Part shown: positions 1 through 64,000 of the stretch, piece by piece
Layout of the letters: each line of letters opens with the position of its first letter
How positions within the stretch are numbered: position 1 is the first letter of the stretch
Assembly (NCBI RefSeq): GCF_039535475.1
Contig: NZ_BAAAXG010000026.1
Span: 248,001 to 312,000, forward strand
From: Streptomyces showdoensis
GTDB taxonomy: Bacteria; Actinomycetota; Actinomycetes; Streptomycetales; Streptomycetaceae
Length of the DNA stretch: 64,000 bases
Direction of reading: 5' to 3'
Notes under the pieces: model-generated
Told to the model about the DNA's origin: nothing
The model's database searches: none
What the model saw: the letters and a program-made list of their open reading frames with translations, nothing else
Program-made: the position numbers and the translations under genes

Positions 1-1
1 T

Positions 2-295
2 GCCGCGGGGGTCAAGGCACTGGAGGCCGGGGCCGATCTCGGGCAGCTCGTGAACGCTCGGCGCGGACTGTCGACGGCTGCCACGAGCCGGGGCCCGCTG
101 CGGGTGACCACGGAGGGGACGACGAAACGCGGCATCGGAGGGAAGTCCCTCGGACCGTTCGCGAAAGTGCCCGGGGGCGGGCGGTACGAGCGCGCCAAGG
201 AAGCCCGGCTAATGCCGGAAACCATTTTCAAACTTGCTGGCGATGACCGAGAGCACCAAATAGCGATGCTCCGGAAACACGGATACATCACGTGA
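2..295 (+). CDS. Phage minor capsid protein (MuF/VG15-like), C-terminal part
   Basis: The reading frame is open from the left edge of the window and stops at 293-295, so this is the 3' end of a gene that starts upstream. The visible 97 residues have a basic linker and a C-terminal motif (YERAKEARLMPETI, then DREHQIAMLRKHGYI) that I associate with the end of actinophage minor head or maturation proteins. Its place directly before scaffold and capsid genes fits a portal-minor head-scaffold-capsid order. The GTG at 50 is internal and is not taken as a start. The enzymatic part, if any, is outside the window. Confidence 0.55.
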   Translation, partial: AAGVKALEAGADLGQLVNARRGLSTAATSRGPLRVTTEGTTKRGIGGKSLGPFAKVPGGGRYERAKEARLMPETIFKLAGDDREHQIAMLRKHGYIT

Positions 296-304
296 GAGGG
301 ACCC

Positions 305-892
305 ATGCCGAACGACCCGAATCCCAACCCGAACCCGACCGGCCCGGAGCCGAAGACGAGCGAGGGAGACCCGAAGCCGAGCGGCAACCCGCCCGAGGGC
401 ACGAAGCCGGGCGAGGGCGGCAACGACTCTGCGGCGGAGCTGACCGCCGAGCGTGCTGCCCGAGCTGCCGCAGAGAAGCGAGCCACGGACGCCGACGCCG
501 AAGCGGCCCGACTCCGCCGCGCGAACGCTGCGCAGCGGGGTACCGACCTTGACGCGCTCCGCGACGAGATCCGCGCCGACTTCATGGGGCAGCTCGTCCG
601 CGCCGAACTTCGCGCGGCGGCAACGGGCAAGCTCCGTGACCCTGCGGACGCGCTCGCCCTGGTCGACCTTGACGCGCTTACCGGTACGGCCGGCGACGTC
701 GACACCGCGGCCATTGCCGCCGCCGTGGACCAGCTCGTACGGACCAAGCCTTATCTCGCCGCGGAGTCGACCGCATCGAGCCCCGCCCCGTGGGGTGACG
801 TCGGCTCGGGGCAGCGCGGCACCACGGACCCGGCGGACGAGCCGGCGACGCCGTTCGATCGGCTGCGGGACGCGTACAGCACCGCCGAGTAA
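305..892 (+). CDS. Phage scaffolding protein
   Basis: This 195-residue protein directly precedes the major capsid gene. Residues 1-45 are Pro/Asn/Glu-rich and probably disordered. Residues 45-90 are Ala/Glu/Arg-rich and predicted to form a long helix or coiled coil. The C-terminal part is acidic and ends with a short helix (FDRLRDAYSTAE), the usual contact point with capsid in scaffolds. It should guide procapsid assembly and then be removed. The start ATG has a GAGAGGGA ribosome-binding site nine bases after the previous stop. Low composition complexity makes homology hard to judge; the call rests on architecture and position. Confidence 0.75.
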   Translation: MPNDPNPNPNPTGPEPKTSEGDPKPSGNPPEGTKPGEGGNDSAAELTAERAARAAAEKRATDADAEAARLRRANAAQRGTDLDALRDEIRADFMGQLVRAELRAAATGKLRDPADALALVDLDALTGTAGDVDTAAIAAAVDQLVRTKPYLAAESTASSPAPWGDVGSGQRGTTDPADEPATPFDRLRDAYSTAE

Positions 893-914
893 CCCGCACC
901 ACCCACCCACACCG

Positions 915-945
915 AGGGACACACAAAACGTGCGTCCCTTTTTTT
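915..945 (+). terminator. Intrinsic terminator before the capsid gene
   Basis: AGGGAC (915-920) pairs with GTCCCT (934-939); inner CAC/GTG extends the stem. Seven Ts follow (939-945). It separates scaffold from capsid transcripts, so capsid probably has its own promoter or depends on antitermination. Confidence 0.8.
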
Positions 946-970
946 CATGCCCAAATTCAGGGGGATAGCA
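941..970 (+). repeat. Phage start-associated repeat, copy 1
   Basis: After the terminator T-run comes TTTTTCATGCCCAA (941-954), then CAGGGGGATA, then the capsid ATG at 972. The same arrangement recurs at 11,381 and 14,128 and in diverged form at 21,621. The ATG inside the repeat (947) is not used as a gene start. Confidence 0.75.
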
Positions 971-971
971 C

Positions 972-1928
972 ATGGCGCTTTCACTCGCCGAGTCCGCGAA
1001 GCTCAGCACCACCAACCTACAGCGCGGAGTCATCGAGACTTTCGTCCAGGAATCGTCCATCCTGGACCGCATTCCGCTCATGCCCATTGAGGGCAACTCG
1101 TACAGCTATAACGAGGAAGCCACGCTGCCGGGCGTCGCTTTTCGAGGCGTGAACGAGGGCTACACCGAGAGTACCGGCACACTAAACCAGAAGTCGGAAT
1201 CCCTCGTGATTCTCGGCGGTGACGCGGACGTGGACCGTTTCATCGTCCAGACCCGCGGCAACCTGAATGACCAGCGCGCCATTCAGACTCGAATGAAGGT
1301 CAAGGCTGCCGCCTATAAGTACCAGGACACGTTTTTCAACGGCGACACCGTCACCGACCCCAAGTCCTTTGACGGTCTGCGTAAGCGGCTGACCGGCTCG
1401 CAGGTGATTTCCGCGGGCACGAACGGCGCTCCGATCGTCGGCAATGGTGGCTCCGACGCGCACGCGTTCTTTGACCTGCTGGACGGTCTCGTGGGCTCCG
1501 TCCCGGGTCTGAACAGCACCAACGGCGCGATCTACGCCAACCGTCAGGTAATCGCGAAGATCAAGAGCGCGGCTCGCCGGCTCGGCGGATACGAGATGGT
1601 TCGCGAGGCTCTTACCGGAAAGCTCGTGGCGACGTACAACGGCATTCCGCTGCTCGACCCGGGCCAGACTGCCGCGGGCGCGGACATCCTTCCGCAGACG
1701 GAGACGCAGGGCACGGCCACCGACGCGTCCAGCATTTACGCCGTGCGCTTCGGCCAGACCGAGGACGACCAGGCCGTGACCGGTCTCACCAATGGCGGTG
1801 TCATGGTGGACGACCTCGGGCAGCTCGAAACGAAGCCCGCTTACCGCACCCGAATTGAGTTCTACTGCGGCCTTGCCGTATTCGGCGGCAAGGCCGCCGC
1901 GCGCCTTAACGGCGTCCTCGCCAAGTAG
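972..1928 (+). CDS. Major capsid protein, HK97-like fold
   Basis: The protein has 318 residues, the usual size of an actinophage HK97-fold capsid subunit without an N-terminal protease or delta domain. It starts with a helical N-arm (LAESAKLSTTNLQRGVIETF), followed by the spine-helix region around residues 80-125 and an A-domain-like C-terminus with regular beta segments. It is the only gene of this size between scaffold and connector genes. It forms the icosahedral shell. AGGGGGA (959-965) is the ribosome-binding site. I see no sign of decay. Confidence 0.9.
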   Translation: MALSLAESAKLSTTNLQRGVIETFVQESSILDRIPLMPIEGNSYSYNEEATLPGVAFRGVNEGYTESTGTLNQKSESLVILGGDADVDRFIVQTRGNLNDQRAIQTRMKVKAAAYKYQDTFFNGDTVTDPKSFDGLRKRLTGSQVISAGTNGAPIVGNGGSDAHAFFDLLDGLVGSVPGLNSTNGAIYANRQVIAKIKSAARRLGGYEMVREALTGKLVATYNGIPLLDPGQTAAGADILPQTETQGTATDASSIYAVRFGQTEDDQAVTGLTNGGVMVDDLGQLETKPAYRTRIEFYCGLAVFGGKAAARLNGVLAK

Positions 1929-1945
1929 CCGAGAGGGGTACGGAA

Positions 1946-2104
1946 TTGCCGCCGCGTAAGCGTGCAGCGTCCGCCCCCAAGATTCCGCACACGGATTCCT
2001 GTCCGCCCCCGCCCCGCATTGAGAGCTTCCCGGTTCTCGATTCGGGCGGGGTCGCACGGACCGTGACGCGGTGTCTGGCGTGCGGCGCACAGACAGTCAA
2101 GTAA
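1946..2104 (+). CDS. Small zinc-knuckle-like phage protein
   Basis: A TTG start at 1946 behind GAGGGG (1933-1938) opens a 52-residue protein: a basic N-terminus (PPRKRAA), a Pro-rich middle with one Cys, and a C-terminal CLACGA knuckle. The spaced cysteines could bind one zinc ion. It fills the gap between capsid and connector genes exactly, with the same strand and short spacing. Small Cys-containing proteins at this position are common in actinophages, but I know of no assigned function. A virion accessory or nucleic-acid-binding role is possible. Confidence 0.6.
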   Translation: MPPRKRAASAPKIPHTDSCPPPPRIESFPVLDSGGVARTVTRCLACGAQTVK

Positions 2105-2122
2105 CCAGGGGAGGTAACGCGA

Positions 2123-2656
2123 ATGGCACTCCCCGCACTGGCCACAGTGGGCCAGCTTGCCGCGTGGATGCAGCGCGAGCCGGCCGAGCTGCCCGAGGGC
2201 GCCGCCCTGGTGCTCGATGTGGCGTCCGCGGTGGTCCGCCGGGAAGCCCGGCAGAGCTTTACCCGCGGGACCAGCTCGGCCACGCTCCACCCGGACGGGG
2301 GTTGGGTGGTGCTGCCGCAGCGTCCCGTGATCGCCGTGCAGTCCGTCCGTACGGGCGGGCAGCTCGTTCCGTCGGATCGGTGGCAGCTCGTCCGGGACCG
2401 GCTCGCTGTGGTCGACGACCAGGCCGTGACCGTCACCTACACCCACGGATACGCGTCCGTGCCCGGGGACGTGCTCGCGGTCGTGCTCACCCTCGCCGGC
2501 CGAGTGCTCACCAATCCGTCCGATCTACGGCAAGAGTCGGTCGGCTCGGTCTCGGTGACCTACTCGGCCGAGACCATCGGGGCGTCTCTCGCCCCTGCGG
2601 ACCGGGACCTACTCGCCCGGTACCGGCGGCGTGTCGCGGTGGTGAGGCTCCGGTGA
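2123..2656 (+). CDS. Head-to-tail adaptor (connector) protein
   Basis: At 177 residues and first after capsid, this fits the adaptor that docks under the portal. The N-terminal third is helical (VGQLAAWMQREPAELPEGAALVL), the middle is beta-rich, and the C-terminus is a helical arm. The family is diverse in sequence but conserved in size and order. The last base pairs overlap the next start in a GTGA junction, so the two are probably translationally coupled. Confidence 0.7.
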   Translation: MALPALATVGQLAAWMQREPAELPEGAALVLDVASAVVRREARQSFTRGTSSATLHPDGGWVVLPQRPVIAVQSVRTGGQLVPSDRWQLVRDRLAVVDDQAVTVTYTHGYASVPGDVLAVVLTLAGRVLTNPSDLRQESVGSVSVTYSAETIGASLAPADRDLLARYRRRVAVVRLR

Positions 2657-2997
2657 GCGTGCACTACACGCAGACGGTCGTGATCGTCCGGGCCCCCTTT
2701 GTGGTCGACCGGTACGGCAACGAGACGACCGTTCGGGATTGGGCCCGCGCGACCAGGACGACCGTCCGCCGCGTGTCCGTCCAGCCCGACGTGTCGACCG
2801 AGGACACCGGGGACCGGCCCGTGGTCGTCACCGGGTGGCGACTGACCACACGTCGCGGTGTCGACGTCGACCTACAGCCCGGGGACCGCGTGGTGGCGCT
2901 CGGCCGGCTGCTCGATGTGGACGGCGACGTGGCCCGCTGGACGGTCTCGGGCCGACACCACCACACCGAAGCCCGGTTAAAGGAGGTGATCGGCTGA
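2653..2997 (+). CDS. Head-to-tail stopper (neck) protein
   Basis: The GTG at 2653 overlaps the adaptor stop by four bases and gives 114 residues. The protein is almost entirely beta (an SH3-like pattern is likely: VVRVSVQ... DRVVALGRLLDVDGDVARW), the usual fold of stoppers that close the neck after DNA packaging. Size and order match lambda gpFII- and SPP1 gp16-type proteins. It also overlaps the next start (TGATG). Assignment is by architecture rather than clear motifs. Confidence 0.65.
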   Translation: MSVHYTQTVVIVRAPFVVDRYGNETTVRDWARATRTTVRRVSVQPDVSTEDTGDRPVVVTGWRLTTRRGVDVDLQPGDRVVALGRLLDVDGDVARWTVSGRHHHTEARLKEVIG

Positions 2998-3245
2998 TGC
3001 GCTTCCGCCCGAACCGGAACGGGATCAACTCCCTGATGAAGTCGGACGAAGCCGGGGCCGAAGTCCGCCGGATCGCCGAGCGGATGAAGGCTGCCGCGGA
3101 GTCGACCACGGGGGGCGACTTCCGGACCGACTCGGCTCTAGGTGCTCACCGTTGGCGTGCTGCCGTGATCGGCGACTACGCGAAGCACGGCGACAGCGAG
3201 GGCACGCGGCGGGCTCTGCTGCGAGGGCTGGACGGTGCCGAGTGA
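2997..3245 (+). CDS. Small tail-completion component, HK97 gp10-like
   Basis: This is an 82-residue, helical, basic protein (EVRRIAERMKAAAESTT...). It starts at the ATG of a TGATG overlap and ends in a GTGA overlap with the next gene. Proteins at this slot, between stopper and tail terminator, usually help tail joining or completion. It is shorter than typical gp10-like proteins (120-150 residues), so it may be a reduced form. Function is inferred from order only. Confidence 0.5.
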   Translation: MRFRPNRNGINSLMKSDEAGAEVRRIAERMKAAAESTTGGDFRTDSALGAHRWRAAVIGDYAKHGDSEGTRRALLRGLDGAE

Positions 3246-3658
3246 GCACGCGCCCGGTCGTCGTCATGCCGGACGCCGTGGCCGTGGTAACCGGGTATCT
3301 CCGCACCGCTCTTGCGGCAGCCGGCGAACCGGTCTCCGTGGTGTCCCGGATTCCCTCGCCCCGCCCCGATCGGTTCGTCCGGGTGGAACGGGTCGGGGGG
3401 ACCAGGGCGACCCCCGTAAGCGACCGGCCCCGCCTCGATGTCCACGCATGGGCAGAGACCGAAGCCGCCGCCGCCGATCTCGCCGAGCTGGTCCGCGCCC
3501 TGGTTCACGCGATCCCGGGAGTTCGGGGCGGGGTCACGGTCTACACCGTGCGGGAAGTCGGGGGCCCGCAGTGGCTACCCGACGACGTATCGGGGTCGCC
3601 CCGGTACGCGTTCGCGGTGGAAGTGCATATGCGCGGTTTCGTCACTGCAATGAAATGA
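3242..3658 (+). CDS. Tail terminator protein
   Basis: The GTG at 3242 gives 138 residues, the normal size of a tail terminator (lambda gpU type). The pattern is a helix (AVAVVTGYLRTALAAAG), a beta hairpin, a long helix (AAAADLAELVRALVHAI) and a final beta sheet ending in VEVHMRG. The protein caps the tail tube when it reaches full length and joins it to the head. Its 3' end overlaps the end of the convergent gene on the minus strand by 17 bases. Confidence 0.65.
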   Translation: MSTRPVVVMPDAVAVVTGYLRTALAAAGEPVSVVSRIPSPRPDRFVRVERVGGTRATPVSDRPRLDVHAWAETEAAAADLAELVRALVHAIPGVRGGVTVYTVREVGGPQWLPDDVSGSPRYAFAVEVHMRGFVTAMK

Positions 3659-4205
3659 CTCCATCGTCATCAAGGGTTTCTCCGGCCAATTCTATGAAGG
3701 CAGTCCATGTCTCATACACCAGGCGATTTGATCTCTTGAAGCTCGTGAACGACTGGAGCGTATCCTCTCGCATGGGGCGATCCTCGGGCGCCCGTCGGTA
3801 GCACTCGTTTAGCTCTAGGGCCGCAATCATTGTGGCGCCAACGTGGTCCATTGCCTCTCGCGCAGCTTTACGTACTTCCTTGGGGCCCGCCAACGCCACA
3901 TTGGGAAAACTGTCTACGACGCCCTTAACGAGAGGTTCGACCAGCGCTATGTAATCATCCGTGAAATAGTCAACGTAATCACTCCCTTCAGGGATTGTGA
4001 TGGTGAGCTCAATTGAAGCCTCCTTCACAGCGGAAGCAAACTCCTTGTACCGCGAAGTCCTTTCTTCCCGTCGTTGAGCCTGGTGTGCTGCCCTGGCCGA
4101 CAATCTTGCGCTTTTCCATTGCGTGCGAGAAGTCGCCCATGCGGCACCTATTGCGCCAACTGCACCTGCCAATGCGCCGCACACAGCGGCCAATCCTGCG
4201 TCCAT
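3642..4205 (-). CDS. Antisense membrane-anchored cargo protein (moron), unknown function
   Basis: A lone minus-strand gene splits the tail genes. The 187-residue product has an N-terminal hydrophobic segment (GLAAVCGALAGAVGAIGAAWA, residues 4-24), then a highly basic stretch and a long helical, mostly cytoplasmic region. A GTG at 4214 is an alternative start. The ATG at 4205 lies seven bases after a TACAGT -10-like box, which suggests a leaderless transcript. Its base composition looks less GC-rich than its neighbours. I do not recognise a family. Position and orientation suggest expression in the lysogen, for example in superinfection exclusion; that is inference. Confidence 0.65.
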   Translation of the reverse strand: MDAGLAAVCGALAGAVGAIGAAWATSRTQWKSARLSARAAHQAQRREERTSRYKEFASAVKEASIELTITIPEGSDYVDYFTDDYIALVEPLVKGVVDSFPNVALAGPKEVRKAAREAMDHVGATMIAALELNECYRRAPEDRPMREDTLQSFTSFKRSNRLVYETWTAFIELAGETLDDDGVISLQ

Positions 4206-4212
4206 GGCGCGC

Positions 4213-4218
4213 ACTGTA
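4213..4218 (-). promoter_or_regulatory. Possible -10 box of the antisense cargo gene
   Basis: TACAGT reads on the minus strand seven bases before the ATG at 4205, the spacing expected for a leaderless mRNA. No convincing -35 box is seen at 17-18 bases. Confidence 0.35.
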
Positions 4219-4273
4219 CTGCCGCTGACGACGTGTCGCGGCCTCTTTCCCGAAACTCACCAGGGAGACACCC

Positions 4274-4837
4274 ATGCCTCTTTCCGCAAGCGCTGTACGC
4301 GTAGCGATCACAGGTGCCGCGTACGTGGCACCGCCCAAGACCAAGCTCCCGACCGATTCCGAATCCAACTGGGATGTGGCCTTTACCGACATCGGATGGA
4401 TATCCGATGACGGCATTACCGAGTCCAACTCGGCCGACTCGTCCGAAATTAAGGGCTGGCAGGGCGGGCAGACCGTCCGAAAGGTCATCTCCTCTAGCGA
4501 GATGACCTTTTCCTTTACCGCCATCGAGACCAGTAAGACCGTGCTTGAGCTTTACCACAAGGGCTCAAAGGTGGTGACCATGAACGGTAAGTCTGTGCTC
4601 GCCGTAAAGGCGCCCGGCCCGGACCGCAGGACGTTCGGTTTTGACGTCATCGACGGTGACTCGCATATCCGGATCGTCATTCCGGACGGCGAAGTCACCG
4701 AGACCGGGGACATCATTTACAAGGGCGATGAGGCAATTTCGTACGAGCTGACGATTACGGCCTATCCGGGACCTGATGGCACGGTCGCTTTCAAGTATTC
4801 CAATGACCCTGCCTGGTCTGCTGCGCCGGCTGCCTGA
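4274..4837 (+). CDS. Major tail tube protein
   Basis: This protein of 187 residues is beta-rich and lies directly before the chaperone pair and tape measure, where tail tube genes lie in siphoviruses. It contains the usual tube features: an N-terminal strand leading into a loop (TESNSADSSEIKGWQGGQTVR) and repeated beta strands ending in a compact C-terminus. Stacked hexamers would form the tail tube. The start ATG follows GGGAGA. It is preceded by the cargo gene on the other strand, so its transcript must read through or start after 4214. Confidence 0.8.
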   Translation: MPLSASAVRVAITGAAYVAPPKTKLPTDSESNWDVAFTDIGWISDDGITESNSADSSEIKGWQGGQTVRKVISSSEMTFSFTAIETSKTVLELYHKGSKVVTMNGKSVLAVKAPGPDRRTFGFDVIDGDSHIRIVIPDGEVTETGDIIYKGDEAISYELTITAYPGPDGTVAFKYSNDPAWSAAPAA

Positions 4838-4858
4838 TCAGACACACAAGTTTCCTAC

Positions 4859-5184
4859 AGGGGGAACCTTTGACCACTTCTGCTTTTGACCTTGACGTGT
4901 GGGTGCGCGAAGCGCGCCGGGAACCGTTCCGCTTCACTACCGCCGGTCACCTCTTTGAGATGCCCGCAGCGGGTGAGCTCGATAAGAAGATTCTCAAGAC
5001 CGTGAACGTCGATAACCCGAGTGCGGCGGATATCGAGACCCTTCTTAAGGCTGGTCTCGGCACCGACTGGCAGACGTTCGACGAGCTGCCGATTCCTCTG
5101 TCTGCGCTCGGCGAGCTCTTCCGTCAGTGGCAGCGCCATGAGGGTGCCCCGCTGGGGGAATCGCCGGCCTCTGCCGACTCCTGA
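4859..5184 (+). CDS. Tail assembly chaperone, short (G-type) product
   Basis: Translation starts at the TTG at 4870 behind AGGGGGA (4859-4865); the interval includes that site. The 104-residue protein is small and acidic (DLDVWVREARREPFRF... AGELDKKILKTVNVDN) and stops at 5182-5184. It lies between tail tube and tape measure, matching lambda gpG. Part of the ribosomes should shift frame near its end and add the T domain. It binds tape measure protein during tail assembly and is not part of the virion. Confidence 0.75.
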
Positions 5185-5573
5185 GTGAGCACGGAGAGGC
5201 CATCGAAGCGGACCTAGCGCGCTACTACCGCGCAGACCTTCGGGACGTCTTCCGCCCCGGGTCCGGTCTCACGTGGCGCCGGCTGCGGGCCCTGGTGACT
5301 GCCCTCCCCGCGGAATCCGCCCTCGGCCGCGCGCTCGCCGGTGAGGACGCCGGATGGACGCTGGAGACACAGCTACTCGCCGCACTACACGACCGACTCG
5401 CGGAAGCGAACTGGCAGCGGAGCAACGCCGGGGCCAAGTCGCCGAGTCGACGCCCAACGCCGCTAGCTCGTCCCGGAGTTCGCCCGGACCGCATCGGCGG
5501 AACCGAGCGAGACCCGCGGGAAGTTGCCGCGTACCTCGTCCGTTGGCAGCCGAAGCCGGGGGGTGACTCGTAG
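5142..5573 (+). CDS. Tail assembly chaperone, frameshifted (T) extension
   Basis: This frame is open from 5142 (a TGA lies at 5139-5141) to the stop at 5571-5573 and has no well-placed start. It encodes a conserved actinophage motif (LLSEHGEAIEADLARYY, then GSGLTWRRLRALV). A -1 shift at 5154-5160 would fuse the first 97 residues of the G product to 137 residues here, giving about 234 residues. The interval includes 5295, the first ATG/GTG-type start, which would remove the conserved start of the domain. The last base overlaps the tape measure GTG. Confidence 0.75.
   Translation, partial: GCPAGGIAGLCRLLSEHGEAIEADLARYYRADLRDVFRPGSGLTWRRLRALVTALPAESALGRALAGEDAGWTLETQLLAALHDRLAEANWQRSNAGAKSPSRRPTPLARPGVRPDRIGGTERDPREVAAYLVRWQPKPGGDS
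5154..5160 (+). other. Slippery sequence for -1 frameshift
   Basis: GGGGGAA lies in the overlap of the two chaperone frames. Read in the G frame as ..G GGG GAA, a one-base backward slip keeps the GGG pairing. The A-site re-pairing is imperfect, so it is a weaker heptamer than canonical GGGAAAA types. Confidence 0.6.
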
Positions 5574-7969
5574 TGGCCGTGGAAGTCGGTATGGGCTACG
5601 TGTCGATTGTTCCGGAGGTTGCGGGCTTCGCCTCCGAGCTACAGCGGCAAGTCACAGGCCCCGCAGAGAGCGCCGGACAGGAGGGCGGGCAGGCAGCCGG
5701 CGAGGGCTTCACCGGAAAGATGGGTGGGGTCCTCAAGGGCGGTCTCGCCGCCATCGGCATCGCTGCTGCCGCCCTGCTGGTCAAGGGGTTCACGGATGCC
5801 CTGGACCAGACCCGCATTGACGGGCGGATACAGGCGTCCCTCGGCAGCACACCCGCCGAGGCGAAACGTTACGGCGAAGCGGCCGGGCAGCTCTATGCGC
5901 ACGGCATCACGGGCTCCGTGGAGGAAGCGGCATCGGCAATCTCGGGCGTGATGCGGTCCGGCATCCTTCCGCCCGAAGCGACGAACGCACAGATCGAAGA
6001 GATAACCGGCAAGGTTGCCAACCTTTCCGACGTTTTCGAACTTGACCTAGGCCAGACTAGCAATGCCGTTGGTCAGATACTCAAGAACGGTCTCGCCAAA
6101 GACGGTTCGGAAGCACTCGACATCCTGACCGCTGGAATGCAGCGGATGGGTCCGAGGGCCGACGACATGGCCGACACTTTCAACGAGTATTCGACGAAGT
6201 TCCGGGACCTCGGACTTTCCGCCGCAGACGCAATGGGGCTCATGTCCCAAGGTCTTGCCGCAGGCGCCCGAGACACGGACACCATGGCCGATGCCCTGAA
6301 GGAATTTCAGATCCGGGCGACGGACGGTAGTAAGACGAGTGCTGATGCCTATAAGGCCATCGGGCTCAATGCTGAGGAGATGACCCGCAAGATTGCGGGC
6401 GGCGGGGCCGGGGCCAAGGAGGGCTTGCAGCAAGTCCTAGACGGCATCAAGGCCATTAAGGACCCCGCCGAACAGAACGCGGTAGCCGTCGGCCTTTTCG
6501 GTACGAAAGCCGAGGATCTAGGCCGCGCACTTTTCGCGATGGATCCGAAGACAGCCGTAAAGGCCCTCGGTGATACCGCGGGTGCCGCAGACAAGATGGG
6601 CGATGCGCTGCACAACAACGGCGCCGCCAAGATCGAGCAATTCAAGCGGACGCTAGAAGTCGGTGTATCGAACTTCCTCGGCAACAGTGTGATTCCACCG
6701 CTGGTCTCGCTAGCGTCCACAGTCGGTGACGTTCTCGGACCCGCATTCAGTATCGGAAAAAGCGTTGTCGGCGGCTTCTTCGGCGCCTTCTCCTCGGGCG
6801 CCGGCGGGCAGTCCATTGCCGGTCTCGGACAGACCCTGATGGGGCTCGGGACAACTGCGCGCGACACCCTCGCACCAGGGTTCTCTGCACTTGGGCAGCT
6901 CTTCAACTCAATGTTGCTTCCTGCACTGCGGGGTGTGTGGGGTGTGCTTTCAACACAGCTCCTGCCTTCATTCATGACCCTGTATGGGGCGGTTTCCAGT
7001 TCAGTCATGCCGGTACTGACGGGCCTTGCAAGGATTTTCACCGAAACAATTTTGCCCGCAGCCATGAGGATCTATACGGCGATCCTGGAGAACGTCCAGC
7101 CGATCTTTACCGCCTTCGCCGCGTTCGTGACAACTCGGGTCGTTCCCGCAGTGCAGATGATCGGCGGCAAGCTCGCCGAGCTTGTGCAGAAGGCGCAGCC
7201 TGTCATTTCGGTGGTGTCGACGGTCATTACGTGGCTGGCACAGCTTGCCGCGAAGATCCTGGGCGCAGTGATTCCGGTGATTATCCGGCTCGCCGGACCG
7301 ATCTTCTCCGGTCTCTTCACCGTGCTTGGCACTGCCATTGACTGGCTCGGCGACATCATCGGCTGGATCGGAAAGCTCGGCAAGGCTTTCGTAGACGGAG
7401 CGCGTTGGGTCGGCGACTTTGCCAAGAAGTCCAAAGACAAGTTCGGCGAGTTCGTCGAATGGCTGAAGGGTGTGCCGGACCGAATCAAGAAGTCGCTCGG
7501 CGACTTTGGCCGGCTGCTTGCCGACAAGGGCAAGGATCTGATCCACGGCCTGTGGGACGGCATTTCGAAGATGACCGGGTGGCTCAAGGACAAGCTCGTG
7601 GGGTGGGCCAAGGACGCCATTCCGGGCCCGATTGCTTCGGCCCTCGGAATCCACTCACCCTCGCGACTCATGCGTGACGCGATCGGCCGGTGGATTCCTC
7701 CGGGCGTGGTCGACGGAATTGATGAGACTCAGCATGTGCTCGACGCGCGTCTACGGGCCATGGTGACGGTTCCTCGGGTCAATACCTACAAGGCTGCGGG
7801 GAAGGTCGCCCCCACACGCACCTTTTCGGACCTCGCCGACTACTGGCGTGAGGAATTCCGCCGCATCCGTGCCGAGCGCTACGAACGACAGGAGATTGTA
7901 GTCAAGATCGGGGCGCAGGAAATCGCGCGCGCCGTGGCCGCAGGAAATCGACAGATCGCTAGGAGGTGA
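5573..7969 (+). CDS. Tail tape measure protein
   Basis: At 798 residues this is the longest structural gene. Residues 1-60 are the conserved start, followed by a hydrophobic stretch (GGLAAIGIAAAALLVKG, about 58-75), long helical regions with Gly/Ala-rich and membrane-like segments around residues 380-600, and a basic C-terminus. The N-terminal half resembles the TP901-like tape measure core (QTSNAVGQILKNGL, LGLSAADAMGLMSQGLAAGA). At roughly 0.15 nm per residue it predicts a tail near 120 nm. The GTG start overlaps the chaperone stop. Confidence 0.9.
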   Translation: MAVEVGMGYVSIVPEVAGFASELQRQVTGPAESAGQEGGQAAGEGFTGKMGGVLKGGLAAIGIAAAALLVKGFTDALDQTRIDGRIQASLGSTPAEAKRYGEAAGQLYAHGITGSVEEAASAISGVMRSGILPPEATNAQIEEITGKVANLSDVFELDLGQTSNAVGQILKNGLAKDGSEALDILTAGMQRMGPRADDMADTFNEYSTKFRDLGLSAADAMGLMSQGLAAGARDTDTMADALKEFQIRATDGSKTSADAYKAIGLNAEEMTRKIAGGGAGAKEGLQQVLDGIKAIKDPAEQNAVAVGLFGTKAEDLGRALFAMDPKTAVKALGDTAGAADKMGDALHNNGAAKIEQFKRTLEVGVSNFLGNSVIPPLVSLASTVGDVLGPAFSIGKSVVGGFFGAFSSGAGGQSIAGLGQTLMGLGTTARDTLAPGFSALGQLFNSMLLPALRGVWGVLSTQLLPSFMTLYGAVSSSVMPVLTGLARIFTETILPAAMRIYTAILENVQPIFTAFAAFVTTRVVPAVQMIGGKLAELVQKAQPVISVVSTVITWLAQLAAKILGAVIPVIIRLAGPIFSGLFTVLGTAIDWLGDIIGWIGKLGKAFVDGARWVGDFAKKSKDKFGEFVEWLKGVPDRIKKSLGDFGRLLADKGKDLIHGLWDGISKMTGWLKDKLVGWAKDAIPGPIASALGIHSPSRLMRDAIGRWIPPGVVDGIDETQHVLDARLRAMVTVPRVNTYKAAGKVAPTRTFSDLADYWREEFRRIRAERYERQEIVVKIGAQEIARAVAAGNRQIARR

Positions 7970-7973
7970 GTTC

Positions 7974-8840
7974 ATGTGGATTGGGGTTCCGAGTCGGTAT
8001 CCCAATGAGGGCGGACTACGCGAGATCCGCGACGGCGCTAAGTCGTTTGACCGCAGCCCGGATCTCGGCGTCACTGAATTCCGGTCACTCGGCGGCGGGG
8101 TAACAACATGGACAGCGTCTAATGCCCCGCGCCGGTACAAGCTGGTGTGGGATGCGATGCTACCCGAGGACGTTCGGCACATAGACTTGCTGGCTCGACA
8201 GAGCTACAGCTTTGAGCCGGTGGCAGTTCTCGACCCTCTGTCCACCAACCTGCTGGGAAATCGTCAGGCGGAAGGCAGGGGCAGCACTACTCAATGGGGC
8301 GTGGTGCCGGGGGAGATTACTTTCATGGCTACGGACACGGAGCCTTTCCGCCAGGTTGCAGATGTTCGAGTTGTCCCGGCAAGCGGTGCGGCAGAGCTGG
8401 CGTGGGTTAATCCGGCCTGGTCTTATTTCCCTGTCCCCGCAAACCAACGTGTCACCTGGTGGTCGGAGTCTGCTTCGTCTCCCTCCTACTCTCCGAAGGT
8501 AGAGGGTGTGTACCTGCACTGGTACACGCGAGCCAAGACGTTCATCAGCTCGGCTGTGCAGACAGATACGACGCGGCCCCTTGTGGCAGTTAGCCCGGCA
8601 AACGCAGCGTTTATGCGCCCTGCCGTGAGACTCAAGGCAACCGGCCTGTTCCCTACCGGATTTGCCGCCCTCAGCCTCGGGGACACGTCTGCGTCCTTGC
8701 TCGCCGGCTCTCGTCCGATCGGCGAGGGCAGCATGGCCCACAGCATCACGGCGTACCGGCACGCAGCCACTCCCCGGGACGGGGCTTACAGGGACATCGG
8801 GCTGGACCTGGTGGAGGTGACGAGTAGTGCAGCCGGCTAG
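7974..8840 (+). CDS. Distal tail / minor tail protein
   Basis: This 288-residue beta-rich protein is the first gene after the tape measure, the position of distal tail (Dit-like) proteins. It begins with a hydrophobic beta hairpin (MWIGVPSRYPNEGG) and contains several Trp/Tyr-rich strands. The central part (residues 150-190) could be an inserted carbohydrate-binding-like module. It should form the ring that joins tube and tip. A GGAGGTGA site (7962-7969) precedes the ATG. The 3' end overlaps the next start by 14 bases. Confidence 0.65.
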   Translation: MWIGVPSRYPNEGGLREIRDGAKSFDRSPDLGVTEFRSLGGGVTTWTASNAPRRYKLVWDAMLPEDVRHIDLLARQSYSFEPVAVLDPLSTNLLGNRQAEGRGSTTQWGVVPGEITFMATDTEPFRQVADVRVVPASGAAELAWVNPAWSYFPVPANQRVTWWSESASSPSYSPKVEGVYLHWYTRAKTFISSAVQTDTTRPLVAVSPANAAFMRPAVRLKATGLFPTGFAALSLGDTSASLLAGSRPIGEGSMAHSITAYRHAATPRDGAYRDIGLDLVEVTSSAAG

Positions 8841-11064
8841 CGCCGCGCTTACTGCGGCCCTCGCACTCGGGCAGCGCACTGCCGCACACACGCTGCGGCT
8901 CGGAGGCCGGGACGTCTCGGCGCAGGTCGAAAGCTGGTCTCTTGACCGGGCCTACGGCACCGACTTGCCCGACTCGATGAGAGCGTTCAGCGGGTCCAGT
9001 AGCGCGCAGCTCGACGTCACGGTGACGGGGGCAGGTGGCAAGAGCGCTCCGGCACTGTACGGCCCGTGGGCCCCGCGCTCGTCCGGTGACGTGGCGCGCC
9101 CTGGACAGTCCGTCGTACACGGGTGGGGTGTGGGCGGTACGTCGCTGGACGCATTCCGCGGCAAGGTCAGAACCCGGTCTGCGGAGTCGGGGTCTGACGT
9201 GGTGCGGCTGTCTGCGCTCGATGGTGCCGAACGGCTGCGGCAGCCAGCCCGGCTCCCGTACCCCGACATCCCGCTGAGGACTGTCACACCGGACAGTCTC
9301 GTTCTCTACTGGGTTACCTCCTGCACGTGGGTTGTGGATCACCTGCTACGGAGCGCAGGAATTCACACGTGCCCGCCTCCGCGCAGCACGGCAATTTTCT
9401 ATGCACCCATGCACGGTGGCCTCACCCCAACCATCGGAAGTGTGGAGCGCCTGTCTGGCCTGTGGTCGTTCTGGACCAAGACAGGGGCGCCTTTTGAGAG
9501 CGCGATGGACGGGACCTTTTCTACGGCCGAGGCGAACTACCGGCCGGCCGTGGCCACCGTCAATCGCACCAGTGATGGGCTTTGGCTGGAGGGTTGGGCG
9601 AACACTACTTTCAGCAATCCGAACACAGATCAGATTCTTCGGTACAGACTCCAATACGACACGGGGACTGACTCGCGCTTCGTGTCTCTTGAGATCAACT
9701 TCCTCACCGGCACCATGACGGCCAGCCACGGAGCAAATGCCGACCCTGCGTCGAATCAGCGAGTGTCGTGGAACACGTCGGCTGCCATGGGCGCAGGCAC
9801 CTATCACTTCGGGTGGTGGCTGCGCTGGAGCTCTACGGGGGTGCCCACAGTCGCCCCCGTGGTGACGAAGAACGGCACCGCTTGGGCGGGGGCAGACCAA
9901 AGCCTGGCAACAGCTCCGTCGCCCCCGGGCGAACTACGCGCTGTGAATCTCGTGGTGACGAACCTGCGCATCGAGGCCATGCAGATCTCGCAGCTCGCGG
10001 CCAAGCCGGCTACCGACGCGGAACGCACCCTGACGGGAACATGGACCAAGGGCGCGACCCTCGGAACACCCGCGTTCCCCATGGCGGTCTTCCCGGCGGT
10101 CTCCGGAGATGTCTGGTCGGTTCTCACCGACATCGCTCGGGCCACGCTGTCCACAGTCGAGGTCGACCGGGACGGGTTCATCAGATGGCAGGACTACACC
10201 CGGTGGGCGGCGACGCCAACCACGCCCGCACTCACGGTCTCATCTGCCCGGGAACTGGCGAGTCTCACAGTCACTGAAGAAATCGACGCGTGCCGGAACG
10301 CCGTAGCCGTGAAGTGGCAGAACTGGGCAGGCCACGACTACGAGTTGGCGGGTCTCACAGACTCCCCGGCCACCCCGATTGCGGTAGCGGCAGGGGCAAC
10401 GATTACCCGCAGCATGCCAACAAGCGAAGACCGCTACGATCCGGTCCCGCCGACCATCACAGGGGCGCTGAGCGGCTGGGGAAACCTGATCATCCGCACA
10501 GCAGCCGCCACCACGGCCCCCCTCGTGCGCGGCGCAGCGGAATACAGCATCCGCCGCGAGGACGGCACGGTCTATCTCACCGTGCGGAACCGCTCGGCGA
10601 GCACGTTCTACTACCACGCGTGCAATCTCGGGACCCCGAAGCCGTCGCAGACCACGGGAACGCCCGTGGTGTCCCTCGCGGCGGAGCGAGATGCGGCAAG
10701 CCAAGCCGCCTATGGCATGCAGTCGTTCGAGCATGACGGTGCCCCCTGGATTCAGGACGGGGGCACCGGACGCGACGTCGCCAAAGCCCTAATCAAGGCA
10801 GGCGCCGTTCCTGCCCCGCAGCTCCAGAGCGTGGAGATTCTTCCCAACCCTCGCGTTGATCTCGGGGACGTGGTCCGCGTCGTCGACACCACGGGCGCAC
10901 AGCTCGACACCCTCGCATGGGTAATCGGAATCCGTACCGAAGGCAGCGGGACCGCCGTGCGGCAGACGCTCACGCTGCGCGGGGTGGCAAGCAACGGCAT
11001 GCCGGCGGACACGGGGCTTACCCCGGACCCGCCCACGCGCCCAGGGGCACCGCCACCGGTCTAA
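8827..11064 (+). CDS. Minor tail (tip/hub) protein with lectin-like insertion
   Basis: The GTG start at 8827 lies inside the previous gene behind GGAGGTGA. The 745-residue product has an N-terminal hub-like part (residues 1-150), a lectin-like jelly-roll insertion (about 195-380, starting AIFYAPMHGGL; many Trp and Asn residues), and a C-terminal hub part with repeated beta segments. LamG-type insertions in tail tips commonly bind cell-surface glycans, so this is the best candidate for host recognition in the window. No separate fibre gene follows. Confidence 0.65.
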   Translation: MQPASAALTAALALGQRTAAHTLRLGGRDVSAQVESWSLDRAYGTDLPDSMRAFSGSSSAQLDVTVTGAGGKSAPALYGPWAPRSSGDVARPGQSVVHGWGVGGTSLDAFRGKVRTRSAESGSDVVRLSALDGAERLRQPARLPYPDIPLRTVTPDSLVLYWVTSCTWVVDHLLRSAGIHTCPPPRSTAIFYAPMHGGLTPTIGSVERLSGLWSFWTKTGAPFESAMDGTFSTAEANYRPAVATVNRTSDGLWLEGWANTTFSNPNTDQILRYRLQYDTGTDSRFVSLEINFLTGTMTASHGANADPASNQRVSWNTSAAMGAGTYHFGWWLRWSSTGVPTVAPVVTKNGTAWAGADQSLATAPSPPGELRAVNLVVTNLRIEAMQISQLAAKPATDAERTLTGTWTKGATLGTPAFPMAVFPAVSGDVWSVLTDIARATLSTVEVDRDGFIRWQDYTRWAATPTTPALTVSSARELASLTVTEEIDACRNAVAVKWQNWAGHDYELAGLTDSPATPIAVAAGATITRSMPTSEDRYDPVPPTITGALSGWGNLIIRTAAATTAPLVRGAAEYSIRREDGTVYLTVRNRSASTFYYHACNLGTPKPSQTTGTPVVSLAAERDAASQAAYGMQSFEHDGAPWIQDGGTGRDVAKALIKAGAVPAPQLQSVEILPNPRVDLGDVVRVVDTTGAQLDTLAWVIGIRTEGSGTAVRQTLTLRGVASNGMPADTGLTPDPPTRPGAPPPV

Positions 11065-11078
11065 CAGAGGGGGGACAG

Positions 11079-11330
11079 ATGGACGACCAGGACGAGCTAG
11101 GTGTGCGCATCGGCGCAAGAGAGATCTACAACGAAGTAGTCGGGCTGCGCGGTGACGTGCAGCGGCTCGGACAACAGGGGGAAACCGTGGACGAGACGCT
11201 AGAAGACCACGAGACCCGCATCCGCGGTCTTGAGAGCGAGCGAGCGAAGTACGTGATCCCCGTTGCCCTCATTACCGCCGTCGCGACCGTCGTTGCCGCC
11301 GGTCTCGCCGTCGCCAAGCTCAGCGCTTAG
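11079..11330 (+). CDS. Coiled-coil membrane protein near the lysis genes (XhlA-like)
   Basis: AGGGGGGA (11,068-11,075) precedes an ATG at 11,079. The 83-residue product has a heptad-like helix (residues 20-55: GLRGDVQRLGQQGETVDETLEDHETRIRGL in pieces) and one C-terminal membrane helix (VIPVALITAVATVVAAGLAV). This is the layout of haemolysin XhlA-like proteins, which assist holins. It sits directly before a terminator and the endolysin. An anchor or spanin-like role is also possible. Confidence 0.6.
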   Translation: MDDQDELGVRIGAREIYNEVVGLRGDVQRLGQQGETVDETLEDHETRIRGLESERAKYVIPVALITAVATVVAAGLAVAKLSA

Positions 11331-11352
11331 ACACCCACCAGCACCATTCCAC

Positions 11353-11385
11353 GCCCCGTACCGGGCTTACCGGACGGGGCTTTTT
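11353..11385 (+). terminator. Intrinsic terminator between tail and lysis genes
   Basis: GCCCCGT (11,353-11,359) pairs with ACGGGGC (11,374-11,380), with CCGG/CCGG inside, followed by five Ts. Confidence 0.85.
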
Positions 11386-11404
11386 CATGCCCAACACAGG
11401 GGGA
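11381..11404 (+). repeat. Phage start-associated repeat, copy 2
   Basis: TTTTTCATGCCCAA begins at 11,381, followed by CACAGGGGGA, with the endolysin GTG at 11,408. Nearly identical to the copies at 941 and 14,128. Confidence 0.75.
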
Positions 11405-11407
11405 ATC

Positions 11408-12178
11408 GTGGCGAAGTTCAGCGGGGCAAAGTGGCACCCCATTCCGATCAACTACACCGAGGGCGGACAGAGTTCGGTCCGGGGCCTGGTCGTACACATC
11501 ATGGCGGGCACGCTCGGCGGGACCGATTCTTGGTTCCGGAATCCTGCGGCCCGATCCTCGTCTCACTTCGGGACGGGCAAGGGTGGCGAGCTTACGCAGT
11601 GGGTCGACACGACCGACCGGGCATGGGCACAGGCATACGGCAACCCCTCGTGGCTCAGCATCGAGAACGAGGGGCGAGGCGGAGACGCGCTCACGTCCGC
11701 GCAGATGGACCGGATTGCCGAGGTGTTCGCGTGGGTCCACAAGATCTACGGCGTACCGCTACAGGTCACCTCGGACCCGAACGGGCGCGGGCTCGGTTAC
11801 CACGCCATGGGCGGGAAGCCGTGGGGCAATCACCCGAGCTGCCCGGGGCCGAAGATCATCGCGCAGCTTCCCGAGATCGTCGCCCGGGCTAAGCGGCTGG
11901 CCGGCTCGCCCCCGGACAAGCCGAAGCCGGTCTATGCGCCGTTCCCGGGCGCCGCGTACTTCCGTAGGGCACCCCGCTCGGCCCTGATCACTGCCATGGG
12001 TCGCCGGCTGGTGGCCGAGGGCTGTGGGCGCTACTCGTCCGGGCCCGGTCCGCAGTGGACCGACTCTGACCGTCGCTCGTATGCCGCGTGGCAGCGAAAG
12101 CGCGGATTCACGGGCACCGACGCGGACGGGTGGCCCGGTAAGTCGACGTGGGACGCGCTGCGGGTCCCGAAGCCGTAG
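11408..12178 (+). CDS. Endolysin: N-acetylmuramoyl-L-alanine amidase with C-terminal wall-binding domain
   Basis: The GTG at 11,408 follows AGGGGGA at the right spacing; an in-frame ATG at 11,387 lies in the repeat and has no ribosome-binding site. The 256-residue enzyme has an Amidase_2/PGRP domain (residues 10-155) with zinc-ligand-type positions in VVHIMAG, SIENEG and GNHPSCPG. The C-terminal 75 residues resemble a peptidoglycan-binding module ending YAAWQRKRGFTG...DGWPGKSTWDAL. It cleaves the bond between muramic acid and the stem peptide. There is no signal peptide, so release needs the holin downstream. Confidence 0.85.
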   Translation: MAKFSGAKWHPIPINYTEGGQSSVRGLVVHIMAGTLGGTDSWFRNPAARSSSHFGTGKGGELTQWVDTTDRAWAQAYGNPSWLSIENEGRGGDALTSAQMDRIAEVFAWVHKIYGVPLQVTSDPNGRGLGYHAMGGKPWGNHPSCPGPKIIAQLPEIVARAKRLAGSPPDKPKPVYAPFPGAAYFRRAPRSALITAMGRRLVAEGCGRYSSGPGPQWTDSDRRSYAAWQRKRGFTGTDADGWPGKSTWDALRVPKP

Positions 12179-12192
12179 TGACACCGCGTGGG

Positions 12193-12217
12193 GCTGGTCC
12201 GTCCGGCGGGGACCAGC
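12193..12217 (+). terminator. Hairpin after the endolysin gene
   Basis: GCTGGTCC (12,193-12,200) pairs with GGACCAGC (12,210-12,217). No T-run follows, so it may protect the mRNA end rather than terminate. Confidence 0.45.
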
Positions 12218-12267
12218 TCGGCCGCACATCCGCCGGATTCATCACACACAGCAATAGGGGGACTCCC

Positions 12268-12519
12268 ATGCAGTTCATCAGCAAGCACCCGGCCCGTATC
12301 TACGCCGTGGCGGTCGCCGCCCTCGCCCTGGTGGCGCACTACCGGCCCGAGCTGCCGAGCGCGCTCGTCCTCGGTCTCGTGGCTGCTGTCCTCGGTGTCG
12401 GTGAGGCTGTTCAGCGCACCGAGGACCGGAAGACCGCCACGGCCGGCGAGCCGGTCCCGAACGACGACCAGGCCGACGCGCTCACCGAGCACCAGGACGC
12501 CGAGGGCGCCGCGGAGTGA
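12268..12519 (+). CDS. Holin
   Basis: AGGGGGA (12,256-12,262) precedes the ATG. The 83-residue protein has two membrane helices (residues 10-25 YAVAVAALALVAHY and 30-45 ALVLGLVAAVLGVGEAV) and a charged, hydrophilic C-terminus (DDQADALTEHQDAEGAAE). Size, topology and the adjacent endolysin fit a class II holin. It overlaps the next gene by four bases (GTGA). An actinobacteriophage holin call rests on context, as these proteins share little sequence. Confidence 0.75.
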   Translation: MQFISKHPARIYAVAVAALALVAHYRPELPSALVLGLVAAVLGVGEAVQRTEDRKTATAGEPVPNDDQADALTEHQDAEGAAE

Positions 12520-13097
12520 CCTACCGACACGTGGCACTCATGGGCCGCGCGGGCTCCGGTAAGGACACCGTGGGCAGTCGGTTGGTGCAGCGGTTCGCGT
12601 TCGCCCGTATCGCGTTCGCGGACCCGCTGCGCTCCCTCGCCCTCGATGTGGACCCCATCGTGGGACACGAGCCGACCGGCTTCGAGCCGATCCCGCTCCG
12701 TCTGTCGGACGTGGTCCGGCGGGAAGGGTGGGACCGGGCCAAGGGGCGCCCGGAAGTACGCCGTACGTTGCAGCGGCTCGGGCAGGGAGTCCGCGACCAG
12801 GACGAGCGGTATTGGCTCCGGCTCGCCCTCGCCAAGCTCGACGTAGCCGAGCGGTGGCACATCCCTGCCGTCGTCACAGACTGCCGGTACGAGAACGAAG
12901 CCCGCGCGCTGCGGGCCCGCGGCTGCCTCCTGGTGCGCATCGAGCGTCCGGGCGAGCACGGCCCCGCCGGCGAGGACGAGCGGCAGCACCGCAGCGAGAC
13001 CGAGCTAGACGACTTCCCCACGGACGCCTTGCTGACCAACGGCGGGTCCGTGGACGAGCTGTACGCGCTTGCGGACCGGCTCGCCGTACCGCGCTGA
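12516..13097 (+). CDS. Deoxynucleoside monophosphate kinase
   Basis: The GTG at 12,516 overlaps the holin stop. The 193-residue protein opens with a Walker A loop (GRAGSGKDT, residues 10-18) and has FADPLR, a typical dNMP-kinase substrate segment, and TDCRYENEA, the conserved DxRxxNE-type motif. Phages use this enzyme to supply dNDPs for replication. It is common in actinophages of the phiC31 and R4 type. The lid region around residues 60-90 is Arg-rich as expected. It is the last gene before the long inverted repeat. Confidence 0.85.
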   Translation: MTYRHVALMGRAGSGKDTVGSRLVQRFAFARIAFADPLRSLALDVDPIVGHEPTGFEPIPLRLSDVVRREGWDRAKGRPEVRRTLQRLGQGVRDQDERYWLRLALAKLDVAERWHIPAVVTDCRYENEARALRARGCLLVRIERPGEHGPAGEDERQHRSETELDDFPTDALLTNGGSVDELYALADRLAVPR

Positions 13098-13102
13098 TCA
13101 GC

Positions 13103-13209
13103 GCGAGGGGATGACGGCATGACGACCAGGCTGCCGTTTTGGTTTTCTCTCTATTTTCTTAGACGCATACCAAAAAACAGTCTGAACCGTCATCCCGTCA
13201 TCCCCTCGC
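13103..13209. repeat. Long imperfect inverted repeat, about 107 bases
   Basis: The 22-base arm at 13,103-13,124 is complementary to 13,188-13,209 with one mismatch. Inside it, 13,127-13,133 pairs with 13,178-13,184 (one G-U), and 13,137-13,143 pairs with 13,169-13,175. The loop (13,144-13,168) is pyrimidine-rich and AT-rich, unlike the surroundings. There is no gene here. It could be a strong transcript end, a processing site or the remnant of a miniature mobile element. Confidence 0.8.
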
Positions 13210-13240
13210 CACCACACACATTCACGAGGGGGACACGCCC

Positions 13241-14077
13241 ATGCCCGGAGCCATCCGGACTATCAAGCGCGGCGGCAGCCGCTTCTACGTCAACCCGAGC
13301 ACCGCCGAAAAGGTGCCGGGCGTTACGTCTATCGTCTCGATGCTCCCGAAGCCGTACCTGACTTTCTGGGCTGCTCGAATGACCGCGGAAACCGCCGTGG
13401 AGAACCTTGACGCCGTACGGGCTATCGCCGAGCGCGACCCCGCGGGCGCCGTGGACTTCCTGCGCAACGCGCACACCCGATACACCAAGCTCCGGGCAAA
13501 GGTGGGGTCGGACGCGCATGACATGTTCGAGCGCATGATTCGACTGGAAGAGATCGGCCGAGTCCACCCCGACCTGGAGCCCTACCGAATCGGCTTCGCG
13601 GAATTCCTTACCGCTGTGCGCCCGCAGCTCGTCCGTGCCGAAGACGTGGCGTGGTCGGACGAGCACCGGTACGCGGGCTCTTTTGACGCCATTGTGCGCG
13701 TGCGGCTCGGCGAGGACGGTAAGCCCGACCATGAAAACGGCGAGTGGCACACGCTCGTTGTTGACTGGAAGACGAGTAAAAGCGCTTATCCGGACGTCGC
13801 GCTACAGCTTGCCGCGTACGCGCACGCCGACCGGCTGATTTCCCCGGACGGTACTTCCGAGCCCATGCCGCACATTGACGGTGCTGCGGTTCTGCACATC
13901 ACGCCCGAGGGGTGGGTGTTCAAGCCGGTCCGGATCGATGAAGAGATCTTCAATGTCTTTCTGACGCTGCGGCACGTCTTCCACTGGGACCGCGATCTTT
14001 CCAAGACCGTTTTCGGCGTCCCAATTGCAGAGAGCGTCCGCCGGCTTGTCACAGGTACGCAGCGGCGAGCCGCTTAA
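13241..14077 (+). CDS. RecB-family (Cas4-like) PD-(D/E)XK exonuclease
   Basis: The ATG lies behind AGGGGGA (13,227-13,233). The 278-residue protein shows the nuclease core: an early His motif (GSDAHDMFE, about residue 91), GSFDAIV (Asp near residue 147), VVDWKTSK (the D-x-K motif, about 174) and QLAAYA (motif QxxxY, about 187). These are the conserved features of phage RecB/Cas4-type exonucleases, which act in recombination or DNA end processing. No single-strand-annealing partner is obvious next to it. Confidence 0.8.
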   Translation: MPGAIRTIKRGGSRFYVNPSTAEKVPGVTSIVSMLPKPYLTFWAARMTAETAVENLDAVRAIAERDPAGAVDFLRNAHTRYTKLRAKVGSDAHDMFERMIRLEEIGRVHPDLEPYRIGFAEFLTAVRPQLVRAEDVAWSDEHRYAGSFDAIVRVRLGEDGKPDHENGEWHTLVVDWKTSKSAYPDVALQLAAYAHADRLISPDGTSEPMPHIDGAAVLHITPEGWVFKPVRIDEEIFNVFLTLRHVFHWDRDLSKTVFGVPIAESVRRLVTGTQRRAA

Positions 14078-14100
14078 CCAAACAGAAAACACCTAAGCAC

Positions 14101-14132
14101 GGACGAGCGCACCTAGGCGTCTCGTCCTTTTT
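14101..14132 (+). terminator. Intrinsic terminator
   Basis: GGACGAG (14,101-14,107) pairs with CTCGTCC (14,121-14,127), with CGC/GCG inside, followed by five Ts. Confidence 0.85.
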
Positions 14133-14152
14133 CATGCCCAAAACCAGGGGGA
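14128..14152 (+). repeat. Phage start-associated repeat, copy 3
   Basis: TTTTTCATGCCCAA begins at 14,128, followed by AACCAGGGGGA and the ATG at 14,159. Same module as at 941 and 11,381. Confidence 0.75.
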
Positions 14153-14158
14153 TACAGC

Positions 14159-14857
14159 ATGGCTCTGCGCATTTTCGAGACCGACCCGGACGCGATGCCG
14201 AAGGGTTCTTTCTCTGACGACACGGTGGGTCGCTTCCACTCGGGTCGTTCCGTTAACGGCATTCCGGAAGCGCTCTCCGCGTGGAAGGTTTCCACGGGTG
14301 ACCCGGACGTGGCGGACGCTATCGCTCATCTCATGGGCGGTACTCCCGAGGAGACCGATTCCACGTCGGAAAACTTCATCGAGATTCTGACAGAGGCGAA
14401 GCGCGTCAAGGTAGTTCTCGCTGGCGCGGACGCGATCACGTCGGACATGAAGCTGTGGAACGGCAACGTTCTCATTCACCACTGCGACGGTGTCGAGTTC
14501 CTTTCTCCGGATGAGGACCGGGGTAAGGCGTGCGGCTGCCCGGCCCTGATGGAGGACCGTAAGGCGGCTGCGAAGACGAAGCGCGGCCCGTCCCCGAGCA
14601 TTTCGGTTCTGTTCCGGCTCGCCGAGGATTACGACCTTGGCCTTTTCCGTTTCCAGACCGGTTCATGGAAGCTCGCCGAGACGCTGCACGAGATCGGCAA
14701 CGCGCTCGACAAGATCAAGGGCGAAGCCCTCGCCGAGCTGGGCATTGAGCTGGTGGAGTACACCACCAAGAAGGGCCGAGACGTCTCGTACTTCAAGCCG
14801 GTTGTAAAGGTTCTCAAGTCCTGGAACGACGCGGTTGCGGAGCCGACTCCGTTCTAG
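14159..14857 (+). CDS. Gp3-like recombination directionality factor (phiC31 type)
   Basis: This 232-residue protein matches what I know of the phiC31 gp3 family: an N-terminal IFETDPDA motif, VGRFHSGR, STGDPDVADAI and HLMGG, a CGCP cysteine pair (about 122-125), and a helical C-terminus with FTT/YTTKKG-type segment. Gp3 binds the serine integrase and switches it from integration to excision. Its presence implies a large serine integrase elsewhere in this prophage; none is in the window. The ATG has AGGGGGA upstream. A replication-related second role cannot be excluded. Confidence 0.75.
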   Translation: MALRIFETDPDAMPKGSFSDDTVGRFHSGRSVNGIPEALSAWKVSTGDPDVADAIAHLMGGTPEETDSTSENFIEILTEAKRVKVVLAGADAITSDMKLWNGNVLIHHCDGVEFLSPDEDRGKACGCPALMEDRKAAAKTKRGPSPSISVLFRLAEDYDLGLFRFQTGSWKLAETLHEIGNALDKIKGEALAELGIELVEYTTKKGRDVSYFKPVVKVLKSWNDAVAEPTPF

Positions 14858-14863
14858 CCGGCC

Positions 14864-14894
14864 GAGGGGCCTGGCACGGTTCGGGCCCCTCTTT
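14864..14894 (+). terminator. Intrinsic terminator
   Basis: GAGGGGCC (14,864-14,871) pairs with GGCCCCTC after a 12-base loop (14,884-14,891), followed by TTT. Confidence 0.7.
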
Positions 14895-14909
14895 CACGGG
14901 GGTATCCAC

Positions 14910-15446
14910 ATTCCGATTCTGGAACTGTGCGCCGGATACGGCGGAATCGGTCGGGCCGTAGAGGCACTGACCGGAGAGAGAATCAGATACGTTGCGGAAG
15001 TCGATCCGTATGCGTCTCTGATCCTCGCCAACCGGTATCCGCACGCACCGAATCTCGGAGACATTACCAAATACGACTGGTCCACCATTTCTGGTGAGGT
15101 GGACATCATTACGGCAGGTTTCCCCTGCCAGGACATCAGCAACGCAGGGAAGCGGGCGGGGATTCACGGTGCGAGGTCGGGTATCTGGGAAAGCGTACTC
15201 GGGGCCATTCGCGTTCTTCGACCACGGCTCATTTTCCTGGAGAACGTATCCGCCATCCGAAACAGGGGCCTCGCGCACGTACTCGCGGGACTGGCCGAGG
15301 CACGGTACGACGCAAGATGGTGTTGCCATCGGGCTTCCGCAACTGGAGCCGCCCACCACCGCGATAGATGGTTTCTCATCGCTTCCCCTACTCCCCACCC
15401 CTCTGGCGTCAGACGCCACGAAGGGGCCGGACTTCGCGAGGGATGA
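14910..15446 (+). CDS. Cytosine-5 DNA methyltransferase, catalytic part (motifs I-VIII)
   Basis: The product (about 178 residues) carries motif I (LELCAGYGGIG), motif IV with the catalytic Cys (AGFPCQDISNAGK), motif VI (FLENVSA) and motif VIII (HHRDRWFLIA). It stops at 15,444-15,446 without target-recognition domain or motifs IX-X, which lie in another frame downstream. The only start with good spacing to the GGGGG site (14,898-14,902) is ATT at 14,910. A TTG at 14,835 would need the terminator hairpin to be translated. It may be one subunit of a split enzyme, or a damaged gene. Confidence 0.65.
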   Translation: MPILELCAGYGGIGRAVEALTGERIRYVAEVDPYASLILANRYPHAPNLGDITKYDWSTISGEVDIITAGFPCQDISNAGKRAGIHGARSGIWESVLGAIRVLRPRLIFLENVSAIRNRGLAHVLAGLAEARYDARWCCHRASATGAAHHRDRWFLIASPTPHPSGVRRHEGAGLREG

Positions 15447-15963
15447 GCGGGACGGTAGCGGCGGGCAGGACCTCGTTACCGCCGTGGCGCGACTATTCGA
15501 CAAAGAACGCGCACACCAACTCTTCAAGACACCGACCGCAAATCTGGGAACGAACGGCGCTCCGCAACATCCGGATAAGCGACGTGCGGGCGGACACGGG
15601 CCGACTCTCGATGATGAGGTTTCCTATCTGCTGCCCGTAGACCCGGAAGTGGCCGAGGAAACTCCGGGCGCCTTTCATAGTCCCCGCGAGTGGTGGGCGG
15701 ACTACGCGCCGGCTGTGCATCGCTGGGAAGTGCTTATGGGTACCCCGGCCCCGATTCCTGTGGAGTTCGGCCCGCGCGGTGGTCGACGTCTCGCCGCAGT
15801 GTTCGCGGAATGGCTTATGGGGTTGCCACGGGGGTGGATCACTCACATTCCGGGGCTCAACCGTGCTCGGCAGCTCAAGGCAGTCGGTAACGGAGTGGTG
15901 AGCCAACAGGCTTTCGCGGCCTACCTGCATCTACTGAATCACAAGGGGGACGAGCATGGGTAA
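15169..15963 (+). CDS. Cytosine-5 methyltransferase, target-recognition and motif IX-X part, overlapping frame
   Basis: This frame begins before 15,094 but GTG at 15,169 has a GGCGGGG site (15,156-15,162), giving 264 residues. It has the tail typical of phage methylases: SFSWRT, then YSRDWPRHGTTQDGVA, LLPTPLASDA, motif IX-like EWLMGLPRGW and motif X-like AVGNGVV. It overlaps the catalytic part by 278 bases in another frame, and both frames look conserved in the overlap. A +1 slip at CCC-C (15,393-15,396) would join them into one chain. The 3' end overlaps the next gene by eight bases. Confidence 0.6.
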   Translation: MRGRVSGKAYSGPFAFFDHGSFSWRTYPPSETGASRTYSRDWPRHGTTQDGVAIGLPQLEPPTTAIDGFSSLPLLPTPLASDATKGPDFARDERDGSGGQDLVTAVARLFDKERAHQLFKTPTANLGTNGAPQHPDKRRAGGHGPTLDDEVSYLLPVDPEVAEETPGAFHSPREWWADYAPAVHRWEVLMGTPAPIPVEFGPRGGRRLAAVFAEWLMGLPRGWITHIPGLNRARQLKAVGNGVVSQQAFAAYLHLLNHKGDEHG

Positions 15964-16237
15964 GCGCGGTGTTGTCACCGACTACAGCGGCGAGGAACTT
16001 TACCGAGACGATCTAGTGGCGTATGCCGCTCGACAGGGGAACCGAGTTCGGATGGTTGACGCCATCGTGGACAAGGTGACGACGCGGCTTGTTGACGGGC
16101 GTCTTCGCGCGATGCTGCGCGTACAGCCGACCGGAGTTGAGTCCGGATTCACGAAGCGCCGGTCCCTCCGAAAGGAGTGGATTAGCGCCGAACACGTGCG
16201 GCTCATCATCCCGGCTGTTACGGGCGAGCGGCACTAA
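15956..16237 (+). CDS. Small basic phage protein, unknown function
   Basis: AGGGGGA (15,944-15,950) precedes the ATG. The 93-residue protein is beta-rich with many Arg and Val residues (VVTDYSGEELYRDDLVAYAA, then VDAIVDKVTTRLV). It looks like a small RNA- or DNA-associated barrel, but I do not recognise the family. It is co-directional with and overlaps the methyltransferase, so it is likely co-expressed. It ends just before a strong hairpin. Confidence 0.6.
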   Translation: MGKRGVVTDYSGEELYRDDLVAYAARQGNRVRMVDAIVDKVTTRLVDGRLRAMLRVQPTGVESGFTKRRSLRKEWISAEHVRLIIPAVTGERH

Positions 16238-16250
16238 GAGCGACGACCAG

Positions 16251-16292
16251 GCAGAGGGCCGGGCGACCGAAACGGGTTGTCCGGCCCTCTGC
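16251..16292 (+). terminator. Strong hairpin between phage genes
   Basis: GCAGAGGGCCGG (16,251-16,262) is perfectly complementary to 16,281-16,292. No T-run follows. Confidence 0.6.
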
Positions 16293-16307
16293 TGTGTGGG
16301 GGGACGA

Positions 16308-16493
16308 ATGATCTACGAAATATCTGCCGACTACGCGCCCCCTATCGGGGACGTGCGCGAACTGTCGGCCGGCGACGAGCTTCACCTTTACGACGGTTGG
16401 AAGTCTCGTCCGGACTGGCTGCGGTATCTCGCTGCGGCAGCACACGCCATGGGCCGGGGCTGCGTCATCCGCCAGGGGGCCGACCTTGGCTAA
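16308..16493 (+). CDS. Small phage protein, unknown function
   Basis: The ATG at 16,308 lies behind GGGGGGA. The 61-residue product is mostly hydrophilic (IYEISADYAPPIGDVRELSAGDELHLYDGW) with a short helical end. It overlaps the nuclease gene by eight bases. No family recognised. Confidence 0.5.
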   Translation: MIYEISADYAPPIGDVRELSAGDELHLYDGWKSRPDWLRYLAAAAHAMGRGCVIRQGADLG

Positions 16494-17010
16494 CCCGAAC
16501 AAGGCACGCGGTACGGCATGGGAGAGCGCCGTACGGGACTTCCTGAATCGGTTTCTCGGGCTGGTCAACGAGCGCGGCACGTTCGTGGACCCCTTCGACG
16601 GCATGAACATCCGCCGGGCTGCGCAAGAGGGCGCCACGGACGTGGGCGACGTGCACGCGGTCCCGTTCATTCTCGAATGTAAGGACGTGGCGAGCGCCGC
16701 TGTTCCGACGTGGCTGCGGCAAGCCGAAGTCGAAGCCCGGCACGCGGGCTTCCCGTACGGCGTGGTCGTGCACAAGACCCGCCGGGCCCCGGTCCACGCG
16801 GGCCGCGTCCACTTCACTGTCCGTACGTGGACCCGGGTCCGGCTCGCCCTCGGGCACACGAGCCGCACCATGGCCGAGCTGTACGGCGGCACGTTCACGG
16901 TGCGCGGGCTCGACACGGGCCGCTGGTACGTGTCCCTGCCCCTGTGGGACTTCGCGTCTCTGCTCGCGGACTACCGCGCTCGCTCGGGGGTGAGCCGTGC
17001 TGTTCGCTGA
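16486..17010 (+). CDS. PD-(D/E)XK endonuclease, Holliday-junction-resolvase-like
   Basis: A TTG start gives 174 residues. The fold core is visible: KARGTAWESAVRDFLN (helix with Glu, residue 12 region), DVGDVH (Asp, about residue 50) and FILECKDV (E-x-K, about 63-67). This pattern is that of archaeal Hjc/phage resolvase-like nucleases, which cut branched DNA before packaging or during recombination. It sits directly before the primase-helicase. A general nuclease of the VRR type is the alternative. Confidence 0.7.
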   Translation: MANPNKARGTAWESAVRDFLNRFLGLVNERGTFVDPFDGMNIRRAAQEGATDVGDVHAVPFILECKDVASAAVPTWLRQAEVEARHAGFPYGVVVHKTRRAPVHAGRVHFTVRTWTRVRLALGHTSRTMAELYGGTFTVRGLDTGRWYVSLPLWDFASLLADYRARSGVSRAVR

Positions 17011-19432
17011 TCTGCTCTCCCGCTTCGACGACGTCGCCGAGCACCAGGACGGCGGGTACGTCGCACGCTGCCCCGCCCACGACGACGGACGCCCGAGCCT
17101 CCGCCTATGGCGGGGCGAGGACCTGAAAGTACGGATCACCTGCCGTGCCGGCTGCGATACGGGCGACGTGATCGGCGCGGTACGGCTCGGCTGGTCCGAC
17201 CTATTCGACGTGTCCGGCCCCGGAGCTACGGTGTCCGCCGCCCGGCCCGAGCTGGTACCCACGCGTCTGGTCGCTGGTCTCGGCGCGTACGTCGACCGGA
17301 CGTCGGCAGCCCTCGGGGACTGGTCGTCCGAGTGGGCCGGGCGAACCCGGGACTATCTCGCGAAGCGCTTCGGCCTCGATGTCGAGACCGCGATAGATCT
17401 CGGCATCGGCGTGGACCCCGGGGACCAGGGTGACGTGTTCCCGTACTTGTCTCGGCAGTACCGGGCTCACCCCCGGCTCACTGTCCCGCTGCACGGGTGG
17501 GACGGAGTGGCCCGAGGACTACAGGGACGGGACCTCTCCGGCGACTGCCCCGCGCGGTGGCTCTCCCTGGTCAACCCGCGCGGTCACCGCTGGTCCCCGT
17601 ACGGCGTGTTCCGCGGCGCGGGCGGATATGGCACGGTCCTGGTCTGCGAGGGTCCCGGAGACGCGCTCACGGCCGTTGCGTGCGGGTATGACGCCGTGGC
17701 CATCCGCGGTGCTTCCCTCGCCGGCTCGCCCGAGCTGGTGGCCGAGCTTGCCGAGGGGCTGCGAGGCTCGCTCGTCATCCTCGCCGGCGACGCTGACCGG
17801 GCGGGCTCGGGCTTCACCGCCCGGCTCGCTGCCGGTCTCGCCGAGCATGGAGTTACGGCGTACGCGCTCGAAATTCCGCGCCCCGGTTGGGACTTGACCG
17901 ACTGGCGCGAGGATGGGCCCGAGCGGTTCGCCACCGAGCTACACCGTGCGGTCAAGGCAGCCAAGCCCGTACGCGGTTCCGCGGACGCCGAGGACGAAGC
18001 CCGCTCCGCCGAGCTTGCCGAGCGCACCGGAGCCGAGTCGGTCACCCGGGACCAGGGCGCCGAAGCCGCCGAGATCCTGGCCCGGCTCGTGGGGCAGCTC
18101 GGCGAGAGCGACGCCATGAACGCGCACGCCTTGATCGCGTGGTGCGGGGGCCGCATCCGGTACGCCGCGGGGCTCGGGTTCTACACGTGGGATGGCTCGG
18201 TGTGGGTCCGCAGTGACACCCGCGTCCGGCAGGAAATCCACCGCATGGGGGCCGCTCTCGTCCTCGCAGGACAGACACAGGCTGCTCGCGGGTTCACGAT
18301 GACGAGCCGCATTGACTCACTCATGACGGAACTCAAGTCGGTTCCGTCTGTGCGGGTAGAGGCAGCCGATTTCGACAACCGCCCGGATTTGCTCGCTTTC
18401 AGGAACGGGGTCGTGGATCTCCGCACGGGTCGGCTCCGTCTGCACGACATGCGCGACATGCTCACGTACGGGCTCGACCTTGATTACCGGCCGGAAGCGG
18501 TGTGTCCGCGGTGGGAAACCTTCCTCGCCGAGATCTTCCCCGGTATGCCGGACATGCCCGCATATATTCAGCGTCTCGTGGGCTACGGCATTACCGGACA
18601 CGTCACGGAACAGAGCTTCGCCGTGCTTTGGGGGAAGGGAGCCAACGGGAAGTCAGTGCTTGTCGACACCCTCACGGCCGTATTCCGCGCTATCAGCAAG
18701 ACGACGCCGTTTGCGACGTTTGAAGCGAAGTCCAGCGGCGGCATTCCAAACGACATTGCGGCACTACGCGGTGCCCGGCTGGTCATGGCGTCCGAGGGTG
18801 AGAGCGGGGCGCCCATGTCCGAAGCGATCCTAAAGCGGGTAACCGGTAAGGACATGATCTCGGCCCGCTATCTGCGACGGGAGTTCTTCGAATTCAAGCC
18901 GTCGTTTCTCCTGATGCTCGCGACCAACCACAAGCCGAAGTTTAAGAGTCAGGACGAGGGGCTTTGGCGTCGCGTCAAGCTGTTGCCGTTCCTGCGGTAC
19001 TTCGCTCCCCACGAGCGGGATACCGAGCTGGACGCGAAGCTACTGGAGGAAGCCGAGGGCATCGCCGCTTGGGCGGTCCGCGGGGCCGTCGACTGGTACC
19101 GGGGCGGGCTGCGAGACCCGCAGGTCATCACGGGTGCCTCACAGGAGTACCGGGAGACGAGCGACCAGCTAGCCGGCTTCTTCCCCGGTGTCCTGGAGCC
19201 CGCCGACGACGACCACGTGATGAACGGCAACGAAGCCTTTAACGCGTATCTCGAATGGTGCGAAGCCGAAAACCTACCCGCAAAGGAACGGTGGACCCGA
19301 CGCGCCTTCTATGACGCCATGGAAGAACGCGGAATCTACCGCCGAAAGACCATGCGCGGTATCGCTCTCGTGGGTCTCCGGGAGGCCGACGCGAGCCCCG
19401 ACGCAGCGGGGCCGGGAATCTTCGCCAACTGA
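16997..19432 (+). CDS. Phage DNA primase-helicase (zinc finger, TOPRIM, SF3/D5-type helicase)
   Basis: The GTG start overlaps the nuclease gene by 14 bases; the product has 811 residues. In order: a zinc-binding start (CPAH at about 24-27, CRAGC at 46-50), a TOPRIM domain (VCEGPGDALT about 218; LAGDADRAG about 257), a D5-type N-domain (about 360-470) and a superfamily 3 helicase (Walker A GKGANGKS about 545; LVMASEGE about 595; LATNHKP sensor about 640). It should prime and unwind phage DNA. Together with the polymerase downstream it forms a near self-sufficient replisome. Confidence 0.85.
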   Translation: MLFADLLSRFDDVAEHQDGGYVARCPAHDDGRPSLRLWRGEDLKVRITCRAGCDTGDVIGAVRLGWSDLFDVSGPGATVSAARPELVPTRLVAGLGAYVDRTSAALGDWSSEWAGRTRDYLAKRFGLDVETAIDLGIGVDPGDQGDVFPYLSRQYRAHPRLTVPLHGWDGVARGLQGRDLSGDCPARWLSLVNPRGHRWSPYGVFRGAGGYGTVLVCEGPGDALTAVACGYDAVAIRGASLAGSPELVAELAEGLRGSLVILAGDADRAGSGFTARLAAGLAEHGVTAYALEIPRPGWDLTDWREDGPERFATELHRAVKAAKPVRGSADAEDEARSAELAERTGAESVTRDQGAEAAEILARLVGQLGESDAMNAHALIAWCGGRIRYAAGLGFYTWDGSVWVRSDTRVRQEIHRMGAALVLAGQTQAARGFTMTSRIDSLMTELKSVPSVRVEAADFDNRPDLLAFRNGVVDLRTGRLRLHDMRDMLTYGLDLDYRPEAVCPRWETFLAEIFPGMPDMPAYIQRLVGYGITGHVTEQSFAVLWGKGANGKSVLVDTLTAVFRAISKTTPFATFEAKSSGGIPNDIAALRGARLVMASEGESGAPMSEAILKRVTGKDMISARYLRREFFEFKPSFLLMLATNHKPKFKSQDEGLWRRVKLLPFLRYFAPHERDTELDAKLLEEAEGIAAWAVRGAVDWYRGGLRDPQVITGASQEYRETSDQLAGFFPGVLEPADDDHVMNGNEAFNAYLEWCEAENLPAKERWTRRAFYDAMEERGIYRRKTMRGIALVGLREADASPDAAGPGIFAN

Positions 19433-19446
19433 CGCACACCACATAC

Positions 19447-19485
19447 GCGGGTCGTCCACCAATTCACGGTGGGCGGCCCGCTTTT
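19447..19485 (+). terminator. Intrinsic terminator
   Basis: A 14-base arm (19,447-19,460) pairs with 19,468-19,481 with two G-U pairs, followed by TTTT. Confidence 0.8.
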
Positions 19486-19500
19486 CGTTTAGGGGGACCC

Positions 19501-21354
19501 ATGCTGACTTTCCGCCACACCGTGGCCGGCGAGTCGGTCACCGTGAACGTGCCCGAGGACACCACCGATCTCAAGCTCTTTTGGGATTGGCTCAACCGGG
19601 CCCGGGAACGGGGACCGATCGCGCTGGACACCGAGACAACCGGACTCAACATCTACTCGGCCGGCTATCGGCTCCGTACCGTGCAATTCGGCGACGCACA
19701 CGAAGCGTGGGTGCTGCTGTACGAACAGGGCGGATACCACGCACAGTATGCTCGGGAGGCAATCCCGCGGTGCCGCGAAGTACTCATCCACAACGCTGCC
19801 TTTGACTGGCTCGTCCTGGACGAGCACGCGGGCATACGGCTGGAAGATCTCGCGCCGCACACCACGGATACGCGCATCCTCGCCGCGCTTATAGACCCGC
19901 GGCAGCCATCCGAGGGCGGGGCAGGAACCGCGCTCAAGCCCCTTTCAGCGAAGTGGATTGACCCCGCGGCCCCGGACACGCAGGGCGGGCTTACGCGCGT
20001 CTTCAACAGCTTGGGGTTCACGAAAGAGACCGGGTGGGCCGGTATCCCGCTCACGCACCCCACGTACCTTCTGTACGCCGGTCTCGACGTCATCTTGACG
20101 GCTCGGCTCGCTCCGGTGCTCCGCCGAGAGCTGGACCGGCTCGGCGTCCGGCACCAGCTCGTCACGTACGAACACGAGATAGCCCGCATCTGCGCAGTGA
20201 TGCAGCGCGCGGGGCTGCTCGTGGACCAGGACTACACGTCGACCCTCGCGGGCCGGCTCGCCGAGGAAGCCGAGCGCTACGCGACCGTGGCAGCTCGATA
20301 CGGCGTGACGAAGGTGGGCAGCTCGGCGCAGGTGACCGAAGCCCTCTTGGGCATGGGTGAGCGGCTAACCGAGCGGACCAAGGGCGGGGCGCTCGCAACG
20401 GATAAGACTGTCCTACTCCCGCTTGCCGACCTTGATCGGGACTGGCAGCGCATCGGGGCTCGGCAGCCAAATGCCCTCGCAGACGCGGTGCTTCGGGCCA
20501 AGCGGGCCGGCAAGTGGGGCAAGACCTACGCCGAAGCATTCCTAGCGAACCTCAGCACCGCGGGACGTATCCACCCCACCGTGTCGCCCCTCGCGGCACG
20601 GACAGGCCGCATGTCCGTCACGGCCGGACTGCACCAACTCCCGTCCTCGGATCACATGATCCGCCGCGCGATCCTCGCCGAGCCCGGACACGTCATGGTG
20701 TCGACCGACTTTCAGGCCGTGGAAATGCGGGTCCTCGCAGCACTCGCCAACGTCCGCCGCATGAAAGAAGGGTTCATCAACGGTGGCGACGAGTTCGACA
20801 TTCACACGTACACGGCAAAGCTGATCAAGGGCGAGAATGCAACCCCGCGGCACCGGAAGATTTTCAAGGGCGCTGGATTCGGAAAGGTGTACGGGGGTGG
20901 AGTCGCGACGATCGCGAAGCAGACCGGTGCCGAGGAAGCCGAGATTGCGCAAGCGGTAGCCGCTTACGACCGGGCTTTTCCGGAGATCAAGCGCGCGTCG
21001 TCGCGGTGGCAGCGACAGGCTTTCCAGAACCGTATGGTCTTCATTTCTGCGACCGGTCGCCGGCTCCCGTTGGACCGGGACCGCACTTACAGTGTCGTGA
21101 ATTATGCCTGCCAGTCTGCGGCGCGTGATCTGCTCGGCCAAGCGCTACTCAACATCGAGGGTGCCGGGCTGCTCGAATACTGCCGCCTCCCTATCCATGA
21201 CGAAGTCTTGGCGTCCGTGCCGCAGCGTGACGCCGAGGACATCGCGCGGGAGTTCCAGCGCTGCATGTCTATGGACCTGTACGACGTGCCCATCACGGCT
21301 GACCCCGAGATCGGCGGTCGCTCGTGGGGCTCGCTGTACGGCGCTGACTACTGA
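19501..21354 (+). CDS. Family A DNA polymerase with 3'-5' exonuclease
   Basis: AGGGGGA (19,491-19,497) precedes the ATG; the protein has 617 residues. The exonuclease domain has ALDTETTGL (about residue 41) and HNAAFDWLVL. The polymerase domain has motif A (STDFQAVEMRVLA, about 400), motif B (KIFKGAGFGKVYGGG, about 455) and motif C (PIHDEVL, about 563). There is no 5'-3' flap nuclease domain, as is usual in phage versions. Motif A differs from the classic DYSQIELR but keeps Asp and Glu. It is the replicative polymerase of this phage. Confidence 0.9.
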   Translation: MLTFRHTVAGESVTVNVPEDTTDLKLFWDWLNRARERGPIALDTETTGLNIYSAGYRLRTVQFGDAHEAWVLLYEQGGYHAQYAREAIPRCREVLIHNAAFDWLVLDEHAGIRLEDLAPHTTDTRILAALIDPRQPSEGGAGTALKPLSAKWIDPAAPDTQGGLTRVFNSLGFTKETGWAGIPLTHPTYLLYAGLDVILTARLAPVLRRELDRLGVRHQLVTYEHEIARICAVMQRAGLLVDQDYTSTLAGRLAEEAERYATVAARYGVTKVGSSAQVTEALLGMGERLTERTKGGALATDKTVLLPLADLDRDWQRIGARQPNALADAVLRAKRAGKWGKTYAEAFLANLSTAGRIHPTVSPLAARTGRMSVTAGLHQLPSSDHMIRRAILAEPGHVMVSTDFQAVEMRVLAALANVRRMKEGFINGGDEFDIHTYTAKLIKGENATPRHRKIFKGAGFGKVYGGGVATIAKQTGAEEAEIAQAVAAYDRAFPEIKRASSRWQRQAFQNRMVFISATGRRLPLDRDRTYSVVNYACQSAARDLLGQALLNIEGAGLLEYCRLPIHDEVLASVPQRDAEDIAREFQRCMSMDLYDVPITADPEIGGRSWGSLYGADY

Positions 21355-21593
21355 TTCAGCGCCCTGACCTGCGAAAAGCGCCGTCACCGCGTCCGCGCGG
21401 ACACGTGAGCAAGCGGGAGGGTTGCCCTCCGTTTGGTCACGAATCGAGCAATGACGACACGTCAGATAACGGTCACGTGCCCAATCCAGAACCTTTGTCC
21501 GTTTAAGCGAAGATAACGCACGAATCTATGGCGTTGTCCGCTCCGTGATGCCGACCTAATTTCGGTGCCACGCAGCGACAAGGCAATGCGCAA
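21355..21593. other. Non-coding region downstream of the polymerase gene
   Basis: I see no gene in these 239 bases. The stretch 21,440-21,560 is lower in GC than its surroundings and contains AGATAACG twice (about 21,464 and 21,510) and CACGAATC twice. This could be a promoter or replication-origin region, but no motif is convincing. Confidence 0.4.
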
Positions 21594-21625
21594 GCCCCGT
21601 CCTGCTCATCCGGGACGGGGCATTT
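21594..21625 (+). terminator. Intrinsic terminator
   Basis: GCCCCGTCC (21,594-21,602) pairs with GGACGGGGC (21,613-21,621), followed by ATTTT. Confidence 0.85.
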
Positions 21626-21636
21626 TCATGCCCTTT
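21621..21636 (+). repeat. Diverged start-associated repeat, copy 4
   Basis: CATTTTCATGCCC follows the terminator as in copies 1-3, but the AAnnCAGGGGGA half is not preserved. Confidence 0.5.
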
Positions 21637-21702
21637 TGCAAGGCGCATTGCATTCGAGCCGAGGGGCTTCTATGCCCTTTTCCGCTCCGTTCCGGGACCC
21701 CC

Positions 21703-21722
21703 TTGGTCCCCACAGGGACCAA
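21703..21722 (+). promoter_or_regulatory. Leader hairpin before the sigma-like gene
   Basis: TTGGTCCC (21,703-21,710) pairs with GGGACCAA (21,715-21,722) around a CACA loop, 28 bases before the ATG at 21,750. It may regulate translation or mRNA stability. Confidence 0.4.
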
Positions 21723-21749
21723 AGCCCCCAAGACACGGAGCCACGGTCC

Positions 21750-22556
21750 ATGACGCACCTCACCCATGCCCAAATCGCCGCCGCCAAGAACAACGACTTG
21801 GGCGCGATTACGGAAATCATTCGGGAAACTGAAACGCTTATATCGTCCCGCGCGCGTTACTATGCGGGCTCTGCCATGGAGCACGGGAACACCCTTGCCG
21901 AAGACCTCAGGCAGACCGGCCGCATAGCGGTCTGGCAGTGCATAGGGAAGTTCGAGGGAGACGCCCCCGCAGCTTTCATGGCCTACATTGACCGACACGT
22001 CAACGCGACCATGTTGGAAACGCTGCGAGCGGAAACCCGCCCCGGAGTCACCGCCCGCGCGGCCAAAGATTTTGAGTCCGCGCTTGTCCTCGCAGGCGGA
22101 GACCCGTACGAAGCCGAGCGCATCGCGGCGAGCGACGCCATGGGCGACCGCAGGATGACCCCCGAGCACGCCTATGCGGCCCGGCTCTCGTGGCTCGGCC
22201 TGGACTACATTGACCGGCCCGTCCCGTGCGAGGACGGAGAAACGTTCACCCTCGCCGAGAAGATCGAGCGCGAGACCGGGACCCCCGCCGAGCTGATCAC
22301 CCCCGCGGACATCGCGTCGCACCGCCGGACCGTCATCCATGACCAGGTACACCGCACGCTCGGTCTGCTCTCCGAGCGGCAGCGCCACGTACTCAAGGCC
22401 GACCACGGTATTGCCCCGGTCGGGTACTACGGCGACGGGCCGGACGCCGACCTGGCGGACGACATGGGCGTGACCACAGAACAGGTCAGGCAAGCCCGGA
22501 AGAAGGGCAAGGCTCGTTTCTCCGAGCTGTACCGAGCTGGTGCACGCGCATGGTGA
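21750..22556 (+). CDS. Phage sigma-factor-like regulator
   Basis: The ATG at 21,750 gives 268 residues; an in-frame ATG at 21,636 would add 38 residues with no family resemblance. Residues 20-95 resemble sigma region 2 (HGNTLAEDLRQTGRIAVWQCIGKFE, then FMAYIDRHVNATML). Residues 205-265 resemble region 4: LLSERQRHVL, then a helix-turn-helix (ADLADDMGVTTEQVRQARKKG). The layout suggests a promoter-specificity factor, possibly for late genes, located at the junction of replication and regulatory genes. The middle is not recognisable. A transcription activator without sigma function is the alternative. Confidence 0.65.
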   Translation: MTHLTHAQIAAAKNNDLGAITEIIRETETLISSRARYYAGSAMEHGNTLAEDLRQTGRIAVWQCIGKFEGDAPAAFMAYIDRHVNATMLETLRAETRPGVTARAAKDFESALVLAGGDPYEAERIAASDAMGDRRMTPEHAYAARLSWLGLDYIDRPVPCEDGETFTLAEKIERETGTPAELITPADIASHRRTVIHDQVHRTLGLLSERQRHVLKADHGIAPVGYYGDGPDADLADDMGVTTEQVRQARKKGKARFSELYRAGARAW

Positions 22557-22720
22557 CGCTCCAGACCCGCGACGGCGGCACGGTCACGGTGACTCGACAC
22601 GGCGCCCTGGTGGACATGCACCTTCGGAATGCGGCCGGCCGCACGGTCGCCACCGTTGTCAGACCTGTGTGTGAGGCTGCACGACTGCTGCCCGAGCTGC
22701 GTGGGCACAGCGGGGCGTAA
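22550..22720 (+). CDS. Small phage protein, unknown function
   Basis: The ATG at 22,550 overlaps the end of the sigma-like gene by seven bases. The 56-residue product is a beta-hairpin-like, Thr/Val-rich protein (VTLQTRDGGTVTVTRHGALV). No family recognised. Codon use is normal for the region. Confidence 0.5.
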   Translation: MVTLQTRDGGTVTVTRHGALVDMHLRNAAGRTVATVVRPVCEAARLLPELRGHSGA

Positions 22721-22931
22721 ACCGGCAAGACGGTCCCTTTTTTCGGTTCGACCCTCAACTACCCCCACCCGATGGCTGGATTGAGACAGGGTCATGCCCG
22801 GAAAGCAGACCGGACGGTTTGATAGTGCCTCTGACCTGCATGTCTCTGTCAAGAAACCTCTTGCGCGGTTCGCTGGAGTGGCCTAATCTCGACGTCGCAG
22901 CCGAAGAGCTGTCCGATCTAGTGGGGTGGGT

Positions 22932-23360
22932 ATGGTTTCCGAAAGGGTCAAGATCACGACGAATCGGACTCCGTCTACGGGCGGGGTGTCGGTCGACCTG
23001 CGCGTTGACGTGTTCCAAAAGGGACCCGGCGGTCTGTTTTGGGAGTGGGTTCCCGCGCACGATGTGCCTGCGCGGCGCATCGCCGTCGCCACTGACGGGG
23101 AGCTCGCCGCGGCGCTCGCCCTGCATGGGCCCCGGGTGGCCGGGCTCCTGGAAGAGTGCGAAGAGCTGATGTGGCGCATCTCCGCGCACCACCTGCCCAC
23201 GGGCGACGTGGTGGCTCAGTGGTACTGGCAGCGCTCCGAAGAGACCGGCCGGTGGATTCCGAACAGCGAGCCGTGGGTTGTCCTTGATGACCGTGCACGG
23301 ATCGCAGCACTCCACCGTGCGCGACGACTGGCCGACCGGCGTGACCAGGGCGCGGCATGA
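22932..23360 (+). CDS. Hypothetical phage protein
   Basis: The ATG at 22,932 (alternative GTG at 22,926) gives 142 residues. The first half is beta (VKITTNRTPSTGGVSVDLRVDVF); the second is helical (RVAGLLEECEELMWRI) and ends Arg-rich. It reads like a small actinobacterial phage regulator or accessory protein, but I do not recognise it. It overlaps the next gene by four bases (ATGA). The 211 bases upstream have no gene and could hold its promoter. Confidence 0.6.
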   Translation: MVSERVKITTNRTPSTGGVSVDLRVDVFQKGPGGLFWEWVPAHDVPARRIAVATDGELAAALALHGPRVAGLLEECEELMWRISAHHLPTGDVVAQWYWQRSEETGRWIPNSEPWVVLDDRARIAALHRARRLADRRDQGAA

Positions 23361-23611
23361 GCGCGCCCACCCGTACGTTCGTTGACGGCGTGGAGTCCAA
23401 GCCGGACGCGTACGAGCTTGCGGCCGGCATGGCGAAGATTCTCGTCCGAGCCGGCCTTACCCTCCGGTATGGCGTCAGTGTGCACCGCATCCCCATCTCC
23501 CGTGGTGACACGGGGTGGGGCGTGTGGCTGACGGACCGCACGCCCGATCAGGCCCCGCCCGCAGGTGTGCCCTTCCTTGCCCTGCCTTCTCAGTTCACTA
23601 CAGCCGCATGA
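23357..23611 (+). CDS. Hypothetical phage protein
   Basis: The protein has 84 residues and starts in an ATGA overlap with the gene before, so the pair is probably translated together. It contains a helical stretch (AYELAAGMAKILVRAGLTL) and a beta segment ending in WGVWLTDRTP. No family recognised. It ends at a bidirectional terminator. Confidence 0.6.
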   Translation: MSAPTRTFVDGVESKPDAYELAAGMAKILVRAGLTLRYGVSVHRIPISRGDTGWGVWLTDRTPDQAPPAGVPFLALPSQFTTAA

Positions 23612-23614
23612 CAA

Positions 23615-23653
23615 AGCCCCGCTCTACTCCCAACTTGGGTGTAGGGCGGGGCT
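23615..23653. terminator. Bidirectional terminator between convergent genes
   Basis: AGCCCCGC (23,615-23,622) pairs with GCGGGGCT (23,646-23,653); CTAC/GTAG inside extends the stem. It ends transcripts from both sides. Confidence 0.75.
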
Positions 23654-23662
23654 GTTGTGCGT

Positions 23663-23863
23663 TCAGGCGCCGAGCTGGTCGCCCTTGATGCCCTCGATGA
23701 ACGCAGCGAATGCGGGGGCGGACACGGCGAGGGCGGAGCCGGCGGGAGTCTTCGAGTCGCGGACGGGAACGACACCGAGCGTAGGGACCAGGTTGCCGGC
23801 GACTTCCACGCAGTTGCCGTCGTTGTTGCTGTGGGAGGACTTGAACCACTGCGGGTCGTTCAC
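23663..23863 (-). CDS. DUF397 protein (Scr2-like)
   Basis: This 66-residue protein has the DUF397 pattern: WFKSSHSNNDGNCVEVA near the N-terminus and VPVRDSK in the middle. DUF397 genes in Streptomyces usually lie next to an Scr1/WhiJ-type HTH gene. In the Scr1/Scr2 pair of S. clavuligerus they act like toxin and antitoxin. Here the gene follows its HTH partner with an ATGA overlap. In a prophage the pair may act in lysogeny control or host phenotype. Confidence 0.85.
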   Translation of the reverse strand: MNDPQWFKSSHSNNDGNCVEVAGNLVPTLGVVPVRDSKTPAGSALAVSAPAFAAFIEGIKGDQLGA

Positions 23864-24699
23864 GGGTACGCCTTTCGTGCCTCACGGATCATGGCTACCG
23901 ACGCCGCATGCGGTAGGGCTTCGGCTTGCAACTGATGGTAGGTCGTGAGCAACCTCAGCACCGACTCGCGGTCGCGTTCCATGTGACCTCGGATCTGTGA
24001 CTCTGCATACGCGACCACGGTCATATCGGGCAGCGTTAGCAGGTTGAGCGGCAAGTCAAACGCGCGATGCTCTCCGATGCCGTAAGGGGCCACCTGGATA
24101 ACCGAGTTGGGCTGTTCTGCGATCATCAGAAGGTGGTCAAGCTGCTCGGCCATGACCTTGGGCCCGCCAACCTGCCGACGGATGCAGCTCTCGTCTAGGA
24201 CTATGAGCATCATCGGAGGGACAGGGCGAACTAGGGCAGCTTGCCGCTCTGCAAGGAAGCGGACTCGGCGGTCTGCCCGTTCTACCGAGATCGAGCCCCG
24301 ACGTACGTTGCTCTCCGCTAGGCACTGGGCGTACCCGGTCGTCTGTAGAAGGCCCGGGATGATGCCGATCTCGTATAGCCGGATCTCGACTGCTTGCCCT
24401 TCGTTGGCAACGTACTCCGGGAACCCCTCCAGGAGTGGACCCGGCCGGGTCTTCTGCCACTCGCGCTCTAGAGAATCGGCAGTCCCCTTCGTGCCGAAGA
24501 TCTCGTCCATCTGAACCGAGAACGGAAGGGAGGGCGGCTTGCGAGTAGTTTCAACTGCCGAAATATGCTGGCTGGAATATGCCGATCGGCTGGCCAACTC
24601 ATCCTGCGTCCATCCTCGTTGGCTGCGCAACCTGCGTAAGAGCACTCCGTACGCGGCGCGCGGGCTGGAGGTGGCGTCTAGCTCCTTCTGGTTGGTCAC
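23860..24699 (-). CDS. Scr1-family helix-turn-helix regulator
   Basis: The 279-residue protein has an N-terminal XRE-type HTH (residues 16-70: LRRLRSQRGWTQDELASRSAYSSQHISAVE) and a C-terminal DUF5753-type domain (about 95-270: PEYVANEGQAVEIRLYEIGIIPGLLQT in pieces; ERDRESV). This is the standard Scr1/WhiJ-like layout. It is the only clear HTH regulator on the minus strand in this part, so it may be the prophage repressor or one half of a toxin-antitoxin pair with the DUF397 protein. Confidence 0.85.
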   Translation of the reverse strand: MTNQKELDATSSPRAAYGVLLRRLRSQRGWTQDELASRSAYSSQHISAVETTRKPPSLPFSVQMDEIFGTKGTADSLEREWQKTRPGPLLEGFPEYVANEGQAVEIRLYEIGIIPGLLQTTGYAQCLAESNVRRGSISVERADRRVRFLAERQAALVRPVPPMMLIVLDESCIRRQVGGPKVMAEQLDHLLMIAEQPNSVIQVAPYGIGEHRAFDLPLNLLTLPDMTVVAYAESQIRGHMERDRESVLRLLTTYHQLQAEALPHAASVAMIREARKAYP

Positions 24700-24793
24700 A
24701 ACTCTTCCTTCCGATTCGGCCAGTTGAAGGGATGCTGACTGTAGGCCACGCTAACGGCTCCTGGTAGTGGAAGCGCTACGGAGAGGAACGGTC

Positions 24794-25051
24794 GTGCCCG
24801 AACACAACGCTCGCCCGAGCCCAAGCACGGAGCCGGCGCCGGTCCCCGACCTCGGTACGTTCATGGCGGCTGACACCGCCGAGGGAGCATCCCGGCTCGG
24901 ACGGGTGACCGCGTGGGACGGTGCCGTGGTCCACCTGTCGCCCCCGGGTGGGGGTACGAAGTGGACGGCGACCCCCGCCGAGCTGCGTCGCCCGAACGAG
25001 GAAGAGTGCGCGCGTATCCGCGTCCTCACAAACCCCGTTCCGGCGGTGTAG
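24794..25051 (+). CDS. Small protein divergent from the Scr1 gene, unknown function
   Basis: A GTG at 24,794 follows GGAGAGG and gives 85 residues; an upstream GTG at 24,767 has no good site. The N-terminus is Pro-rich, followed by a small beta domain (RVTAWDGAVVHLSPPGGGTKWTATP) that looks like a small barrel. Proteins of this type accompany DUF397/Scr1 pairs in Streptomyces. It begins a chain of five overlapping or nearly touching genes. Confidence 0.55.
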   Translation: MPEHNARPSPSTEPAPVPDLGTFMAADTAEGASRLGRVTAWDGAVVHLSPPGGGTKWTATPAELRRPNEEECARIRVLTNPVPAV

Positions 25052-25053
25052 CC

Positions 25054-25317
25054 GTGAACGGCGCGAGACAAACATCCCCGGACCCGGTCCCGGTCGTGCT
25101 CTCCGTAGACGGAGGGTTCGCCCCCCGCGCCGAGCCGGCCGAGGACTGCACCGCATGCGCGCTGCTCGCACAGTGGTCCCACCACTACATCGCGGAAGGC
25201 GACGGCTCCCGCGCCACGGACTACGTGGTGGAGATCCGGAACCACCCGCACTCGCCGCCGAAACTCACCCTCCCGGAGCACGCCCCGCCGCAGCACCGAG
25301 CGGAGCCGAAACCGTGA
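25054..25317 (+). CDS. Hypothetical protein in the micro-gene chain
   Basis: The GTG at 25,054 lies two bases after the previous stop. The 87-residue product has CTACALLAQWSHHY (two Cys and two His, a possible metal site) and a Pro-rich end. It overlaps the next gene by four bases (GTGA). No family recognised. Confidence 0.55.
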   Translation: MNGARQTSPDPVPVVLSVDGGFAPRAEPAEDCTACALLAQWSHHYIAEGDGSRATDYVVEIRNHPHSPPKLTLPEHAPPQHRAEPKP

Positions 25318-25550
25318 CCACGGCGGTAGTCGCATCCCCGGTCTACCGCATGAACAAGCACCCCAGTGCCGAAGTGACGATGACGGCTCGCTGTCTCGAC
25401 GGAGAGTGCACGTGGGAAGCACAGCCGACGACCGAGCCGGCGAGCGCCACCGTGACGTGTGAGTCGCACACCGCTGACACCGGGCACGACGTGTTCACGG
25501 TAGCCCTGGAATACGTGGCGCTGGTGACCCGCACAGGGGGCACCGAGTGA
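25314..25550 (+). CDS. Small Cys-containing protein (DUF7848-like)
   Basis: This 78-residue protein has RCLDGECTWEA and VTCESHT, a Cys4/His-type pattern that I know from Streptomyces accessory proteins of the DUF7848 type. It probably forms a small zinc ribbon. Both ends overlap neighbouring genes by four bases. Confidence 0.6.
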   Translation: MTTAVVASPVYRMNKHPSAEVTMTARCLDGECTWEAQPTTEPASATVTCESHTADTGHDVFTVALEYVALVTRTGGTE

Positions 25551-25624
25551 AGCTCGTGGCCGTGGCGGCCGTGGTCACCGGCTCCGCTCTGGTGCTCGCC
25601 CTCGCTCTGGTCGCGACGCGATGA
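25547..25624 (+). CDS. Single-span membrane micropeptide
   Basis: A GTG at 25,547 overlaps the previous stop; 25 residues follow, nearly all hydrophobic (KLVAVAAVVTGSALVLALAL) with Arg at the end. It is followed by an overlapping ATGA. Coding status rests on the double start-stop overlap and composition only. Confidence 0.4.
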   Translation: MKLVAVAAVVTGSALVLALALVATR

Positions 25625-25704
25625 CCGGGCGCCAACGTGCTCGGAAGTGCACGCAGTTCGGAGCTGCGTTCCTGGTCGGCTTCCTTCTTATCGTGCTCCG
25701 CTGA
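25621..25704 (+). CDS. Second single-span membrane micropeptide
   Basis: An ATG at 25,621 overlaps the preceding stop by four bases. The 27 residues are a basic start (TGRQRARKCTQ) and one membrane helix (FGAAFLVGFLLIVL). The basic start would place the N-terminus in the cytoplasm. Confidence 0.4.
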   Translation: MTGRQRARKCTQFGAAFLVGFLLIVLR

Positions 25705-25771
25705 TACTCCGCTCTCCCCTCCCGTGGTCCCGACCGGGCGGGGAGAGCGGGCCCAACCCGAAAGCGAACTC

Positions 25772-26026
25772 ATGCGTACCGAGCGATTGTCTCCGACGGC
25801 CTTACGGAGCGGACACCGCGTTCTCGCGGGCAACGGGACTGTGCGTGTTGTGGACAAGGTGCAGACGCGCCACGGCTTCCACCACATGTGGGTCCTGGTG
25901 GACTGGGTGGGACCCCTGCGGGCCCGGTCCATGTTCCACGCGGACGCGTCGGTTCATGTGTGGCGAGGTCCTGCCCCGGCCGTAAGCATCATGCTCCCCG
26001 ACGGCATCCGCGTGTTGGTGCCGTGA
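25772..26026 (+). CDS. Hypothetical protein
   Basis: The ATG at 25,772 gives 84 residues rich in Val, His and Trp (VVDKVQTRHGFHHMWVLVDWVGPLRARSMF in pieces). It looks like a small beta barrel. It overlaps the following gene by four bases (GTGA). No family recognised. Confidence 0.5.
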   Translation: MRTERLSPTALRSGHRVLAGNGTVRVVDKVQTRHGFHHMWVLVDWVGPLRARSMFHADASVHVWRGPAPAVSIMLPDGIRVLVP

Positions 26027-26250
26027 GCCGCCGGTCCTTCACTGATATCTCCGCTTCGCTCCGAACCGTATGGAGAGCCGCCGACGGGAAGATAGAGCGG
26101 ATTCGGTGCCCCGTACCTGGCTGTCTTCGGGACGTGCCGGTGACACGCGGCAGGTTGGATGACCACACAAGCCAACTCGACGGCGGGATGTGCTCCGTGT
26201 CCCGCACAAGAGTTGAGGACCGCGTGCCCGCACGTGCACGCCCCGATTAG
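26023..26250 (+). CDS. Small zinc-finger-like protein
   Basis: A GTG at 26,023 gives 75 residues. CPVPGC, followed by RLDDHT and a later Cys (MCSV), suggests a C2HC zinc site, a pattern frequent in small proteins of actinobacterial mobile elements. It ends ten bases before the hairpin field. Confidence 0.5.
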   Translation: MSRRSFTDISASLRTVWRAADGKIERIRCPVPGCLRDVPVTRGRLDDHTSQLDGGMCSVSRTRVEDRVPARARPD

Positions 26251-26259
26251 CCCCTGACT

Positions 26260-26557
26260 CCCCGCCGCCAACGCGGTGGGGCGTGCAGTCCTGCGAGCCA
26301 AGAACCGTCCGAACCGGATCGGACGGTGGAAGCTCCCCCGCGCGGAGTCACCCCATAGGGCGCCCTCGGGTCTCTACAGCGGTGCCGCCGGCTCCCTCCA
26401 AGCCCGGCGGTGGGGGACTGCACACCGGGTCCCGTCTACGTCCCTCCCTCGGATGTGGACGGGACCCCACAGACTCCGTTCCCTCGGCCCGGCCCCTATC
26501 TGCGGGATGGTCCCGAGCCGAGGGAGCGGGCAAGACCCTGTCCGTTGCGCGGACAGG
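26260..26557. repeat. Field of six hairpins in non-coding DNA
   Basis: Six inverted repeats follow one another: 26,260-26,281; 26,304-26,327 (8 bp, loop 8); 26,385-26,410 (7 bp); 26,427-26,467 (17 bp with two G-U, loop CTCCCTC); 26,481-26,524 (8 bp at the ends); 26,537-26,557 (8 bp). The interval has no gene. The first hairpin may end the upstream transcript; the rest could be a structured leader, a regulatory RNA or an origin-like region. Confidence 0.75.
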
Positions 26558-26591
26558 TTCCATGCACACCACAACCAACAGGAGTGAGAGC

Positions 26592-27035
26592 ATGACCGCT
26601 GTATCGTCCGATCTCCGCACCGGCCGTTCGCTGGTCGACGCGGACCTGTTCGACAGCATCGCCGAGTTCACCGTGATGCACTTCGGCTACACCCTGGAGA
26701 AGGCGGAGCGCGCGACCGACCAGGCGTTGGCGTTCCTCGCCACGGTCGGCACGGCCACGGTGAAGATGGTTCCGTCCGACGACGTAGACGGCGCCCTGCA
26801 CGCGTTCATCCTTCACACCGCCGACTACCGGCAGTTCTGCGACACGCACGCGGGCCGCTTCCTGGAGCACAACCCGCGTCCGGGTGGCGGCGGCCGGGTC
26901 CTGGAGGAGGTCCGGGACACCGCGCACGCCATGAAGGCGAAGGGCTTCATGGTCCTGGATGACCTGTGGACCGTGAACGGCGCGTCCGCCGCGCAGTGCG
27001 ACTCCGACTGCGGACGCGACTACCGGGCCGTGTAG
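26592..27035 (+). CDS. Conserved hypothetical protein (GRDP-like)
   Basis: The ATG follows GGAGTGAG and gives 147 residues. The N-terminal half is helical with Asp/Glu-rich parts. A motif ALHAFILHTADYRQFC and FLEHNP resembles glycine-rich-domain-like (GRDP) proteins of Streptomyces, in which a His/Asp cluster is conserved. Two C-terminal cysteines (QCDSDCG) are near the end. It probably belongs with the kinase-like gene downstream. Function unknown. Confidence 0.55.
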   Translation: MTAVSSDLRTGRSLVDADLFDSIAEFTVMHFGYTLEKAERATDQALAFLATVGTATVKMVPSDDVDGALHAFILHTADYRQFCDTHAGRFLEHNPRPGGGGRVLEEVRDTAHAMKAKGFMVLDDLWTVNGASAAQCDSDCGRDYRAV

Positions 27036-27062
27036 TCACCCCGGTTCGGCTGTGAAAGATGC

Positions 27063-27096
27063 GCGGAGCCGGCTGCCGTCTGGTTGTCGGCTCCGC
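27063..27096 (+). terminator. Hairpin before the kinase-like gene
   Basis: GCGGAGCCG (27,063-27,071) pairs with CGGCTCCGC (27,088-27,096). No T-run follows; it may attenuate read-through into the next gene. Confidence 0.5.
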
Positions 27097-27116
27097 GTCA
27101 CTGGGAGAGTCGAGAA

Positions 27117-27950
27117 ATGACGACGAGCACAGCGCCCAAGGAGCTCCCGCGGGGAGTCCTGGAAGTCATCACACCCACAAGCAAACGGCCCGTGGCCAAC
27201 CGCAGAGGATCGACGGTTTGGCGCGTCGAAACATCGGGTGGACCGTACGCAGTGAAGATCGGATACCCGAGCCGCACGCACGCTCATACCGCCCTTGCTC
27301 CGAGCCGGGAAGCACACATCCTGCGTGCTCTCGGGGCCGGACCCATCCATGACGGCGAATGGGCCGAGGGCACGTGGAGCGTGCAGCCGTGGCACTCGGG
27401 CCCGAGCCTGTACGACAAGTGGGCACCGCACCGCGCACCCGGCAACAAAGCCGTTCCGAGTCGACTCGATGCCCTCGCCAGTGCTACGGCCCTCGCCAAC
27501 CTGCACCGGTCCGGATGGGTCCATGGCGACGTGCAGCCGGCGCACCTGATCATGGGCAGCGCCGGGGCCACCTTGATTGATCTCGGCCTCGCCCGAGGTG
27601 GGCACGTTCCGGCTCGGTGGGACTTCCCCTACAAGGGCTGTCTCGTCCACTACGAAGCGCCCGAGATTGCTCGGAGCGTCCTTGCGTGCGGTACCGCCGA
27701 GCCCACCCGCGAATCCGACGTGTACGCGTTGGGCGCCTCCCTGCTGATCAGTGCCACCGGGTGGCGTCACGTTGCCTACGCCGACGATGCATCGCGGGAG
27801 GAACAGCGGCAGGCGATCGTAGACAAGCCGCATCGTCCGGTCGTGATCGCTGGGGAACTCGGCAGGCTCACGGAGGCCATGTTGAGCTACCACCCGTCAG
27901 ACCGGCCGACGGCCGATGAGATCTGCGCGGCGCTGATGCTCGCCATGTAG
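27117..27950 (+). CDS. Protein-kinase-like protein
   Basis: The ATG at 27,117 behind GGGAGAG gives 277 residues. Kinase-fold elements are visible: AVKIGYP (lysine of the N-lobe, about residue 45), a catalytic loop with HGDVQPAHL (about 140; HGD instead of HRD), LIDLGLA (metal-binding D-L-G, about 160), and YEAPEIA (APE motif, about 178). These are the key positions of an active enzyme. The variant loop is like small-molecule or atypical bacterial kinases. As phage cargo it might modify host or invading-phage proteins; that is inference. Confidence 0.75.
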   Translation: MTTSTAPKELPRGVLEVITPTSKRPVANRRGSTVWRVETSGGPYAVKIGYPSRTHAHTALAPSREAHILRALGAGPIHDGEWAEGTWSVQPWHSGPSLYDKWAPHRAPGNKAVPSRLDALASATALANLHRSGWVHGDVQPAHLIMGSAGATLIDLGLARGGHVPARWDFPYKGCLVHYEAPEIARSVLACGTAEPTRESDVYALGASLLISATGWRHVAYADDASREEQRQAIVDKPHRPVVIAGELGRLTEAMLSYHPSDRPTADEICAALMLAM

Positions 27951-27975
27951 AGCCACGCGACGCGCACTACATACC

Positions 27976-28015
27976 GCCCCGTCCGTGCGTTACCCCCGTG
28001 GCGCATGGGCGGGGC
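27976..28015. terminator. Bidirectional terminator between kinase-like and GntR genes
   Basis: A 14-base arm (27,976-27,989) pairs with 28,002-28,015 with two G-U pairs; it lies between convergent genes. Confidence 0.65.
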
Positions 28016-28031
28016 TCCTGATTTCGCGGGC

Positions 28032-28313
28032 TTACGCGTTTGCCTGGTCGTCGTCCTCGTTGCCCGAGCCGGCGGGACCGACCACGAACGTCCCGAGCCC
28101 CCATTCGGTCCGGACAAGTTCACGTTCCCGGAGTTCCCCGACTGCTCGGCGCGCGGTCATCCGGGCCACGCCGAACCGCTCGGCTAGCTCACGGTCGCTC
28201 GGGATCTTGTCCCCCGGCTTGTACTTGCCCGCCTGAATCTCCGCCGTGAGCGCGTTGAGAACCGTCATGTACGGCGCGTGCGGCGCGTGCGGATTCCTCG
28301 GCTGGTCAGACAT
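28032..28313 (-). CDS. GntR-family regulator (short form)
   Basis: From the ATG at 28,313 the protein has 93 residues: a winged HTH of GntR type (VLNALTAEIQAGKYKPGDKIPSDRELAERF, then GVARMTARRAV), and no ligand-binding domain. It resembles KorSA-type regulators of actinobacterial mobile elements, which are compact. It is divergent from the small genes at 28,498 and next to three repeated TTAGACCAGT-type sites, so it probably represses both directions. A TTG at 28,331 is an alternative start. Confidence 0.8.
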   Translation of the reverse strand: MSDQPRNPHAPHAPYMTVLNALTAEIQAGKYKPGDKIPSDRELAERFGVARMTARRAVGELRERELVRTEWGLGTFVVGPAGSGNEDDDQANA

Positions 28314-28350
28314 GAGGCGAAGCGTAGACAACCGACGAGATTCGGGCGAC

Positions 28351-28395
28351 TTAGACCAGTGGACCTCTTAGAGGAGGTAGACCAGTTAGACCAGT
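28351..28395. promoter_or_regulatory. Operator repeats for the GntR regulator
   Basis: TAGACCAGT occurs three times in direct orientation (28,352-28,360; 28,378-28,386; 28,387-28,395), the last two in tandem. The half-site TAGACCA is the same as in DasR-type (HutC/GntR) operators. It lies between divergent genes. Confidence 0.65.
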
Positions 28396-28429
28396 TGCTC
28401 TACCGTCTTACGGAGCACCAAACGAAAGC

Positions 28430-28465
28430 GCCCCGGAAGACCGCTTAGGACCGGTCCGCCGGGGC
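28430..28465 (+). other. Hairpin in the leader of the small membrane gene
   Basis: GCCCCGG (28,430-28,436) pairs with CCGGGGC (28,459-28,465). No T-run. Confidence 0.4.
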
Positions 28466-28497
28466 TTGCCGAAACAGCTAATGGGAGCTGAAACGAC

Positions 28498-28885
28498 ATG
28501 CGCGAGCTTATCGCCTACACATCCATCGGACTGGGGCTGCTGCTCACCCTCTGGTGCGCCCTCGGGCTCACCGCTCGCCGGCCCGGACGTCACAGCGCCG
28601 CCTACCAGGCACCCAAGAGCATGCCGACGCTCACCGGGCCCCACATGAGCCCGTGGCCCACCCCCACCCCCCCACCACGTCCAGGCCCGACTCCTCCCGC
28701 TCGACGGCGAAGAGACCAAGCTCGTCCGCCCCTACGCACCCGCCGAGGACACATTGGAGCTGTACGCGATCCGCGAGCGGCGCACGGCCGTCGTCCTCGC
28801 CACCCTCGGCATCGACTACGCGTACACATACGCAGGGGACCAGTTCGACGCCCTCATGCACGCCGCTTCGGCGGTGACCGCATGA
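28498..28885 (+). pseudogene. Small membrane protein interrupted by a frameshift at a C-run
   Basis: The ATG at 28,498 opens a protein with one membrane helix (AYTSIGLGLLLTLWCALGL). After MSPWPTPT the reading frame loses sense at a run of seven C (28,667-28,673). One base out of phase, the frame continues as HHVQARLLPLDGEE... and ends at 28,883-28,885 with a normal-looking helical end (TLGIDYAYTYAGDQFDALMHAA). So about 128 residues are split. It could be a true indel, a slip site or a sequence error. It overlaps the next gene start. Confidence 0.55.
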
Positions 28886-29088
28886 CCCGCGAATGGCTCT
28901 CAGCCCCGTCCACCCCCGCGCCGTCCGGCGCCGTGTGCTGCCGCTGCAAGCGCTGGACGTACGCCCCGATGGAAGTCGGGTACATCGAGCGCGCGAGCGG
29001 AGCCGGGGTGACCCTGTACGCCTGCCCCGCGCACGCCGCAGCCATGGCCCCCCGCCCGATGCCCGGAGAACTTGACCGGGGCGCGTAG
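28882..29088 (+). CDS. Small zinc-ribbon-like protein
   Basis: The ATG at 28,882 overlaps the stop of the gene before (ATGA). The 68-residue product has CCRC near residue 17 and ACPAH near residue 50, a possible zinc site. It is the last phage gene before the attachment site. No family recognised. Confidence 0.55.
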   Translation: MTREWLSAPSTPAPSGAVCCRCKRWTYAPMEVGYIERASGAGVTLYACPAHAAAMAPRPMPGELDRGA

Positions 29089-29108
29089 CCCCTCGCAGAC
29101 AGCAAAAC

Positions 29109-29137
29109 GCCCCGTTCGGCCAAGTGCCGGGCGGGGC
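29109..29137. terminator. Terminator at the right end of the prophage
   Basis: A 12-base arm (29,109-29,120) pairs with 29,126-29,137 with G-U pairs; T-rich sequence follows. It isolates phage transcripts from the host side. Confidence 0.65.
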
Positions 29138-29205
29138 TTCTGTGTTGTATGTGGGGGTTTGCGCTAACCTACAGAAGCAGTACTCACGAGCACCCGGATT
29201 CCAGG
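29138..29205. other. Probable attachment site (attR) region
   Basis: Base composition changes from mixed phage sequence to high-GC host sequence here, and the acetyltransferase frame on the minus strand turns into unrelated sequence at about 29,165-29,200. No direct repeat partner is in the window, so the crossover core cannot be fixed. Confidence 0.6.
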
Positions 29206-29605
29206 GCGGGGTCTGCCACTGGATCTCGGTGAGGCCGAGGGCCGTCGCCTCCGACCGCACCGCCGCCATCAGCAGCGCCCCGAGACCGTGCCCGCGGGCC
29301 GCCTCCGTGAGGTACAGGCAGTCCATGTGGAGGTACTCGGCCGCGTCCCAGGTGGAGAGTTCGGGGGCGCAGGTCGCGTAGCCGGCGAGGGTCGTGTCGG
29401 GGAGTTCGGCGACCAGGCAGCGCAGCCGGGGGGCCTCGCTCGCGAAGACGAGGCGGTGGAGGCGGGCGGCCAGGCCGGGGGCGGGAGGCGCCGCCTTCTC
29501 GTACGCGGCGTGCTCGGCGGCCAGTTCGGCGACCCGCTCCAGGTCCTCAGGGCGGGCGGGGCGGACGCGGGCCGCACGGGCCTCCTGGGCGGGTTCGGTG
29601 TTCAT
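29198..29605 (-). pseudogene. GNAT acetyltransferase cut at its 3' end by the prophage
   Basis: The ATG at 29,605 overlaps the stop of the LysR gene (ATGA). About 136 residues follow a GNAT fold: RPARPEDLERVAELA, LAGYATCAPEL, YLHMDCLYLTEAARGHGLGALLM (acetyl-CoA loop) and IQWQTPPWN. A normal member continues with about 20-30 residues (R-x-Y-x-x-LGA... strand); here phage-derived codons follow, without a stop for about 190 codons. The enzyme is probably impaired in the lysogen and restored on excision. Confidence 0.75.
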
Positions 29606-30555
29606 GCCGTCATCATGCACGGCCCCGCCGTCCCGCCCGCGCGCAGCCATCTCCGGTACGGGGCCGCGCCCAGGGCGGCCTCCCGGTAGGCGGCGGCCAG
29701 CTCGGCGTACGGGCGGTCGAGCGGGACGCCCGGGGCGGCGTACAGCAGCAGGCGGACGGCCAGCGGGTCGCCGCGCAGGGGGCGGACGGCCATGTCCTCG
29801 CGCGGCCCCGAGGTGGGCTGGCAGGGGGCGACGGCCTCGCCGAGGGCGATGAGCGAGGCGGCGGTGTGGTAGTCGGCGTGCAGCAGGGGCGGGTCGAGGC
29901 CCGCCGCGCGCAGCACCCGGTGCAGGCCGTCCCATTCGCCGTCGACGGCCGGGTCGACCGCCCACCGGTCGCCGGCGAGGTCGGCGAGCTCCACCACCTC
30001 CCGGGCGGCCGCCGGATGGTCGTGGGCCATGGAGATGAACTGGGGCTCCCGTTCGACCAGGACGCGCCCCTTGAGGCCGGGCGGGACCCGCAGCGGGCAG
30101 CCCTCGACCTCGTGGACGAAGGCCAGGTCCAGCCGGCCGGCCGCGACCGTGCGCAGCAGGGCGTGGGCCGAGACGTCGACGCGCAGGGCGATGTCGTTGT
30201 CCGGCAGGCAGGTGCGGAGCCGGCGCAGCCAGCCGGGCAGGGCGCGGCTGGCGGTGGAGCCGACCCGGAGCGCGGGGCCGCCCGTGCGGGCCGCGGCGGC
30301 CCGGGTCTCGGTGATCAGCGCGGTCATGCCGTCGACGAGGGGGCGGGCCCGGCCGAGGACCGTGCGGCCCAGCGGGGTGGGGTGGCAGCCGGTGCGGGTG
30401 CGGGAGAAGAGCTCGGCGCCCAGGGCGTTCTCGATGCGGCGCAGCTGGGTGGTCAACGAGGGTTGGCTGACGCCCAGTTGGCGCGCGGCCTTGTGCAGAC
30501 TCCCGGTGTCCGCGATGGCGCAGAGCGCCCGCAGGTGCCTGACCTCCAGCTCCAT
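29602..30555 (-). CDS. LysR-family regulator (SnpR/MprR-like)
   Basis: From the ATG at 30,555 the protein has 317 residues: an N-terminal LysR HTH ([33 protein letters not shown] in pieces) and a C-terminal effector domain. It is divergent from a snapalysin gene, the arrangement known for snpR-snpA in Streptomyces lividans, in which the regulator activates the protease gene. The upstream start (30,621) is inside the promoter region and is not used. It forms an operon with the acetyltransferase. Confidence 0.8.
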
Positions 30556-30642
30556 GGAGCCGAGGTTAGGGCGGGACCCGCGCGGGCACCAGACGGCGTA
30601 TCTACCATCAACCACCCTCAATGGGAAGGGAGTTGGCAGATC

Positions 30643-30679
30643 GGTGATGTCTTCGTGTTATCGGGTGCTGACATCATCC
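30643..30679. promoter_or_regulatory. Inverted repeat in the LysR-protease intergenic region
   Basis: TGATGTC (30,645-30,651) is matched by GACATCA (30,670-30,676), with an 18-base spacer. It lies 58 bases before the protease start and could be the LysR operator. Confidence 0.5.
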
Positions 30680-30733
30680 CCACCCGCCCCGGCTCCCCCG
30701 ACACTCTCCTCAACCCCACAGGAGGAGCCCCCC

Positions 30734-31372
30734 ATGCGACACCCGAAGATCCTCACGTCCCTGCTGACCGCCGCTCTCGGTGCCGGCCTCACCCTCTCCC
30801 TCGGCGCCGCTCCCGCCACGGCGGTCGCGTCGCCCGCTCCGTACGCCGGCTACGCCGGGTCGAGCGCGGAGGCCAAGGCCAACCAGGCGTTCTTCGACGC
30901 CGTCATGAAGTCCGTGGCGAAGAAGCGGGCCGCCGCGCCTGGCGCCGCCGCCGTCACCGTGGTCTACAGCGCCGCCAACGCACCCAGCTTCCGCACCCAG
31001 ATATCCCGTTCCGCGCAGATCTGGAACGGCTCCGTCGTCAACGTCCGGCTGGTGGAGGGGTCCAACCCCGACTTCACCTACTACGAGGGCAACGACTCGC
31101 GGGGCTCGTACGCGAGCACCGACGGGCACGGCAACGGCTACATCTTCCTCGACTACCGGCAGAACCAGCAGTACAACTCCACCCGCGTCACCGCCCACGA
31201 GACCGGGCACGTCCTCGGCCTCCCCGATCACTACAGCGGCCCGTGCAGCGAGCTGATGTCCGGCGGCGGGCCCGGCACGTCCTGCCAGAACGCCTACCCG
31301 AACGCCCAGGAGCGGTCCCGCGTCGACCAGCTGTGGCGCTACGGGCTCGCCTCGGCGTTCAAGACCCCCTGA
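30734..31372 (+). CDS. snpA: Snapalysin, secreted small neutral metalloprotease
   Basis: The ATG is preceded by AGGAGG. The 212-residue protein has a signal peptide ([24 protein letters not shown]), a propeptide and the zinc motif [13 protein letters not shown], an HExxHxxGxxD site typical of M7 snapalysins, where the Asp is the third ligand. Four cysteines near the C-terminus are consistent with disulfides. It digests extracellular protein. Control by the divergent LysR protein is expected. Confidence 0.9.
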
Positions 31373-31437
31373 CGGACCGGGGCGAGGACGGGTGCCGAGG
31401 GCGGGCCTGGGCGCGGGTTCTTCGGTAGCGTGACCGC

Positions 31438-31896
31438 ATGCCCGAAGAGCGGAGCACCACCCTGTACGAGGCCGTGGGCGGCGCCGAGGCGCTGCGCAGG
31501 CTCTCCGGCACCTTCTACGAGGCGGTCCTCGCGGACCCGCTCCTCGCGCCCGTCTTCGTCCGCTTCACCCCCGCCCACGTCGAGCACGTCGCCGTCTGGC
31601 TGGCCGAGGTGTTCTCGGGCCCCGAGGACTTCACGGCCCGCCACGGCGGTCATCACGCGCTGCTCACCGCCCACCTCGGCCTCGCCATCACCGAGGAGCA
31701 GCGGCTGCGCTGGATGGAGCTGATGACGGCGGCCGTGGCGAAGGAGCTCCCGGACGACGCGCTGCTGCGCCGCCGGGTCGTGGAGTACTTCGACTGGGGG
31801 ACCCGTATCGCCAAGGACGTCTCCGCCTCGGCGCCGGGTACGGATCTGGGCGAGCCCGGACCGACCCCGCGCTGGGGCTGGGACGGTCTCGCCTGA
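31438..31896 (+). CDS. Group II truncated haemoglobin
   Basis: This 152-residue protein has the 2/2 globin pattern: LYEAVGGAEALRRLSGTFYEAVLADPLL in pieces, FTARHGGHHALLTAHLGLAI with the proximal His, and RLRWMELMTAAV. The ending GWGW is typical of the group II (GlbO-like) form. It binds oxygen or NO. It stands alone, with no obvious partner. Confidence 0.8.
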   Translation: MPEERSTTLYEAVGGAEALRRLSGTFYEAVLADPLLAPVFVRFTPAHVEHVAVWLAEVFSGPEDFTARHGGHHALLTAHLGLAITEEQRLRWMELMTAAVAKELPDDALLRRRVVEYFDWGTRIAKDVSASAPGTDLGEPGPTPRWGWDGLA

Positions 31897-31930
31897 GGGC
31901 GTGGCCGGAGGCGTGGCGGGGGCGGCTCGG

Positions 31931-32353
31931 TCAGACCGCCGTCCGGAGCAGTCTCCGGCCGAACTCGGTGCCGGGCGGCAGCTGCCTCCCGACCCGGGCG
32001 AGGGCCTCCTCGAAGTCGGTGCCGGCGATGCCGGATTCGAAGGCCGCGCCCCCGTAGTGCAGCGTGAGGCTCAGGTCGGCCCGCTCACCCAGCGTCAGCA
32101 GGCAGCTGAGCGTGGCCTGTTGGGTCGCGCCGTCCGCGACCACGGGGAGCGGGAGGTCCCACTCCAGTACGCATCCGCCGAGGGGCTGCCCGCCCTCGTC
32201 CGCGGCACGCAGCGCGGCGAAGCTCGCGCCCGTGTACTCGATTCCCCTGATCCGGGTGGCCACATGGCTCCCGTCGGCCGCGATCACGATCGCTTCCGCT
32301 CCGAGGCGGTCCCGGTACCAACCGGTCCAGACTTCTGTCGACTCCGATGACAT
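31931..32353 (-). CDS. Hypothetical protein (DUF6304-like)
   Basis: This 140-residue protein opens with TEVWTGWYRDRLGAEAIVI and has a beta-rich body with a conserved WDLPLPVVADG segment. I associate it with the Streptomyces family DUF6304. No catalytic residues or membrane helices are seen. Its end is convergent with the haemoglobin gene. Confidence 0.6.
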   Translation of the reverse strand: MSSESTEVWTGWYRDRLGAEAIVIAADGSHVATRIRGIEYTGASFAALRAADEGGQPLGGCVLEWDLPLPVVADGATQQATLSCLLTLGERADLSLTLHYGGAAFESGIAGTDFEEALARVGRQLPPGTEFGRRLLRTAV

Positions 32354-32396
32354 GCGGCGGACTGTAGCGGTATGACCGGCTCCGGCGCGCGGCCGG

Positions 32397-32684
32397 TCAC
32401 CCCGGGGCCGGACTTCTCCCGGTCTCGCCGTTCTCGCCGTTCTTGCCGGTCAGATGCGTGCTCGCGGCTTCCGCTCCGACCACCGGCCGCTCCTCCGGCA
32501 CCTCGCCCCCCGGAGGCTCGTACCGCTCGCACCGGGGGTTCCGGCACGGCTCGACCTCCCACTCCGGCACCCAGGCCCCGAGGACCTTGTGCCGTTGCGC
32601 GTGCACATGGAGGGGCTCCCCGCAGGCCGGGCAGGAGCGCTCGGCCCGGGGGTCCCGTGTGGTGTGCGGCACCGTCCCGGCCAT
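32397..32684 (-). CDS. Small zinc-ribbon protein, unknown function
   Basis: The protein has 95 residues with two cysteine pairs (CPACG at about 18-22 and CRNPRC at about 47-52) and a His-rich stretch, the pattern of a zinc ribbon. The C-terminus is low-complexity. No family recognised. Confidence 0.6.
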   Translation of the reverse strand: MAGTVPHTTRDPRAERSCPACGEPLHVHAQRHKVLGAWVPEWEVEPCRNPRCERYEPPGGEVPEERPVVGAEAASTHLTGKNGENGETGRSPAPG

Positions 32685-32710
32685 GGTTCCAGCCTAGGAC
32701 GCCCCGCCCG

Positions 32711-33346
32711 TCACCGCTTCCTGGTGTACGTCCGCACGACGACCCCGTTGCCGAAGCTCCGCACGTCTTCGAGCGCGAAGTCACGGATGCCGAAGCCTGC
32801 GCCGAACATCGGCATTCCGGAGCCGTAGACCTGCGGGTACGACTTGATGACGAGCTCGTCGATCTCGTCGGCCAGCTGTCCGGCGACCTGGGCGCCGCCG
32901 CAGAGCCAGATGCCCAGCGGGCCGTCCTCGGCCTTGAGCTCGCGGACCCTGGCGACGAGGTCGCCGGCGACCAGCTCGACGTTCGGGTCCGGGGACTCGG
33001 CGAGCGAGCGGGTCGCGACGATCTCGCGCAGGTGGGCGTACGGGCTGACGACGCCGGCGTCCAGGGCGAGGCGGTACGAGCCGAGCCCCTGGATGACCGT
33101 GTCGAAGCGCTTGTTGGGCACGCCCGCGAGGCCGAAGCTCTCGCGGAACGCGGTGGGGATCGTCTCCGGGTACTCGGAGTTCATGAAAGCGGCGTACTCC
33201 TCGTCGATGAACTGGAACATGGACGAGGCGTCGCCGTGGGGGTCGCCGATGAAGCCGTCGAGGGTGCAGGCGACGTAGTACGAGAGCTTGCGCAAGCCGG
33301 GATCTCTTTCGTCAGGGAGCGTGACCGTGCTGACCACTGCGCCCAT
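32711..33346 (-). CDS. Dihydrofolate reductase-family (RibD C-terminal) protein
   Basis: This protein of up to 211 residues has LSYYVACTLDGFIG at its start, GIWLCGGAQVAGQLADEIDELVIK near residue 150 and a typical C-terminal strand. These match RibD_C/DHFR-like oxidoreductases that use NADPH on unknown substrates. The true start may be the methionine-equivalent GTG/ATG nearer residue 15-20. It stands alone between minus-strand genes. Confidence 0.8.
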   Translation of the reverse strand: MGAVVSTVTLPDERDPGLRKLSYYVACTLDGFIGDPHGDASSMFQFIDEEYAAFMNSEYPETIPTAFRESFGLAGVPNKRFDTVIQGLGSYRLALDAGVVSPYAHLREIVATRSLAESPDPNVELVAGDLVARVRELKAEDGPLGIWLCGGAQVAGQLADEIDELVIKSYPQVYGSGMPMFGAGFGIRDFALEDVRSFGNGVVVRTYTRKR

Positions 33347-33457
33347 AGTGCTCTATCCGTAGTGGTTACGCAAGGCCCTTCTGCCACGCCCTTTCGCGCC
33401 CTCGTCGCCTCGCCTCTCCGCCCACCCCCCTTCCCGCGCCCCCTCGCGCCTCTCCCG

Positions 33458-34507
33458 TCAGCGGTTCCTGCGCGTCACGAACTCCGCGAGCGCCAGCAGG
33501 TCCCCCGCCGCCGCCAGGTCCGGCACCGCGCGGGAGAGCTGCTCCACCGCGCGGGCCATCCGCTCGGCCGCCTGGGCCTGCGCCCAGTCCCGGGCCCCGG
33601 CCCGCTCGATCGCGTCCGCCGCCGCCCGCACGGCCGCGGCGTCGAGGACCGGTCGCGCGTACAGCTCGGCCAGCTCCTCGCCCGCCGGGGTGCCGGAGAC
33701 GAGCGCCGCCACGACCGGCAGCGACTTCTTGCGGGCCACGAGGTCGGCTCCGGCCGGCTTGCCGGTGCGCCCCGGGTCGCCCCAGATGCCGATGAGGTCG
33801 TCGATCAGCTGGAACGCGAGCCCGGCCTCCCGGCCGAACGCGTCCATCGCCGCGACCTCCTCCTCCCCCGCCCCCGCGTACAGCGCGCCCACCGCGCAGG
33901 CGCAGCCGAGCAGGGCGCCGGTCTTGGCGGTGGCCATCGCCACCACCTCGTCCAGGCCGACCTCCCGCGGCCCCCGCCGCTCGAAGGCGCAGTCCGCCTG
34001 CTGCCCCGCGCAGAGCTCGATGACGCAGGCGGCCAGCCGGGCCGCGGCGGCGGTCGAGGCCGGGTGGGGGTCCTCGGCCAGCAGCCGCAGCGCGAGCGCG
34101 GACATCGCGTCGCCCGCCATCAGCGCGTCGGGAATGCCGAACACCGTCCAGGCGGTGGCCCGGTGGCGGCGGGTCGGGTCCTCGTCGACGATGTCGTCGT
34201 GGAGGAGGGTGAAGTTGTGCGCCAGCTCCACCGCGGCGGCGGCCTTCACCGCGGGCGCCGGGTCCGCGCCGAAGGCGCGGGTGGCCGCGAGCACGAGGGC
34301 CGGGCGGATCGCCTTGCCCCCCGCCCCCTCGGCGGGCGTGCCGTCGGCGTGCTCCCAACCGAAGTGGTACATCGCGATCCGCCGTATCGACTCGGGCAAG
34401 GACTCGACGGTGCTGCGCAGTTGGGGGTCGACGACGCTTCGCGTCCGGTCCAGGAGCAGCACGGCCCCCTGCCCCCCGGTCGCGGCGTCGGCGCTGATCG
34501 TGGTCAT
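33458..34507 (-). CDS. Polyprenyl diphosphate synthase, likely encapsulin cargo
   Basis: The ATG at 34,507 gives 349 residues. The first Asp-rich motif is LLHDDIVDED (about residue 110) and the second is LIDDLIGIWGD (about 237), as in trans-isoprenyl synthases; GGKAIRPALVLA is the substrate-binding start. The N-terminal 40 residues are low-complexity, as in cargo-loading tails. It lies 70 bases after the encapsulin shell gene in the same direction; polyprenyl synthases are known cargo of family 2 encapsulins. Chain length is not predictable from what I see. Confidence 0.85.
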   Translation of the reverse strand: MTTISADAATGGQGAVLLLDRTRSVVDPQLRSTVESLPESIRRIAMYHFGWEHADGTPAEGAGGKAIRPALVLAATRAFGADPAPAVKAAAAVELAHNFTLLHDDIVDEDPTRRHRATAWTVFGIPDALMAGDAMSALALRLLAEDPHPASTAAAARLAACVIELCAGQQADCAFERRGPREVGLDEVVAMATAKTGALLGCACAVGALYAGAGEEEVAAMDAFGREAGLAFQLIDDLIGIWGDPGRTGKPAGADLVARKKSLPVVAALVSGTPAGEELAELYARPVLDAAAVRAAADAIERAGARDWAQAQAAERMARAVEQLSRAVPDLAAAGDLLALAEFVTRRNR

Positions 34508-34577
34508 GGTCTTCGCAGTCGCTTTCTTCGCGGTTCGTTCGGTTCGGACGGAGGAGCGGAGGAGTCGGGGCGGCGGC

Positions 34578-35993
34578 TCAGTGCCGCCGGCTGATCTCCA
34601 CGTTCTCCAGGACGCCCAGGGCGTCGGGGACCAGGACCGCGGCCGAGTAGTAGGCGGTGACGAGGTAGGAGACGATCGCCTGCTCGTCGATCCCCATGAA
34701 GCGGGTCGAGAGGCCGGGCTCGATCTCGTCCGGGAGGCCGGCCTGGTGCAGTCCGATCACACCCTGGTCGGACTCCCCCGTACGCATGCAGATGATCGAG
34801 GTCGTCCGGGCGGAGGAGACCGGGATCTTGTCGCACGGGAAGATCGGCACCCCGCGCCAGGTCTGGATCCGGCTGCCGTCGACGTCGACGGTCTCGGGCG
34901 CCAGGCCCCGCCGGTTGAGCTCGCGCCCGAAGGCGGCGATGGCGTGCGGGTGTGCGAGGAAGAGCTTGGAGCCGCGGCGGCGGGAGAGCAGCTCGTCCAG
35001 GTCGTCCGGGCCGGGCACGCCGTCGTGGGGCTGGATCCGCTGCCCGTAGTCGCAGTTGGCGAGGAGGCCGAACTCCCGGTGGTTGACCAGCTCGTGCTCC
35101 TGGCGCTCGCGCAGCGCCTCGACCGTGAGCCGCAGCTGGTGCTCGGTCTGGTCCATCGGGTGGTTGTAGAGGTCGGCCACGCGGGAGTGGACCTTCAGGA
35201 CGGTCTGGGCGACGCTCAGCTCGTACTCGCGCGGGGAGGCCTCGTAGTCCACGTACGTGTGCGGGACGACGGCCTCGCCGACATGGCCGGCGGAGAGGTT
35301 GATCGCGGCCTCGCCGTAGGCGTTGGTGCGCTGCTGGGGCAGGGCGGTGACCCCCGCGAGCTGCGCGGCCAGGGAGGCGGCCCGCCCGGCGAGGGCGAGC
35401 ACGTCGGCGCGGGTGAGTTCCAGGACCGTGCAGGCGGTGGCCGCCCGGGCGGTCCACTCCCAGGTGGCGTCCTCGTCGACGAGGGCGTCCTCGCCGAAGT
35501 AGGCGCCGTCGGCGAGGACGCCGAGGACGGCCTCGTCCCCGTACGGCCCCGCGCCGATCTGCTCGACCTTGCCGTGGGCGAGGAGGAGGACCCGGTCGGT
35601 GCTCTCGCCGCGGGTGGCGATGACCTCGCCCGCGGCGAACTCGCGCTGGTGGCAGCGGCCGGCCAGCTCGGCGAGGGCGTCCTCGTCCCCGTATCCGCGG
35701 AGGGCGGGGAGTTCGCCGAGCTCGGCCGGGATGACGGCGACCCGTCCCCCGGTCTGCACGAAGGTGACGCGGCCGTCCCCCACCGTGTAGCTCAGCCTGC
35801 GGTTCACCCGGTAGGTCCCGCCCTGGACCTGCACCCAGGGCAGCGCGCGCAGCAGCCACCGGGAGGAGATCTCCTGCATCTGCGGGGCCGACTTGGTGGT
35901 GGACGCGAGGTTCCGCGCGGCGGCCGTGCCGAGACTCTGCTGCGGTGCCGCCTGGTCCGTGCGGACCTCGTCGCCAACCGAACCAACGGACAT
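34578..35993 (-). CDS. eshA: Family 2B encapsulin shell protein with cyclic-nucleotide-binding domain (EshA-like)
   Basis: The ATG at 35,993 gives 471 residues, the EshA size. Residues 90-220 hold a CNMP-binding-like domain ([46 protein letters not shown]). Flanking parts have HK97-type shell features: an N-arm ([14 protein letters not shown]), E-loop region and a C-terminal A-domain ([31 protein letters not shown] in pieces). It forms a protein nanocompartment. The downstream prenyl synthase is the probable cargo. EshA in Streptomyces influences antibiotic production and sporulation. Confidence 0.9.
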
Positions 35994-35997
35994 GGAA

Positions 35998-36027
35998 CTC
36001 CCTCTCGTATGACAGATCTGCGAGAGG
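35998..36027 (-). promoter_or_regulatory. Hairpin covering the ribosome-binding site of the encapsulin gene
   Basis: CCTCTCG (36,001-36,007) pairs with CGAGAGG (36,021-36,027). On the minus strand the 3' arm is CGAGAGG, which contains the Shine-Dalgarno GAGAGGGAG (35,998-36,006) just before the ATG at 35,993. The structure would restrict translation unless melted. Confidence 0.5.
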
Positions 36028-36265
36028 AAGCCTTTCAGCACGGAGAGTGCGTGCGCCATTACACAAAAGAGTGGGAGTTGACAGCGTTCCGCTGGGCATG
36101 GCGCGCGATTTCCACTCGAACAGCGCACGCCGGTGCGCGCCCATACGCGCCCCTTCACCCCAGGTTGTCCGGATCGGCTCGCACACGGCCCGAACGAATG
36201 GCAGCGGAGCGCACCGCTCCGGTACCCCGGAGGCACCGGTTTCCCCCTGCTGAAAGGAGCCGGTC

Positions 36266-36856
36266 ATGTCCTCACCCATGTCCGCGAACCGCTTCCTCGA
36301 CGCGCTGCGCGGCGAGGGTCTCGACGTCGTCGAGGTCGGCGACTGGCGCACCCACAACCGCAACCACAAGGGCCCATGGGGCCCCGTGCACGGCGTGATG
36401 ATCCACCACACCGTCACCCGGGGCACCGCCAACACCGTCCGCATCTGCCGGGACGGCTACGCGTCCCTGCCCGGACCGCTCTGCCACGGCGTGATCGCCA
36501 AGGACGGCAGCGTCCACCTGGTCGGCTACGGCAGGGCCAACCACGCCGGTCTCGGCGACGACGAGGTGCTGCGGGCGGTCATCGCCGAGAAGGGCCTCCC
36601 GCCGGACAACGAGGCCACCACCGACGGCAACCGGCACTTCTACGGCTTCGAGTGCGAGAACCTCGGCGACGGGGTGGACCCGTGGCCCAAGGTCCAGCTG
36701 GACGCCATCGCCAAGGCCGCGGCGGCCGTCTGCCGGGTGCACGGCTGGACCCAGCGCTCGGTGATCGGGCACCTGGAGTGGCAGCCGGGCAAGGTCGATC
36801 CGCGCGGCTTCACCATGGCGTCGATGCGCGAGCGGATCGCCGAGAGGCTGCGCTGA
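36266..36856 (+). CDS. N-acetylmuramoyl-L-alanine amidase (Amidase_2/PGRP), no signal peptide
   Basis: The ATG follows AAAGGAG and gives 196 residues. VMIHHTVTRG carries the first zinc His, FECENLGDG and GHLEWQPGKVDPRGF the later ligands. The fold is a single PGRP/Amidase_2 domain. There is no signal peptide or wall-binding domain, unlike secreted autolysins, so it resembles a phage lysin. It is divergent from the encapsulin gene. It may be a phage remnant kept in the host. Confidence 0.8.
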   Translation: MSSPMSANRFLDALRGEGLDVVEVGDWRTHNRNHKGPWGPVHGVMIHHTVTRGTANTVRICRDGYASLPGPLCHGVIAKDGSVHLVGYGRANHAGLGDDEVLRAVIAEKGLPPDNEATTDGNRHFYGFECENLGDGVDPWPKVQLDAIAKAAAAVCRVHGWTQRSVIGHLEWQPGKVDPRGFTMASMRERIAERLR

Positions 36857-36912
36857 CCCGCCGCCCGGGGCACGTCCCCGGGCCGTCCGGGGCCGTCCGG
36901 GAGAATGGCCGG

Positions 36913-37830
36913 GTGAACGCGCCCGACCTCGAACGCCTGCGGCCCCGGCTCCCCTCCCCCCTGGAGCCGGTCGAGGACGAGCGCTTCGCCCGGCACGGCC
37001 TGACGCTGCTGCTCAAGCGCGACGACCTGATCCACCCGGACCTGCCGGGCAACAAGTGGCGCAAGCTGGCGCTCAACCTCCGCGCGGCCGAAGGCCGCCC
37101 GGTGCTCACCTTCGGCGGCGCGTACTCCAACCACCTGCGCGCGACCGCCGCCGCGGGCCGGCTGCTCGGCTTCCCGACGATCGGCGTCGTGCGCGGCGAC
37201 GAGCTGGCCGGCCGGCCGCTGAACCCCTCGCTCGCGCGGTGCGCGGCGGACGGGATGCGCCTGCTGTTCGTGGACCGCGCCGCGTACCGCGCCAAGCACG
37301 AGCCCGCCGTCCTGGCCGGGCTCCTGGAGCGGGCCCCCGGGGCGCCGGGGGACGTGTACGTGGTGCCCGAGGGCGGCAGCAACGCGCTCGCCGTCGAGGG
37401 CTGCGCGGAGCTCGGCCGCGAGCTGGCGGGCGGGGCCGACGTGGCCGCGGTCGCCTGCGGGACGGGCGGCACCCTGGCCGGTCTGGCGGCCGGCTTCCCC
37501 GGCCCGGTGCTGGGCGTCCCGGTCCTCCGGGGCGGCTTCCTCGGAGGGGAGGTGCGCGCCCTCCAGGAGGCGGCGTTCGGCGGCCCGCGCGGCGACTGGC
37601 GGCTGGACGAGCGCTTCCACTGCGGGGGCTACGCCCGGACCACCCCGGAGCTCGACGCCTTCGCGGACGCCTTCGGGGCGCGGCATGGACTCGCCATCGA
37701 GCGGCTGTATGTCGCCAAATTGCTCCACGGACTCGTCACCCTCGCCGAGGAGGGCGCCTTCGCCCCCGGCACCCGGATCGCGGCCGTGGTCACCGGCTCC
37801 CCGGAGCCTCAGGCGGACTCCTCCCGGTAG
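36913..37830 (+). CDS. PLP-dependent D-cysteine desulfhydrase / ACC-deaminase-like enzyme
   Basis: The GTG at 36,913 gives 305 residues. LLLKRDDLIHPDLPGNKWRKLA contains the PLP lysine (NKWRK), FGGAYSNHLRATAAAG is the substrate loop, and VPEGGSNALAVEG and CGTGGTLAGLA are phosphate-binding loops. These match the D-cysteine desulfhydrase family; the true substrate is open. It overlaps the antiporter gene by 22 bases, 3' to 3'. Confidence 0.8.
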   Translation: MNAPDLERLRPRLPSPLEPVEDERFARHGLTLLLKRDDLIHPDLPGNKWRKLALNLRAAEGRPVLTFGGAYSNHLRATAAAGRLLGFPTIGVVRGDELAGRPLNPSLARCAADGMRLLFVDRAAYRAKHEPAVLAGLLERAPGAPGDVYVVPEGGSNALAVEGCAELGRELAGGADVAAVACGTGGTLAGLAAGFPGPVLGVPVLRGGFLGGEVRALQEAAFGGPRGDWRLDERFHCGGYARTTPELDAFADAFGARHGLAIERLYVAKLLHGLVTLAEEGAFAPGTRIAAVVTGSPEPQADSSR

Positions 37831-39404
37831 GCCGCGGCCTCCTCCAGGTCGAGCCGGCGCAGCAGGGTGCGCATCATCTCGTCGTCGATGCGGCGGGCGT
37901 CGCGCAGCTGTACGAACACCTCGCGCTCGGCGTCGATCATCTCGCGGGCCAGTCGGCGGTAGGTGTCGTCGGCGGTCTCGCCGGTGAGCTCGTTGACGGC
38001 GCCGAGCCGCTCCCAGACGGCGTTGCGGCGCCGTTCCAGGACGGTGCGGAGCCGGTCGGCGAGGGGCGGCGGAAGGGTGTTGGCCGGATCGGCGAGGAGC
38101 GCGTCGAGCCGCTCCTCCGCGGCCTGCGAGGCCTCGCTCTGGGCCTGCGCCTCGGCGAGGGTCTCCTGGTAGCGGTCGCGTCCGGGCAGCTTCAGGACGC
38201 GGATGAGCGGCGGCAGGGTGAGGCCCTGGACGACGAGGGTGCCGATCACGGTGGTGAAGGTGAGGAAGAGGACCAGGTTGCGGGCCGGGAACTCGACCCC
38301 GTCGGTGACGACCGGGATGGAGAAGGCGATGGCGAGCGAGACGACCCCGCGCATGCCGGCCCAGCCGACGACCAGCGGCGCCCGCCAGTCCACCTCGGGT
38401 TCCCGTTCCCGGATGCGCGCGGACGTCCAGCGGGGCAGGAAGGTCGCGGGGTAGACCCAGACGAAGCGGACGACGACCACGGCCACGAAGACGCCGGCCG
38501 CGTACCAGGCCGCCTCCCCGATGCCGTACGGGCCGAGGCCCTGGACGACGTACGGCAGCTGGAGGCCGATCAGCGCGAAGACGGCGGACTCCAGGACGAA
38601 GGCGACCATCTTCCAGACCGCCTCCTCCTGGAGCCGGGTGGCGAAGTCGACCTTCCAGTTCTTGTGCCCGAGGAAGAGGCCGACCACGACGACGGCGAGC
38701 ACCCCGGAGGCCCCGACCTCCTCGGCGGCGGCGTAGGCGATGAAGGGGATCAGCAGCGAGAGGGTGTTCTGCAGCAGGGCCTCGCGCAGGTGGGTGCGGA
38801 GCCAGTGGATGGGGACCATCAGGATCAGTCCGACGCCGATGCCGCCGACCGCGGCGAGCATGAACTCGCCGAAGCCGCCCGCCCAGCTGATGCCCTCCCC
38901 CACGGCCGCGGCGAGCGCGACCTTGTACGCGGTGATGGCGGTGGCGTCGTTCACCAGGGACTCGCCCTGGAGGATCGTGGTGATCCGGTTCGGCAGGCCG
39001 AGCCTGCGGGCGATGGCGGTGGCGGCGACGGCGTCCGGCGGGGCGACGACCGCGCCGAGGACGAGCGCCGCGGTCAGCGGCAGGTCGGGCACGAGGACGT
39101 ACGCGAGCCAGCCGACCGCGACCGTCGCGAAGAGCACGTAGCCGACGGAGAGCAGGGCGACCGGCCGGATGTTGGCCCTCAGGTCGAGGTACGAGGACTC
39201 GACGGCGGCCGTGTAGAGCAGCGGCGGCAGGATCAGCGGCAGCACGATGTGCGGGTCGAGGGTGTAGTCCGGCACCCCGGGCAGATAGGACGCGACGAGG
39301 CCGACGGCGACGAGGAGCAGCGGTGCGGGCACCGGGGTGCGCCGGGCGAACCCCGCCACCGCGGCGCTCGCCGCGACCAGTGCCACCAGCTGCAGTGCGT
39401 CCAT
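37809..39404 (-). CDS. Na+/H+ antiporter, CPA1 family
   Basis: The 531-residue protein has about 11-12 membrane helices over residues 1-400. APPDAVAATAIARRL is the conserved ion-binding region and GESLVNDATAI the second. The C-terminal 130 residues are charged and cytosolic, as usual for NhaP/NHE-type antiporters. It exchanges Na+ (or K+) for protons. No adjacent regulator is seen. Confidence 0.85.
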   Translation of the reverse strand: MDALQLVALVAASAAVAGFARRTPVPAPLLLVAVGLVASYLPGVPDYTLDPHIVLPLILPPLLYTAAVESSYLDLRANIRPVALLSVGYVLFATVAVGWLAYVLVPDLPLTAALVLGAVVAPPDAVAATAIARRLGLPNRITTILQGESLVNDATAITAYKVALAAAVGEGISWAGGFGEFMLAAVGGIGVGLILMVPIHWLRTHLREALLQNTLSLLIPFIAYAAAEEVGASGVLAVVVVGLFLGHKNWKVDFATRLQEEAVWKMVAFVLESAVFALIGLQLPYVVQGLGPYGIGEAAWYAAGVFVAVVVVRFVWVYPATFLPRWTSARIREREPEVDWRAPLVVGWAGMRGVVSLAIAFSIPVVTDGVEFPARNLVLFLTFTTVIGTLVVQGLTLPPLIRVLKLPGRDRYQETLAEAQAQSEASQAAEERLDALLADPANTLPPPLADRLRTVLERRRNAVWERLGAVNELTGETADDTYRRLAREMIDAEREVFVQLRDARRIDDEMMRTLLRRLDLEEAAAYREESA

Positions 39405-39473
39405 GCCAGGTCCCGTCCGTGCGCTTGCGTCACTCCCGCTGTGTCACTCCCGCCACAACGTAACCTGGCCATC

Positions 39474-39734
39474 ATGAGCGAGTGCCCGCACGTTGCCGAA
39501 ATGCCGCGCCCCGAACCGGCGCCGCTGCACGCCACCTGTCCGGAGTGCCTGGCCGACGGCACCCATCCCGTCCAGCTGCGGCTCTGCCTCAGCTGCGGGC
39601 ACGTGGGCTGCTGCGACTCCTCGCTGGGGCGGCACGCGACGGCGCACTTCACCGCGACCGGACACCCGGTGATGCGGACCTTCGAGCCGAACGAGCGCTG
39701 GCGCTGGTGCTTCGTGGACGGTTCGATCGTCTGA
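39474..39734 (+). CDS. UBP-type zinc-finger protein
   Basis: The ATG at 39,474 gives 86 residues. Conserved cysteines and histidines (CPECLADG, CLSCGHVGCCDSS, HATAHFTATGHPVM) form a UBP zinc finger, a fold known from ubiquitin-specific proteases but also widespread as small stand-alone proteins in actinobacteria. It is divergent from the antiporter. Function unknown. Confidence 0.8.
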   Translation: MSECPHVAEMPRPEPAPLHATCPECLADGTHPVQLRLCLSCGHVGCCDSSLGRHATAHFTATGHPVMRTFEPNERWRWCFVDGSIV

Positions 39735-39925
39735 CGGCTGGGTACGTCACCCCTCCGCGGGTTCTCCGCGGCCGCCGGGCGGGGGCCGGTACTCCGGGCC
39801 CCCGGCGACACGGCGGGACGGATCGCGATAGCGTCTCGGCGGACTGCGCAACCCACTGCGTACCGCCTGGTTCGGGGGGTTCTTCCCCGGACCCCGAAAG
39901 AGCTTGTGCCACCTTGGAGGTGAGG

Positions 39926-40339
39926 GTGTCCCAGATCGCAGGCGAGCCCGGGACCCAGGACTTCGTGGAAGTCCGGCTGCCCGCTGCGGGTGCCTACCTG
40001 TCCGTGCTGCGTACGGCCACGGCCGGTCTCGCGGCGCGTTTGGACTTCACCCTCGACGAGATCGAGGACCTGCGCATCGCCGTCGACGAGGCGTGCGCGA
40101 TCCTGCTCCAGCAGGCCGTGCCGGGATCGGTGCTCAGCTGTGTCTTCCGGCTGGTCGACGACTCCCTCGACGTCACGGTCTCGGCCCCGACGACGGACGG
40201 CCGGGCCCCGGAGCGGGACACCTTCGCCTGGACGGTGCTCTCGGCACTGGCCGGCAAGGTGGAGTCGTCCGTGGCGGAGGACCGTACGGTCTCCATCAGC
40301 CTGTACAAACAGCGCGGCGCGGGGCCAGGCCCGGCGTGA
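39926..40339 (+). CDS. prsH: Anti-sigma factor, RsbW-like (PrsH/UshX type)
   Basis: The GTG at 39,926 behind GGAGGTGAG gives 137 residues with an HATPase-like fold. FTLDEIEDLRIAVDEACAILLQQA is the N-box helix, but the Asn expected for Mg-ATP is replaced. The GTGA overlap with the sigma gene is the classic arrangement of the sigH anti-sigma gene in S. coelicolor. It should bind SigH and keep it inactive until stress. The symbol is by synteny and carries some doubt. Confidence 0.8.
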   Translation: MSQIAGEPGTQDFVEVRLPAAGAYLSVLRTATAGLAARLDFTLDEIEDLRIAVDEACAILLQQAVPGSVLSCVFRLVDDSLDVTVSAPTTDGRAPERDTFAWTVLSALAGKVESSVAEDRTVSISLYKQRGAGPGPA

Positions 40340-41421
40340 GGCGCGGGGACGCGACGGCCGGCATCCCTGAGCAGCAGGCACGGCCGCATCCGGATGCCGA
40401 GGCCGGGTCGGTCTCGGTCGAGACTGGAGTCGAGGTCGCTACGGATCACGCGGAGCAGGCGGACCAGATGAGCGAGCAGGACCAGCACAACGAGGCTCCG
40501 GGCATCCCGGAGGCTGCCGGGGGCCAGGAGGCTCCCGGGCCGCAGGCGACGTCCGCGCCCGCCGGGGCCGCGGAGCCTTCGGAGGGTGCGGAGGCTTCCG
40601 CGGCCTCCGACGCCCAGGAGGGCGCCGGGGCCTCCGACGTCCCGGAGCCCCCGGCGACCCCCGATCCGCACGACCGCAGCGGGGCCCGGGCGCTCTTCAT
40701 CGAGCTGCGCGCCCTGCCGGAGGGCTCCGCGGAGAAGGCCGCGCTGCGCGACCGGCTGGTGCGGATGCACCTGCCGCTGGTGGAGCACCTGGCCCGCCGC
40801 TTCCGCAACCGCGGCGAGCCGCTGGACGACCTGACCCAGGTCGCGACGATCGGCCTGATCAAGTCGGTGGACCGGTTCGACCCGGACCGGGGCGTGGAGT
40901 TCTCCACGTACGCGACGCCCACGGTGGTCGGCGAGATCAAGCGCCACTTCCGTGACAAGGGCTGGGCGGTACGGGTCCCCCGGCGCCTCCAGGAGCTGCG
41001 GCTCTCCCTGACGACGGCGACCGCGGAGCTCTCGCAGCAGCACGGAAGGTCACCGACCGTGCACGAGCTCGCGGAACGGCTCGGGATCTCGGAGGAGGAG
41101 GTCCTGGAGGGCCTGGAGTCGGCCAACGCCTACTCGACGCTCTCCCTGGACGTGCCGGACACGGACGACGAGTCGCCCGCGGTCGCGGACACGCTGGGCG
41201 CGGAGGACGAGGCGCTGGAGGGGGTCGAGTACCGGGAGTCGCTCAAGCCGCTCCTGGAGGACCTGCCGCCGCGCGAGAAGCGGATCCTGCTGCTGCGCTT
41301 CTTCGGGAACATGACCCAGTCGCAGATCGCGCAGGAGGTCGGCATCTCGCAGATGCACGTCTCCCGGCTGCTCGCCCGGACGCTGGCGCAGCTGCGGGAG
41401 AAGCTGCTGGTCGAGGAGTGA
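40336..41421 (+). CDS. sigH: Stress-response sigma factor, SigH type (SigB/SigF family)
   Basis: The GTG at 40,336 gives 361 residues, longer than SigF or SigB (about 260-290). Residues 1-115 form an acidic Ala/Glu/Gly/Pro-rich extension. Region 2 is at about 135-210 (LVEHLARRFRNRGEPLDDLTQVATIGL in pieces) and region 4 at about 305-360 (LPPREKRILLLRFFGN, then IAQEVGISQMHVSRLLAR). S. coelicolor SigH makes several products from alternative starts in such an extension. The downstream methionine near 40,468 would be a shorter start. Confidence 0.85.
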   Translation: MRRGDATAGIPEQQARPHPDAEAGSVSVETGVEVATDHAEQADQMSEQDQHNEAPGIPEAAGGQEAPGPQATSAPAGAAEPSEGAEASAASDAQEGAGASDVPEPPATPDPHDRSGARALFIELRALPEGSAEKAALRDRLVRMHLPLVEHLARRFRNRGEPLDDLTQVATIGLIKSVDRFDPDRGVEFSTYATPTVVGEIKRHFRDKGWAVRVPRRLQELRLSLTTATAELSQQHGRSPTVHELAERLGISEEEVLEGLESANAYSTLSLDVPDTDDESPAVADTLGAEDEALEGVEYRESLKPLLEDLPPREKRILLLRFFGNMTQSQIAQEVGISQMHVSRLLARTLAQLREKLLVEE

Positions 41422-41423
41422 CC

Positions 41424-41560
41424 CCGTGACGCCGTGACGCCGTGACTCCGTGACCGCCTGTCCGGTGCCCCCCGGGTGCGGTGACCCCCGGTCCGGTGCC
41501 CCCCGGTGCGGTGACCGGCCAGGGCCCGGACCTACCGGGACCTACCCGGACCTACCGGGC
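41424..41560. repeat. Short tandem repeats downstream of sigH
   Basis: Three repeat families follow one another: CCGTGAC units (41,424-41,454), two near-identical 25-base copies starting TCCGGTGCCCCCCGG (41,461 and 41,492), and three GGACCTACC units (41,528-41,560). The last family extends into the end of the convergent gene. Confidence 0.6.
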
Positions 41561-42016
41561 CGGGTCCTGGCCGGGGCGCCGGATGCCGAGTGCCTCGGTC
41601 GTGGACGGGCTCACCAGCAGGACGAGCCCGGTCACGGCGAGCACGGCGAGCGCGATGCCGGCCGGGATCATGACGCTGTTCGCCTGGAGCAGCTGCCAGG
41701 CGACCGGCAGCGCGAGGACCTGGGTGATGACCGCGGGGCCCCGGGCCCAGGAGCGGCGCAGCCACAGACCGCGGGCGGCGGCGAGCGGGATGAGGCCGAG
41801 GGCGACCAGGGTCGCCGCGCCCATGACGGCCGAGACGAGGTCGTCGGGTCCGTCGGCCAGGACGCTCACCAGCATGTAGAGGCCGCCGGCCACGAGGGCG
41901 AGGCCCTCGACGCCGGCCACCGCGGCGGCGGCGGTGAGGCGCCCGGGACGCGGGCTCCGCTCCGTACCGCTCATGTCTGCACTCTCGGGGCTCTCGGGGC
42001 TCTCGGCACTGCTCAT
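41552..42016 (-). CDS. Integral membrane protein, unknown function
   Basis: The 154-residue product has four predicted membrane helices (AAAVAGVEGLALVAGGLYMLV; LVSAVMGAATLVALGLIPLAA; PAVITQVLALPVAWQLL; GIALAVLAVTGLVLLV) after a short acidic N-terminus. No known motif. It is divergent from the lipid kinase gene. Confidence 0.7.
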   Translation of the reverse strand: MSSAESPESPESADMSGTERSPRPGRLTAAAAVAGVEGLALVAGGLYMLVSVLADGPDDLVSAVMGAATLVALGLIPLAAARGLWLRRSWARGPAVITQVLALPVAWQLLQANSVMIPAGIALAVLAVTGLVLLVSPSTTEALGIRRPGQDPAR

Positions 42017-42102
42017 GCAGGCAGGGTAGCCGGGGCCCGGGGGAAGCGGCGGGCACGGGCCGGGCTGGGCCCGGGTACCGCCGGGTAGGTACCCTGGCGA
42101 CC

Positions 42103-43071
42103 ATGCGCGCGCTTCTCGTGGTCAACCCGGCAGCCACCACCACCAGTGCCCGCACACGGGACGTGCTGATCCACGCGCTGGCCAGCGAGATGAAGCTGGA
42201 GGCGATCACGACCGAGTACCGCGGCCACGCCCGTGACCTGGGGCGCAGGGCCGCCGACTCGGACGACATCGACCTGGTGGTGGCGCTCGGCGGCGACGGC
42301 ACGGTCAACGAGGTGGTCAACGGGCTGCTGCACGCGGGGCCCGATCCGGACCGGCTCCCGGGGCTCGCGGTGGTGCCGGGCGGCTCGACCAATGTGTTCG
42401 CCCGGGCGCTCGGACTGCCGAACGACGCCGTGGAGGCGACCGGGGCGCTGCTCGACGCGCTGCGTGAGCGGCGGGCACGGACGGTGAGCCTGGGGCTCGC
42501 GTCCGGTACGCCGGGCACGGACGACGAGGCGGTGCCCGAACGCTGGTTCACGTTCTGTGCCGGCTTCGGTTTCGACGCGAGCGTGATCGGCCGGGTCGAA
42601 CAGCAGCGGGAGCGCGGCAAGCGTTCGACGCACGCGCTCTATCTGCGTCAGGTGGTGCGCCAGTTCCTGGGCGAGCAGAACCGGCGGCACGGGACGATCA
42701 CGCTGGAGCGGCCGGGTGAGGATCCTGTGGAGGATCTCGTCCTCTCCATAATCTGCAACACCTCTCCCTGGACCTACCTGGGGAATCGTCCGGTGTACGC
42801 GTCGCCCGAGGCGTCCTTCGAAACCGCCCTCGACGTGCTCGGACTGAGCCGCCTCTCGGCTCCCTCGGTGGCCCGGTACGCCACTCAGCTGCTCACTTCG
42901 ACCCCCGAGCGGGGGCCGCACGGCAAGCATGCGTTGACCCTGCACGATCTGACCGACTTCACCTTGCATTCGAAGGTGCCCCTGCCGCTCCAGATGGACG
43001 GAGACCACCTGGGGCTGCGTACGAGCGTGACGTTCACAGGCGTTCGCCGTGCACTGCGTGTGATTGTGTGA
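42103..43071 (+). CDS. Diacylglycerol/sphingosine kinase-like lipid kinase
   Basis: The ATG gives 322 residues. VVNPAATT starts the fold; GGDGTVNEVVNGLL (about residue 62) is the nucleotide-binding loop; VVPGGSTNVFARALGLP (about 90) is the second conserved loop. It phosphorylates a lipid, probably diacylglycerol. The neighbourhood (sigH, lipid kinase, whiB-like) matches S. coelicolor. Confidence 0.85.
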   Translation: MRALLVVNPAATTTSARTRDVLIHALASEMKLEAITTEYRGHARDLGRRAADSDDIDLVVALGGDGTVNEVVNGLLHAGPDPDRLPGLAVVPGGSTNVFARALGLPNDAVEATGALLDALRERRARTVSLGLASGTPGTDDEAVPERWFTFCAGFGFDASVIGRVEQQRERGKRSTHALYLRQVVRQFLGEQNRRHGTITLERPGEDPVEDLVLSIICNTSPWTYLGNRPVYASPEASFETALDVLGLSRLSAPSVARYATQLLTSTPERGPHGKHALTLHDLTDFTLHSKVPLPLQMDGDHLGLRTSVTFTGVRRALRVIV

Positions 43072-43389
43072 CCGGAAGGGTCGAAAGTCCTTCTACTCGA
43101 ACGTTTAGGCTGCCATCCACCCCCTAGAAGTACGGCTGTGACGGAGCCGACACCGAGGAATCAAAAAAAACTTTCCAGAAGGGGTTGTATCCGCTGCCGA
43201 GGTTTGCGAGTCTCTTCTTGGCGATCGGGACGGCCCGCAACACCGGCCTCCACTGAGAGCCAGAACCCCTCCTCAAACTCTGGACCACGCCAGTTCACCT
43301 GGCAGTCGGCCCTTCCCTTGCGGGGGGATTCGTGAAAGCGTTCACATTCACAAGCAACTTGCACGTAATAACCAAGAGAGGTAGCAGCC
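43072..43389 (+). promoter_or_regulatory. Upstream region of the whiB-like gene
   Basis: These 318 bases hold no gene. They contain an A-run (43,165-43,171), a GTGAA-AGCG-TTCAC inverted repeat (43,332-43,345), and the ribosome-binding site AGAGAGG (43,374-43,382). A promoter is expected, but I cannot assign a sigma factor with confidence. Confidence 0.45.
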
Positions 43390-43647
43390 ATGGACTGGCG
43401 TCACAACGCCGTTTGTCGTGAGGAAGACCCCGAGCTGTTCTTCCCCATCGGCAACACCGGTCCTGCGCTGCTGCAGATCGAGGAAGCCAAGGCCGTCTGC
43501 CGCCGCTGCCCCGTCATGGAGCAGTGCCTGCAGTGGGCGCTCGAGTCCGGCCAGGACTCCGGCGTCTGGGGTGGCCTCAGCGAGGACGAGCGCCGCGCGA
43601 TGAAGCGCCGCGCCGCCCGCAACCGGGCGCGCAACGCCAGCGCCTGA
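43390..43647 (+). CDS. wblE: WhiB-like iron-sulfur regulator (WblE type)
   Basis: This 85-residue protein has the WhiB pattern: a lone Cys (residue 9), then CRRCPVMEQC giving the other three cysteines (37, 40, 46), GVWGGLS, and a basic C-terminal tail (MKRRAARNRARN). It should hold a [4Fe-4S] cluster and act in transcription with the main sigma factor. Location beside a PdtaS-like kinase and the sigH locus suggests WblE. The start lies behind AGAGAGG. Confidence 0.85.
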   Translation: MDWRHNAVCREEDPELFFPIGNTGPALLQIEEAKAVCRRCPVMEQCLQWALESGQDSGVWGGLSEDERRAMKRRAARNRARNASA

Positions 43648-43740
43648 GCCACCTGTGACAGCCTGAGGCACGCGGCGCGTACACCGTGTACGCAATCACC
43701 GCCCCCGAGCCGCAGCGCGCAGCAGTAACCCACAGCATTC

Positions 43741-43774
43741 GAGCCCCGGACCGAGTTCCTTCGGTCCGGGGCTC
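43741..43774. terminator. Strong hairpin after the whiB-like gene
   Basis: Fourteen perfect base pairs: 43,741-43,754 with 43,761-43,774, six-base loop. No T-run. Confidence 0.75.
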
Positions 43775-43787
43775 GCTGCTGTGCTCC

Positions 43788-43829
43788 GGGAGTTGAGAGC
43801 CGGATCCTGTGATCCGGCTCTCAACTCCC
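43788..43829. terminator. Perfect 19-bp hairpin between convergent genes
   Basis: 43,788-43,806 is perfectly complementary to 43,811-43,829, with loop CTGT. It ends the kinase transcript just 13 bases after its stop codon. Confidence 0.8.
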
Positions 43830-43841
43830 CGCGTACGGGGC

Positions 43842-45317
43842 TTACTTCTGGGGCTGTACGGGGATGTCGAGCACCACGCGGGTGCCGCGCTCGGAGCCCG
43901 GCTGCATGTCGAAGCTGCCGCCGAGCTCGCCCTCGACCAGGGTCCGCACGATCTGCAGACCGAGGTTGCCGGCCCGCTGCGGGTCGAAGCCCTCGGGCAG
44001 ACCGCGCCCGTCGTCCTTGACCGTGATCAGCAGGCGGGCGTCGGCGCGGGGCTCGCCGCGGACGGCGGTGACCTCGACCGTGCCCTGCTCCCCCGGCGCG
44101 AAGGCGTGTTCCAGGGCGTTCTGCAGGATCTCGGTCAGGACCATGGAGAGCGGGGTGGCGACCTCGGCGTCGAGGATGCCGAAGCGGCCGTTGCGCCGGC
44201 AGGTCACCTTGCCCGGGGAGATCTCGGCGACCATCGCGATCACCCGGTCCGCGATCTCGTCGAACTCGACCCGCTCGTCCAGGTTCTGGGACAGCGTCTC
44301 ATGGACGATGGCGATCGAACCGACGCGCCGCACGGCCTCGTTGAGGGCCTCACGGCCTCCCTCGGAGTCCATCCGGCGGGCCTGGAGGCGCAACAGGGCG
44401 GCCACCGTCTGGAGGTTGTTCTTCACCCGGTGGTGGATCTCCCGGATGGTGGCGTCCTTGGTGATCAACTCGCGCTCGCGGCGGCGCAGTTCGGTGACGT
44501 CCCGGAGCAGCACCAGGGAACCGATGCGGGTGCCCTTGGGCTTGAGCGGGATCGCCCGCAGCTGGATCACCCCGCCGTTGCCCTCGACCTCGAACTCGCG
44601 CGGGGCGTAGCCGCTGGCCATGGTGGCCAGGGCCTCGTCGACCGGACCGCGGGAGGGGGCGAGTTCGGCGGTGATCTGGCCGAGGTGCTGGCCGGTGAGG
44701 TCGGCGGCGAGGCCGAGCCGGTGGTACGCGGAGAGGGCGTTGGGCGAGGCGTACTGGACGACGCCGTCGGCGTCGAGCCGCATCAGTCCGTCGCCGGCTC
44801 GCGGCGAGGAGTCCATGTCGACCTGCTCGCCGGGGAACGGGAAGGTGCCCGCGGCGATCATCTGGGCCAGGTCGGAGGCGGACTGGAGATAGGTGAGCTC
44901 CAGCCGGGACGGGGTCCGGACGGTGAGCAGGTTGGTGTTGCGGGCGATGACGCCGAGGACGCGGCCCTCGCGGCGCACCGGGATCGACTCGACCCGGACC
45001 GGGACCTCCTCGCGCCACTCCGGGTCGCCCTCGCGCACGATCCGGCCCTCGTCGAGGGCGGCGTCCAGGAGCGGGCGGCGGCCGCGCGGGACCAGGTGGC
45101 CGACCATGTCGTCCTGGTAGGAGGTGGGCCCGGTGTTGGGCCGCATCTGGGCGACGGAGACGTACCGGGTGCCGTCCAGGGTGGGGACCCACAGGACGAG
45201 GTCGGCGAAGGAGAGGTCGGAGAGCAGCTGCCACTCCGACACCAGCGTGTGGAGCCAGTCGAGGTCGGACTCGCTCAGAGCGGTGTGCTGGCGGACGAGG
45301 TCGTTCATGGAGGGCAC
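43842..45317 (-). CDS. pdtaS: Sensor histidine kinase, PdtaS-like
   Basis: The 491-residue protein has an N-terminal GAF-type domain (residues 1-150), a PAS domain (about 165-290, beginning DGLMRLDADGVVQYASPNA), and a HisKA_2 kinase part. The phosphoacceptor motif is EIHHRVKNNLQTVAALLRLQA (about 310) and the ATP-binding part includes EILQNALEHAF and DDGRGLP. No membrane helices are present, so it is a cytosolic sensor. In mycobacteria PdtaS phosphorylates PdtaR; no receiver gene lies next to it here. The start (45,317) follows GGAGGG-like sequence. Confidence 0.85.
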   Translation of the reverse strand: MPSMNDLVRQHTALSESDLDWLHTLVSEWQLLSDLSFADLVLWVPTLDGTRYVSVAQMRPNTGPTSYQDDMVGHLVPRGRRPLLDAALDEGRIVREGDPEWREEVPVRVESIPVRREGRVLGVIARNTNLLTVRTPSRLELTYLQSASDLAQMIAAGTFPFPGEQVDMDSSPRAGDGLMRLDADGVVQYASPNALSAYHRLGLAADLTGQHLGQITAELAPSRGPVDEALATMASGYAPREFEVEGNGGVIQLRAIPLKPKGTRIGSLVLLRDVTELRRRERELITKDATIREIHHRVKNNLQTVAALLRLQARRMDSEGGREALNEAVRRVGSIAIVHETLSQNLDERVEFDEIADRVIAMVAEISPGKVTCRRNGRFGILDAEVATPLSMVLTEILQNALEHAFAPGEQGTVEVTAVRGEPRADARLLITVKDDGRGLPEGFDPQRAGNLGLQIVRTLVEGELGGSFDMQPGSERGTRVVLDIPVQPQK

Positions 45318-45728
45318 GTGTGCGAGCGTACCCGCGGAATTACAGGGCGGTGAACCTGGATCTCCGGGCCTCCGTGTTGGAGGATGGGCCCGGAAGGACC
45401 TGGTTCCTATGGATGGACAGACGAGAATGGTCTAGTCCACAATGCTTCACAAGGAGCCTCCACTCTCCCCGCACAGGAGGGTGGACGAGGTACCCGGCGC
45501 TCTCTGCCCTGACTGCGCCGAGACCTCCCATAACGGCCGAGGGCACCGCACACCCACGGCCGAGCAACTCCGGGCTGCGGTGCCGGACGGGTTGAGGGTC
45601 CCGTCAGGCGCCGCGGCCCGCGGGTGTTTCCGGGGCCCGTGAGCCCCTTCCGGCGGGGACGCCTCGCGCGTGTCGCCCTCCCCGTGCGGGTCGCGCCCCG
45701 CACGCGTCGCGCCCCCGCACGCGTCGCG
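45318..45728. other. Intergenic region with a DasR-like operator
   Basis: These 411 bases carry no gene I can support. A DasR-type sequence AATGGTCTAGTCCACA lies at 45,427-45,442 (one base off the symmetric form). Downstream of it are GC-rich repeats of CACGCGTCGCGC type near 45,695-45,730. Confidence 0.4.
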
Positions 45729-46319
45729 CTACGGCCAGGCCAGCATCGCCGTCTCGGCCAGCGCTTCCAGCTCCTCCCGGCTCGCGCCGTCGCGGGCCTG
45801 CTGGGACATGCCCTGGAGGACGGCGCCGCTGAAGCGGGCGAGGGCCCGGGGGTCGGCGTCCGCGGGGAGCTCGCCGCTCTCCACGTCCCGGCGGATCCGC
45901 GCCTCGAACGCCGCGACGTTGGCCGTGCGCCGCTCGCGCAGGGCCTCCTCGACCTCGGGGGTCGAGCAGTTGACCGCGGCGGAGATCATCAGGCAGCCCC
46001 GCGGGTGGGCCGGGTCCGTGTACTCCCCCGCCGCCTCCCTGAGCATCCGGCCGATCGCGGCGCGCGCGGTCGGCTCCTCCGCGAAGGCGCGGCCGCCGAA
46101 GGCCCCGTACGAGCGCGCGTACTCCTCGACGACCTCCTCGAAGAGGGTCTTCTTGTCCCCGAAGGCCGCGTAGAGGCTGGGGGCGCTGATGCCCATCGCC
46201 CGGGTGAGGTCGGAGACGGAGGTCGTCTCGTACCCGTGCTCCCAGAAGGCCATCGTGGCCTGCTCCAGCGCCGTCGGGCGGTCGAAGGAACGGGGCCGGC
46301 CGCGCTGTTTCGAGGTCAT
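45729..46319 (-). CDS. TetR-family regulator
   Basis: From the ATG at 46,319 the protein has 196 residues: an N-terminal TetR HTH (ALEQATMAFWEHGYETTSVSDLTRAMGISAPSLYAAF in pieces) and a helical ligand domain. CLMISAAVNC is a motif typical of TetR_C subfamily members. It is divergent from an SDR gene, which it very probably controls. A methionine-like start further upstream (46,385) lies in the promoter. Confidence 0.85.
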   Translation of the reverse strand: MTSKQRGRPRSFDRPTALEQATMAFWEHGYETTSVSDLTRAMGISAPSLYAAFGDKKTLFEEVVEEYARSYGAFGGRAFAEEPTARAAIGRMLREAAGEYTDPAHPRGCLMISAAVNCSTPEVEEALRERRTANVAAFEARIRRDVESGELPADADPRALARFSGAVLQGMSQQARDGASREELEALAETAMLAWP

Positions 46320-46332
46320 GGCGTTAATTCTA

Positions 46333-46380
46333 TAGCGGACGCTACGGAAGGTGGTACGGTTCTTTTCGTAACGACCGCTA
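46333..46380. promoter_or_regulatory. TetR operators between divergent genes
   Basis: A perfect palindrome TAGCG-GA-CGCTA lies at 46,333-46,344 and a second, imperfect copy (TAACGACCGCTA) at 46,369-46,380. They lie between the TetR and SDR starts. Confidence 0.6.
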
Positions 46381-46402
46381 CACAAGTGAGGGGGGCGTCG
46401 TC

Positions 46403-47164
46403 ATGGGCGTGCTCAAGGGGAAGACGGCACTGGTCACGGGCGGCAGCAGGGGCATCGGGCGGGCCGTCGCCGAGCGCCTGGGGCGGGACGGGGCGCGGGT
46501 CGCCGTGCACTACGGGAGCAACGAGGCGGCGGCCAAGGAGACGGTCGAGGCCATCCGGGCCGCGGGCGGCGAGGCCTTCGCGATCGGGCAGGAGCTGGGC
46601 GTCCCGGGGGACGCGGCGGCGCTGTGGGCCGCGTTCGACGCGGCCGTCGGCGAGGACCGCGGCCTGGACATCCTGGTGAACAACGCGGGGATCGGCGCCT
46701 CGGCGCCCTTCGCCTCGATCGGCGAGGAGGAGTACGAGCGGATCTTCGCGGTCAACACCAAGGCGCCGTTCTTCCTGGCCCAGCTGGGCGCGGAGCGGCT
46801 GCGCGACGGCGGCCGGATCGTGAACGTGTCGACGGGCCTCTCGCACGCGGCGGTGATGCCGGAGCTGATCGCGTACGCGATGTCGAAGAGCGCGCTCGAC
46901 GCGTTCACCCGCTATCTGTCGAAGGTGCTGGGCCCGCGCGGGATCACGGTCAACGCGGTGGCGCCGGGCATCGTCGACACGGACATCAACGCCGGCTGGC
47001 TCCGGGGGAACGAGGAGGCCTGGGCGGGGGCGGCGGCGATGTCGGCCCTGGGGAAGGTCGGCGAGCCGGCGGACATAGCCGACGTGGTGGCCTTCCTGGC
47101 CTCCCACGACGGGCGCTGGGTGACGGGGCAGTGGATCGACGCGACGGGAGGCTCCCTGGCCTGA
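46403..47164 (+). CDS. Short-chain dehydrogenase/reductase
   Basis: The 253-residue protein has the classical SDR motifs: TGGSRGIG (residues 13-20), NNAG (about 90), and YAMSK (Y-x-x-x-K, about 157-161). The start ATG has GTGAGGGGGG-type sequence upstream. It uses NAD(P)H; the substrate is unknown. Divergent from the TetR gene. Confidence 0.85.
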   Translation: MGVLKGKTALVTGGSRGIGRAVAERLGRDGARVAVHYGSNEAAAKETVEAIRAAGGEAFAIGQELGVPGDAAALWAAFDAAVGEDRGLDILVNNAGIGASAPFASIGEEEYERIFAVNTKAPFFLAQLGAERLRDGGRIVNVSTGLSHAAVMPELIAYAMSKSALDAFTRYLSKVLGPRGITVNAVAPGIVDTDINAGWLRGNEEAWAGAAAMSALGKVGEPADIADVVAFLASHDGRWVTGQWIDATGGSLA

Positions 47165-47324
47165 CCCTCGTAGCGGCCCCCTGGGGCCGGAGTGCTCCGA
47201 GTGGCTGGCGGGGCCGGTGCGTCCGACGATGGGTGGGACGGGCCGCGGACGGACCCCCGGGGGCCCGTCCGCAGGCCGGAAGGGCATGGGCGGACGGCCT
47301 CGGCTCTGCTAGATTTGGGCTTAG

Positions 47325-47340
47325 ATTGGTCTATACCACA
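47325..47340 (+). promoter_or_regulatory. DasR-responsive element before nagB
   Basis: ATTGGTCTATACCACA resembles the DasR consensus ACTGGTCTAGACCACT. It lies 42 bases before the nagB start. Confidence 0.8.
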
Positions 47341-47381
47341 CAGGCTCCTTTCCAGCCCCTCACCAGATCGGCAGGCACAGC

Positions 47382-48167
47382 GTGGAAGTTGTCATCGTCA
47401 AGGACGCCAAGGCGGGCGGCGAGCTCATCGCGGACGGCATCGCCGACCTCCTGCGCCGCAAGCCGGACGCGCTGCTCGGCGTGGCCACCGGATCGACCCC
47501 GCTGCCCATCTACGACGCCCTGACCGCCAAGGTCGCGGCCGGCTCCGTGGACGCCTCCCGGGCCCGCATCGCCCAGCTGGACGAGTACGTGGGGCTGCCC
47601 GCCGGGCACCCCGAGTCCTACCGGTCCACGGTGCTGCGCCAGGTCGTCGAGCCGCTCGGCCTGTCCCAGGACGCCTTCATGGGCCCCGACGGCTCCGCCG
47701 AGGACGTCCTGGCGGCCTGCGAGGCCTACGACCGGGCCCTCACCGCGGCCGGCGGCGTCGACCTCCAGATCCTCGGCATCGGCACCGACGGGCACATCGG
47801 CTTCAACGAGCCCTGCTCCTCGCTCGCCTCCCGCACCCGGATCAAGACCCTCACCGAGCAGACCCGGGTCGACAACGCGCGCTTCTTCGACGACGACATC
47901 GACCAGGTGCCGCACCACGTCATCACCCAGGGCATCGGCACCATCCTGGAGGCCCGCCACCTGGTGCTGCTGGCCACCGGCGAGGGCAAGGCCGAGGCCG
48001 TGGCGCAGACGGTCGAGGGCCCGGTCGCCGCGCTCGTGCCGGCCTCCGCGCTCCAGCTGCACCCGCACGCGACCGTGGTCGTGGACGAGGCCGCCGCCTC
48101 CAAGCTGAAGCTGGCCGACTACTTCCGCCACACCTTCGCGAACAAGCCGGCCTGGCAGGGCATCTAG
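47382..48167 (+). CDS. nagB: Glucosamine-6-phosphate deaminase
   Basis: The GTG at 47,382 gives 261 residues, the normal size. GVATGSTPLPIYDAL is the phosphate-binding start (about 33), LDEYVGL the catalytic Asp segment (about 66), and GIGTDGHIGFNEP (about 128) the catalytic His loop. It converts glucosamine-6-phosphate to fructose-6-phosphate and ammonia, the last step of amino-sugar use. The DasR site upstream links it to the das genes. Confidence 0.9.
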   Translation: MEVVIVKDAKAGGELIADGIADLLRRKPDALLGVATGSTPLPIYDALTAKVAAGSVDASRARIAQLDEYVGLPAGHPESYRSTVLRQVVEPLGLSQDAFMGPDGSAEDVLAACEAYDRALTAAGGVDLQILGIGTDGHIGFNEPCSSLASRTRIKTLTEQTRVDNARFFDDDIDQVPHHVITQGIGTILEARHLVLLATGEGKAEAVAQTVEGPVAALVPASALQLHPHATVVVDEAAASKLKLADYFRHTFANKPAWQGI

Positions 48168-48198
48168 TCCCGCCGCCGCACCGGCCCGCACGCGCGAA

Positions 48199-48234
48199 GG
48201 GGGCCCGGCACCTGATCCCAGGTGCCGGGCCCCC
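48199..48234. terminator. Bidirectional terminator between nagB and the GH3 gene
   Basis: A 16-bp arm (48,199-48,214) pairs with 48,219-48,234 around loop ATCC. Confidence 0.75.
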
Positions 48235-48259
48235 TCGCGTACCGTCGTGTGCCGCCTGC

Positions 48260-49780
48260 CTAACGGCCCACGACGGCCTCCGCCGCGGCGCGACCGCAGA
48301 CGCGGGCGGCACCGTGCGTGGCGATGTGCAGGGCCCCGCGGGGCTCCGACTCGTTCAGGCCCATCTCGACCACCACCGTGTCCGGGCGGGCGGCGAGCAG
48401 GGCGTCCAGGGCCTTCGCCATCCACGGGTGCCGGTGGGCGTCCCGGACGACCGCGACCACCCGCCGCTCCCCCGCGGCGGCGAGGACCTCGTCCAGGGAG
48501 GCGTCGGCCCCGTAGGAGCCGGTCGCGGTGCCCGGGAGCAGCCGCTCCAGCTCGGCGGCGATGCCCCACGGGGTCTCGTCGCCGACCGCGAAGTTGGCGA
48601 CGGGCGTGAAGGCGGCGACGTACGGAGCGCTGCTGACCGGCTCGTACGGCCGCTCCCCCGGGGTCAGCCGCAGCGCCCTGCGGGCGGCGACGAGACCCAC
48701 GTCGGTGCCGGGCGCGGTCCCCTCCTGCACTGCCGCGCCCGGCCCCGATCCAGCCCCCCGAGCCCGGTGCGCCTGGGTCCAGGCCGCCAGGGCGCGCACG
48801 CGCGCCGCGGCGTCGGCCAGCCGCTCCTCGGGCAGTTCACCGGTCCGTACCGCGTTCACCAGCGCGTCGCGCAGGCGCAGTACGGTGTCCTCGTCGGCCA
48901 GCCCGCCGCCGACGCAGATGGCGTCGGCGCCCGCGGCGATCGCGAGGACGGATCCGCGCTCGATGCCGTACGTCGAGGAGATGGCCTGCATCTCCATGCC
49001 GTCGGTGACGATCAGTCCCTCGAAGCCCAGTTCCCTGCGGAGCAGACCGGTGAGGATCTGCGGGCTCAGGGTGGCCGGACGGTTCGGGTCGAGCGCGGAG
49101 AGCAGGATATGCGCGCTCATCACCGCTTTGGTACCCGCGGCGATGGCGGCGCGGAAAGGTACCAGCTCACGGGCGTGCAGTGTGGCGAGGTCCACATCGA
49201 TGCGGGGCAGCGCGTGGTGCGAGTCCACGTTGGTGTCGCCGTGCCCCGGGAAGTGCTTGGTGCAGGCGGCGACGCCCACGGCCTGGAGGCCGTCGACGTA
49301 GGCCACGGTGTGCCGGGCGACCAGCTCGGGGTCGGCGCCGAAGGAGCGCACCCCGATGACCGGGTTGTCGGCGTTGGAGTTCACGTCGGCGGAGGGCGCC
49401 CAGTTGAGGTCCACCCCGCACTCGGCCAGCCGGCGGCCGAGCTCACGGGCCACGGCCCGGGTGAGCTCGACGTCGTCGACGCTGCCCAGCGCGTAGTTGC
49501 CGGGGAAGGAGGAACCCTGCTTCACCTCGAGGCGGGTGACGTCGCCGCCCTCCTCGTCGATGGCGACCAGGACGTCGTCCCGCTCGGCGCGCAGCTGCGC
49601 GGTGAGCGCGGCGAGCTGCTCCGGGGTGTCGATGTTGCGGCCGAAGAGGCCGACCGAGGAGAGCCCCTCGCCGATCCGGCGGAGCAGCCAGTCGGGGGCG
49701 GTGGTGCCGACGAAGCCGGGCTGGAGGACGGTGAGGGCGTCCCGGGTCAGGGTGTCCGAGCGGCTTACGAGAATGGTCAT
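48260..49780 (-). CDS. Glycoside hydrolase family 3 beta-N-acetylhexosaminidase (NagZ-like)
   Basis: The 506-residue protein has the GH3 N-terminal catalytic domain: KHFPGHGDTNVDSHHALP (about 195-212, with the His/Asp dyad used by NagZ), then SAHILLSALD and LIVTDGMEMQAI (nucleophile Asp, about 265). The C-terminal half is a second alpha/beta domain. There is no signal peptide, so it acts in the cytosol on imported chitobiose-type sugars. It is the last gene of the das operon direction, 11 bases after dasC. Confidence 0.85.
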   Translation of the reverse strand: MTILVSRSDTLTRDALTVLQPGFVGTTAPDWLLRRIGEGLSSVGLFGRNIDTPEQLAALTAQLRAERDDVLVAIDEEGGDVTRLEVKQGSSFPGNYALGSVDDVELTRAVARELGRRLAECGVDLNWAPSADVNSNADNPVIGVRSFGADPELVARHTVAYVDGLQAVGVAACTKHFPGHGDTNVDSHHALPRIDVDLATLHARELVPFRAAIAAGTKAVMSAHILLSALDPNRPATLSPQILTGLLRRELGFEGLIVTDGMEMQAISSTYGIERGSVLAIAAGADAICVGGGLADEDTVLRLRDALVNAVRTGELPEERLADAAARVRALAAWTQAHRARGAGSGPGAAVQEGTAPGTDVGLVAARRALRLTPGERPYEPVSSAPYVAAFTPVANFAVGDETPWGIAAELERLLPGTATGSYGADASLDEVLAAAGERRVVAVVRDAHRHPWMAKALDALLAARPDTVVVEMGLNESEPRGALHIATHGAARVCGRAAAEAVVGR

Positions 49781-49790
49781 GGGGCGGACG

Positions 49791-50672
49791 TCATCCCTTC
49801 ACGGCGCCGGCCGTCAGGCCAGCGGCCATCTTGCGCTGGACGAGGAGGAAGAGGATCACGATGGGGACGGCCATCATGGTCGAGCCGGCCATCATCGGGG
49901 CGTACTCGGTGCCGTTCTTGGTGATGAAGTTGGAGAGCCAGACGGTGGCCGTCTGGTTCTGCTGGCTCATCAGCATCAGGGCGTAGAGGTACTCGTTCCA
50001 GGCCTGGATGAAGCCGTAGACCGAGGTCGCGACCATGCCGGGGGCGAGCAGCGGGAAGACGACCCGGATGAACGCGCCGGTGGGCGTGCAGCCGTCGACC
50101 TGCGCGGCCTCCTCCAGCTCCTTGGGGATGTTGACGATGAACCCGCGCAGCGTCCACACCGTGAAGGGCAGGATGAAGGTCAGGTAGGTGATGATCAGGC
50201 CGCTGAGCTTGTCGTACTGCCCGAGGTCGTTGAGCATCAGGAAGACCGGGATGATCATCGCGACCAGCGGGACCATCTGGACCGCGAGGATGCCGACGAT
50301 GACGATCTTGCGGCCGCGGAAGGCGAAGCGGGAGATCGCGAGGGCGGCGAGCAGGCCGACCGCGATGCCGATGACGACCACGACCGAGGAGACCAGGAGG
50401 CTGCGGCCGACCGGGCCCCAGAAGTCCGCGATGTCCAGGGCACGCTTGAAGTTCTCAAGGGTGAAGGTGGACGGGAAGAAGTGCGGGTCGGGGTCGATCG
50501 CGTCCTTGGCCGGCTTGAAGGCCGTGTTGAGCATCCAGTAGACCGGGAAGCCGGCGGTGACGAAGACGAGCAGACCGAGCAGATTCCAGCCCAGCTTCGA
50601 CTTGCGGGGGCGGCGCGGGGCCGCGGAGACCTTGGCGGTGCTCACTTCCCCTTGCGCGTTCGCTGCGCTCAC
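49791..50672 (-). CDS. dasC: N,N'-diacetylchitobiose ABC transporter permease DasC
   Basis: The GTG at 50,672 overlaps the dasB stop by four bases and gives 293 residues with six membrane helices. EEAAQVDGCTPTGAFIRVVFPLLAPG is the EAA loop that contacts the ATPase. N-terminal residues are Ser/Thr/Lys-rich. No ATPase gene is adjacent; in S. coelicolor the shared ATPase MsiK serves this system. Confidence 0.9.
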   Translation of the reverse strand: MSAANAQGEVSTAKVSAAPRRPRKSKLGWNLLGLLVFVTAGFPVYWMLNTAFKPAKDAIDPDPHFFPSTFTLENFKRALDIADFWGPVGRSLLVSSVVVVIGIAVGLLAALAISRFAFRGRKIVIVGILAVQMVPLVAMIIPVFLMLNDLGQYDKLSGLIITYLTFILPFTVWTLRGFIVNIPKELEEAAQVDGCTPTGAFIRVVFPLLAPGMVATSVYGFIQAWNEYLYALMLMSQQNQTATVWLSNFITKNGTEYAPMMAGSTMMAVPIVILFLLVQRKMAAGLTAGAVKG

Positions 50673-51658
50673 TCCACATCTCCGATCTTGAGCATCTGGC
50701 GCATGTACACCGCGACGACGCCCAGCAGCAGCACGACCGTGACGAGCGCGATCGCGGAGCCGGTGCCGTAGTCGTTGACGACGAACGCCTTGTCGAACGA
50801 GTACGTGGTGAGCAGCTGGAACTCGGCCTCGGGGTGGCCGTTGCGCATCACGTAGACCTGCGGGAAGACGCCCATGTCCCAGATGACCGAGAGGGTCGTC
50901 AGCATGACGAGGATGGGCTTCATGATCGGCAGGGTGACGTAGCGGAAGACGCCCCAGGCGCCGGCGCCGTCGAGGCGGGCGGCCTCTTCGAGCTCCTTCG
51001 GCACCTGCGTCAGACCGGCGCTCAGGGTGATGACGACGAAGGGCACCGCGCCCCAGACCACCAGGAGCATGATCACGGCGAGGCCCTGCGGGCCGCTGGC
51101 GAACCAGTTGTGGCCGATCATGTCGACGCCGGGCAGTCGGCTGAGCAGCCAGTTGAGGACGCCGTAGTCGGCATCGAAGAGCCACTTGAAGATGGCGGTG
51201 GCGACGATGATGGGCATGCCCCAGCTCGCCACGAGGACGATGTTGATCAGGACCTTGACCCAGCTCGACACGCGCTGGAGGAGCAGGGCGATCGCCATGC
51301 CGAGGACCATCGTGACGATCACGGCGCCGGCCGCGAAGAGCACGGTCCGCAGGACGACGGTCCAGAACTCGGAGTCGCCCAGGATCGCCGTGAAGTTGGA
51401 CAGTCCGGCCGACTCGGGCTCCTGGAAGCCCCACAGCTGCGGCTGCCCGAACTTCTGGAACGAGAGCGTGACCAGCCGGATCAGCGGATAGCCGAGCACC
51501 AGGAGGAGCACGAGCAGACATGGCGCGAGGAGCAGCCATGGGATCCCGGCCCCGCCTTTGGACTTCCCGCGCGGGGCGGGCGTACCGGCTCCGGAGCCGG
51601 ATGGTGGCGATTGCCGCACCGGCGGCACCTTCGCGGTGGTTGTGTCTGCGGCACTCAT
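50669..51658 (-). CDS. dasB: N,N'-diacetylchitobiose ABC transporter permease DasB
   Basis: The ATG at 51,658 gives 329 residues, six membrane helices and an EAA loop (EEAARLDGAGAWGVFRYVTLPIMKP in pieces). It is coupled to dasC by a GTGA overlap and lies 76 bases after dasA. Together DasB and DasC form the membrane channel. Confidence 0.9.
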   Translation of the reverse strand: MSAADTTTAKVPPVRQSPPSGSGAGTPAPRGKSKGGAGIPWLLLAPCLLVLLLVLGYPLIRLVTLSFQKFGQPQLWGFQEPESAGLSNFTAILGDSEFWTVVLRTVLFAAGAVIVTMVLGMAIALLLQRVSSWVKVLINIVLVASWGMPIIVATAIFKWLFDADYGVLNWLLSRLPGVDMIGHNWFASGPQGLAVIMLLVVWGAVPFVVITLSAGLTQVPKELEEAARLDGAGAWGVFRYVTLPIMKPILVMLTTLSVIWDMGVFPQVYVMRNGHPEAEFQLLTTYSFDKAFVVNDYGTGSAIALVTVVLLLGVVAVYMRQMLKIGDVE

Positions 51659-51733
51659 CCCGTGCTCCTCAGCGATCCCTCTCGTGGTACGGGCGGCAGG
51701 GCCCCGCCGTGGTGGCGGGGCCCTGCCCATAGG

Positions 51734-53017
51734 TCACTTGGTGTTGATGACCTTGTCGATCGCGGCGTCGGCGTCCTTGGCCGCCTGCTCGACCGACTTC
51801 TTGCCGTTGGCGATCTCGATGAGCATCGTCTTGAGGGTCTGGGCCTTCTCGACCTGGCCCCAGCCGGGGGCGGTCGGGACGAACCAGCTCGACTCGGCCG
51901 CGGTCGCCGCGACGGCGGTGGCCGGGTCGCTCTTCAGCGGGGCGAGGTCCGCCTTGTTGTTCGGCAGGTTGCCCTTGCCGATGAGGCCCTTCTGGCCCTC
52001 GGCGCCGGTGAAGGCGGCGATCCACTCGGCCGCGACGCCCTGCGCCTTGGACTTGACCGGGATGGCCAGGTCCGAGCCGCCGAGGAAGACGGGCAGGTTC
52101 TTGCCGGACGGGCCGGGCATGACGAAGTTCTCGAGCTTGTCCTTCAGCCCGCCGACCTTGTCGGTCTTCGGGTCGGCGGCGGTGGCGCCCTCCCAGCCGG
52201 CGGCGAACATCGTCGCGGACTTGCCCTGGCCGAAGACGACGGGACGGTCGGACTCGTCCTTCGTCTTGTCGCCGTGCATGTACTTGTCGACGATGTTCTT
52301 GTACTCGTTGAGGCCCTTGACGGACTCGGGCGAGGAGAGGTTCGCCTTCCAGGTCTCGCCGTCCTGCTTGGCGATGGAGCCGCCCGCCTCGAAGACGAAC
52401 GACATCGCGGCGTACCAGTCGGGCGACGGCTGGTACCAGGCGCTGAACTTGTCGCCCTTCTTCGCCTGGATCTTGTCCAGGGCGGCGGTCAGCTCGGCCC
52501 AGGTCTTCGGGGCGGCCTTGACGCCCACCTCGGCGGCGATGTCCTTGCGCCAGGTGCCCACGCGGCCACCGGCGTAGTAGGGGACACCGTAGGTCTTGCC
52601 GTTGTAGGTGACCGAGTCCTTCAGGGCGTCGAGCCACTTGTCGGAGTTGTCGAACTTCGACGGGTCGACCTCGGCGAAGGCGCCCTTGGCCATGTAGCTG
52701 ATCATCTCGGTGTTGCCCATCTCGACAACATCCGGGGCCTTGTCGGTCGCGAGCACCGCGTCGAGCTTGGTGTTCTTGTCCGGCCAGCCGTAGTACTCGT
52801 GCTTGATCTTGATGCCCGGGTGCTTCTTGGTCACCGCGTCATCGGCGGCCTTGACCAGCTCGGGCCAGTTGTTCTGGGCGTCGACCGTCAGCCAGACGGT
52901 GAGCTCCTTGGCGTCGCCGCCGGCCTTCGCCCCGCCCTTGTCGTCCGAGCCACCACACGCGGCAATGCTGACCATCATGCCCGCGACGCCGATCGCCGCG
53001 ATGAGCTTGCGCTTCAC
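51734..53017 (-). CDS. dasA: Chitobiose-binding lipoprotein DasA
   Basis: The GTG at 53,017 behind GGAGGG gives 427 residues; the upstream ATG at 53,074 is unlikely. The signal peptide ends in a lipobox (VSIAAC), so it is a lipid-anchored binding protein. The body is a two-lobed family 1 solute-binding fold, with many Trp and Lys residues (WYQPSPDWYAAMSF). It captures N,N'-diacetylchitobiose for DasBC. Two DasR-type sites lie upstream. Confidence 0.9.
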   Translation of the reverse strand: MKRKLIAAIGVAGMMVSIAACGGSDDKGGAKAGGDAKELTVWLTVDAQNNWPELVKAADDAVTKKHPGIKIKHEYYGWPDKNTKLDAVLATDKAPDVVEMGNTEMISYMAKGAFAEVDPSKFDNSDKWLDALKDSVTYNGKTYGVPYYAGGRVGTWRKDIAAEVGVKAAPKTWAELTAALDKIQAKKGDKFSAWYQPSPDWYAAMSFVFEAGGSIAKQDGETWKANLSSPESVKGLNEYKNIVDKYMHGDKTKDESDRPVVFGQGKSATMFAAGWEGATAADPKTDKVGGLKDKLENFVMPGPSGKNLPVFLGGSDLAIPVKSKAQGVAAEWIAAFTGAEGQKGLIGKGNLPNNKADLAPLKSDPATAVAATAAESSWFVPTAPGWGQVEKAQTLKTMLIEIANGKKSVEQAAKDADAAIDKVINTK

Positions 53018-53112
53018 GCCACCCTCCTCAGGGATGCTGCAACCCCTGCCCACCGCGCGAAGACATACAGACATACGTCGAGTAATGCTCGTGGGGCTGG
53101 GACCTGGTCTTT

Positions 53113-53152
53113 AATGGTGTAGACCAGTACCCGGAGCTTGGCCTAGACCTTT
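53113..53152. promoter_or_regulatory. Two DasR-responsive elements between dasA and dasR
   Basis: AATGGTGTAGACCAGT lies at 53,113-53,128 and CTTGGCCTAGACCTTT at 53,137-53,152. Both match the DasR consensus well. They sit in the dasA promoter region. Confidence 0.8.
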
Positions 53153-53210
53153 AGGGGTGTCAAGGGTGTATAAGAAGGGCAGTCGGGTCCGTTATCGGAC
53201 CGACACCTGA

Positions 53211-54074
<864 letters not shown>

Positions 54075-54177
54075 TCCGGCGCCGGCCCGGCGCCGACAGG
54101 CCGCCGGACCGGCCCCGACCTGACGTAGACCTGACACTGTCGATCCGTTATACGGACAGGGGTTCCTAACCGGGAGA

Positions 54178-54226
54178 CCGTCCCCTAGATTTCCTCGGCA
54201 TTACGAGGTGATCAGTGAGGGGACGG
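54178..54226 (+). promoter_or_regulatory. Leader hairpin sequestering the ribosome-binding site
   Basis: CCGTCCCC (54,178-54,185) pairs with GGGGACGG (54,219-54,226), with CCTCG/CGAGG (54,193-54,208) inside. The 3' arm overlaps the GAGGGGA site for the ATG at 54,234. Confidence 0.45.
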
Positions 54227-54233
54227 TTTCACC

Positions 54234-54488
54234 ATGTCAGAAGCGACACAAGGGAAACAAGCGGTCATCACACCGTCGAGAGTGGTGATCGCGCTCTGCC
54301 TGTTCGCGCCGTTCGTCGCGATGCTCTGGGTGGGCTCGTACGCGAAGGTGGACCCCACCTTCATCGGCATCCCGTTCTTCTACTGGTACCAGATGCTCTG
54401 GGTGGTCGTCTCCACCGGCCTGACCATGCTCGCGTACCAGCTCTGGAAGCGCGACCAGCGCGCCCGCAAGGGAGGTGACGCGCGATGA
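54234..54488 (+). CDS. Small membrane protein, DUF3311-like
   Basis: The 84-residue protein has two membrane helices (VVIALCLFAPFVAMLWVGSYA; IPFFYWYQMLWVVVSTGLTMLAY) and a basic end. Small DUF3311 proteins lie next to monocarboxylate symporters and are thought to be accessory subunits. It overlaps the symporter gene by four bases (ATGA). Confidence 0.8.
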   Translation: MSEATQGKQAVITPSRVVIALCLFAPFVAMLWVGSYAKVDPTFIGIPFFYWYQMLWVVVSTGLTMLAYQLWKRDQRARKGGDAR

Positions 54489-56110
54489 AGGACGGCGTGA
54501 ACGGCGTCGCGCTCGGCGTCTTCGTCTTCTTCTTCCTGGCCGTCACGGTCATGGGCTTCCTGGCCGCCAAGTGGCGCAAGGCCGAGAACGAGAACAGCCT
54601 CGACGAATGGGGCCTGGGCGGCCGCTCCTTCGGCACCTGGGTCACCTGGTTCCTGCTCGGCGGCGACCTCTACACCGCGTACACCTTCGTCGCCGTCCCG
54701 GCGGCCATCTACGCGGCGGGCGCGGCCGGCTTCTTCGCCGTGCCGTACACGATCCTGGTCTACCCGCTGATCTTCACCTTCCTGCCCCGCCTGTGGTCGG
54801 TCTCCCACAAGCACGGCTACGTCACCACCTCCGACTTCGTCCGCGGCCGCTTCGGCTCCAAGGGCCTGTCGCTGGCGGTCGCCGTCACCGGCATCCTCGC
54901 CACCATGCCGTACATCGCGCTCCAACTGGTCGGCATCCAGGCCGTCCTGGACGTGATGGGGGTCGGCGGCGGCGAGGACACCAACTGGTTCGTCAAGGAC
55001 CTGCCGCTGCTCATCGCCTTCGGCGTCCTCGCGGCGTACACGTACTCCTCCGGCCTGCGCGCCCCGGCGCTCATCGCCTTCGTCAAGGACACCCTGATCT
55101 ACCTCGTCATCGCGGTGGCGATCATCTACATCCCGATCAAGCTGGGCGGCTTCGACGAGATCTTCGCCAAGGCCGGCGAGGCGTACCAGACGGTCAACCC
55201 GGCGACCGGCAAGCCCAAGGGCGCGCTCGTGCCCGGCGAGGCCGGCCAGTGGACCTACGCGACCCTGGCGCTCGGCTCGGCGCTGGCGCTCTTCATGTAC
55301 CCGCACTCGATCACCGCGACGCTCTCCTCCAAGAGCCGCGAGGTGATCCGCCGCAACACCACGATCCTGCCGCTGTACTCGCTGATGCTGGGTCTGCTGG
55401 CGCTGCTCGGCTTCATGGCGATCGCCGCCGGCGTGAAGGTCACCAACGGGCAGCTCGCCATCCCGCAGCTCTTCGAGAACATGTTCCCGGCCTGGTTCGC
55501 GGGCGTGGCCTTCGCCGCCATCGGCATCGGGGCGCTGGTCCCGGCGGCGATCATGTCGATCGCCGCGGCCAACCTCTTCACGCGCAACATCTACAAGGAC
55601 TTCCTCAAGCCGGACGCGACGCCCGAGCAGGAGACCAAGGTCTCCAAGCTGGTCTCGCTGCTCGTGAAGGTCGGCGCGCTGGTCTTCGTCCTCACCATGG
55701 ACAAGACCGTCGCGATCAACTTCCAGCTGCTCGGCGGCATCTGGATCCTGCAGACCTTCCCGGCCCTCGTCGGCGGTCTGTTCACCCGCTGGTTCCACCG
55801 CTGGGCGCTGCTCGCCGGCTGGGCCGTCGGCATGATCTACGGCACCGCCGCCGCGTACGGCGTGGCCAGCCCCACCCAGAAGCACTTCGGCGGCTCGTCG
55901 GCCGAGATCCCCGGCATCGGCGAGATCGGCTACATCGGCCTCACCGCCTTCGTGCTCAACCTGCTCGTCACCGTGGTCCTCACCTTCGTCCTGAAGGCGC
56001 TCAAGGCGCCCGACGGCGTCGACGAGACCTCGCCCGCGGACTACACGGCGGACGCCGGCGACGCGGGTGTCGTGACCGAGCTCCCGAAGGTCGGTGCCGC
56101 CGGCCACTGA
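54485..56110 (+). CDS. mctP: Sodium:solute symporter, MctP-type monocarboxylate permease
   Basis: The 541-residue protein has 12-13 membrane helices with the SSS-family pattern, including WGLGGRSFGTWVTWFLLGGD at the start and SKSREVIRRNTTILPLYSLML near residue 280. Members take up acetate, pyruvate or propionate. The pairing with DUF3311 is that of MctP systems. The C-terminus is acidic. Confidence 0.8.
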   Translation: MKDGVNGVALGVFVFFFLAVTVMGFLAAKWRKAENENSLDEWGLGGRSFGTWVTWFLLGGDLYTAYTFVAVPAAIYAAGAAGFFAVPYTILVYPLIFTFLPRLWSVSHKHGYVTTSDFVRGRFGSKGLSLAVAVTGILATMPYIALQLVGIQAVLDVMGVGGGEDTNWFVKDLPLLIAFGVLAAYTYSSGLRAPALIAFVKDTLIYLVIAVAIIYIPIKLGGFDEIFAKAGEAYQTVNPATGKPKGALVPGEAGQWTYATLALGSALALFMYPHSITATLSSKSREVIRRNTTILPLYSLMLGLLALLGFMAIAAGVKVTNGQLAIPQLFENMFPAWFAGVAFAAIGIGALVPAAIMSIAAANLFTRNIYKDFLKPDATPEQETKVSKLVSLLVKVGALVFVLTMDKTVAINFQLLGGIWILQTFPALVGGLFTRWFHRWALLAGWAVGMIYGTAAAYGVASPTQKHFGGSSAEIPGIGEIGYIGLTAFVLNLLVTVVLTFVLKALKAPDGVDETSPADYTADAGDAGVVTELPKVGAAGH

Positions 56111-56187
56111 GCCCCGCCACCGCCCGCTCCGCCCGCCCCGGCATATCCGGAGGCGGGCGGAGCCGTGCCGGGGGCAGACTGCCGGGC

Positions 56188-56703
56188 ATGGACTTCACGA
56201 TCAGGGCGGTACGGCCCGAGGAGTACGAGGCGCTCGGCGAGATCACCGCGCGGGCCTACCTGGACGACGGGTTCCTCCGCTTCGGCGAGGACGACGCCTA
56301 TCTGCACCTGCTGCGGGACGTGGCCCGGCGGGACGCCGAAGCCGAGGTGCTCGTGGCGGTCGACACGACGGATCCGGCCGGCCCGGTCCTCGGCGGGGTG
56401 ACCTTCACCGCCGGCGGCGAGGAGTGGGCCGACATCGCCCGTCCGGGTGAGGCCGAGTTCCGGATGCTGGCCGTCGCCCACGCCGCCCGCGGCCGGGGCG
56501 TCGGAGAGGCCCTGGTGCGGGCCTGCGTGGACCGGGCACGGGCCGTCGAGGGGTGCACGCGGATGGTGCTGTCCACCCAGCGGACCATGACCGGCGCCCA
56601 CCGCATCTACGAGCGGCTGGGCTTCGTCCGCTCGCCCGAACGGGACTGGAAGCCCGTCCAGGGCCTGGACTTCACCCTGCTCACCTACGTTCTGGAGCTC
56701 TGA
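56188..56703 (+). CDS. GNAT-family acetyltransferase
   Basis: The ATG at 56,188 gives 171 residues: an N-terminal strand (IRAVRPEEYEALGEITARAY), the acetyl-CoA loop (FRMLAVAHAARGRGVGEALV, about 95-115), and a typical end (YERLGFVRSPERDW). Substrate unknown. It lies between the symporter and the riboswitch and is probably a separate unit. Confidence 0.8.
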   Translation: MDFTIRAVRPEEYEALGEITARAYLDDGFLRFGEDDAYLHLLRDVARRDAEAEVLVAVDTTDPAGPVLGGVTFTAGGEEWADIARPGEAEFRMLAVAHAARGRGVGEALVRACVDRARAVEGCTRMVLSTQRTMTGAHRIYERLGFVRSPERDWKPVQGLDFTLLTYVLEL

Positions 56704-56723
56704 CCCCGGCTCCGACCGACACA

Positions 56724-56761
56724 ACATGTGGGGGGTGCCGCAAGCGGCGCCCCCCACATGT
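56724..56761. terminator. Hairpin before the riboswitch
   Basis: A 17-bp stem (56,724-56,740 with 56,745-56,761, one G-U) has the tetraloop CAAG. It ends the GNAT transcript. Its ACATGT ends also resemble part of an NrdR box, which I cannot confirm. Confidence 0.7.
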
Positions 56762-56773
56762 ATGCTCGTCCTC

Positions 56774-56875
56774 GCTGTCGCCGCAGGGGAATCCGGTGGA
56801 AATCCGGAACTGTCCCGCAACGGTGTGTTTTGCGCGCGTTCGCGCCCAGGGTGAGTCCGAAGACCTGCCGGCAGC
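56774..56875 (+). ncRNA. Cobalamin (B12) riboswitch
   Basis: The conserved B12-box elements are present: GGGGAATCCGGTGGAAATCC (from 56,787), CCGCAACGGTG, and GAGTCCGAAGACCTGCC (from 56,853). GCTG/CAGC at the ends closes the P1 stem. It lies 140 bases before nrdA. In Streptomyces the class Ia reductase operon is turned off by B12 through such an element, so the cells use the B12-dependent class II enzyme instead. Confidence 0.95.
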
Positions 56876-57014
56876 GCGCCCGGTCCGTCCGTTCCGGGTG
56901 CCACAGACGTCCGGGCCTCGCGGAGTGGGCCGGTGGACGCGGCGCAGCCGTGCGTACGGCCGCCCGTTCCCGCCTCCCGTCCTGGCTCCGAGCCGAGCGA
57001 GGGAGAGCCCCCAC

Positions 57015-59366
57015 GTGACCATCGCGCCCGCCGATCCGGCCGCAGCGATCGAGACCGACGGACCCGGCACCGTGCTGCTGCGGACCCTGACCGATCTCAC
57101 CGCCGACCTCCCGGACACCGACCCCGGCAAGGTCGCCGCCGCCGCCCTGCGCGGCCGCAGCGCCGGCTCGGACGAGGCGGAGCTGCGCGAGCTGGCCACG
57201 GAGGCCGCCGCCGGACTCATCGCCGAGGACCCCGCGTACTCCCGGCTCGCCGCCCGGCTGCTCACCGTCACCATCGCCGACGAGGCGGCGGGACAGGGCG
57301 CGGTCTCCTTCTCCGCCTCCGTGGCCGTCGGCCACCGCGAGGGTCTGATCGCCGACCGCACGGCCGCCTTCGTCGCCGCGCACGCCGCGCGCCTCGACGC
57401 GCTGATCGACCCGGCCGGCGACGACCGCTTCGGCTACTTCGGCCTGCGCACCCTCTACTCCCGCTACCTGCTGCGCCACCCGATCACCCGCCAGGTCATC
57501 GAGACCCCGCAGCACTTCATGCTGCGCGTCGCGAGCGGCCTCGCGGAGGACGAGAGCGCCCGCGCCGTGGACGAGGTGGCGGCGCTGTACGGCCTGATGA
57601 GCCGGCTCGACTACCTGCCCTCCTCCCCCACGCTCTTCAACTCGGGCACCCGCCACCCGCAGATGTCCTCCTGCTACCTGCTGGACTCCCCGCAGGACGA
57701 GCTGGACTCCATCTACGACCGCTACCACCAGGTCGCGCGCCTCTCGAAGCACGCGGGCGGCATCGGCCTGTCGTACTCCCGCATCCGCGCCCGCGGTTCG
57801 CTGATCCGCGGCACCAACGGGCACTCGAACGGCATCGTGCCGTTCCTGAAGACGCTGGACGCCTCCGTCGCCGCGGTGAACCAGGGCGGCCGCCGCAAGG
57901 GCGCCGCCGCGGTCTACCTGGAGACCTGGCACGCGGACATCGAGGAGTTCCTGGAGCTCCGCGACAACACCGGCGAGGACGCCCGCCGCACCCACAACCT
58001 GAACCTGGCGCACTGGATCCCGGACGAGTTCATGCGCCGGGTCAACGCGGACGCCGCGTGGTCGCTGTTCTCCCCGGCCGACGTGCCCGAGCTGGTCGAC
58101 CTGTACGGCGAGGAGTTCGACGCCGCGTACCGCAAGGCCGAGGCGGCGGGCCTGGCCAAGAAGACCATGCCGGCCCGTGACCTGTACGGCCGGATGATGC
58201 GGACCCTGGCGCAGACCGGCAACGGCTGGATGACCTTCAAGGACGCCTCCAACCGGACCGCCAACCAGACCGCCGAGCCCGGCTCCGTCGTGCACTCCTC
58301 GAACCTCTGCACCGAGATCATCGAGGTCACCGACGACGGCGAGACGGCCGTCTGCAACCTCGGTTCGGTCAACCTCGGCGCCTTCGTGACCGGTTCGGAC
58401 ATCGACTGGGAGCGTCTCGACGAGACCGTGCGCACCGCCGTCACGTTCCTCGACCGGGTCGTCGACATCAACTTCTACCCGACCGAGCAGGCGGGCCGCT
58501 CCAACGCCCGCTGGCGGCCGGTGGGCCTGGGCGCGATGGGCCTCCAGGACGTCTTCTTCAAGCTGAAGCTGCCCTTCGACTCGGCCGAGGCCCGCGCGCT
58601 GTCCACCCGGATCGCCGAGCGGATCATGCTGGCCGCGTACGAGGCCTCCGCCGACCTCGCCGAGCGCAGCGGCCCGCTGCCCGCCTGGGACAAGACCCGC
58701 ACCGCGCGCGGCGTGCTGCACCCGGACCACTTCGACGTGGAGCTGAACTGGCCGGAGCGCTGGGCCGCGCTGCGCGAGCGGATCGCCGCCGTCGGCATGC
58801 GCAACAGCCTGCTGCTCGCCATCGCCCCGACCGCGACGATCGCCTCGATCGCCGGCGTCTACGAGTGCATCGAGCCGCAGGTCTCCAACCTGTTCAAGCG
58901 CGAGACGCTGTCCGGCGAGTTCCTCCAGGTCAACTCGTACCTGGTCGACGAGCTGAAGCGGCTCGGCGTGTGGGACGCGCAGACCCGCGAGGCGCTGCGC
59001 GACGCCAACGGCTCGGTGGCCGGCTTCAACTGGGTGCCCGACGAGGTGCGCGAGCTGTACCGCACGGCCTGGGAGATCCCGCAGCGCGGCCTGATCGACA
59101 TGGCCGCGGCCCGCACCCCCTTCCTGGACCAGGCGCAGTCGCTGAACCTCTTCATGGAGACGCCCACCATCGGCAAGCTCTCGTCGATGTACGCGTACGC
59201 CTGGAAGCAGGGCCTGAAGACCACGTACTACCTGCGCTCGCGCCCGGCCACCCGGATCGCCCGCGCCGCCCAGGCCGCCGCCCCCATCCCCGTCCAGCAG
59301 GTCGCCGACCCCGACGCCGTCGCCTGCTCCCTTGAGAACCCCGAGTCCTGCGAGGCCTGCCAGTAA
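57015..59366 (+). CDS. nrdA: Class Ia ribonucleotide reductase, large (alpha) subunit
   Basis: The GTG at 57,015 gives 783 residues. The catalytic cysteines are in NLCTEI (the C439-type position) and AVCNLGSVNL, and in MSSCYLL; the tyrosine pair is near the C-terminus (KTTYYLRSR). The protein ends CEACQ, the redox-active C-terminal cysteines served by thioredoxin. It makes dNDPs from NDPs. The N-terminal 90 residues are Ala/Asp-rich and variable. Expression depends on the B12 riboswitch. Confidence 0.95.
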   Translation: MTIAPADPAAAIETDGPGTVLLRTLTDLTADLPDTDPGKVAAAALRGRSAGSDEAELRELATEAAAGLIAEDPAYSRLAARLLTVTIADEAAGQGAVSFSASVAVGHREGLIADRTAAFVAAHAARLDALIDPAGDDRFGYFGLRTLYSRYLLRHPITRQVIETPQHFMLRVASGLAEDESARAVDEVAALYGLMSRLDYLPSSPTLFNSGTRHPQMSSCYLLDSPQDELDSIYDRYHQVARLSKHAGGIGLSYSRIRARGSLIRGTNGHSNGIVPFLKTLDASVAAVNQGGRRKGAAAVYLETWHADIEEFLELRDNTGEDARRTHNLNLAHWIPDEFMRRVNADAAWSLFSPADVPELVDLYGEEFDAAYRKAEAAGLAKKTMPARDLYGRMMRTLAQTGNGWMTFKDASNRTANQTAEPGSVVHSSNLCTEIIEVTDDGETAVCNLGSVNLGAFVTGSDIDWERLDETVRTAVTFLDRVVDINFYPTEQAGRSNARWRPVGLGAMGLQDVFFKLKLPFDSAEARALSTRIAERIMLAAYEASADLAERSGPLPAWDKTRTARGVLHPDHFDVELNWPERWAALRERIAAVGMRNSLLLAIAPTATIASIAGVYECIEPQVSNLFKRETLSGEFLQVNSYLVDELKRLGVWDAQTREALRDANGSVAGFNWVPDEVRELYRTAWEIPQRGLIDMAAARTPFLDQAQSLNLFMETPTIGKLSSMYAYAWKQGLKTTYYLRSRPATRIARAAQAAAPIPVQQVADPDAVACSLENPESCEACQ

Positions 59367-60382
59367 TGAGCTCCACCGAACAGAAGAACCTCCTGGACCC
59401 GGGCTTCGAGCTCACGCTCCGCCCGATGCGCTACCCGGACTTCTACGAGCGCTACCGCGACGCGATCAAGAACACCTGGACCGTGGAGGAGGTCGACCTC
59501 CACTCGGACGTCGCCGACCTCGCCAAGCTCACCCCCGGTGAGCAGCACATGATCGGCCGTCTGGTCGCGTTCTTCGCGACCGGCGACTCGATCGTGGCCA
59601 ACAACCTGGTCCTGACGCTCTACAAGCACATCAACTCCCCCGAGGCGCGGCTCTACCTCTCGCGCCAGCTCTTCGAGGAGGCCGTGCACGTCCAGTTCTA
59701 TCTGACGCTGCTCGACACCTACCTCCCCGACCCGGACGACCGGGCGGCGGCCTTCGCGGCCGTCGAGAACATCCCCTCCATCCGCGAGAAGGCGCAGTTC
59801 TGCTTCAAGTGGATGGACTCGGTCGAGAAGATCGACCGCCTGGAGACGCAGGCCGACCGCCGGCGCTTCCTGCTCAACCTGATCTGCTTCGCCGCGTGCA
59901 TCGAGGGCCTGTTCTTCTACGGCGCCTTCGCGTACGTGTACTGGTTCCGGTCCCGCGGTCTGCTGCACGGCCTGGCCACCGGCACCAACTGGGTGTTCCG
60001 CGACGAGACGATGCACATGAACTTCGCCTTCGAGGTCGTGGACACCGTCCGCAAGGAGGAGCCCGAGCTCTTCGACGACGCGCTCCAGGAGCAGGTCACC
60101 GCGATGCTGCGGGAGGCCGTCGAGGCGGAGCTCCAGTTCGGCCGCGACCTGTGCGGTGACGGCCTGCCGGGCATGAACACCGAGTCGATGCGCGAGTACC
60201 TCCAGTGCGTCGCCGACCAGCGTCTCGTCCGGCTGGGCTTCGCCCCGGTGTACGGCTCGGAGAACCCGTTCGCGTTCATGGAGCTCCAGGGCGTCCAGGA
60301 GCTGACCAACTTCTTCGAGCGCCGTCCGTCCGCCTACCAGGTGGCGGTCGAGGGCTCGGTGGACCTGGACGAGGACTTCTAG
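59366..60382 (+). CDS. nrdB: Class Ia ribonucleotide reductase, small (beta) subunit
   Basis: The ATG overlaps the nrdA stop (TAATG). The 338-residue protein has the diiron ligands and radical site: ATGDSIVANN (Asp), FEEAVHVQFY (Glu-x-x-His, with the Tyr four residues after the His), IEGLFFYG and DETMHMNF (second Glu and His). The tyrosine is present, so it should form a stable radical. S. coelicolor has a third gene nrdS in this operon; none is seen here. Confidence 0.95.
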   Translation: MSSTEQKNLLDPGFELTLRPMRYPDFYERYRDAIKNTWTVEEVDLHSDVADLAKLTPGEQHMIGRLVAFFATGDSIVANNLVLTLYKHINSPEARLYLSRQLFEEAVHVQFYLTLLDTYLPDPDDRAAAFAAVENIPSIREKAQFCFKWMDSVEKIDRLETQADRRRFLLNLICFAACIEGLFFYGAFAYVYWFRSRGLLHGLATGTNWVFRDETMHMNFAFEVVDTVRKEEPELFDDALQEQVTAMLREAVEAELQFGRDLCGDGLPGMNTESMREYLQCVADQRLVRLGFAPVYGSENPFAFMELQGVQELTNFFERRPSAYQVAVEGSVDLDEDF

Positions 60383-60397
60383 GTCCCGCGTCCGGTA

Positions 60398-60441
60398 CGC
60401 CGAAGGGCCCCGCTCCACGGGGGGAGCGGGGCCCTTCGGCG
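60398..60441. terminator. Terminator hairpin after nrdB
   Basis: A 19-bp stem (60,398-60,416 with 60,423-60,441) with a six-base loop lies between convergent genes. No T-run. Confidence 0.8.
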
Positions 60442-60459
60442 TGTCCGGGGCGGCCCGGG

Positions 60460-61098
60460 TCAGTCGTTCGCGACGACCGGGTAGCGCGGGGTGCCCTCTG
60501 CCATCTGGCGCAGGGCGTCCTTGCGGTCCCGCTTGGAGAGCTTGTCGATGTACAGGAAGCCGTACAGGTGGTCCGTCTCGTGCTGCAGGCAACGGGCGAA
60601 GTAGCCGGTGCCCCGCACCTTGATCGGGTTGCCCTGGGAGTCCTGGCCGTGCACCTCGGCGTAGTCCGGGCGGGCCAGCTCGGCGTAGGCGGTCGGCACC
60701 GAGAGGCAGCCCTCGTTGGACTCGTCGAGGACGCGGCGGTCGGCCGGCAGCTCCTGGAGGACCGGGTTGATCACGTGGCCGACGTGCCGGACGCCCTCGT
60801 CGTCCATGCAGTCGTAGACGAAGACCTTCTGGTCCACACCGATCTGGTTGGCGGCCAGGCCGACGCCCTCGGCGGTCTTCTGGCTGGCGAACATGTCGTC
60901 GATCAGCTGCGCCAGCTCGTCGCCGAACTCGGTGACGTCCTTGCACTCCCGGTGGAGCACGGGGTTGCCGACGACCGTGATCGGCCGCGAGGTGCCCCGC
61001 TCACGGTGCGCGAGCTCGCGCTCCTCGCAGTCCTCCGTGTCCACGACGAAGCCGTCGTTCAGCTCGCCGATCTGCTCGTCCGTCTCCTGCTGCGCCAT
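60460..61098 (-). CDS. def: Peptide deformylase
   Basis: The 212-residue protein has all three deformylase motifs: [10 protein letters not shown] (about 80), EGCLS with the Cys ligand (about 128), and QHETDHLYG (HExxH, about 170). It removes the formyl group from new proteins. The first 40 residues are a charged extension seen in actinobacterial forms. Iron or zinc binds at the Cys/His site. Confidence 0.95.
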
Positions 61099-61164
61099 GT
61101 CCGGCCGCGCCCTTCTGAAAACCCGATTCCGTCAGGGACAGCCTACGGGCCCGGGACGGCCGTC

Positions 61165-62145
61165 TCAGCAGACCTCTTCGAGATCCCGCCACTCACGGCT
61201 GTCCGGACTGTCGGCGACCCAGCCGTCGAGCAGCCCGCGGACCAGCCCCGCGGGGGCGGCGATGCCGCACTCGCGCTCCGGCACCCACAGCTCGCCGGGC
61301 GAGCGGTGGCCGAGCGGTCCCGGGTGCCCGGGTTCGCTGTGGTCGTGCGGGTCCAGGTGCTCGCCCTCGCCCTCGGCGCTGGGCATGGTCGACTCCGAGC
61401 AGGCCCGGCAGAGCAGCCGTACGGAGGAGGACCAGTCCTCGGCGGCGAAGCCCGCGTCGGCGGCCAGCTGCTCCAGGGCGTCCCGGTCGGCCTCGGTGGC
61501 GGCTTCCAGGAGGACCACCCAGGTCGGCACCGGTGAGGGCGCCCACAGCTCGATCTCGTCGAAGACCGGGTACGAGGGTCCCGCGCTGGTGGTCCGCTCG
61601 CCGTTCGGGACGCCGTCGTGCAGGACGACCTCGCCCCAGCGGCGGCCCGAGGAGGGCAGCGGGATGGAGAGGACCTCGATCCGGGCCGGGTCCAGCCGGC
61701 GGCCCCACACGACCTCGGCCTCGCCCTCCGGGGAGAGCCGCACGGCCGCGCTGCCCAGCTCCATGCCGGCCGGCTCCCCGGTGCCGGCTGCGGCGCCGGG
61801 GACCTTCAGCCCGTAGGCCTGCCAGGCGCGGCGGGCCAGCGGCCAGTCCTGGAGCGCGGTGGCGGCGATGCCGACGTTCCACCAGTCGGGGGCGCCGGTC
61901 TCCTTGTCGAGCAGGGCGACCGCGCGCAGCCCGGCGGCCCGGGCCTGTTCCCAGTCGTGCCGGAACTTGTGCAGCAGGGCCAGGTTGAACCAGGACTCGG
62001 AGAGCCAGGGCTCCAGGTCCGCCGCACGCGTCAGCAGCGCGCCCGCGTCCTCGTACCGGCCGTCGCCGATCAGCGTGAACGCGCGGTCGGTGGCCTGCCG
62101 CCACGAGGCGGAGGGCCGATGCCGTACCTTCCCGAAGATCCTCAC
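61165..62145 (-). CDS. Tetratricopeptide-repeat protein, unknown function
   Basis: The 326-residue protein begins with TPR-like helices (residues 15-110: AFTLIGDGRYEDAGALLTRAADLEPWLSESWF in pieces). A beta-rich middle and a His/Glu/Pro-rich linker (HLDPHDHSEPGHPGPLGH) follow, and the C-terminus has two Cys (CRACSES). It probably binds protein partners. It lies 66 bases upstream of def on the same strand, so the two may be co-transcribed. Confidence 0.7.
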   Translation of the reverse strand: MRIFGKVRHRPSASWRQATDRAFTLIGDGRYEDAGALLTRAADLEPWLSESWFNLALLHKFRHDWEQARAAGLRAVALLDKETGAPDWWNVGIAATALQDWPLARRAWQAYGLKVPGAAAGTGEPAGMELGSAAVRLSPEGEAEVVWGRRLDPARIEVLSIPLPSSGRRWGEVVLHDGVPNGERTTSAGPSYPVFDEIELWAPSPVPTWVVLLEAATEADRDALEQLAADAGFAAEDWSSSVRLLCRACSESTMPSAEGEGEHLDPHDHSEPGHPGPLGHRSPGELWVPERECGIAAPAGLVRGLLDGWVADSPDSREWRDLEEVC

Positions 62146-62224
62146 GATTCCCGCCTGCCGGTCGCTTCACCCTCTTGTTCGCATCCAACCATGCCCGGTC
62201 GGACGCGCGCTCATTACCCATGGG

Positions 62225-63520
62225 TTACCCCGGTGGGACTGGGGCGATGCCCCTGGTGGCACCGCCGCGGGCGAGCACCCTGGCGAGGGATTCGACGACG
62301 TCGGGGTGGTAGTCGCGGGCGGTGCCGAGCCGGAGCCGCTCCAGGGCTCCGAGGCCGCCGCCCTCGGTGGTGGCGGCGAGGTCGTCGTAGGCGTTGACGG
62401 TCCGGACGATCCGGGCGGGCAGCGGCTGGTCCCGGTAGGGGTCGGCCTGCCGCTCCACGACCACGGCGACGGCCGCGGGGACCCCGGTCTGGCGGACCAC
62501 GGCCCCGCCCAGCAGGGCGATCCGGCGCTGTTCCTCGGCGGGCAGCAGGGCGGTGGCGCCGCCCTCGACGGGGTCGACCAGGGAGAGCTGTCCGATGTCG
62601 TGCATGAGCGCCGCGTGTTCGAGGACGGTCAGCGCGGAGCCGGAGAGGCCCAGCTCACGGCCGACGGCCCGGCTGAGCTCGGCGACCCGGCGGGCGTGGC
62701 CCGGCGGGGTGCAGCCGGCGATCTCGGTGGCGCGGGCCAGCGAGGCGATGGTCTGCCGGTTGGTGGTACGCACGGCCGCGTACCGCCGGTAGGAGACCTG
62801 GGTGAGCAGCAGCGGCACGGCGAAGACCGGCAGCGCCCAGAGGCCCGCCACGGCCACGCCGAGGGCCATCACGGTGCCGGTGGCGCAGACGGCGGAGCCG
62901 ATGCCGGGCAGGGCGCGCAGCTGCTCCCGGAGCAGCGGGCCGTAGGGGTGGCCGGTGCGGGCGCGGTGCAGCAGGGCGGCGAGGACGGCGTCGCAGAGGG
63001 CGGTGAGGAGCAGCAGCAGGAGCAGGAAGAGGGCGTACGAGGGGCCGTGGCCGAGGCGGGCGGCGACGGTGCCCGCGTTGTAGAGCGGCTGGAAGCAGAG
63101 GGCGGCGAAGCCGACGGTGAGGACCCGCCGGGCCAGGTGGTCGGGGTCGGGGCCGCGGCCGCGGGCCACGTGCGGGACGATCCCGGCGAGGCCGCCCGCG
63201 ACGGAGACGGCGACGGTCTGCAGGACGCCGTGGGTGGTGGTGTGGCCGGCGTTCTCGCCGAGGAGGGCGTAGGCGAGGGCTCCGGCGGCGGCGAGCGGGG
63301 CGGGTTCCCGCTCCCCCGGCCGTGCGCCCCAGCGGGACAGCTCGCCGACGGCGATGAGGGCGCCGAAGGCGAGCGCGGCACGGGGGTCGTCGACGCCCCG
63401 CCAGAGGGTGGCGGCGAGGGCGGCGAGGGTCAGCAGCAGGGCGAGCGCGCGGACGGCCCCGACGACTCCCCCGACCGCGACGGCCCCGGCGGGCCCGGCG
63501 GTGGCGCGGCCGGTGCTCAC
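62225..63520 (-). CDS. Membrane protein with HD-type phosphohydrolase domain
   Basis: The 431-residue protein has 6-8 membrane helices (residues 15-230) and a cytosolic HD domain (about 255-420): GHARRVAELSRAVG and HAALMHDIGQLS, the metal-binding His and HD residues. Such proteins may cleave cyclic di-nucleotides, but the full HD-GYP loop is not seen here, so a degenerate or HDOD-type role is possible. Its GTG start overlaps the stop of the next gene. Confidence 0.7.
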   Translation of the reverse strand: MSTGRATAGPAGAVAVGGVVGAVRALALLLTLAALAATLWRGVDDPRAALAFGALIAVGELSRWGARPGEREPAPLAAAGALAYALLGENAGHTTTHGVLQTVAVSVAGGLAGIVPHVARGRGPDPDHLARRVLTVGFAALCFQPLYNAGTVAARLGHGPSYALFLLLLLLLTALCDAVLAALLHRARTGHPYGPLLREQLRALPGIGSAVCATGTVMALGVAVAGLWALPVFAVPLLLTQVSYRRYAAVRTTNRQTIASLARATEIAGCTPPGHARRVAELSRAVGRELGLSGSALTVLEHAALMHDIGQLSLVDPVEGGATALLPAEEQRRIALLGGAVVRQTGVPAAVAVVVERQADPYRDQPLPARIVRTVNAYDDLAATTEGGGLGALERLRLGTARDYHPDVVESLARVLARGGATRGIAPVPPG

Positions 63521-64000
63521 GCGTGCTCCTGGGCGGTCCGGGCCGCCCGCGCCGCCGCGGGGGTCCCGGCGGGCGGCGGGGTGCGGGGCACGGGCAGCGG
63601 GGCGGTGGCCTCGTCGGCCGTGACCTCGGTCTGCCAGCCCTCCCGGGCGAGGGCCCGGGTCAGCGCCTCGACCATGCGCGGGTCGAACTGGGTGCCCGCG
63701 CAGCGCTCCAGCTCGGCCAGGGCGGTGGCGACGGGGCGGGCCCGGCTGTAGGAGCGGGTGGAGGTCATGGCGTCGAAGGCGTCGGCGACGGCGACCACCC
63801 GGGCGTACTCGGGGATCCGGCGGCCCTTGAGCCCGTACGGGTAGCCGCTGCCGTCCATGCGCTCGTGGTGGTGGAGGATCGCGGTGCGGGCCTCGCCCAG
63901 GAAGCCGATGCCGCGGACCATCTCGTGCCCGTACTCGGGGTGGAGCTCGATGATCCGTCGCTCCTCCGGGGTGAGCGGCCCGTCCTTGCGCAGCACCCGG
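63517..64000 (-). CDS. HD-GYP domain protein, partial (5' end outside the window)
   Basis: The frame runs past the right edge, so the N-terminus is missing. The visible 160 residues hold HHERMDGSGYPYGLKGRRIP, the HD-GYP core, and VADAFDAMTSTRSYSRA. It is a c-di-GMP phosphodiesterase-like domain. The C-terminus is Pro/Ala-rich. It overlaps the next gene by four bases, which suggests a two-gene operon. Confidence 0.75.
   Translation of the reverse strand, partial: RVLRKDGPLTPEERRIIELHPEYGHEMVRGIGFLGEARTAILHHHERMDGSGYPYGLKGRRIPEYARVVAVADAFDAMTSTRSYSRARPVATALAELERCAGTQFDPRMVEALTRALAREGWQTEVTADEATAPLPVPRTPPPAGTPAAARAARTAQEHA

Follow-up and report, generated by a model that had tools for sequence, protein, structure and literature searches.

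The closest described systems to the locus reported here are two C5-cytosine DNA methyltransferases made of two polypeptides, M.EcoHK31I and M.AquI. In M.EcoHK31I (E. coli, YGGCCR) the small chain is encoded in an overlapping frame of the large chain; for M.AquI, we know of no long, doubly constrained overlap. According to the available part of PMC3404938, the alpha chain of M.EcoHK31I carries motifs I-VIII, motif X and the predicted TRD, with motif IX in beta, and M.AquI has motifs I-VIII in alpha and IX-X in beta. Among phages, the same two-frame layout and beta start position as in our locus occur in phiBT1 gp9.1, Samora 34/35, Vash 32/33, Lilbooboo 32/33 and other SEA-PHAGES gene pairs. 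In Paenibacillus phage Lily, gp63 is recorded as a 'g62 internal gene' in the +1 frame of gp62, with motif IX in the inner frame and motif X in the outer one; this differs from our locus in being an EcoHK31I-like split, and gp63 is recorded as a hypothetical protein. The ShiLan element, too, conceals an additional protein in a different frame of a phage methylase, but that protein is an inserted HNH endonuclease and not a methylase chain (PMC11855218, available part).

The arrangement is thus already known in kind, through the two-chain layout of M.EcoHK31I and through phage cases that annotators partly saw (Lily gp63 and seven phiBT1-like records). As far as our literature searches show, its breadth, its conserved internal start and its moving frame boundary are new. 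The family is undescribed in the literature covered, including the available parts of PMC2884959, PMC3711429, PMC5009743 and PMC6070908; few subscription papers were among these sources, which are weak evidence of absence.

A catalytic chain and a probable second chain in the +1 frame

The window, meaning the whole stretch of 64,000 nucleotides of Streptomyces showdoensis DNA that was analysed, is contained in an 8.5-Mb genome. Its region from 13,001 to 21,000 is similar to phages of the phiBT1/phiC31 kind and to other phages (237 records at E 1e-5, 0 of them with 80% coverage). The methylase is neighboured by an exonuclease (13,241), and near it are a phrog_9220 protein (14,159), whose counterpart at the same place in phage Samy is named a recombination directionality factor, a RusA-like resolvase (16,486) and, at 16,997-19,432, a primase. 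The methylase of the window lies upstream of the primase, whereas in phiBT1 and Samora it is found between primase and polymerase. In the phiBT1 record (1224-1724), the alpha chain carries the remark 'DNA methylase may be inactive', and no beta gene is annotated, the beta frame being open alongside.

Chain alpha (14,910-15,446, forward strand) is the catalytic part of a C5-cytosine DNA methyltransferase, with motifs I-VIII followed by a short unconserved tail. It matched the Pfam family DNA_methylase (PF00145) at 2.3e-30, the match extending to residue 158, and phrog_363 at 5.9e-51. Motifs I, IV (PCQ), VI (ENV) and VIII were all found in this frame, motif IV as GFPCQ at 15,117-15,131 and motif VI at 15,240-15,248, where the identical bases encode part of SWRT in the other chain. 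Chain beta (15,169-15,963, forward strand) is read in the +1 frame and consists of an overlap-encoded N-terminus, a TRD-like middle and motifs IX and X; it is supported by PHROG, tblastn and start-codon comparisons. Residues 6-261 of beta matched PHROG 1008, 'DNA methyltransferase', at 1.3e-45, and a search of Pfam up to E 10 gave no match. The middle of beta includes an LLPTPLASD module (15,388-15,414; alignments A1/A2) and a block, KTPTANLG...HPDKRRAGGHGPTLDDEV (15,526-15,621), that is conserved in the beta frame and is called TRD-like from its position before motif IX. The motif IX region (RRLAAVFAEWLMGLPRGW, 15,784-15,837) and the motif X region (GNGVVSQQAFAAYLHLL, 15,886-15,936) were assigned by eye. 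An earlier sequence-only reading had put motifs I-VIII in one frame and the phage-methylase tail with motifs IX-X in the other, and we found them placed as it claimed.

That reading had also named M.AquI and M.EcoHK31I as precedents, and by description both fit the motif splits given in the available part of PMC3404938. The motif split of the window, I-VIII in alpha and IX-X in beta, is identical to that of M.AquI, which differs in that its variable region is divided between its subunits (PMC3404938, same part). As in M.EcoHK31I, the window has a two-chain C5 enzyme with overlapping frames, and beta begins inside alpha in another frame; the likeness is drawn from published descriptions. Unlike in M.EcoHK31I, alpha of the window ends after motif VIII, and beta continues past the alpha end and carries the TRD-like part and both motifs IX and X. 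We count the locus as a variant of the M.EcoHK31I/M.AquI kind because its overlap is like the former and its motif split like the latter, as far as the published descriptions go.

A structural model of beta built with 25 sequences had a mean pLDDT of 56.5, with residues 151-230 at about 69-86. The overlap-encoded residues 11-55 were modelled at about 53-69, with four short strands, and residues 56-130 fell below 50. Foldseek returned 57 matches to this model up to E 10, none of them at 0.001; among the matches listed, these weak hits were mostly DNMT3 catalytic domains. A sequence search of the PDB with beta found nothing up to E 1.

We consider it very probable that the locus encodes one C5-cytosine DNA methyltransferase of two chains, with beta produced by internal initiation inside alpha. 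Alpha, started at the ATT at 14,910, would supply cofactor binding and catalysis (motifs I-VIII). For beta, ribosomes would initiate within alpha, at the GTG at 15,169 that follows a Shine-Dalgarno-like site, and translate the +1 frame; this second chain would contribute target recognition together with motifs IX-X. Association of alpha and beta would yield the active enzyme, as described for the two-polypeptide enzymes M.EcoHK31I and M.AquI. From the features above we infer that both chains are made, pair and methylate DNA, and that the middle of beta reads the target sequence. Several findings tell against this explanation: the window has lost the ATG of its relatives and depends on the next codon, GTG; one of the 33 loci compared below has no start at that place; the predicted TRD of M.EcoHK31I is in alpha (PMC3404938, available part), whereas here it is placed in beta; and the overlap-encoded N-terminus of beta was modelled with moderate confidence only.

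Probable initiation of the two chains

In the beta frame, seven relatives have an ATG where the window has ACG, which is followed by the GTG at 15,169. An ATG or GTG at beta codon 85 or 86 was found in 32 of 33 loci, compared with 6.4 expected by synonymous redraw; the sole locus without one is L031. These 33 are the loci of this alpha type among 47 (those with no indel there, plus L009), and the nominal probability of 5e-25 is far too small, since the place was chosen after viewing the same loci and the loci are related. The alpha residue at this point varies (H, N, D, S, R, Q, K, A), yet the bases keep forming a start. Upstream lies a Shine-Dalgarno-like GGGGA (15,158-15,162) within alpha, and anti-Shine-Dalgarno pairing ahead of the beta start was stronger than in redraws in 31 of the 33 loci (mean -10.1 versus -7.4). 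Beta thus most likely starts inside alpha, judging by this comparison of loci, and the GTG at 15,169, proposed earlier as a possible start of the second chain, is supported by both the conserved start codon and the stronger pairing. In other alpha types, a beta-frame ATG is formed by GA(A/G)AATGTN at ENV in 8/17 loci, three of which are closely related, and a beta-frame GTG by the S-A of LLSA/AYSA in 4/17; both counts stand without a null.

The start of alpha is probably a non-canonical ATT (14,910-14,912), as suggested by comparison of loci: the place is taken by ATT, ATA or ATC in the window and in 7/7 close relatives, and by GTG or ATG in 9 other loci compared. In six of these eight close-group sequences (L014, L015, L016, L023, L024 and L025) there is no ATG, GTG or TTG between the upstream stop and this codon. 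In-frame alternatives upstream exist in the window (a TTG at 75 nt) and in L013 (an ATG at 33 nt). A Shine-Dalgarno-like GGGGG precedes the window's ATT at 14,898-14,902, a G-run being present there in 8/8 sequences of the close group, with anti-Shine-Dalgarno duplexes of -8.4 to -10.7 (no null). Perhaps alpha initiation is non-canonical throughout this group, and it may set the alpha:beta ratio.

Records of related phages often omit or truncate one of the chains. Seven phiBT1-like records annotate beta, each with a start 210 nt downstream of the start found here.

Selection in the overlap and competing explanations

Codon positions were compared in a close group consisting of the window and seven relatives, two of which are 99.3% identical in alpha; the alignment is gap-free through the overlap. 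Alpha third positions were variable at 59/86 sites in alpha-only DNA but at 21/74 where the frames overlap (Fisher p=6e-7). Alpha first positions, which are beta third positions, were variable at 14/86 in alpha-only DNA, 26/74 in the overlap and 136/167 in beta-only DNA. Pairwise differences at alpha codon positions 1/2/3 were 0.069/0.035/0.324 before the overlap (alpha-only DNA), 0.152/0.050/0.120 within it and 0.407/0.074/0.044 beyond it (beta-only DNA). The drop in silent-site change starts at about 15,190, silent sites are almost frozen from 15,195 to 15,284, and the constraint on alpha ends near 15,390, ahead of its stop at 15,446. The changes that remain in the overlap include 65 that are nonsynonymous in alpha but synonymous in beta. 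A group of 10 phiBT1-like loci pointed in the same direction less sharply, with alpha third positions at 0.31-0.46 before the overlap and 0.18-0.29 inside it. The doubly constrained overlap, in which alpha motifs VI-VIII lie over the beta N-terminus, occupies 15,169-15,390, and it is under protein-level selection in both frames. That both frames are conserved there had been claimed from the single sequence, and the switch of codon positions from alpha to both to beta agrees on this with the synonymous redraws described below.

An unlikely alternative to internal initiation is programmed +1 frameshifting close to where alpha ends, which would fuse motifs I-VIII to the beta frame in a single methyltransferase. 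Read in series, alpha and beta would present their motifs in the usual order, 8/8 close-group sequences retain a CCCCT run at 15,385-15,389, and methyltransferases are listed among frameshift-containing genes in the available part of a frameshift-prediction paper (PMC10885494). A slip in this region leaves unexplained both the conserved beta start and the selection on the beta frame over 15,190-15,390, which is upstream of it, and the nested form of the locus described below would require another slip, this time backward, before motifs IX-X could be read. The particular slip site suggested earlier, CCC-C at 15,393-15,396, was rejected, as this run is absent in 7/7 close relatives. A minor +1 frameshift product may be made beside the product of internal initiation.

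More doubtful still is the explanation that the beta look is a by-product of GC-rich alpha codons in an ordinary methyltransferase gene split by a frameshift. Shifted by one base, the (L/V)ENV codons encode W(R/K)(T/M), and LAALGYD in GC-rich codons gives WPRSGT one frame over; the 'WPRxG'/'SWRT' look is partly such a by-product. Since the beta look follows in part from the alpha codons, a redraw test was applied: for each of 47 non-redundant loci, 200 sets of synonymous alpha codons were drawn, and 1,081 pairs were compared. A cut at 90% identity had reduced 62 loci to these 47, and 80 viral loci fetched with alpha to 62; L026, with alpha broken between frames, and L001, L012, L019 and L027, which are the window or duplicate copies, were excluded. 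Similarity in the +1 frame of the overlap was 98,415, compared with 47,688 in the redraws (sd 2,779; maximum 55,472). The overlap of the 47 loci contained 17 stops in the +1 frame where 42.5 were expected, and 35/47 loci had none compared with 18.9 expected; the +2 frame, as a control, had 54 stops, more than the 39.7 expected. Pair by pair the +1 effect was modest, with a median z of 1.91 and z>2 in 519/1,081 pairs; the control medians were lower (for alpha-only DNA 0.36 and 0.49, for the +2 frame of the overlap 1.14). Since related loci have DNA in common, the control frames also exceeded their redraws, to a lesser degree (72,123 versus 58,092 for +1 in alpha-only DNA; 68,440 versus 37,142 for the overlap in +2).

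A model of the beta N-terminus, made from its first 68 residues in alignment A2, scored above all 50 redraws in 60/62 non-redundant viral loci, with a mean of 66.9 bits compared with 15.4 for redrawn sequences. In the subset L101-L146, 35/37 loci were above all redraws; the two that were not, L101 and L137, favour a by-product, as does the redrawn average itself. The match in L137 lies far downstream (286-328), off motifs VI-VIII. Against a by-product stand the 60 loci, the freezing of alpha silent sites at the onset of beta, and L122, L131 and L144, which beat all redraws on contigs of 47-53% GC. The earlier claim that the two frames each give family-like residues between about 15,180 and 15,400 therefore keeps its core, a similarity above chance, and loses the part (15.4 of 66.9 bits) that follows from the alpha codons.

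Least likely of all, conservation of the overlap as an RNA or DNA signal and not as a second protein would suit the almost frozen silent sites but not the 65 beta-synonymous changes or the scoring of the overlap as beta protein across distant phages, and a known RNA element was rejected, no Rfam family being found in 14,800-16,100 up to E 1.

Spread of the arrangement and the moving frame boundary

In a tblastn search of 50,697 phage records at E 1e-5, alpha was found in 1,501 and beta in 570. Besides the copies of the window, the beta-like segment was offset by +1 from alpha in 53/53 loci (several of them duplicates); as all were found via beta, this count proves little by itself, and the loci fetched with alpha form the unbiased set. 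A sequencing error or one-off frameshift was rejected on this recurrence in other genomes, and the earlier argument that a simple frameshift would be insufficient is supported. Homologues with the same order in a single frame were looked for among the 80 viral loci, which are the best 80 of 583 fetched with alpha alone and include the window's contig and some earlier loci: the best match of the beta N-terminal model was in the +1 frame in 80/80 and in the alpha frame in 0/80.

The position of motifs IX-X varied. In the same 80 loci, a IX-X model matched in the beta frame in 37 (some of these matches being short: L107, L125, L135, L145), in the alpha frame in 38 and in neither in 5. In the window class, beta runs on through IX-X. 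In a nested group of 6 chromosomal loci from the window's genus, alpha stays open over 406-415 aa, and beta is a nested chain of 119 aa (three of the six loci). The constraint there passes from alpha to both, to beta only (about codons 160-205), and to alpha again through IX-X, an order that fits what two chains would require. The structural model of nested-class alpha was confident at residues 1-73, 90-164 (with a dip at 116-118) and 313-395, and below 50 at 165-312, so that it is predicted to be folded at I-VIII and at IX-X and unfolded between. The model supports an unstructured linker only in part, because the low-confidence stretch 165-312 is longer than the beta-only DNA. A third split, with IX in beta and X in alpha by eye, was seen in L163, L165, L166, L167 and L168, carried by a cyanophage, a Lacticaseibacillus plasmid, Paenibacillus and Stenotrophomonas phages and an unassigned podovirus. 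This is the motif split of M.EcoHK31I, except that the predicted TRD of that enzyme is placed in alpha (PMC3404938, available part). In the record of Stenotrophomonas phage SOVA965 (L167, 1090-1590), the gene annotated 'DNA-cytosine methyltransferase' is the beta frame, and no gene is annotated in the alpha frame, which holds motifs I-VIII and X.

Of the 80 viral loci, 53 had the TRD-like module in the beta frame and 8 had it in the alpha frame; in the other 19 no such module was found. By these placements, the recognition modules look as if they were able to sit in either chain. LLPTP/TRD-like modules occupy the alpha frame in L048, L052 and L053 (alignment A3) and also in L101, L105, L116, L123, L126, L127, L141 and L142, more loci having them in the beta frame.

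A wider proposition, which we regard as evenly balanced, is that these loci belong to a large and old overprinted family, in which many phage C5 methyltransferases are two-chain enzymes whose catalytic chain is overlain in +1 by the chain for target recognition, and in which the boundary has repeatedly moved. Motifs IX and X would then lie in beta, in alpha or shared between them, with LLPTP-type recognition modules in either chain. Many annotated 'full-length' methylases would carry a meaningless linker at the place of the recognition domain, the real domain being unannotated, and the target specificity of many phage methylases would be unreadable from the annotated protein, its recognition part lying in a hidden second frame. 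M.EcoHK31I would then be no single oddity but an instance of a general architecture, whose frame partitions form an evolutionary series open to testing, and tailed phages would offer a long overlap on one strand with a definable function for each product.

Beta-like segments were observed in 74/295 genomes of the window's genus, several matches in one genome being partly pieces of a single locus. In L026 (2243-2763), the N-terminal part of alpha lies in two frames (residues 1-50 and 44-174) and looks broken or mis-sequenced.

Six loci of more distant C5 enzymes were sampled with the beta N-terminal model in the +1 frame and 50 redraws each. The score was below the redraw maximum in Shinella (29.1 versus 34.0), Lacticaseibacillus (-0.3 versus 2.1), Bifidobacterium (2.6 versus 5.3) and Synechocystis (-0.2 versus 7.5), and above it in Synechococcus phage S-H1 (56.6 versus 35.2) and a Megaera plasmid (25.1 versus 21.5). 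In the Lacticaseibacillus and Synechocystis loci, alpha is nonetheless overlapped by a long ORF in +1 that encodes LLPTPTASDG or LLFPTPTA. On the Synechocystis plasmid (L162), the annotated ORF is the +1 frame, lying over an unannotated alpha.
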